In this document: positions 1 through 20,375 of the stretch, piece by piece | Layout of the letters: each line of letters starts with the position of its first letter | How positions within the stretch are numbered: the stretch's first letter is position 1 | Assembly (NCBI GenBank): GCA_028876585.1 | Contig: JAGWRL010000009.1 | Location: 1 to 20,375 of the forward strand | Source of the DNA: Pseudomonadota bacterium | GTDB taxonomy: Bacteria; Pseudomonadota; Alphaproteobacteria; Rhizobiales; Beijerinckiaceae | Reading direction: 5' to 3' | Length of the DNA: 20,375 nucleotides | The notes under the pieces: generated by a model | Databases searched by the model: none | What the model saw: only the letters and a program-made list of their open reading frames with translations | Told to the model about the DNA's origin: nothing | Program-made: the position numbers and the translations under genes

Positions 1-1
1 C

Positions 2-673
2 GGCGGCGCGCCCGCGATGGTCGCGGCCGCCGCAACGCCTGAAGCGCCTCCGCCGCCCGTCGTCGCGGCTGCGCCGCCCCCTGTCGTGGCCGCCGCGACG
101 CCCGTCGCGACCGACCCGGAAGCGTCCGACGCCAACGCCGCGCCGAGCGATTCGCCCGAAACCGAGACCGCCATCGCGCCGCTGCCGCCGCACAAACCGG
201 CCGCGCTGCTGGCGTCGCTCGATCTGGACGCCCCCGTGCCGCCGCGCCGGCCGAGCGAGTTGACGATCGCCTCGACCGACGACAAGGCCGCCGCGCCGCA
301 TGACGGCGATCTGATCGCGACTTTGATCGAAAGCAAAGGGCTGCCCAAGGCGATCACCAAGGGCGTTCACGGCGCGCCGAAATCCGCGCTGGCGCTGGCC
401 GAATCCAAATCGTCCGGCGGCGGTGACGCCGATGCGCTGGCCCGGGCCTCGGCGCTCACGCCGCCGCCGCTGCCGCCGATCCGGCCCCGATTTGAACGCG
501 GCGGCAAAACTGTTGTGGAAAAAGAGCCGCCCGCGCAGCCGATTCGCCCGGCGAAAACGCCGCGCCCGACCGCCGCCAACCCCTATGGCGGGTTGGTCGT
601 CGACGCCTTCAATGCCGCGCCGCCGTCCGGGGCCGGCAAATCTACGAGTGAATTGCGCGGAACGTCGCCCTAA
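2..673 (+). CDS. C-terminal part of a Pro/Ala-rich protein, start outside the window
   Basis: The frame is open from the first bases of the window, so the ATG at 17 is probably internal and only the last 223 residues are present. The segment is low in complexity and rich in Ala and Pro. The short motif P-x-P-P-x-[KR]-P occurs three times (PLPPHKP, PVPPRRP, PLPPIRP), with further Pro/Arg pairs near the end. There is no recognisable catalytic domain, membrane segment or cysteine motif in the visible part. Tails of this kind are common at the C-terminus of secreted or periplasmic alphaproteobacterial proteins, including cell-wall enzymes, but the domain that would identify this one lies upstream. 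I do not assign a function. The frame is supported by codon usage and the TAA at 671-673; overlapping frames on both strands are GC-driven shadows. Confidence 0.7.
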   Translation, partial: GGAPAMVAAAATPEAPPPPVVAAAPPPVVAAATPVATDPEASDANAAPSDSPETETAIAPLPPHKPAALLASLDLDAPVPPRRPSELTIASTDDKAAAPHDGDLIATLIESKGLPKAITKGVHGAPKSALALAESKSSGGGDADALARASALTPPPLPPIRPRFERGGKTVVEKEPPAQPIRPAKTPRPTAANPYGGLVVDAFNAAPPSGAGKSTSELRGTSP

Positions 674-1001
674 TTCAATCGTTCAAGCTCGGAGCCGACG
701 GATATGGCGCGCGTTCAAAGACGCGCGTCGCCGCTCTACGCAAATCATATCGCTGTTTTTTGTTCAGTTTATACTGAGGGCGACGGACAATCGTCGGGAA
801 AAGCGAAAATCATACGCTATTGTTATTTCACAGATCGTCTCAAGACTTGATTTAATCTTCATGGAGGCGGATGCGTCGCGATCTTCTGAAATTCCTTCGG
901 ATTTGCGGTAATAGCACATTTTCGCAATCTACCGAATTTCTCGCTTTGATTTTCAGAAATTTCGGCTCAGTTGTGACGGGATGCGCCGAGTCGCCGAGGC
1001 T

Positions 1002-1042
1002 TGTGGGGCGCGGCGCGGTCGGCCTTGTGCCGCCGGCCCACA
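1002..1042. other. Potential GC-rich hairpin
   Basis: TGTGGG at 1002-1007 is the reverse complement of CCCACA at 1037-1042, and CGGC at 1011-1014 can pair with GCCG at 1032-1035. There is no T-run after it in either direction, so it is not a standard intrinsic terminator. In GC-rich DNA a structure of this size can arise by chance. Confidence 0.25.
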
Positions 1043-1089
1043 TAGTATAGCGATTGGCTCTCGTAGAGTTCAGTAATCGTCAGAGGCCT

Positions 1090-1118
1090 TTGGGCGTGTT
1101 GGTTTGGCGAATTACAAT
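1090..1118 (+). promoter_or_regulatory. Possible sigma70-type promoter for the coiled-coil gene
   Basis: TTGGGC (1090-1095) and TACAAT (1113-1118) are separated by 17 bases. The -10 box matches consensus at five of six positions; the -35 box matches at three. The predicted leader to the start at 1235 would be about 110 bases. The -10 box lies inside the palindrome at 1111-1126, which would place a repressor site directly on the promoter. This is motif evidence only. Confidence 0.35.
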
Positions 1119-1126
1119 CTTGTAAT
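1111..1126. promoter_or_regulatory. Perfect 16-bp palindrome, operator-like
   Basis: ATTACAA-TC-TTGTAAT has two 7-base arms that are exact reverse complements around a 2-base centre. It is AT-rich within a GC-rich genome and sits about 110 bases upstream of the coiled-coil gene, overlapping a possible -10 box. The size and symmetry suit a dimeric helix-turn-helix regulator. The cognate regulator is not in the window. Confidence 0.45.
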
Positions 1127-1234
1127 ACATGCGTAATGGAAGTGCGCGTTCATTGGCGACGGCTATGCGCCGACATATCGGGCGCGCAGATTTGACATTG
1201 AACGTGAGGTTTTAGTTTTTTCCGCGAGGTGGCG

Positions 1235-4200
1235 GTGACGAAAATCATGGCCGATGACGCCGGTGGGCGAAAACCCGGCGCTCCCGTCTCGGTGCGGCTG
1301 CGGGGCGAACTTCGGCGTTCCCCCGAACGGGCGCCGCGCATGTCCTATCCGATCCTGGCGGCGGCCGCCGCGCTGGCCCTTGCCGGCGGCCTGGGAATTC
1401 TGCTCTCCCCCCTGACGGCAGGGGTTCGATTCCTTCTGTTATTCGCGATCGCGGTCGGGTTGATCGCGAGTTTCGCCGGGTTGCTCGCCAGACGTTGGCG
1501 GCGTGAACCGCGCGCGGCGCTGATATTCGCCGACGCCGCCGTGGGGGCTTCCGCTACCCGCCTCGACGAAAATCTCGCCACGCACGACGAACCGCGCCGC
1601 AGCGCGCCATCTCCGGGAAGCACAGTCCACATGTTCGCCGCTTTTTTCAAACTCAAACAATTGCGCCCGGCGCCCGAACCGGAAAGGCGCAGCCTCGACG
1701 CGTTGGCGGCGCCGTTGCAGGACCGCCAGGACGCGGGTTCGCTCGGCGCTCAGGCGAGCGGCTTCGCCAGCGCCCTCGCCAACCAGGAAGCGAAGATGAC
1801 GGAAGCGCTCGATCTATATGGTCAGGCGATCGTCTCCCGATTGAACATGGCGAGCGTGACGCTGGCGCGCGAATTTCGCGACAGCGGCGAACAATTGAAC
1901 ATGCGCATCCAGGCGACGGCCGAGGCGGCGATCGAGAATATCGCCCGGCGTGGCGAAGCGGCGTCGCAGGCGCTGCTGCGAACCGTCGATGAAATCGACC
2001 AGCGTCTCAACCAGCATTCGCATCAACTTTCGCTGCACCTGGAATCCACCGGCGCCGGCGCCGCGGAAATCGTCGGCGCGCAATGCGACGCCGCCGCGCG
2101 CCGCTTCGAGCAATCCGTTGTTGCGATGGACCAGGCGGGACAGGCATTGAACGCGCGCGCGGCGAGCGTGGTCGCTGCGGTCGAGACGAAATTGCAGGGC
2201 GCGAGCGCCGGCGTCGAGCAATGGCTCGAACGCGCATTGCAACGGATCGAAACGCGGATCGAGGGGCGGATCGAGGCCTTGAGCGCGCGTCTCGGCGCGG
2301 TCGACGAGAACCTGGATCGACAATGGACGGCGCGGCGCGAAGCCTTGGCGGCGGAATTCGTCGGCGCCGCGGAATCGGCGAAGGCGGCGTTCACGCGCGG
2401 CGTGCAACAGCAGATTCCCGAGTGGATCGGCTGGGTTGAAACGGCGACGCGGCGCAGCGATTCGATGCTCGAGCAAGCGTCGCATGCGATCGCGGCGATC
2501 GAGACGACGATGTCGCACCGGCTCGACGCGTTTGAATCGGCCCTCGCCGCGCGCGGCGAGGCGTTCGCCGAAAAACTGGCGGCGCAATCGCTCGCCGTCC
2601 AGGGCGCGCTCGACAGCGCCGAAAGCCGGATCGTCCAGTTGCAATCGGGCGTCACGCAAACCGTCGACGCGGCGCTGCGGCGCATGGACGAGGCGGTCGC
2701 GGCCGGCTTCCACGAGGCGGAGACCCGTCTGGCGGGAACCGGCGATCAGCATCGCGCCCTGCTCGCGCAGACGCTCGAAGCGCATCGGACGACGCTGGCG
2801 CAGGAATTGAGCGGCGCCGTCGCGACGCTGCAAAACCAGTCGATCGAGCGCGAAAAAGTCGTCGTCGATCATATGGCCACGAGCGCGCGCGCGCTGGCGG
2901 ACGGGCTGCTCGCCGAAGTCGGCGGCATCGCCGAGGCGCTGGGGTCGCGCGGCGAGGCGTTGCGCAATTCTGTGCTGGCGCGGCAGGGCGAACTGATCCG
3001 CGCGATGGAGAGCGGCGTCGCGCAAACCGAATCCGGCTTCGGCAAGAGTTTGCGCGCGACCACGGAATCGCTGGAGGCGCTCGCCGCGCGGATCGACAGC
3101 GGACTTGAGCAACGCGGGCGGGCGATCGCCAGAACGCTGGCGCAGGCGACGCAAACCCTGTTGCAGACGCTGGCCGACGGCGCCCGTCTGGCGCGCTCGG
3201 CGATCGAGACCGACGCCGCCGCCGCCGCGCATGCCTTGGACGAGGCGCGGCTGGCGTTGACGGCGTCGATCGTGGCGACCGCGCGCGGCGGCGCCGAGAC
3301 CTTGACCTCGGGCTTCGTCGGGCATCGGCGGCTGCTGGAGACGAGCGTCGGCGAAGCCGTGAACCGGCTGGAGACGGCGCAGGCCGGCCTGATCGAATCG
3401 ATCGAGCGTTCGGCGGCGGAGGCGGACCATCTGCTCGCGCGTCATCGGGTCGAGGCCAGCCGAGCCTTGCAGGCCGGATCGGTCGAGACCGCGCGCGCGC
3501 TCGACGAACGCCGCGAGAACCTGCTCGCCGCCGTGGCGCAGGCGAGCCAGTCGATCGTGGAGACCCTGTTTCAGCGCGGCGAAGAAAGCCGCCGGGCGCT
3601 CGCAGATGAGGCGGCGAAAGCGGCGGCCGATTTTGCGCGCCAGCAGGCGGCGCTGCGGCAGACCTTCGAAGGCGGCGCGGAGCGGATGCGACGGGAATTC
3701 GTCGCGCCGCTGACCGAGACGCTGACCCGCGTCGAATCGGAAGGCGTGCAACTCGCCGGCGCCGCGCAGGCGCTCGCCGAATCCGTCGCCGCGACGTCGT
3801 CGGCGCACCGCCAGCGGATGAACGAGGCGTTCGCGCGCGAGGCGGAGGCGCTCGCCGCCACATTGGCCGCCAATGCGGAGACGTTCCAGCGCAAGTTCGA
3901 GGCGGCTTTGTCCAATGCGGACGACGTTTTCCTGGCGCGCGGCGTCGATGTCGCGCGCACGCTCACCATGCGGATCGACGAGTTGCGCGCGCTGCTGGAG
4001 CGCGAGGGATCGTCGCTGCTCGAATCGCTCGACTCGCGCCGCGAGAATTTGGCGCAAGCCGTCGAGTCCGTCAGCCAGCGTTCGCTCGGCGACTTCGAGC
4101 GCAAGACGACGGGCCTGATCTCGCTGCTGACCCGGCGCGGCGACGACCTATTGTCGGCGATGACGGCGGCGGCCTCGGAATCGGCGCGAAAAGTCGCCCG

Positions 4201-4450
4201 GCTCACGGGCGCCGTCGATGCGGAGGCCGACCGCGCCGCCGACGCCTTGCGCGACCTGGCGCAAAGGACGGAGGCGCTGCGGGCGCTGGCCGACCGCGCC
4301 GGCGGCGACTTGCCAGCGCGCGCCAAGGTCATCGCCTATGGTTCGCAGCCTTCGCCGCCAACCTACGACGCGTTTGACCATGATGCGCCCGACGCCCCGC
4401 TGCGTCATGCCGCCGAGACAGGCCGGGACTACACGACGCGTCCGATTTAG
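1235..4450 (+). CDS. Large membrane-anchored coiled-coil protein, TipN/GPR-like polarity factor candidate
   Basis: With a GTG start at 1235 the product is 1071 residues; GAGG at 1226-1229 lies five bases upstream. GTG 1229, ATG 1247 and ATG 1340 are in-frame alternatives. Two hydrophobic helices lie at about residues 39-60 and 64-85. They are flanked by Arg-rich segments, which predicts that both ends are cytoplasmic. The rest is Ala/Glu/Arg/Gln-rich, nearly free of Cys, with almost continuous heptad-like helix. A short Arg-[Gly/Arg]-x motif recurs, sometimes exactly 22 residues apart (HRVEAS, ERRENL, QRGEES), as in apolipoprotein-like repeats. This architecture matches Caulobacter TipN (two N-terminal helices plus coiled coil) and, in shorter form, the Agrobacterium growth pole ring protein. 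The role in polarity or polar growth is inferred from architecture only; any long coiled-coil protein could look alike. It is followed by a 244-base gap and a ParA-like ATPase gene. Confidence 0.75.
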   Translation: MTKIMADDAGGRKPGAPVSVRLRGELRRSPERAPRMSYPILAAAAALALAGGLGILLSPLTAGVRFLLLFAIAVGLIASFAGLLARRWRREPRAALIFADAAVGASATRLDENLATHDEPRRSAPSPGSTVHMFAAFFKLKQLRPAPEPERRSLDALAAPLQDRQDAGSLGAQASGFASALANQEAKMTEALDLYGQAIVSRLNMASVTLAREFRDSGEQLNMRIQATAEAAIENIARRGEAASQALLRTVDEIDQRLNQHSHQLSLHLESTGAGAAEIVGAQCDAAARRFEQSVVAMDQAGQALNARAASVVAAVETKLQGASAGVEQWLERALQRIETRIEGRIEALSARLGAVDENLDRQWTARREALAAEFVGAAESAKAAFTRGVQQQIPEWIGWVETATRRSDSMLEQASHAIAAIETTMSHRLDAFESALAARGEAFAEKLAAQSLAVQGALDSAESRIVQLQSGVTQTVDAALRRMDEAVAAGFHEAETRLAGTGDQHRALLAQTLEAHRTTLAQELSGAVATLQNQSIEREKVVVDHMATSARALADGLLAEVGGIAEALGSRGEALRNSVLARQGELIRAMESGVAQTESGFGKSLRATTESLEALAARIDSGLEQRGRAIARTLAQATQTLLQTLADGARLARSAIETDAAAAAHALDEARLALTASIVATARGGAETLTSGFVGHRRLLETSVGEAVNRLETAQAGLIESIERSAAEADHLLARHRVEASRALQAGSVETARALDERRENLLAAVAQASQSIVETLFQRGEESRRALADEAAKAAADFARQQAALRQTFEGGAERMRREFVAPLTETLTRVESEGVQLAGAAQALAESVAATSSAHRQRMNEAFAREAEALAATLAANAETFQRKFEAALSNADDVFLARGVDVARTLTMRIDELRALLEREGSSLLESLDSRRENLAQAVESVSQRSLGDFERKTTGLISLLTRRGDDLLSAMTAAASESARKVARLTGAVDAEADRAADALRDLAQRTEALRALADRAGGDLPARAKVIAYGSQPSPPTYDAFDHDAPDAPLRHAAETGRDYTTRPI

Positions 4451-4606
4451 TTCTACTCGAGGCAGGCGACGCGGGCGACGCCAGAAAGTCTCTCTGGTCC
4501 CGCCGCCGACGAATCGCCATCTAGATTTTGCTTGACGACTTGGTGCGAATGGGCTTTCGACGGGATAAGGACATGGTGAGGCGCAGGGACGCGGATTCCA
4601 TTTTGT

Positions 4607-4623
4607 CGTGGGAAAAGCCCACG
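4607..4623. other. Leader hairpin between the coiled-coil and ATPase genes
   Basis: CGTGGG-AAAAG-CCCACG forms a perfect 6-bp stem with a 5-base loop. It lies in the 244-base gap 4451-4694, about 70 bases before the preferred start of the next gene. No T-run follows, so termination is unlikely. The rest of the gap has a TTGACG hexamer at 4532-4537 without a convincing -10 box. Confidence 0.3.
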
Positions 4624-4694
4624 GGACGTGCGCTGTTGCATGCGCGGACCGCATCGTTCATGCCTCAACGGGGTCGCGAACGGACGGTTCGGTT

Positions 4695-5639
4695 GTGAAA
4701 AAGAACGATGAATCGGTTCGGGACAGGATGTCTGGCGTTGGTCGCCAGAGCCCGGACATACAGCCGCCGCGGTTGCGACCGAGTTCGGCCGTGAGGGAAC
4801 TGCGTCAGTCGCAGGGGCTGGAGCATGCAAAGGAGGCGGATTTGCTGGGGAATTTGATTAGCGTCGCTCATGCCGGTGGACAGGGCAAAACGACGCTCGC
4901 GCAGTTGCTGTATATCTGGGGCAAACAGGCGGGCGGTCATTTCCGGCTGGCGGCGGCCGATTTTCTCGACGAATCCGGTCGCTCGAAGATCGGCAAGCTA
5001 TATCCGAACAAGGTTCTGGAATTCGGCACCGGCGCCAACCTCACCGCCGTGCGCTCCGAAAACAACATGAACGCCTCGGTGCGTTACTGGGACGAACTCG
5101 GCAATCTGTTTCTGACCGGCGGCTATATTCTCGACGTCGGCGCCAATGTCGTGAAGAGCGTGTTCGAATGGGCCGAAGATCGCCGGCTGTCGACCGTGCT
5201 GGCGCGCAAGGGCGCGCCGAAGTTCGACATTTTCTGCATCTGCAAGGCCGAGAAGCACGCCACCGACGACGTGCAACGGCTGGTGCATCTGATCGGCCAG
5301 GGCAATGCGCTGCGGCCGCGCCACATCTATATCGTCCTCAATGAGGCGGCCGGCAATTTCGGCGCGATGGGGCTGCAGGAGCGCCTCGCCGCAGCGAACA
5401 AGGATCTGAACCTCATCTTCGTGCGGCTGCCGCGCTGCCAGTCCGAGATCTGGGGGCCGATGGAACGCTTCGGCGTATCCGTCGAGCGCGCGCTCGACAT
5501 GAGCGAGGATGAGATCAGCCAGGCGCTGGATGTCGACATCTGGACCGCGAGCGCCGGGCTGGCGGAGCTGCGCGCCTGGTTCGAAGCCGCTCAGGCCGAG
5601 TTCAAATCCGTCGGCGTGCTCTCCAGCGATCTGCTCTGA
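4695..5639 (+). CDS. ParA/MinD-like P-loop ATPase, function unknown
   Basis: The start is uncertain: GTG 4695 (314 residues) begins with a typical Lys-rich N-terminus, and ATG 4728 is also in frame. Neither has a strong ribosome site. A longer frame from GTG 4608 exists but its extra residues look non-coding. The P-loop is in the sequence VAHAGGQGKTTLAQLL. Its GGxGKTT spacing resembles the deviant Walker A of ParA/MinD ATPases (KGGxGKTT), but the signature Lys is Ala. A later hydrophobic strand ending in Asp (YILDVGANVVKS) is a plausible second nucleotide-site motif. No membrane segment or DNA-binding motif is evident. A relationship to ParA-like or TraL-like ATPases is inferred from the loop alone. 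It lies downstream of the coiled-coil polarity candidate on the same strand and is separated from purB by a hairpin. Confidence 0.7.
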   Translation: MKKNDESVRDRMSGVGRQSPDIQPPRLRPSSAVRELRQSQGLEHAKEADLLGNLISVAHAGGQGKTTLAQLLYIWGKQAGGHFRLAAADFLDESGRSKIGKLYPNKVLEFGTGANLTAVRSENNMNASVRYWDELGNLFLTGGYILDVGANVVKSVFEWAEDRRLSTVLARKGAPKFDIFCICKAEKHATDDVQRLVHLIGQGNALRPRHIYIVLNEAAGNFGAMGLQERLAAANKDLNLIFVRLPRCQSEIWGPMERFGVSVERALDMSEDEISQALDVDIWTASAGLAELRAWFEAAQAEFKSVGVLSSDLL

Positions 5640-5668
5640 GACGCCGCCTTTACGAAGTCGGGAAAAAC

Positions 5669-5701
5669 GGCGTCCGGGCGTTCCGGGCGCCGCATTGTTT
5701 T
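5669..5701 (+). terminator. Probable transcription terminator between the ATPase gene and purB
   Basis: GGCGTCCGG (5669-5677) pairs with CCGGGCGCC (5683-5691) through nine base pairs including one G-U, around a five-base loop. GCATTGTTTT follows. The T-tract is short and displaced from the stem, so termination may be weak. It lies 30 bases after the ATPase stop codon and 30 bases before purB. Confidence 0.5.
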
Positions 5702-5730
5702 CCGGCGCTCGACAGACGAACGAGTGAGAC

Positions 5731-7038
5731 ATGATCCCGCGTTACTCCCGTCCCGAAATGACCGCGATCTGGGCGCCGCAGACGCGCTTTCGCATCTGGT
5801 TCGAGATCGAGGCGCACGCCTGCGACGCGCTCGCCGACATCGGCGCGATTCCGGCCGCGAGCGCGCGGGCGATCTGGGAAAAGGCGGGTCAGGTCGCATT
5901 CGACGAAGCGCGCATCGACGAGATCGAGCGCGTCACCAAACATGACGTGATCGCGTTCCTGACCCATCTGGCCGAGTTCATCGGGCCGGATTCGCGCTTC
6001 GTGCATCAGGGGCTGACCAGCTCCGACGTGCTCGACACCTGCCTGGCGGTGCAGTTGCAACGCGCCAGCGATCTGCTGATCGCCGACGTCGACGCGCTGC
6101 TGGCGGCGTTGAAGCGGCGCGCCTTCGAGCACAAGCTCACCCCGACGATCGGCCGCTCGCACGGCATCCACGCCGAGCCGGTCACCTTCGGCCTCAAGCT
6201 CGCCGGCTTCTACGCGGAATTTTTGCGCGCCCGCGCCCGGCTGGTCGCGGCGCGCGAGGAAATCTCCACCTGCGCCATCTCCGGCGCGGTCGGCACCTTC
6301 GCCAATGTCGATCCGCGCGTCGAGGCGCATGTCGCGGCCAAGCTCGGCCTGAAGCCGGAGCCGATCTCGACCCAGGTGATCCCGCGCGACCGGCACGCGG
6401 CGTTTTTCGCGGCCCTCGGCGTCGTGGCCGCCTCGGTCGAGCGGCTGGCGGTGGAAATCCGCCATCTGCAACGCACCGAAGTGCTGGAGGCGGAGGAATA
6501 TTTCTCCGAAGGGCAAAAAGGCTCCTCCGCCATGCCGCACAAGCGCAATCCGGTGCTGACCGAGAACCTGACCGGGCTTGCCCGGCTGGTGCGCAGCGCC
6601 GTGACTCCGGCGCTGGAGAACGTGGCGCTATGGCACGAGCGCGACATCTCGCATTCCTCGGTCGAGCGCGGCATCGCCCCCGACGCGACGGTGACGCTCG
6701 ATTTCGCGCTGGCGCGGCTCGCCGGCGTGGTCGACAAGCTGGTGATCTATCCCGAAAACATGCGCAAAAACCTCGACCGCCTCGGCGGCCTGATCCACTC
6801 GCAGCGCGTGCTGCTGGCGCTGACCCAAAACGGCGTCTCGCGCGAGGACGCCTATCTGTTCGTGCAACGCAACGCGATGCCGGTCTGGCGCGGCGAGGGC
6901 GATTTCCTGACGCTACTGAAGGCGGACAGGCAAGTGCGCGCGGCGCTGACCGAGGCGGAGCTGGAGGCGCTGTTCGATCTGGGCTACCATTTTAAACAGG
7001 TGGATGCGATTTTTGGAAGGGTGTTTGGGGAGGGGTGA
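5731..7038 (+). CDS. purB: Adenylosuccinate lyase
   Basis: This 435-residue enzyme performs two fumarate-releasing steps of purine synthesis: SAICAR to AICAR, and adenylosuccinate to AMP. It belongs to the fumarase/aspartase superfamily and acts as a cytoplasmic homotetramer. The superfamily signature GSSAMPHKRNP is at residues 264-274, the TSSD loop at 96-99, and the GRSHG segment with the conserved catalytic-region His (H144) at 141-145. Length is normal for the bacterial short type. The ATG at 5731 is preceded by GAGTGAG at a suitable distance. An upstream hairpin suggests that it is transcribed separately from the ATPase gene. It is intact and typical. Although purine catabolism genes lie 2 kb away, they are on the other strand in a separate operon. 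Confidence 0.96.
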   Translation: MIPRYSRPEMTAIWAPQTRFRIWFEIEAHACDALADIGAIPAASARAIWEKAGQVAFDEARIDEIERVTKHDVIAFLTHLAEFIGPDSRFVHQGLTSSDVLDTCLAVQLQRASDLLIADVDALLAALKRRAFEHKLTPTIGRSHGIHAEPVTFGLKLAGFYAEFLRARARLVAAREEISTCAISGAVGTFANVDPRVEAHVAAKLGLKPEPISTQVIPRDRHAAFFAALGVVAASVERLAVEIRHLQRTEVLEAEEYFSEGQKGSSAMPHKRNPVLTENLTGLARLVRSAVTPALENVALWHERDISHSSVERGIAPDATVTLDFALARLAGVVDKLVIYPENMRKNLDRLGGLIHSQRVLLALTQNGVSREDAYLFVQRNAMPVWRGEGDFLTLLKADRQVRAALTEAELEALFDLGYHFKQVDAIFGRVFGEG

Positions 7039-7103
7039 GGCGGGCGGTTCCAGCTAGGGTTGGAATGTCGCGGAAGGCGAAGCGCGGACGTTCCGTCAAG
7101 CCT

Positions 7104-7144
7104 CGCCCTCGTGGTGAGGCGCCGCGGAGCGGCCTCGAACCACG
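7104..7144 (+). repeat. REP-like palindromic repeat, copy A
   Basis: This 41-base element has an outer stem CGTGGT/ACCACG, an inner stem GAGG/CCTC and a GC-rich apical part in which CCGC can pair with GCGG. The element recurs in inverted orientation at 7213-7253 with 36 of 41 bases identical. It lies between convergent purB and the acyl-CoA dehydrogenase gene. Similar intergenic palindromes with a central CGCCGCG are frequent in Bradyrhizobium/Rhodopseudomonas-type genomes (from memory). Confidence 0.7.
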
Positions 7145-7212
7145 CTTCAGCTCGCGCCATCCTATCCGCCAAGCGCCCAAGCGGAATAGCAGAGACCGTG
7201 TGGCGAACTCAG

Positions 7213-7253
7213 CGTCCTTCGAGGCCGCTTCGCGGCGCCTCAGGACGAGGGCG
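7213..7253 (-). repeat. REP-like palindromic repeat, copy B (inverted)
   Basis: Read on the minus strand, this copy differs from copy A at only five positions. Four of them form a compensatory exchange in the outer stem: GG with CC in copy A becomes CC with GG here, so pairing is kept. The two copies face each other 68 bases apart and could also pair with one another. The pair could serve as a bidirectional transcription end for the convergent genes on either side. Confidence 0.7.
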
Positions 7254-7304
7254 GTGGATGGCGGAGACGGCCGAACTGGTCGAGTGCGGACAACTCTCCT
7301 TGCC

Positions 7305-8450
7305 TCACCTCCCCACCATCTCCCGCGCAATGATCAGCCGCATGATCTCGTTGGTCCCCTCCAGAATCCGGTGCACGCGCAGGTCGCGCACGATCTTCTC
7401 CACCCCGTAGTCGGCGAGATAGCCGTAGCCGCCGAACATCTGCAGCGCCCGGTCGGCGACATCGAAGCCGGTGTCGGTGGCGAAGCGCTTGGCCATCGCG
7501 CACAGCCGCGTCGCGTCCGCCGCCTTGGCGTCGAGCGCCGCCGCCGCGCGCCATAGCAGCGTGCGGGCGGCCTCCAGCTCGGTCGCCATGTCGGCGAGGC
7601 GGAATTGCAGCGCCTGGAACTCGTCGAGCCGTTTGCCGAACGCCTTGCGCTCCTTCATGTAGGCGAGCGCCTTGTCGAGCGCGGATTGCGCGCCGCCGAG
7701 CGAGCAGGCGCCGATGTTGAGCCGGCCGCCGTCGAGGCCGGCCATGGCGATGCGGAAGCCGATCCCCTCGTCGCCGAGCCGGTTGTCCGCCGGCACGCGG
7801 CAATCCTCAAAAATGACGGCGCGGGTCGGCTGCGCGTTCCAGCCCATCTTGCGTTCGTTGGCGCCGAATTTCAGCCCCGGCGTCCCGCCCTCGATCAGGA
7901 AGGTCGATATGCCGCGCGGGCCATCCTCGCCGGTGCGCGCCATCACGACGTAGAAGTCGTATTCGTTGCCGGCGCCGGAGATGAACTGCTTTTGCCCGTT
8001 GAGCACGTAAATGTCGCCCTGGCGGACGGCGCGGGTGCGCAAGGCCGCCGCGTCCGAGCCGGCGCCGGGCTCGGTCAGGCAATAGCTGGCGAGCCGCTCC
8101 ATCGACATCAGCCGCGGCAGGAATTTTTCGCGCTGCGCCGGCGACCCGAAGCGGTCGATCATCCAGGCGCACATGTTGTGGATCGAGATGAAGGCGGAGA
8201 CGGCGGGGCAGCCGGTGGCCAGCGCCTCAAAGATCAGCGCCGCGTCGAAACGGGTGAGGCCGGAGCCGCCGACATCCTCGCGCACATAGATCCCGCCCAG
8301 GCCCAGCGCGGCGGTCTCGCGGATCACGTCGACCGGAAAATGCTTCTTCTCGTCCCATTCGAGCGCGTGCGGGGCGATTTTGTCGCGGGCGAACGCCATC
8401 GCCATGTCGCGAATGGCGATCCGATCCTCGTTGAGCGCGAAATCCGACAT
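7305..8450 (-). CDS. Acyl-CoA dehydrogenase, isobutyryl-/short-branched-chain type
   Basis: The 381-residue product is an FAD-dependent acyl-CoA dehydrogenase that introduces a trans-2,3 double bond and passes electrons to ETF. Visible family features are the FAD/substrate motif YCLTEPGAGSD (123-133), a C-terminal DRALQMFGGYGY stretch, and RILEGTNEIMR, whose Glu (E364) is at the catalytic-base position of the MCAD/isobutyryl type. Length is normal. A longer frame begins at 8540, but the ATG at 8450 is preceded by GGGAGA at about five bases and fits the family N-terminus. Overall similarity (from memory) is closest to isobutyryl-CoA dehydrogenases of valine breakdown; substrate choice cannot be fixed by eye. 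The usual valine-pathway partners are not adjacent. The NUDIX gene is divergent from it. Confidence 0.92.
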   Translation of the reverse strand: MSDFALNEDRIAIRDMAMAFARDKIAPHALEWDEKKHFPVDVIRETAALGLGGIYVREDVGGSGLTRFDAALIFEALATGCPAVSAFISIHNMCAWMIDRFGSPAQREKFLPRLMSMERLASYCLTEPGAGSDAAALRTRAVRQGDIYVLNGQKQFISGAGNEYDFYVVMARTGEDGPRGISTFLIEGGTPGLKFGANERKMGWNAQPTRAVIFEDCRVPADNRLGDEGIGFRIAMAGLDGGRLNIGACSLGGAQSALDKALAYMKERKAFGKRLDEFQALQFRLADMATELEAARTLLWRAAAALDAKAADATRLCAMAKRFATDTGFDVADRALQMFGGYGYLADYGVEKIVRDLRVHRILEGTNEIMRLIIAREMVGR

Positions 8451-8478
8451 GCCCGTCTCCCATAGATCAGGTCTCCGG

Positions 8479-8484
8479 TATAAT
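8479..8484 (+). promoter_or_regulatory. Possible -10 box for the NUDIX gene
   Basis: TATAAT, a perfect -10 consensus and rare in this GC-rich DNA, lies in the 80-base divergent gap. No good -35 hexamer is found 16-18 bases upstream, where the sequence is also the ribosome site of the opposite gene. Confidence 0.35.
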
Positions 8485-8530
8485 CCCATGCGCGCCACAA
8501 AAACACCTGCCGCGGCGGCCGCGCGACGGC

Positions 8531-9136
8531 GTGCTTGCATCGCCGCAGCGAGCGATTAAACCAGCGGACGCGGCAAAATTTCGCCGATTCTCCCCTCGCC
8601 AACCCAGGACCCGAAGCCGCTTCGCATTGGAACCTTCGCTGGACGCCTCCCCCCCGCCGCCCGCCTCCGGCCTGCTGCAAGTCGCGGCGCTGCCGATCCG
8701 CTTCGCGCACGGCGAACTGCAAGTCCTGCTGATCACCTCGCGCGAGACCCGGCGCTGGGTGATCCCGAAGGGTTGGCCGATGAAGGGCAAGAAGAACTGG
8801 GCGGCGGCGGCGCAGGAGGCCAAGGAGGAGGCCGGCGTCCTCGGCAAGACGTTTAAGCGGCCGGTCGGCGAGTTCTTCTATTTCAAGGCGCGGGCCGGGC
8901 GTTTCGAACTGTGCCGGGTCGAAGTCTATGTGCTCAGCTACGATAAGCGGCTCGACGTTTATCGCGAGAAAGGCCAGCGCGAGGCGCGCTGGTTCACGCT
9001 CGAGGACGCGGCGGAGGCGGTGCAGGAGCCGGGCCTGACGGCGTTGCTGCGGGACGTCGATTTTTCCGCCTACTACAAACGGGCGAAGACGAAGCTGCCG
9101 GAGGAACGGCGGAAGAAGTCGCAGCGGATGGATTGA
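8531..9136 (+). CDS. NUDIX hydrolase
   Basis: The product is a small hydrolase of nucleoside diphosphates linked to another moiety; the substrate is not predictable. Using the GTG at 8531 (201 residues), the NUDIX box runs from G81 to V103 with exact family spacing: Gly, five residues, position 87, seven residues, then QEAKEEAGV. Two consensus positions differ: Glu is K87 and Arg is Q95. The metal-binding Glu cluster (E96, E99, E100) is kept. The PKGWPMKGKK lead-in resembles the alphaproteobacterial diphosphoinositol-polyphosphate-hydrolase-like group. The first 40-50 residues are Pro/Ser-rich with no family match, and no ATG is available, so a later start such as TTG 8627 is possible. The gene converges on guaD with a 22-base gap. 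Confidence 0.88.
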   Translation: MLASPQRAIKPADAAKFRRFSPRQPRTRSRFALEPSLDASPPPPASGLLQVAALPIRFAHGELQVLLITSRETRRWVIPKGWPMKGKKNWAAAAQEAKEEAGVLGKTFKRPVGEFFYFKARAGRFELCRVEVYVLSYDKRLDVYREKGQREARWFTLEDAAEAVQEPGLTALLRDVDFSAYYKRAKTKLPEERRKKSQRMD

Positions 9137-9158
9137 GCGCGCGTTTCCCAGACAGGCG

Positions 9159-10451
9159 CTAGCGCTTCGCCGGCTCACCCGCGATGTAGGTTTGCGCGAC
9201 CGCGCGGTCCTCGCCCATCGTCATCAGCACGAACAGTTCTTCGGCGAGATCGCCGTCCACCGCCTGCATCCGATGCGCCATCGCCGGCGTGGCGCGCGCG
9301 TCGAGCACGACGAGGTCGGCCTCGCGGCCCGGCTCCAGCCCGCCGATCTTGTCGTCGAGCCCGAGCGCGCGGGCGTTGCCGAGCGTCATTTGATAGAACG
9401 CCTGCATCGCGGGCCAGCTCTGCCGGCGCATCTGCAACACCTTGTAGGCCTCGTTGGCGGTTTGCAGCAGCGAATAGCTGGTGCCGCCGCCGATGTCGGT
9501 CGCCAGCGCGACCCGCACGCCGGCCGCGTCGAGCCCCGCCTCGTCGAACAGGCCGGAGCCGAGAAACAGGTTGGAGGTCGGACAGAACGCCGCCACGCCG
9601 CCTTTGTGCGCCAGCGCGGCGATCTCGCGCGCTTCCAAGTGCAGGCAATGGCCGAACACCGATTTCGGCCCGAGCAGCCCCGCCATTTCGTAGACGTCGA
9701 GATAATCGCGGGCATGCGGATAAAGCGATTTGGTCAAGGCGATTTCGTCGCCGTTTTCGCTGAGATGGGTCTGGATGTGCGCGTCGGGGAATTCGCGCGC
9801 CAAAGCGCCGGCCGCCGCCAGTTGCGCCTCGCTCGACGTGATCGCGAAGCGCGGCGTGATCGCGTAACCGAGCCGGCCGCGCCCATGCCATCGGGTCAGC
9901 AGCGCCTTGCTGTCGTCGTACCCGCGTTGCGGATCGTCGGTCAGCGCCGGCGGCGCGTTGCGGTCCATCATCACTTTGCCGGCGATCATGCGCGCGTTGC
10001 GCCGCTCGGCCTCGGCGAAGAACGCTTCCGCCGATTGTGGGTGCACCGTGCAATAGACCATCGCGGTGGTCGTGCCCTGCCGCGCCAACTCATCGAGAAA
10101 GAACCGGGCGACGATTTCGGCGTGCGCGGGATCGGCGAATTTCTGCTCCTCGACGAAAGTGTATTTTTGCAGCCATTCCAGCAGCCGCACGCCATAGGAG
10201 CCCACGACCCGGGTTTGCGGGTAATGGATATGCGCATCGATCAGGCCGGGCAGGATCAGCTTGGCGGCGTGATCGTCGATGCGCGCATCGGCCGGCGCGC
10301 GCGCCAGCACCTCGCGCGCTTCGCCCGCCTCGACGATCTTTCCCGCTTCGATCCGCAGCGCGCCGCGTTCGAAATAGACATGCGCCGCCGCGCCCGCGTG
10401 GCGCGGCGCGTCGCGGAACCACAGCAGGCGGCCCTTGACGATCCGCGTCAC
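9159..10451 (-). CDS. guaD: Guanine deaminase
   Basis: The enzyme hydrolyses guanine to xanthine and ammonia, feeding guanine into purine breakdown. It is a 430-residue amidohydrolase-superfamily protein. The metal site is complete: HIH at 74-76 within LIDAHIHYPQT, H229 in QTHLSEN, H268 in GHCLH, and D319 in ATDIGGGTS. The CPTSNLFLGSG segment (290-300) is typical of GuaD. The start is GTG 10451, whose bases overlap the TGA of the upstream gene (GTGA), implying translational coupling. The frame stays open upstream, but that extension lies in the wrong frame of puuE-uraD and is not coding. The stop codon sits inside the palindrome GCGCTAGCGC (9156-9165). Xanthine dehydrogenase, uricase and HIU hydrolase are not in the window. 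Confidence 0.95.
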   Translation of the reverse strand: MTRIVKGRLLWFRDAPRHAGAAAHVYFERGALRIEAGKIVEAGEAREVLARAPADARIDDHAAKLILPGLIDAHIHYPQTRVVGSYGVRLLEWLQKYTFVEEQKFADPAHAEIVARFFLDELARQGTTTAMVYCTVHPQSAEAFFAEAERRNARMIAGKVMMDRNAPPALTDDPQRGYDDSKALLTRWHGRGRLGYAITPRFAITSSEAQLAAAGALAREFPDAHIQTHLSENGDEIALTKSLYPHARDYLDVYEMAGLLGPKSVFGHCLHLEAREIAALAHKGGVAAFCPTSNLFLGSGLFDEAGLDAAGVRVALATDIGGGTSYSLLQTANEAYKVLQMRRQSWPAMQAFYQMTLGNARALGLDDKIGGLEPGREADLVVLDARATPAMAHRMQAVDGDLAEELFVLMTMGEDRAVAQTYIAGEPAKR

Positions 10452-11860
10452 GGCAGAATGTCCGCCAGCCGCAGCGCGGCGATGCGGTCGATTTCGGCGA
10501 GCGCGGTCGCCGTCTCCGCCGCCTTGTCGTGGTTCAAGCGCAAGTCGAAGGCGGACAGGATGTCGGCCTTGGTCTTGCCCTTGATCGCCATGATGAAGGG
10601 AAAGCCGAATTTCGCCTTGTAGGCGTCGTTGAGCGCGCCGAAACGGCTGGCCTCGTCGTCGCTGAGATGGTCGAGGCCGGCGCTCGCCTGCTCCTTGGTG
10701 GAATCCGCGGTCAGGCGCTTGGCCCGCGCCAGCCGGCCCGCGAGATCGGGATGGGCCTCGATCAGCGCCATTTTCTGCGCCGGCGATCCCGCGGCGACGG
10801 CGCCCGCCATGACGGCGGCGAGCCCTGCGGCGGAATCCGCCTGCGCGCCGAGGCCGCGATCGAACGCGGCCTCCGCGACCCAGCGCGAATGTTCGTAGAC
10901 GCCGCCGAACCTCTCGACGAACAAAGTTCGCGTCAGTTGCGAGGGCTTCCAGCCGCCGGGCGGGGCGTGTCGGGCGATCCAGTGACGCGCGATGTCGAGC
11001 CTTGTGGCGACCCAGACCTTGTCGTGCGAGCGGACGTAATCGAGGAAGCGCGCGAGCGAGGCCGCGCGCCCCGGCCGCCCGACCAGCCGGCAATGCAGCC
11101 CGATCGACAGCATTTTCGGCGCGGTTTCGCCCTCGGCGTAAAGCACGTCGAAGGCGTCTTTGAGATAAGCGTAGAATTGATCGCCGGAGTTGAAACCCTG
11201 CGGCGTCGCGAATCGCATGTCGTTGGAATCGAGCGTATAGGGAACGATGAGCTGCGGCCCGCGCGGGCCTTCGATATAATAGGGCAAATCGTCGGCGTAG
11301 GTGTCGGCGCAATAGAGGAAGCCGCCCTCCTCGCACCCCAGCGGAATGGTGTTGATCGAGGAGCGGCCTTGATAGAGGCCGAGCGGCCGCGCGCCGGCGA
11401 CCTCGGTGTGAATACGGATCGCCTCGGCCAGATGCTGGCGTTCGACCTCCTTGGGCGTGTCGCGATAGTCGACCCATTTGTAGCCGTGGGTGGCGATCTC
11501 CCAGCCCGCCTCGTTCATGGCGTCGACCGCCGGCTTGTTGCGCGCCATCGCGGTCGCCACGGCGTAGACCGTCACCGGCAATTCGCGGTCGATGAACATG
11601 CGATGCAGCCGCCAGAACCCGGCGCGCGAGCCGTATTCGTAGATCGATTCCATGTTCATGTGGCGCATGCCCGGCCACGGCGCGGCGCCGACGATCTCCG
11701 ACAGGAACGCCTCCGAGGCGGCGTCGCCATGCAGGATGTTGTTCTCGCCGCCCTCTTCGTAATTGATGACGAATTGCAGCGCGACGCGGGCGCCGCCGGG
11801 CCAATCCGCGAAAGGCGGCGTGCGGCCATAGCCGATCATGTCGCGCGGATAGTCAGTCAT
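10448..11860 (-). CDS. Fused allantoinase (PuuE type) and OHCU decarboxylase (UraD)
   Basis: The 470-residue protein joins two late uric-acid-degradation steps. Residues 1 to about 300 are a polysaccharide-deacetylase-fold allantoinase of the PuuE type (allantoin to allantoate), starting with DMIGYGRTPPFADWPGGARVALQFVINYEEG and including HGYKWVDYR. Residues about 305-470 are UraD (OHCU to S-allantoin), with the catalytic HPDL (370-373), the LTxxSTxEQxxAGL motif (383-396) and KFGFPFIMAIKGK (417-429). UraD acts before PuuE in the pathway although it is the C-terminal half. ATG 11860 is chosen over TTG 11878 because GGGAGA at 11871-11876 lies ten bases upstream. The stop overlaps the guaD start. 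Such fusions are known in proteobacteria. Confidence 0.95.
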   Translation of the reverse strand: MTDYPRDMIGYGRTPPFADWPGGARVALQFVINYEEGGENNILHGDAASEAFLSEIVGAAPWPGMRHMNMESIYEYGSRAGFWRLHRMFIDRELPVTVYAVATAMARNKPAVDAMNEAGWEIATHGYKWVDYRDTPKEVERQHLAEAIRIHTEVAGARPLGLYQGRSSINTIPLGCEEGGFLYCADTYADDLPYYIEGPRGPQLIVPYTLDSNDMRFATPQGFNSGDQFYAYLKDAFDVLYAEGETAPKMLSIGLHCRLVGRPGRAASLARFLDYVRSHDKVWVATRLDIARHWIARHAPPGGWKPSQLTRTLFVERFGGVYEHSRWVAEAAFDRGLGAQADSAAGLAAVMAGAVAAGSPAQKMALIEAHPDLAGRLARAKRLTADSTKEQASAGLDHLSDDEASRFGALNDAYKAKFGFPFIMAIKGKTKADILSAFDLRLNHDKAAETATALAEIDRIAALRLADILP

Positions 11861-11906
11861 CGCCAGAAAATCTCCCAAGCCCCGTTCCCGGGCAGATTAG
11901 CGCGCC

Positions 11907-11947
11907 GGAGCGGTTTGCTCCAAATCGGCAATTGCGCGACAAGCGCA
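11907..11947. other. Two small hairpins in the divergent puuE-uraD/crotonase promoter region
   Basis: GGAGC-GGTTT-GCTCC (11907-11921) and TGCGC-GACAA-GCGCA (11933-11947) are perfect 5-bp stems with 5-base loops, 11 bases apart, in the 112-base gap between divergent genes. Equal size and close spacing could mean protein-binding half-site pairs, but 5-bp palindromes occur often by chance. Confidence 0.25.
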
Positions 11948-11972
11948 CGCCACGCGATCGGGAGTCGTCTTC

Positions 11973-12743
11973 ATGTCCGTCCTTCGCCTTGTCGTCGAAG
12001 CCCCGCTCGCGCGCCTGGTGCTGGACCGGCCGGAGCGGCGCAACGCGATGTCGGCGGCGATGTGGCGCGGCCTGGGGGACCTGTGCGGCGAGATCGAGAG
12101 CCGGTCGGAGATCGAGGCGGTGATCGTCGAGGGCGTCGGCGGCCATTTTTGCTCCGGCGCCGACATCGCCGAATTCGACCAGGTGTTCGCCGATCTCGAC
12201 GCCGCCCGCGCCTATCTCGGGGCGATCGAGCGGGGGCTTGAGGCGCTGGCGCGGCTGGATCGGCCGAGCATCGCCAAAATCGAGGGTTCGGCGGTCGGCG
12301 GCGGCCTGGCGCTGGCGCTCGCCTGCGATCTGCGCTTCGCGGCCGAGGACGCGCATCTCGCCATTCCCCCGGCCAAACTGGGGCTGCTCTACGGGCCGGT
12401 GGAGACGCGGCTGCTGGTCGAGACGATCGGCGCCGCGGCCGCCAGGGACCTGTTGTTCAGCGCCCGGCGGGTGGATGCGGACGAGGCGCTGCGGCTCGGC
12501 CTGATCCACCGCCGGCTCGCGGCCAGCGAGCTTGGCGCGGCGGTCGAAGCGCAGGCGCGCGACTGGACAAAGCTCAGCGCCGGCTCGATCCGCGGCGCGA
12601 AAAAGGCGGTCCGCGCCGTGCTCGACGCCAATATCGGCGAATTGCGCGCGCTGGTCGAAACGGCGGCGATGGGCGCGGATTTCCGCGAGGGGCGCGCCGC
12701 CTTCGCGGCCAAGCGGGCGCCGCAATTCGGTCGGCGAGGCTAA
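11973..12743 (+). CDS. Enoyl-CoA hydratase/isomerase (crotonase) family protein
   Basis: The 256-residue protein has the crotonase fold. The oxyanion-hole segments are visible: HFCSGADIAEF (58-68) and GSAVGGGLALA (105-115). In hydratases two Glu residues add water; here the equivalents appear to be A113 (in GGGLALA rather than GGGCELA) and P133 (in IPPAKLG rather than QPEILLG). A classic 2-enoyl-CoA hydratase reaction is therefore doubtful, and an isomerase, hydrolase or other crotonase reaction is as likely. The ATG at 11973 has GGGAG eight bases upstream. The cls start follows the stop almost immediately, so the genes are probably co-transcribed, although no metabolic link is obvious. Confidence 0.9.
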   Translation: MSVLRLVVEAPLARLVLDRPERRNAMSAAMWRGLGDLCGEIESRSEIEAVIVEGVGGHFCSGADIAEFDQVFADLDAARAYLGAIERGLEALARLDRPSIAKIEGSAVGGGLALALACDLRFAAEDAHLAIPPAKLGLLYGPVETRLLVETIGAAAARDLLFSARRVDADEALRLGLIHRRLAASELGAAVEAQARDWTKLSAGSIRGAKKAVRAVLDANIGELRALVETAAMGADFREGRAAFAAKRAPQFGRRG

Positions 12744-12744
12744 A

Positions 12745-14157
12745 TTGCAGCTTATCTCCTTCAGTCCGACGTCGACCCAGGAAATGCTGGTCTTGTTCGC
12801 CCATGTCAGCGCGGCGGGGCTGGTGACGGTTCACACCTTGCTGCGCAAGCGCGACGTGCCGGCGGCGATCGGCTGGATCGGCATGGCCTGGCTCGCGCCG
12901 GCGCTCGGGGCGCTGCTCTATTTCGCTTTCGGCATCAACCGCGTGCGCCGCCGCGCGCGCCGCTTGATGCGCACCGATCTGCCGCCCGCCTACGCCGGCC
13001 ACGACAACGCGGCCGACGATTCCCTCACCGATCTTGAAACCGCCGTCGGCGCGGTGACGCGCCGGCCCCCGACAGCGGGCCGGGTCGCCGCCCATCTCTT
13101 CTGCGGCGACGCCGCCTATCCCGAGATGCTGGCCGCGATCGCCGCCGCCAAGCAAAGCGTGCGGCTCGCCACCTATATTTTCCGCGCCGACGAGGTCGGG
13201 GAGACTTTCATCGCTGCGCTGGCCGCCGCCCAGCGTCGCGGCGTCAAGGTGAACGTGCTGATCGACGGTTTCGGCGGCGGCTTCCTGGCCTCGCCCGCCT
13301 ATCGGCGGCTGCACCAGGAGGGCGTCGAGGCGGCGCGGTTCCTGCATTCCTTCCTGCCGTGGAAAATGGCGTTTCTCAACCTGCGGCTGCACAAGAAAAT
13401 CCTCGCCGTCGACGGCGAGGTCGCCTTCGTCGGCGGCCTCAACATCGCCGCCGAAAACGTGCTGGCGCGGCGGCCGCAGCATCCCGTCTGCGATCATCAT
13501 TTCAAGGTCCTTGGCCCGATCGTCAACGAAATCGAGCGCGAGTTCGACGAGGATTGGCAATTCGCCACCGGCAAGCGGTTGCTGCGCGCGGCCGCCGCGT
13601 CCGTGCCCGCCGACGCGGGCCTGTCGCGCGCGATCTCCTCCGGTCCGGATCAGGAGACCGACCATCTCGTGCTGGTGCTGCTGTGCGCCGTGAACGCCGC
13701 GCGCCGCACGATCCGCATCGCGACCCCCTATTTCCTGCCCGACGAGCAACTCGTCACCGCCTTGCGGCTGGCCGCGCTGCGCGGGGTGGCGGTCGACATC
13801 GTGCTGCCGGCCAACAACAACCATCCCTTCGTCGCCTGGGCGGCGCGCGCGCATGTGCGCCCTTTGATTGAATCGGGGTGCAGGATCTGGTTCAATCCGC
13901 CGCCGTTCGATCATTCCAAGCTGATGACCATCGACAGCCGCTGGTCCCTGATCGGCAGCGCCAACTGGGACGCGCGCAGCCTTCGGCTCAATTTCGAACT
14001 GACGGTCGAGTTTCGCGACGCCGCTTTGGCGAGCGAGATCGAGCGGGCGATCGACGCGCGGCGTGGCGTGAGGTTGACCCTGAGCGATCTGGACAGCCGC
14101 AATATTGTTATCAAACTGCGCGACGCGGCGATTCGGCTCGCCATGCCGTATATCTGA
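12745..14157 (+). CDS. cls: Cardiolipin synthase-like phospholipase D family protein
   Basis: The product resembles bacterial cardiolipin synthase, which condenses two phosphatidylglycerols to cardiolipin and glycerol at the inner membrane. Two hydrophobic N-terminal segments (about 14-34 and 40-62) are followed by two PLD domains. Both HxKxxxxD motifs are present: LHKKILAVDG with H216, and DHSKLMTID with H390, the second followed by GSANWD. The start is ambiguous: TTG 12745 (470 residues) has GAGG five bases upstream and lies one base after the crotonase stop, while ATG 12784 (457 residues) has AGGA only two bases away. Either keeps both membrane helices. An EEP-family gene follows after 15 bases. 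Confidence 0.92.
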   Translation: MQLISFSPTSTQEMLVLFAHVSAAGLVTVHTLLRKRDVPAAIGWIGMAWLAPALGALLYFAFGINRVRRRARRLMRTDLPPAYAGHDNAADDSLTDLETAVGAVTRRPPTAGRVAAHLFCGDAAYPEMLAAIAAAKQSVRLATYIFRADEVGETFIAALAAAQRRGVKVNVLIDGFGGGFLASPAYRRLHQEGVEAARFLHSFLPWKMAFLNLRLHKKILAVDGEVAFVGGLNIAAENVLARRPQHPVCDHHFKVLGPIVNEIEREFDEDWQFATGKRLLRAAAASVPADAGLSRAISSGPDQETDHLVLVLLCAVNAARRTIRIATPYFLPDEQLVTALRLAALRGVAVDIVLPANNNHPFVAWAARAHVRPLIESGCRIWFNPPPFDHSKLMTIDSRWSLIGSANWDARSLRLNFELTVEFRDAALASEIERAIDARRGVRLTLSDLDSRNIVIKLRDAAIRLAMPYI

Positions 14158-14172
14158 AAGCCAGCCTGCGCC

Positions 14173-14901
14173 ATGAAGGTCGCTTCCTACAATATTCACA
14201 AGTGCCGCGGAACCGATGGCCTGACCCGGCCGCAGCGCATCCTCGAAGTCGTCAAGGAACTCGACGCCGACCTGATCGCGTTGCAGGAGGTCGACAAACG
14301 TTTCGGCCGCAAGGACGGCCTGCTCGACCCGGAGGCGATCCGCCGCGAAACCGGCATGCGCCTGCTGGTGCAATCCGATCTGCCGCAGGGCCACGGCTGG
14401 CACGGCAACGCCCTGCTGGTGCGCGCCGAACCCAAATCCTACCGCCGGTTGCGGCTGCGCTTGCCGGGGTTCGAGCCGCGCGGCGCGATCGTCGCCGAAC
14501 TGGATTTCGGCGAGGGCGAGTTTCGCGTGATCGCCGCCCATCTCGGGCTGTTGCGCCAATCGCGCCTCGATCAGGCGAGCGCACTGTTGAAAGCGCACCG
14601 CGAGATGGAGCCGATGCCGACCATCCTGATGGGCGATTTCAACGAATGGCGGCGGCGGCGGCGCTCCTCGCTGTCGGTGCTCGAGCCGATTTTCGGCGGC
14701 GACGTTCCGCCGCTGAGCTTCCCGTCGCGGCGGCCGATTTTCGCACTCGATCGCATTTTGGGCTGGCCGAACGGGCTGATCGTCGATCTCGCTGTGCACG
14801 CCTCGCCGCTCGCTCGCGTGGCGTCGGACCACCTGCCGCTGACCGGGCGGGTGCAGTTCGCCGCGCGTCAGGCGACGCCGTCCCTGATCCTGACGAAATA
14901 A
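14173..14901 (+). CDS. Endonuclease/exonuclease/phosphatase family protein
   Basis: The 242-residue protein shows the full metal-dependent phosphodiesterase set: SYNIHKC (5-11), LQEVD, AAHLGLLRQSR, GDFNEW (154-159) and SDHLPL (218-223). These correspond to the Asn, Glu, His, Asp-Asn and Asp-His residues of the DNase I/exonuclease III fold. Members cleave DNA, phospholipids or phosphoinositides. The short length without extra domains and the position 15 bases behind a cardiolipin synthase gene hint at a lipid-related role, which is inference. There is no signal peptide. The 3' end overlaps the end of the opposite-strand kinase pseudogene by 34 bases. Confidence 0.9.
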   Translation: MKVASYNIHKCRGTDGLTRPQRILEVVKELDADLIALQEVDKRFGRKDGLLDPEAIRRETGMRLLVQSDLPQGHGWHGNALLVRAEPKSYRRLRLRLPGFEPRGAIVAELDFGEGEFRVIAAHLGLLRQSRLDQASALLKAHREMEPMPTILMGDFNEWRRRRRSSLSVLEPIFGGDVPPLSFPSRRPIFALDRILGWPNGLIVDLAVHASPLARVASDHLPLTGRVQFAARQATPSLILTK

Positions 14902-15955
14902 TCGTCGCCGCCGATCTGCCCGCCCTTGAGCGCGATTTGGAGGCCGTCGAGCCCCGGCGCGTCGCAATAGGCGCGACAGAGCGGCGAGCCCGGCGTCGCC
15001 GGCAACGGCAGCAGCGTCGTCAGAGCGTAGACGCCGAGTTCGGCCAGCGCATGGCTCGACGTGTCGTCGCCGGCGATCACCGCCCGCCGCAGCCCCGCCT
15101 GCGCGATCAAGGCGCGCTCGATCCGCCCCAGCGCCTTGCCGATCGCGCGCCGCGCGCCCTTGGCCACGAATTCGGCGCGGGGAAGTCGCCAGCGCCGGGG
15201 ATCGCGCCCGTGCTTCCCCAGACGCGCAGCAGCGCATATTCGACGCCGGAAGAGCCGGCGACGAAAAGGCCGCGGCGGGAGGTCAGGCGGGCGAGCTGGC
15301 GGCCGACCGCCTCCTGCGTCAGCGCGTCGGCGACATCGAACAGGACGATGTCGGCGATGACGGCGTCGACCTGATCGTCGACGTCGCCGCGGGCGAGAGC
15401 GGCGAGATCGACGAGGCCGATGGCCTTGTCGGTCTGGCGCGCGAGATGCAGGCGCAGGTCGGATTCGCGCATCGGCGTCACCGGATGGCGCGACATCACG
15501 GGATGCCGGTCGATGCGGTAGGTCTGGCCCTGATAGGCCGCGAACCGATGGCCAAACGCGGTGTAGCGCTTCAACTGCGGCGCGCCGACGACGAGGGGAA
15601 CCACGGCTTGCGCGAACAATCGCTGGCCGATGTCGATGGCGCGGCCGATGCTGCCGATCTCCGGACTGGAATCGAAGGTCGAGCACACCTTGTAATGACA
15701 GACGCCGGCGCCCAGGCTTTTCAACCAACCGAGCGCGGGCGTGAGATGTTCGTCCATCCAGGCCGGCGTTTCGCTGCGACTCGCGCCCGCCAGCCCGATC
15801 GCCCGGACATCAGGAAAACGCGCGCGCTGCGTCGGGCTCGGAACCTGCGTGAACAGGACGGTCGGCGTGCCGTGCGAGGCGAGCGCCTCCATCACATCGG
15901 TCGCGCCGGTCAGGTCGTCGCCATAGTAGGAGAGGAGCAGCGGTTCAGGCGTCAT
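14868..15955 (-). pseudogene. oiaK: Broken four-carbon acid-sugar kinase (DUF1537), 3-oxo-isoapionate kinase-like
   Basis: The family phosphorylates four-carbon acid sugars; beside a RuBisCO-like gene and apnO/apsD the expected substrate is 3-oxo-isoapionate. The start ATG 15955 lies inside the end of oiaC. Frame 1 encodes the N-terminal domain with GDDLTG (12-17), VCSTFDSSPEIGSIGRA and FVAGSSGVEYALL, then loses sense after GDFP near 15182. The C-terminal domain continues in another frame (RAEFVAKGARRAIGKALG to DYFVRIRDGVA). The frame change needs one base, for example in the four-base G run at 15179-15182. In addition the joined product would be about 362 residues against roughly 400-430 for the family, and the SGSCS-type motif that opens the C-terminal domain is absent, so an internal segment seems deleted. 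The conserved GGDTSS reads GDDTSS. It is very probably non-functional. Confidence 0.82.
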
Positions 15956-17215
15956 GGTTGGTCCCGCCGAATTTGGCGATGGATTGGGCAAGTTCGCGAT
16001 GATCGCGCGCATAGACCTCCAGCGCAACGCCGGCGACCGCCGCCTCCCACGCCTGCCGAACCGCGCGCACGCCGGCGGCCGGCCCGCCGGGATGGCTGAC
16101 CACGCCGCCGCCGCAGAGTTAGAGGAGATCCTGCGTGCGGCCGGTGCGCGAACGTCTCCGGCGCCTGCCCGCCCCATTGGCCCGAACCCGCGACCGGCAG
16201 CGGGCAATCCTGGGCCGAGAACAACGGCGTCCTCAGCGCCTCGAACGAGCGAACGAACGACGCGTCCCGCTCCCAATATTTGGCGCCTATGCCGTTGATC
16301 TGGAACTGGTCGACGCCGAGCAGCCGCCAGAATTGCTGATAGACGCGAAAATCCACGCCGAGGCCAGGGTGCGGGTCAAGATGCCCAACCGTTGCGATGC
16401 GCGTGCAGCACGAGGCGCGAGCGCGTGCGCAAAAAAGCGAATCGGCCATAGCCGATCGAGTTGAAGTTGATGACCGCCGCATTGCCGCCCGCCGCCGCGA
16501 CGACGTCGTGCCGGCGCAACATGGTCTCGGGGTCGGCGTGCGAAATGCCGAACGCGTACATCACCTTCTTGCCGGTCTTCTGCTCGTGGTCGAGGAGGAT
16601 CGGCATGATCGCCTGCACGCGATCCTCCAGGCGCGAATAGGCCGGGCTCATCAGCTTTTCATCATCCTTGATGACGTCGACGCCGGCCTCCACCAACTCT
16701 CGCACCATCGCGGCCGTCTCGTGCGGGCGCAGGCCGAGCGCGGGCTTGACGATCGTGCCGATGATCGGGCGTTGCGCAACGCCGGTCAGCGCGCGGCTGC
16801 CGGCGACGCCGAATTGCGGGCCGGGATGGGCCGCGCCGAACTCCGGCGGCAGCTTCATGTCGACGACGCGGACGCCGCTAAAACCCTTGATCGAATAGAC
16901 GCCGCCAATCGCAATCGTGGTCAGCGCGGCAAGATCGGTCCTCACCGCGTCGAGTGGGAATTCGATATCGGCCTCGCGGCGGGCGTAGGGTCCGCGAACC
17001 GTCGGATCGTCTTGAGGAAACGAAGGCGTCTCGACCGCCGGCAGCGGCCGCAGCGCAACCACGCGCGCGCCGACGCGGGCCTTCAGCTCCGGCGTTTCGC
17101 CGGGCGTGGCGACAAACGCGCCGGTTGATTGGTCGCTCGCAATCTTGTGCGCCAGCGCCGCGACTTCGCCCGCCGTCTCGATGCGATAGGTCATGCGAAT
17201 GACGGAGTCAGACAT
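15945..17215 (-). pseudogene. oiaC: Broken RuBisCO-like protein, OiaC/OiaT-like
   Basis: The intact family is about 420 residues and acts on 3-oxo-isoapionate 4-phosphate, as a decarboxylase (OiaC) or transcarboxylase/hydrolase (OiaT); which one cannot be told here. ATG 17215 has AGGGA eight bases upstream. The first frame carries IVKPALGLRP (155-164) and the metal-site KDDE (183-186), then reaches HAHRNGW and a stop. RuBisCO-like sequence resumes in a second frame (HPGLGVDF to GQWGGQAPETF) and ends in a third (TGRTQDLL to FGGTNHDA). Matching the family pattern WGxLTRHP and ETxRRTG needs single added bases near 16385 and 16371 and two near 16148. The third frame also holds a TAA at 16121-16119 where LLYL is expected. 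Restoring four bases gives 425 codons. This is a clear pseudogene unless the sequence is faulty. Confidence 0.88.
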
Positions 17216-17255
17216 CGGCTTTTCCCTGGCTGCGATCAGACGCCGCTTGCGACCT

Positions 17256-18283
17256 TCAAAGCGCCGCGACCGCCAGCCTCTCCCCCGATTTCGCCGAGGC
17301 GTAGGCCGCCTCGACCAGCGCCAGCGTCTTGAGATTGTCGCGGCCCGAGGTCGCCGGTTCGCGCCGCGCGCGCAGACAGTCGATCCAATGGCGCTCGATC
17401 GCCTGCACGCTCTCCTGAATGTTGTGCCACGGCCGCGACGCCCAGGGCAACAAGGGCGGCGACACATCGCGGCGATAGGAGCCGTTCCCGCCGGTGACCG
17501 CGAGCTGGTAGCCTTGCAGCAACCGGACGCTGCCGCGCGCGCCGTCGACCTCGATCAGCGTCTCGGGGAACGGCTCGATCTCGCGCCGCGTCGCGTAGCT
17601 GCAATCAACCAGCGACGTGACGCCGCTGTCGTGATCGAGCAGGATCGTGGCGGAATCCTCGCCGCGAATGGCCGGGTTGACGCGGCGCAGGCGCGCGGTC
17701 GCGGTCGTCACGTCGCCGAACAGATAGCGCGCGACATCGAGCAGGTGGAAGCCGAGATCCTCGACGATGAACCGCTCGCCCTCGGCCAGATAGGGTTGGC
17801 CGCTGAACACGTCGTAGCCGGAGCGGAACGACACGCGCCCCAGAACGGCGCGCCGATTTCGCCGCTTTCGATCACCGCCGCGAGGCTGCGGATCGCGCTC
17901 TGCCAACGAAAATTCTCGTGCGCCATCAGCGCGACGCCGGCCTCTTCGCAACAGGCGACCATCGCGCGGGCGTCGTCCATCGACAGGGCGAACGGCTTTT
18001 GGCAGATGACGGCGACGCGATGGCGGGCGGCGAGTTCAACCAACGGCCGATGCGACGGCGTCGTGGTCGCGACGTCGACGAAATCCAGCGTGTCGTTCGC
18101 CAGCATCTCGTCCATCTCTAGGTAGCGGCGGGCGATGCCGAACTGCTCGCCCACCAGCGCCAGGCGCTGCCGGTCGCGATCGCAGATCGCGACGATCCGC
18201 GCGCCCTCGACCCCGCGCCAACCATGCAGATGGTTGATCGAGAAAAAGCCGCACCCGACCAATACGCCGCGAAACTCGCTCAT
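17256..18283 (-). pseudogene. apsD: Frameshifted D-apiose dehydrogenase-like Gfo/Idh/MocA protein
   Basis: ApsD oxidises D-apiose to apionolactone with NAD. ATG 18283 begins eight bases after the apnO stop. The N-terminal Rossmann part has LVGCGFFSINHLHGW (8-22), ICQKPFA (93-99) and HENFRWQ (122-128), and runs to GAPFWG at residue 149. It then leaves frame. The C-terminal domain continues in the next frame as RVSFRSGYDVF, with EDLGFHLLDVARYLFGD (the HxxxD pattern) and SPPLLPWASRPWHNIQES. One missing base, most simply a G in the run at 17838-17841, joins the halves as FWGRVSFRSG and gives 342 residues, the normal family length. The assignment to ApsD rather than another sugar dehydrogenase rests on the neighbours and remembered similarity. 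Confidence 0.82.
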
Positions 18284-18291
18284 GTCGCGCT

Positions 18292-19119
18292 TCAGGTGAT
18301 GCGCCGGATGCTGTCGGCGATCTCGTTGGGCTCGAACACGCGTTTCCAATCCGGCCGCATCAACGCCGGCTTGCCGAACTCGATCGCCTTGTTGCAAGCG
18401 TCCGAGAACACGCCCTCCACTTCGCCGAATGTCACGGCGCCGAGCACGTTCATGTGGCCGAGCAGGAAATCGCGCGCCGCTTCGCGCGGCGCGCCGCGCG
18501 CGACGACTTCCTCCATCGCCTCGCGCATCACCGCCAGCAAGGTCGCGCAGACCGTCTCGGACAGACCCGGTTCGAGCAGCGCCATCTGCTCGACGGTGAC
18601 GCGGTGCGAGCGCATCACCGGCGCCCAGATCACTTTGGCGATCTCCTCGCCCAATGCGAAGGCGCTGTCGGGCCCCTGCATCAGCGCGCTGACGATGTGC
18701 TGCTTGGCCGCGACGCCGCCGAAATGGTCGCGCTTGGCGGCCATGTCGGTCTCGTCGTTGAAGATCGGCGGATGGCAGGGATGGGTGACGAAATAGATCA
18801 GGTCGGGGCGCGCCGGCAGGTGGCCGGCGAAAGGCGCGGCGGCGTCGAGCGCGATCACCATCGTGCCCGCCTTGAGCTTGCTGTCGATGCCGGCGGCGAC
18901 CTTGCCGATATGGGTGTCGGGAACCGCGAGGATGACGATCTCGGCGCCGTCGAGCGCCTGATCCGGCGTCACGCATTCGAAGCCGAGATCGGTCTTCAGC
19001 CGCGCCTGTCCGGCCGGGGCCACCTCGACGTGACGAACTTGGAAGCGCGAGCCCTGGAGGTTCTTGGCCAGGCGGTAGCCCATTTTCCCGCCCGCGCCGA
19101 ATAGTGCGATCGACGTCAA
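18292..19119 (-). CDS. apnO: D-apionate oxidoisomerase-like NAD-dependent enzyme
   Basis: The 275-residue protein has an N-terminal Rossmann motif, FGAGGKMG (7-14), and AEIVILAVPDTHIG, followed by a helical C-terminal domain like that of phosphogluconate dehydrogenase-type enzymes (FVTHPCHPPIFND, MRSHRVTVEQMALLEPGLSET, GHMNVLGAVTFGE). ApnO converts D-apionate to 3-oxo-isoapionate. The frame extends upstream to 19239, but the preferred start is TTG 19119, which has GAGGGAG eight bases upstream and sits about 20 bases after the predicted transcription start. It is the first gene of the operon and the only one with no visible lesion. ApnL lactonase, a transporter and a regulator are not in the window. 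A different 6-phosphogluconate-dehydrogenase-like role is possible but less likely given the neighbours. Confidence 0.82.
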   Translation of the reverse strand: MTSIALFGAGGKMGYRLAKNLQGSRFQVRHVEVAPAGQARLKTDLGFECVTPDQALDGAEIVILAVPDTHIGKVAAGIDSKLKAGTMVIALDAAAPFAGHLPARPDLIYFVTHPCHPPIFNDETDMAAKRDHFGGVAAKQHIVSALMQGPDSAFALGEEIAKVIWAPVMRSHRVTVEQMALLEPGLSETVCATLLAVMREAMEEVVARGAPREAARDFLLGHMNVLGAVTFGEVEGVFSDACNKAIEFGKPALMRPDWKRVFEPNEIADSIRRIT

Positions 19120-19147
19120 AGCTGGTGCTCCCTCAATGCCGCAGCGG

Positions 19148-19176
19148 ATAAAATGAGATAGTTTGCGAAGTGTCAA
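19148..19176 (-). promoter_or_regulatory. Sigma70-type promoter of the apnO-apsD-oiaC-oiaK operon
   Basis: On the minus strand TTGACA (19176-19171), a perfect -35, is followed after exactly 17 bases by TTTTAT (19153-19148), four of six matches to the -10 consensus. Transcription would start near 19141, just before the GAGGGAG ribosome site and the TTG start at 19119. The surrounding DNA is AT-richer than the genes. The promoter looks undamaged although three downstream genes are broken. Confidence 0.6.
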
Positions 19177-19381
19177 TCGAACGCCGTGAGGCGAACACAC
19201 CGCGCGTCGTGGGCGGAGGTAGGCCGCATCGTCACGCACACGGCGAAATACCTCAACGCCGACTTCCCGCTAAAGTACAGGGTCGGCGCGGTCTCGACGC
19301 GGCGACTCCCGTCCTGCCCTCTTTCGTTTAACGCCGCGCTAGCTTATGGCGACGCAAGCTTCCACGGGACCCCGCGCGCGC

Positions 19382-20375
19382 ATGATACGCCTCGAAAACA
19401 TCTCCAAGCAGAACGGCCAGCATCTGCTTTTTGTCGAAGCCTCGGCGACCCTGATGCGCGGCGAGAAAGTCGGCCTCGTCGGTCCCAATGGCGCCGGCAA
19501 GACCACGCTGTTTCGCATGATCACCGGGCAGGAGGCGCCCGACGAGGGGCAGGTCTCGGTCGAGCGCGGCTTCAGCATCGGCTATTTCAGCCAGGACGTC
19601 GGCGAGATGAAGGGCCGCAGCGCCGTGTTCGAGGTGATGGACGGCGCCGGCCCCGTCAGCGTCGCGGCGGCGGAACTGGCGGAGCTTGAGGCCCGCATGG
19701 TTGATCCCGAGCAGGCCGACGAAATGGACGCGATCATCGAGCGCTACGGCGAGGCGCAGCACCGCTTCGAGGAACTGGGCGGCTATGCGCTGGAGGGGCG
19801 CGCGCGCGAGGTGCTCGCCGGCCTGAATTTCACTCAGGAGATGATGGACGGCGATGTCGGCGCCTTGTCGGGCGGCTGGAAGATGCGCGTCGCGCTGGCA
19901 CGCATTCTCCTGATGCGCCCCGACGCGATGCTGCTCGACGAACCGAGCAACCATCTCGACCTCGAAAGCCTGATCTGGCTCGAGCAGTTTCTGAGGGGAT
20001 ACGAGGGCGCGCTCTTCATGACCTCGCACGATCGCGAATTCATGAACCGCATCGTCAACAAAATTGTCGAGATCGACGGCGGTTCGCTGACGACCTATTC
20101 CGGCGACTATGAGTTCTACGAGCGGCAGCGCGCGGAGGGCGAGAAACAGCAGCAGGCGCAATTCGAGCGGCAGCAGGCGATGCTGGCCAAGGAGGTCAAA
20201 TTCATCGAGCGCTTCAAGGCGCGCGCCTCGCATGCGGCGCAGGTGCAGAGCCGGGTGAAGAAGCTCGACAAGATCGAGCGGGTGGAGCCGCCGCGCCGCC
20301 GCCAGACAATCCTATTCGATTTTCCGCCGGCGCCGCGCTCCGGCGAGGATGTGGCGAGCCTCAAGGGCGTGCACA
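19382..20375 (+). CDS. ABC-F family ATPase (N-terminal half; runs off the window)
   Basis: ABC-F proteins carry two ATPase domains without membrane segments and act on the ribosome. The visible 331 residues hold the first domain: Walker A GPNGAGKT (34-41), the extended signature LSGGWKMR (162-169), Walker B with the ABC-F form LLDEPSNHLD (184-193), and TSHDREF. The charged inter-domain linker follows, ending in RVKKLDKIERVEPPRRR. The sequence strongly resembles the housekeeping ABC-F protein (YheS/Uup-like) of Rhizobiales, from memory. The start MIRLENISKQ at 19382 fits the family; an in-frame ATG at 19346 would add 12 residues, and neither has a strong ribosome site. The rest lies beyond the window end. 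Confidence 0.93.
   Translation, partial: MIRLENISKQNGQHLLFVEASATLMRGEKVGLVGPNGAGKTTLFRMITGQEAPDEGQVSVERGFSIGYFSQDVGEMKGRSAVFEVMDGAGPVSVAAAELAELEARMVDPEQADEMDAIIERYGEAQHRFEELGGYALEGRAREVLAGLNFTQEMMDGDVGALSGGWKMRVALARILLMRPDAMLLDEPSNHLDLESLIWLEQFLRGYEGALFMTSHDREFMNRIVNKIVEIDGGSLTTYSGDYEFYERQRAEGEKQQQAQFERQQAMLAKEVKFIERFKARASHAAQVQSRVKKLDKIERVEPPRRRQTILFDFPPAPRSGEDVASLKGVH

Follow-up and report, generated by a model that had tools for sequence, protein, structure and literature searches.

A D-apiose/D-apionate catabolic operon with three of its four genes broken, probably by recent decay, in a Beijerinckiaceae bacterium

Catabolism of D-apiose, in the scheme of Carter and co-workers, reportedly proceeds from ApsD through a lactonase to ApnO, OiaK and finally OiaX, and lactones can also open spontaneously. 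In the working pathway that we adopt, ApsD would oxidise D-apiose to apionolactone, which the lactonase would open; ApnO would turn D-apionate into 3-oxo-isoapionate; and OiaK would phosphorylate the latter to a phosphate that OiaX would decarboxylate, leading into central metabolism. Loci for D-apiose catabolism with OiaK and OiaX were described by Carter et al. 2018 (Nat Chem Biol), as cited in the excerpt of PMC6302742, while the excerpt of PMC11747546 gives the enzyme set of the pathway and reports growth of Rhodobacteraceae strain LCG007 on D-apiose. The DNA analysed here is a 20,375-nucleotide stretch of a Beijerinckiaceae genome (hereafter the window), in which the same enzyme families are adjacent on one strand as in the loci of Carter et al. 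2018, but with three of four genes broken and without apnL and transporter genes. The LCG007 cluster likewise encodes ApsD, ApnO, OiaK and OiaX; according to the same excerpt of PMC11747546 it also has ApnL and supports growth, in contrast to the window, which has no apnL and three broken genes. As for the locus of Methylocapsa sp. S129 (L001/L164), it shares the order apnO-apsD-oiaX-oiaK and is 68-87% identical to the window pieces, but it is intact, and genes for an ABC sugar transporter, a GntR regulator and a triose-phosphate isomerase are interposed. The window features are as follows.

14173 to 14901, plus strand: flanking endonuclease/exonuclease/phosphatase-family gene (PF03372), intact, aligned in one frame to L149 and L150
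14868 to 15955, minus strand: oiaK, 3-oxo-isoapionate kinase; broken, ~235 bp gone plus a frame change near 15173-15176, and 9 bp gone in frame at ~15355
15945 to 17215, minus strand: oiaX, RuBisCO-like 3-oxo-isoapionate-4-phosphate decarboxylase; broken by two frame changes, one at ~16380-16385 and one at ~16147-16151
16119 to 16121, minus strand: in-frame TAA within oiaX, replacing a tyrosine invariant in 25 thinned relatives
17256 to 18283, minus strand: apsD, D-apiose dehydrogenase (Gfo/Idh/MocA); broken by a single frame change, at ~17837-17840
18292 to 19119, minus strand: apnO, D-apionate oxidoisomerase of the PGDH_C family; intact, starting with TTG
19346 to 20374, plus strand: flanking ABC-F gene, intact as far as seen, running off the window; 92% identical to L151

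The endonuclease-like gene is convergent with oiaK and overlaps its end, and the ABC-F gene is divergent from apnO. Between 14700 and 19500, a sigma-70 scan returned no promoter-like sites, and terminator-like sites numbered two, fewer than the 3.4 expected.

A first-pass annotation, made from the sequence alone, had read this block as apnO-apsD-(RuBisCO-like)-oiaK on one strand and assigned it to apiose/apionate catabolism. Both proposals were borne out by tblastn of intact orthologues and by profile matches, which identify 14868-19119 on the minus strand as D-apiose/D-apionate pathway genes. The RuBisCO-like protein had to be reassigned from OiaC/OiaT to OiaX. The best NCBIfam model for both oiaX pieces is NF042437 (E 1.4e-140 and 7.8e-41, the former for the N piece), a match to be read as homology: the gene is broken, and no single piece attains the curated cut-off of 700 bits. 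Both pieces of the broken oiaK match NF042436 better than any other model (E 2.7e-100 and 1.2e-22), although on this model even the intact OiaK orthologue of locus L019 falls short, with 460 bits against a cut-off of 700. ApnO matches PF16896 (E 6e-73) and PDB 5t57 (E 9e-130), and is 80-82% identical over its full length to ApnO of L019 and of the Methylocapsa locus L164. The ApsD pieces are 61-74% identical to apsD of L001/L164 and L019, the N piece matches PDB 5uhw (E 3e-59), and some relatives, named D-apiose dehydrogenase in their source records, are 72-80% identical to the window gene. No NCBIfam model of ApnO or ApsD was hit, by the window pieces or in L019, so that ApnO is named from its gene neighbourhood and from background on the pathway. 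These missing hits, the low score of the L019 OiaK and the existence of other members in all four enzyme families speak for an operon that serves some other sugar-acid pathway. We nevertheless find this highly improbable, because the OiaX and OiaK models outscore all others on the pieces, among 298 family genomes 6 encode an intact OiaX that exceeds its curated cut-off, as does the OiaX of L019, and L019 has OiaX, OiaK, ApnO, ApsD and ApnL side by side, with OiaX and ApnL above their cut-offs.

Our alignments confirm what was first reported, that three neighbouring genes out of the four carry frame lesions and that one of these also has an in-frame stop; that lesion list holds as far as it goes, but had passed over both the ~235-bp and the 9-bp in-frame deletion of oiaK. 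With intact orthologues as tblastn queries, ApnO is matched in a single frame, from residue 1 to 275 of 276, at 19122-18298. ApsD is matched in two frames joining at 17837-17840, where the break coincides with a run of four G. OiaX is matched in three frames, with joins at 16380-16385 and near 16147-16151, and its disabling lesions are the two frame changes (~16382 and ~16149) plus the TAA at 16121-16119. OiaK is matched in two frames, between which 63 to 94 residues are unmatched, a figure that varies with the relative and with alignment overrun; by arithmetic the large deletion comes to ~235-238 bp whichever relative is used. The oiaK pieces overlap by 4 bp at the deletion junction when aligned with P0245 and P0248, and positions 1-86 of the NBD_C domain are unmatched owing to the deletion. 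This deletion is missing from full-length relatives (56 of the 60 looked at, the 4 shorter ones being left out), as is the 9-bp deletion, seen in none of the 56 relatives longer than 420 aa: at that site 55 of them have 13 residues, one has 12 and the window has 10. Moreover, a G378D substitution hits a GGDTSSH motif kept by 54 of the 56. Since the pieces are still long and similar to relatives, it could be supposed that the genes are expressed as pieces, or through programmed frameshifting, and still function. This is scarcely credible: the kinds of lesion differ among the genes, part of the nucleotide-binding domain is gone from oiaK, a stop adds to the two frame changes of oiaX, and a single full-length protein is predicted in 57 (oiaX), 56 (apsD) and 56 (oiaK) of 60 relatives.

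The other complete genes of the window had been described as lesion-free, and the 12 genes outside the operon are indeed open. An uninterrupted alignment to a relative, in a single frame, was obtained for each of purB, acyl-CoA dehydrogenase, guanine deaminase, puuE-uraD, NUDIX, ech, phospholipase-D-like, endonuclease-like and ABC-F; the genes at 1229-4450 and 4608-5639 are open and without a relative among the fetched loci, and the open gene at 2-673 has only a 50% identical partial match there. The chance that five random disabling lesions among 18,855 coding bases would all fall within these 3,375 is 1.8e-4 or, as the block was picked after the lesions were seen, more fairly about 1e-3 by our own estimate. 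In the fetched loci, breaks were flagged in 0 of 86 (oiaX), 0 of 86 (oiaK) and 1 of 77 (apsD), matches running to a locus end being left unjudged. The genes might instead be intact in the organism and the contig locally wrong, through thin coverage, mixed strains, uncorrected indels or a stretch collapsed in oiaK. Small indels, such as uncorrected reads generate, account for three of the lesions, and they sit in short GC-rich runs, one of them at GGGG. However, all five disabling lesions lie within 3.4 of the 18.9 kb of coding sequence, while the control genes are free of lesions though they hold 119 of the 142 homopolymer runs of at least four. The broken genes hold the other 23, and 3 of the 33 runs of at least five, in both cases about their share by length or less; homopolymer error as the sole cause is unsupported by these counts. 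A stop codon and deletions of 235 and 9 bp are also untypical of indel error, and we regard a faulty contig as unlikely. Because these two deletions are absent from the 56 full-length relatives and the lesions are clustered, which together favour decay over base-calling error, we infer that the lesions are real mutations rather than assembly faults.

How recent might the loss be? In a relative-rate test, the broken genes show 22 window-specific against 10 relative-specific changes (p=0.05; oiaK alone 4:4), with the aberrant P0012 dropped and five residues beside each lesion omitted. Five control genes give 22:13, guaD and NUDIX being uncounted for lack of an outgroup (2 of 7 controls), which is no different from the broken genes (Fisher p=0.80). 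For changes at otherwise invariant columns, the window ranks 1 of 36 (apsD), 1 of 26 (oiaX) and 3 of 49 (oiaK) in a first alignment, and 1 of 46, 2 of 50 and 2 of 53 in a second. Counted in the oiaX ranks are the TAA codon and two residues adjoining a frame change, without which the gene would come about third or fourth; near-identical relatives were thinned and those under ~95% length omitted (57, 56 and 56 of 60 kept in the second alignment). The intact apnO also ranks first, of 11. End branches of the window are not unusual (4th of 51 for apsD, 5th of 42 for oiaX, 8th of 63 for oiaK), and third-position GC is still high (0.83-0.88). Against Methylocapsa, the three broken genes have 43 unique amino acid changes in the window and 16 in Methylocapsa, and controls scatter both ways (apnO 4:0, purB 5:1, ech 17:10; acd 2:25, puuE 6:11, ABC-F 0:1). 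We set this comparison aside as a sign of relaxed selection, since nearer relatives exist, the controls scatter and the relative-rate test shows no difference. Amino acid change in the broken genes being no greater than in controls, either the genes decayed recently or the assembly may be faulty at this locus, and this lack of detectable excess is a point on the side of the latter. The first-pass proposal of recent loss thus stands in part: clustering and preservation fit it, but relaxed selection beyond the lesions did not emerge. The preserved sequence suggests that the pathway was lost recently.

The pathway is patchily distributed among relatives. Among 87 loci, with gene order as visible within the fetched flanks and L001 and L164 being one genome, apnO-apsD-oiaX-oiaK without apnL occurs in 4 and with apnL between in 2, the commonest order being apsD-apnL-oiaX-oiaK (61 loci). 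As a tblastn query at E 1e-3, ApnL of L019, which is above its NCBIfam cut-off, matched nothing in the window or across the 19 kb of Methylocapsa L164. Nor did tblastn reveal counterparts in the window of the relatives' sugar-transporter, GntR and triose-phosphate isomerase genes; a transporter ATPase query merely touches the ABC-F gene, at 27-31% identity. Within the 120 best matches listed for each search, identity peaks at 86% for oiaX, 82% for apsD and 80% for oiaK. In a DNA search of 298 family genomes for a sister copy, the best matches were stretches of 72-81% identity covering parts of the operon. Matches occur in 48 of the genomes, not including G209, the nearest by purB; its contigs break off within ech and within the ABC-F gene, so that no empty site can be read. 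Around the phospholipase-endonuclease pair (in G196 and G122) and around the ABC-F gene, the fetched sequence contains no match to apnO; the operon is therefore not at this place in those genomes.

Taken together, we consider it likely that a recent ancestor had a functional D-apiose operon, which several small mutations then disabled in this lineage. Whole ApsD, OiaX and OiaK could then not be produced and ApnO alone would be readable; with three enzymes not made whole, apiose and apionate would be unusable through this locus. The loss may have followed a lack of substrate. It is improbable that selection has kept apnO while the other steps disappeared, because the enzyme also acts elsewhere, perhaps on a different hydroxy acid; were this so, the locus would capture an enzyme at its release to a new function. 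The locus would be an ordinary pseudogene operon of a rare but already known pathway, and among the papers listed in literature searches, judged by titles and the openings of abstracts, none dealt with decay of an apiose pathway. Its main use would be as a warning, since annotated fragments of OiaX, OiaK and ApsD could be misread as presence of the pathway. If our reading is true, the locus would provide one clean case of the recent, multi-hit loss of a plant-sugar pathway that is patchy in the family, with OiaX above the curated cut-off in only 6 of the 298 genomes searched.

The first-pass annotation had placed a four-gene D-apiose/D-apionate catabolic operon, apnO-apsD-(RuBisCO-like)-oiaK, on one strand, and gene position together with Pfam and NCBIfam models confirms this arrangement, with oiaX as the RuBisCO-like gene and all four on the minus strand. 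The genes lie close together and are flanked as follows:

14173-14901, plus strand: endonuclease-like gene, convergent flank of the operon
15955-14868, minus strand: oiaK; NF042436 (OiaK) is the top NCBIfam model for both kinase pieces
17215-15945, minus strand: oiaX; NF042437 (OiaX) is the top NCBIfam model for both RuBisCO-like pieces
18283-17256, minus strand: apsD; Gfo/Idh/MocA N and C domains (Pfam)
19119-18292, minus strand: apnO; PGDH_C (Pfam)
from 19346, plus strand: ABC-F gene, divergent flank of the operon

ApnO and ApsD have no NCBIfam model of their own. By sequence, the closest solved structures are 5t57 for ApnO and 5uhw for ApsD, both of which we take to come from work on apiose; the RuBisCO-like protein is closest to 3nwr and the kinase to 5dmh. 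In an intact apiose locus (L019), the apionolactonase ApnL (841 bits, cut-off 750) and OiaX (783 bits, cut-off 700) adjoin ApnO, ApsD and OiaK, the latter scoring 460 bits, under its cut-off of 700. These enzymes are listed together with apionolactonase, each set out with its EC number, in PMC11747546, which also reports that a strain possessing the set grows on D-apiose; PMC6302742 describes RuBisCO-like proteins in apiose catabolism. The window is alphaproteobacterial, its purB sharing 84% DNA identity with Methylocapsa sp. S129 and 86% with G209, a genome of the same family. In G209, purB occurs in two places (contigs C112 and C619, 86% identity to the window), possibly reflecting a mixed bin. 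The Methylocapsa locus has an ABC sugar transporter separating apnO from apsD, with a GntR regulator ahead of oiaX and a triose-phosphate isomerase ahead of oiaK, whereas the entire window contains no counterpart of these genes or of apnL.

Frame lesions had been reported in three of the four genes, with a stop in one, which alignment to intact relatives bears out. Intact proteins from Methylocapsa (L001) and L019, and then closer database relatives, gave the same picture. Against these, apnO is gap-free and in a single frame; apsD has a single frame change (17837-17840); and oiaX has two (16380-16385 and 16147-16151) plus a TAA stop at 16121-16119. The oiaK gene is in two pieces in different frames, and the stretch left unmatched varies from 63 to 94 residues with the relative chosen and the extent of alignment overrun. 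Aligned with relatives P0245 and P0248, the two pieces share 4 bp (15173-15176), and by arithmetic ~235-238 bp are lost whichever relative is used. This deletion extends the original observation, as does a further three-residue in-frame gap in the first piece that is absent from all 56 relatives of more than 420 aa. The disabling lesions number five: three small frame changes, a deletion that shifts the frame, and a stop.

As first noted, no such lesions are seen elsewhere in the window. The purB, acyl-CoA dehydrogenase, guanine deaminase, puuE-uraD, NUDIX, phospholipase-D-like, endonuclease-like, ABC-F and apnO genes align to relatives in one stretch and a single frame; ech is in one frame, up to the contig end in G209 and full length in L127. 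Genes 2-673, 1229-4450 and 4608-5639 are open frames, the first with one partial match (50% identical) and the others with none among the fetched loci. The lesions seen are therefore confined to 3 of 16 genes (3,375 of 18,855 coding bases). The product of the 1229-4450 gene is 1073 aa long and has an apolipoprotein-type match below threshold; at 10448-11878, adjoining guanine deaminase, a fusion of allantoinase PuuE with OHCU decarboxylase (UraD) belongs to a purine catabolism group.

OiaX exceeds its curated cut-off in 6 of 298 genomes of the family, all open, so the pathway is patchy. We compared 87 loci (one genome twice), the best 80 of 253 genome_contigs stretches encoding an OiaX relative plus seven more, a set that leans to working loci since it was found via the intact OiaX piece; matches touching a locus end were left unjudged. 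Within this set, no breaks were flagged in oiaX or oiaK (0 of 86 each), one in apsD (1 of 77; Mesorhizobium L077, 1812-2838) and five in apnL (5 of 70). The latter, the most often flagged of these genes, shows a frame break, stop or short match at ~4300-6100 in Mesorhizobium L044, L046, L049, L071 and L078. The most frequent visible order is apsD-apnL-oiaX-oiaK (61 of 87 loci); apnO-apsD-oiaX-oiaK occurs in four, and in two more with apnL inserted. Distant DNA matches sit on plasmids (294 records, most often Rhizobium and Sinorhizobium), and none spans 80% of the query at a single site.

Recent decay of the operon is, in our judgment, a likely explanation, and a locally wrong contig an improbable one. 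The size, kind and clustering of the lesions, which are not enriched in homopolymers, speak for real decay, although the apsD break sits on a run of four G, which is against decay or neutral; the 235-bp and 9-bp deletions shift the balance to decay. Also in favor of real decay are changes such as G378D in oiaK, which falls in the kinase GGDTSSH motif, kept in 54 of 56 relatives. The window's high rank for changes at invariant columns points the same way, but these affect just 2.4-4.8% of such columns, which is against decay or neutral; the oiaX counts take in residues at lesions, and the intact apnO likewise comes first of 11. An OiaX relative, P0012 (408 aa), has 38 of 165 changes at otherwise invariant columns and may itself have a frame fault locally. 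Window end branches are unremarkable, and a relative-rate test (22:10 for the broken genes versus 22:13 for five control genes, p = 0.80) is against decay or neutral. Little extra change is expected under recent decay and under a local assembly fault alike.

The first-pass reading of recent loss largely holds, with two corrections: the RuBisCO-like gene is OiaX, not OiaC/OiaT, and apnL and transporter genes are absent from the window. The steps lost in the window are the first oxidation, phosphorylation and decarboxylation. Disuse may have led to loss of the pathway, and the locus is probably an ordinary, well-preserved case of recent gene loss.
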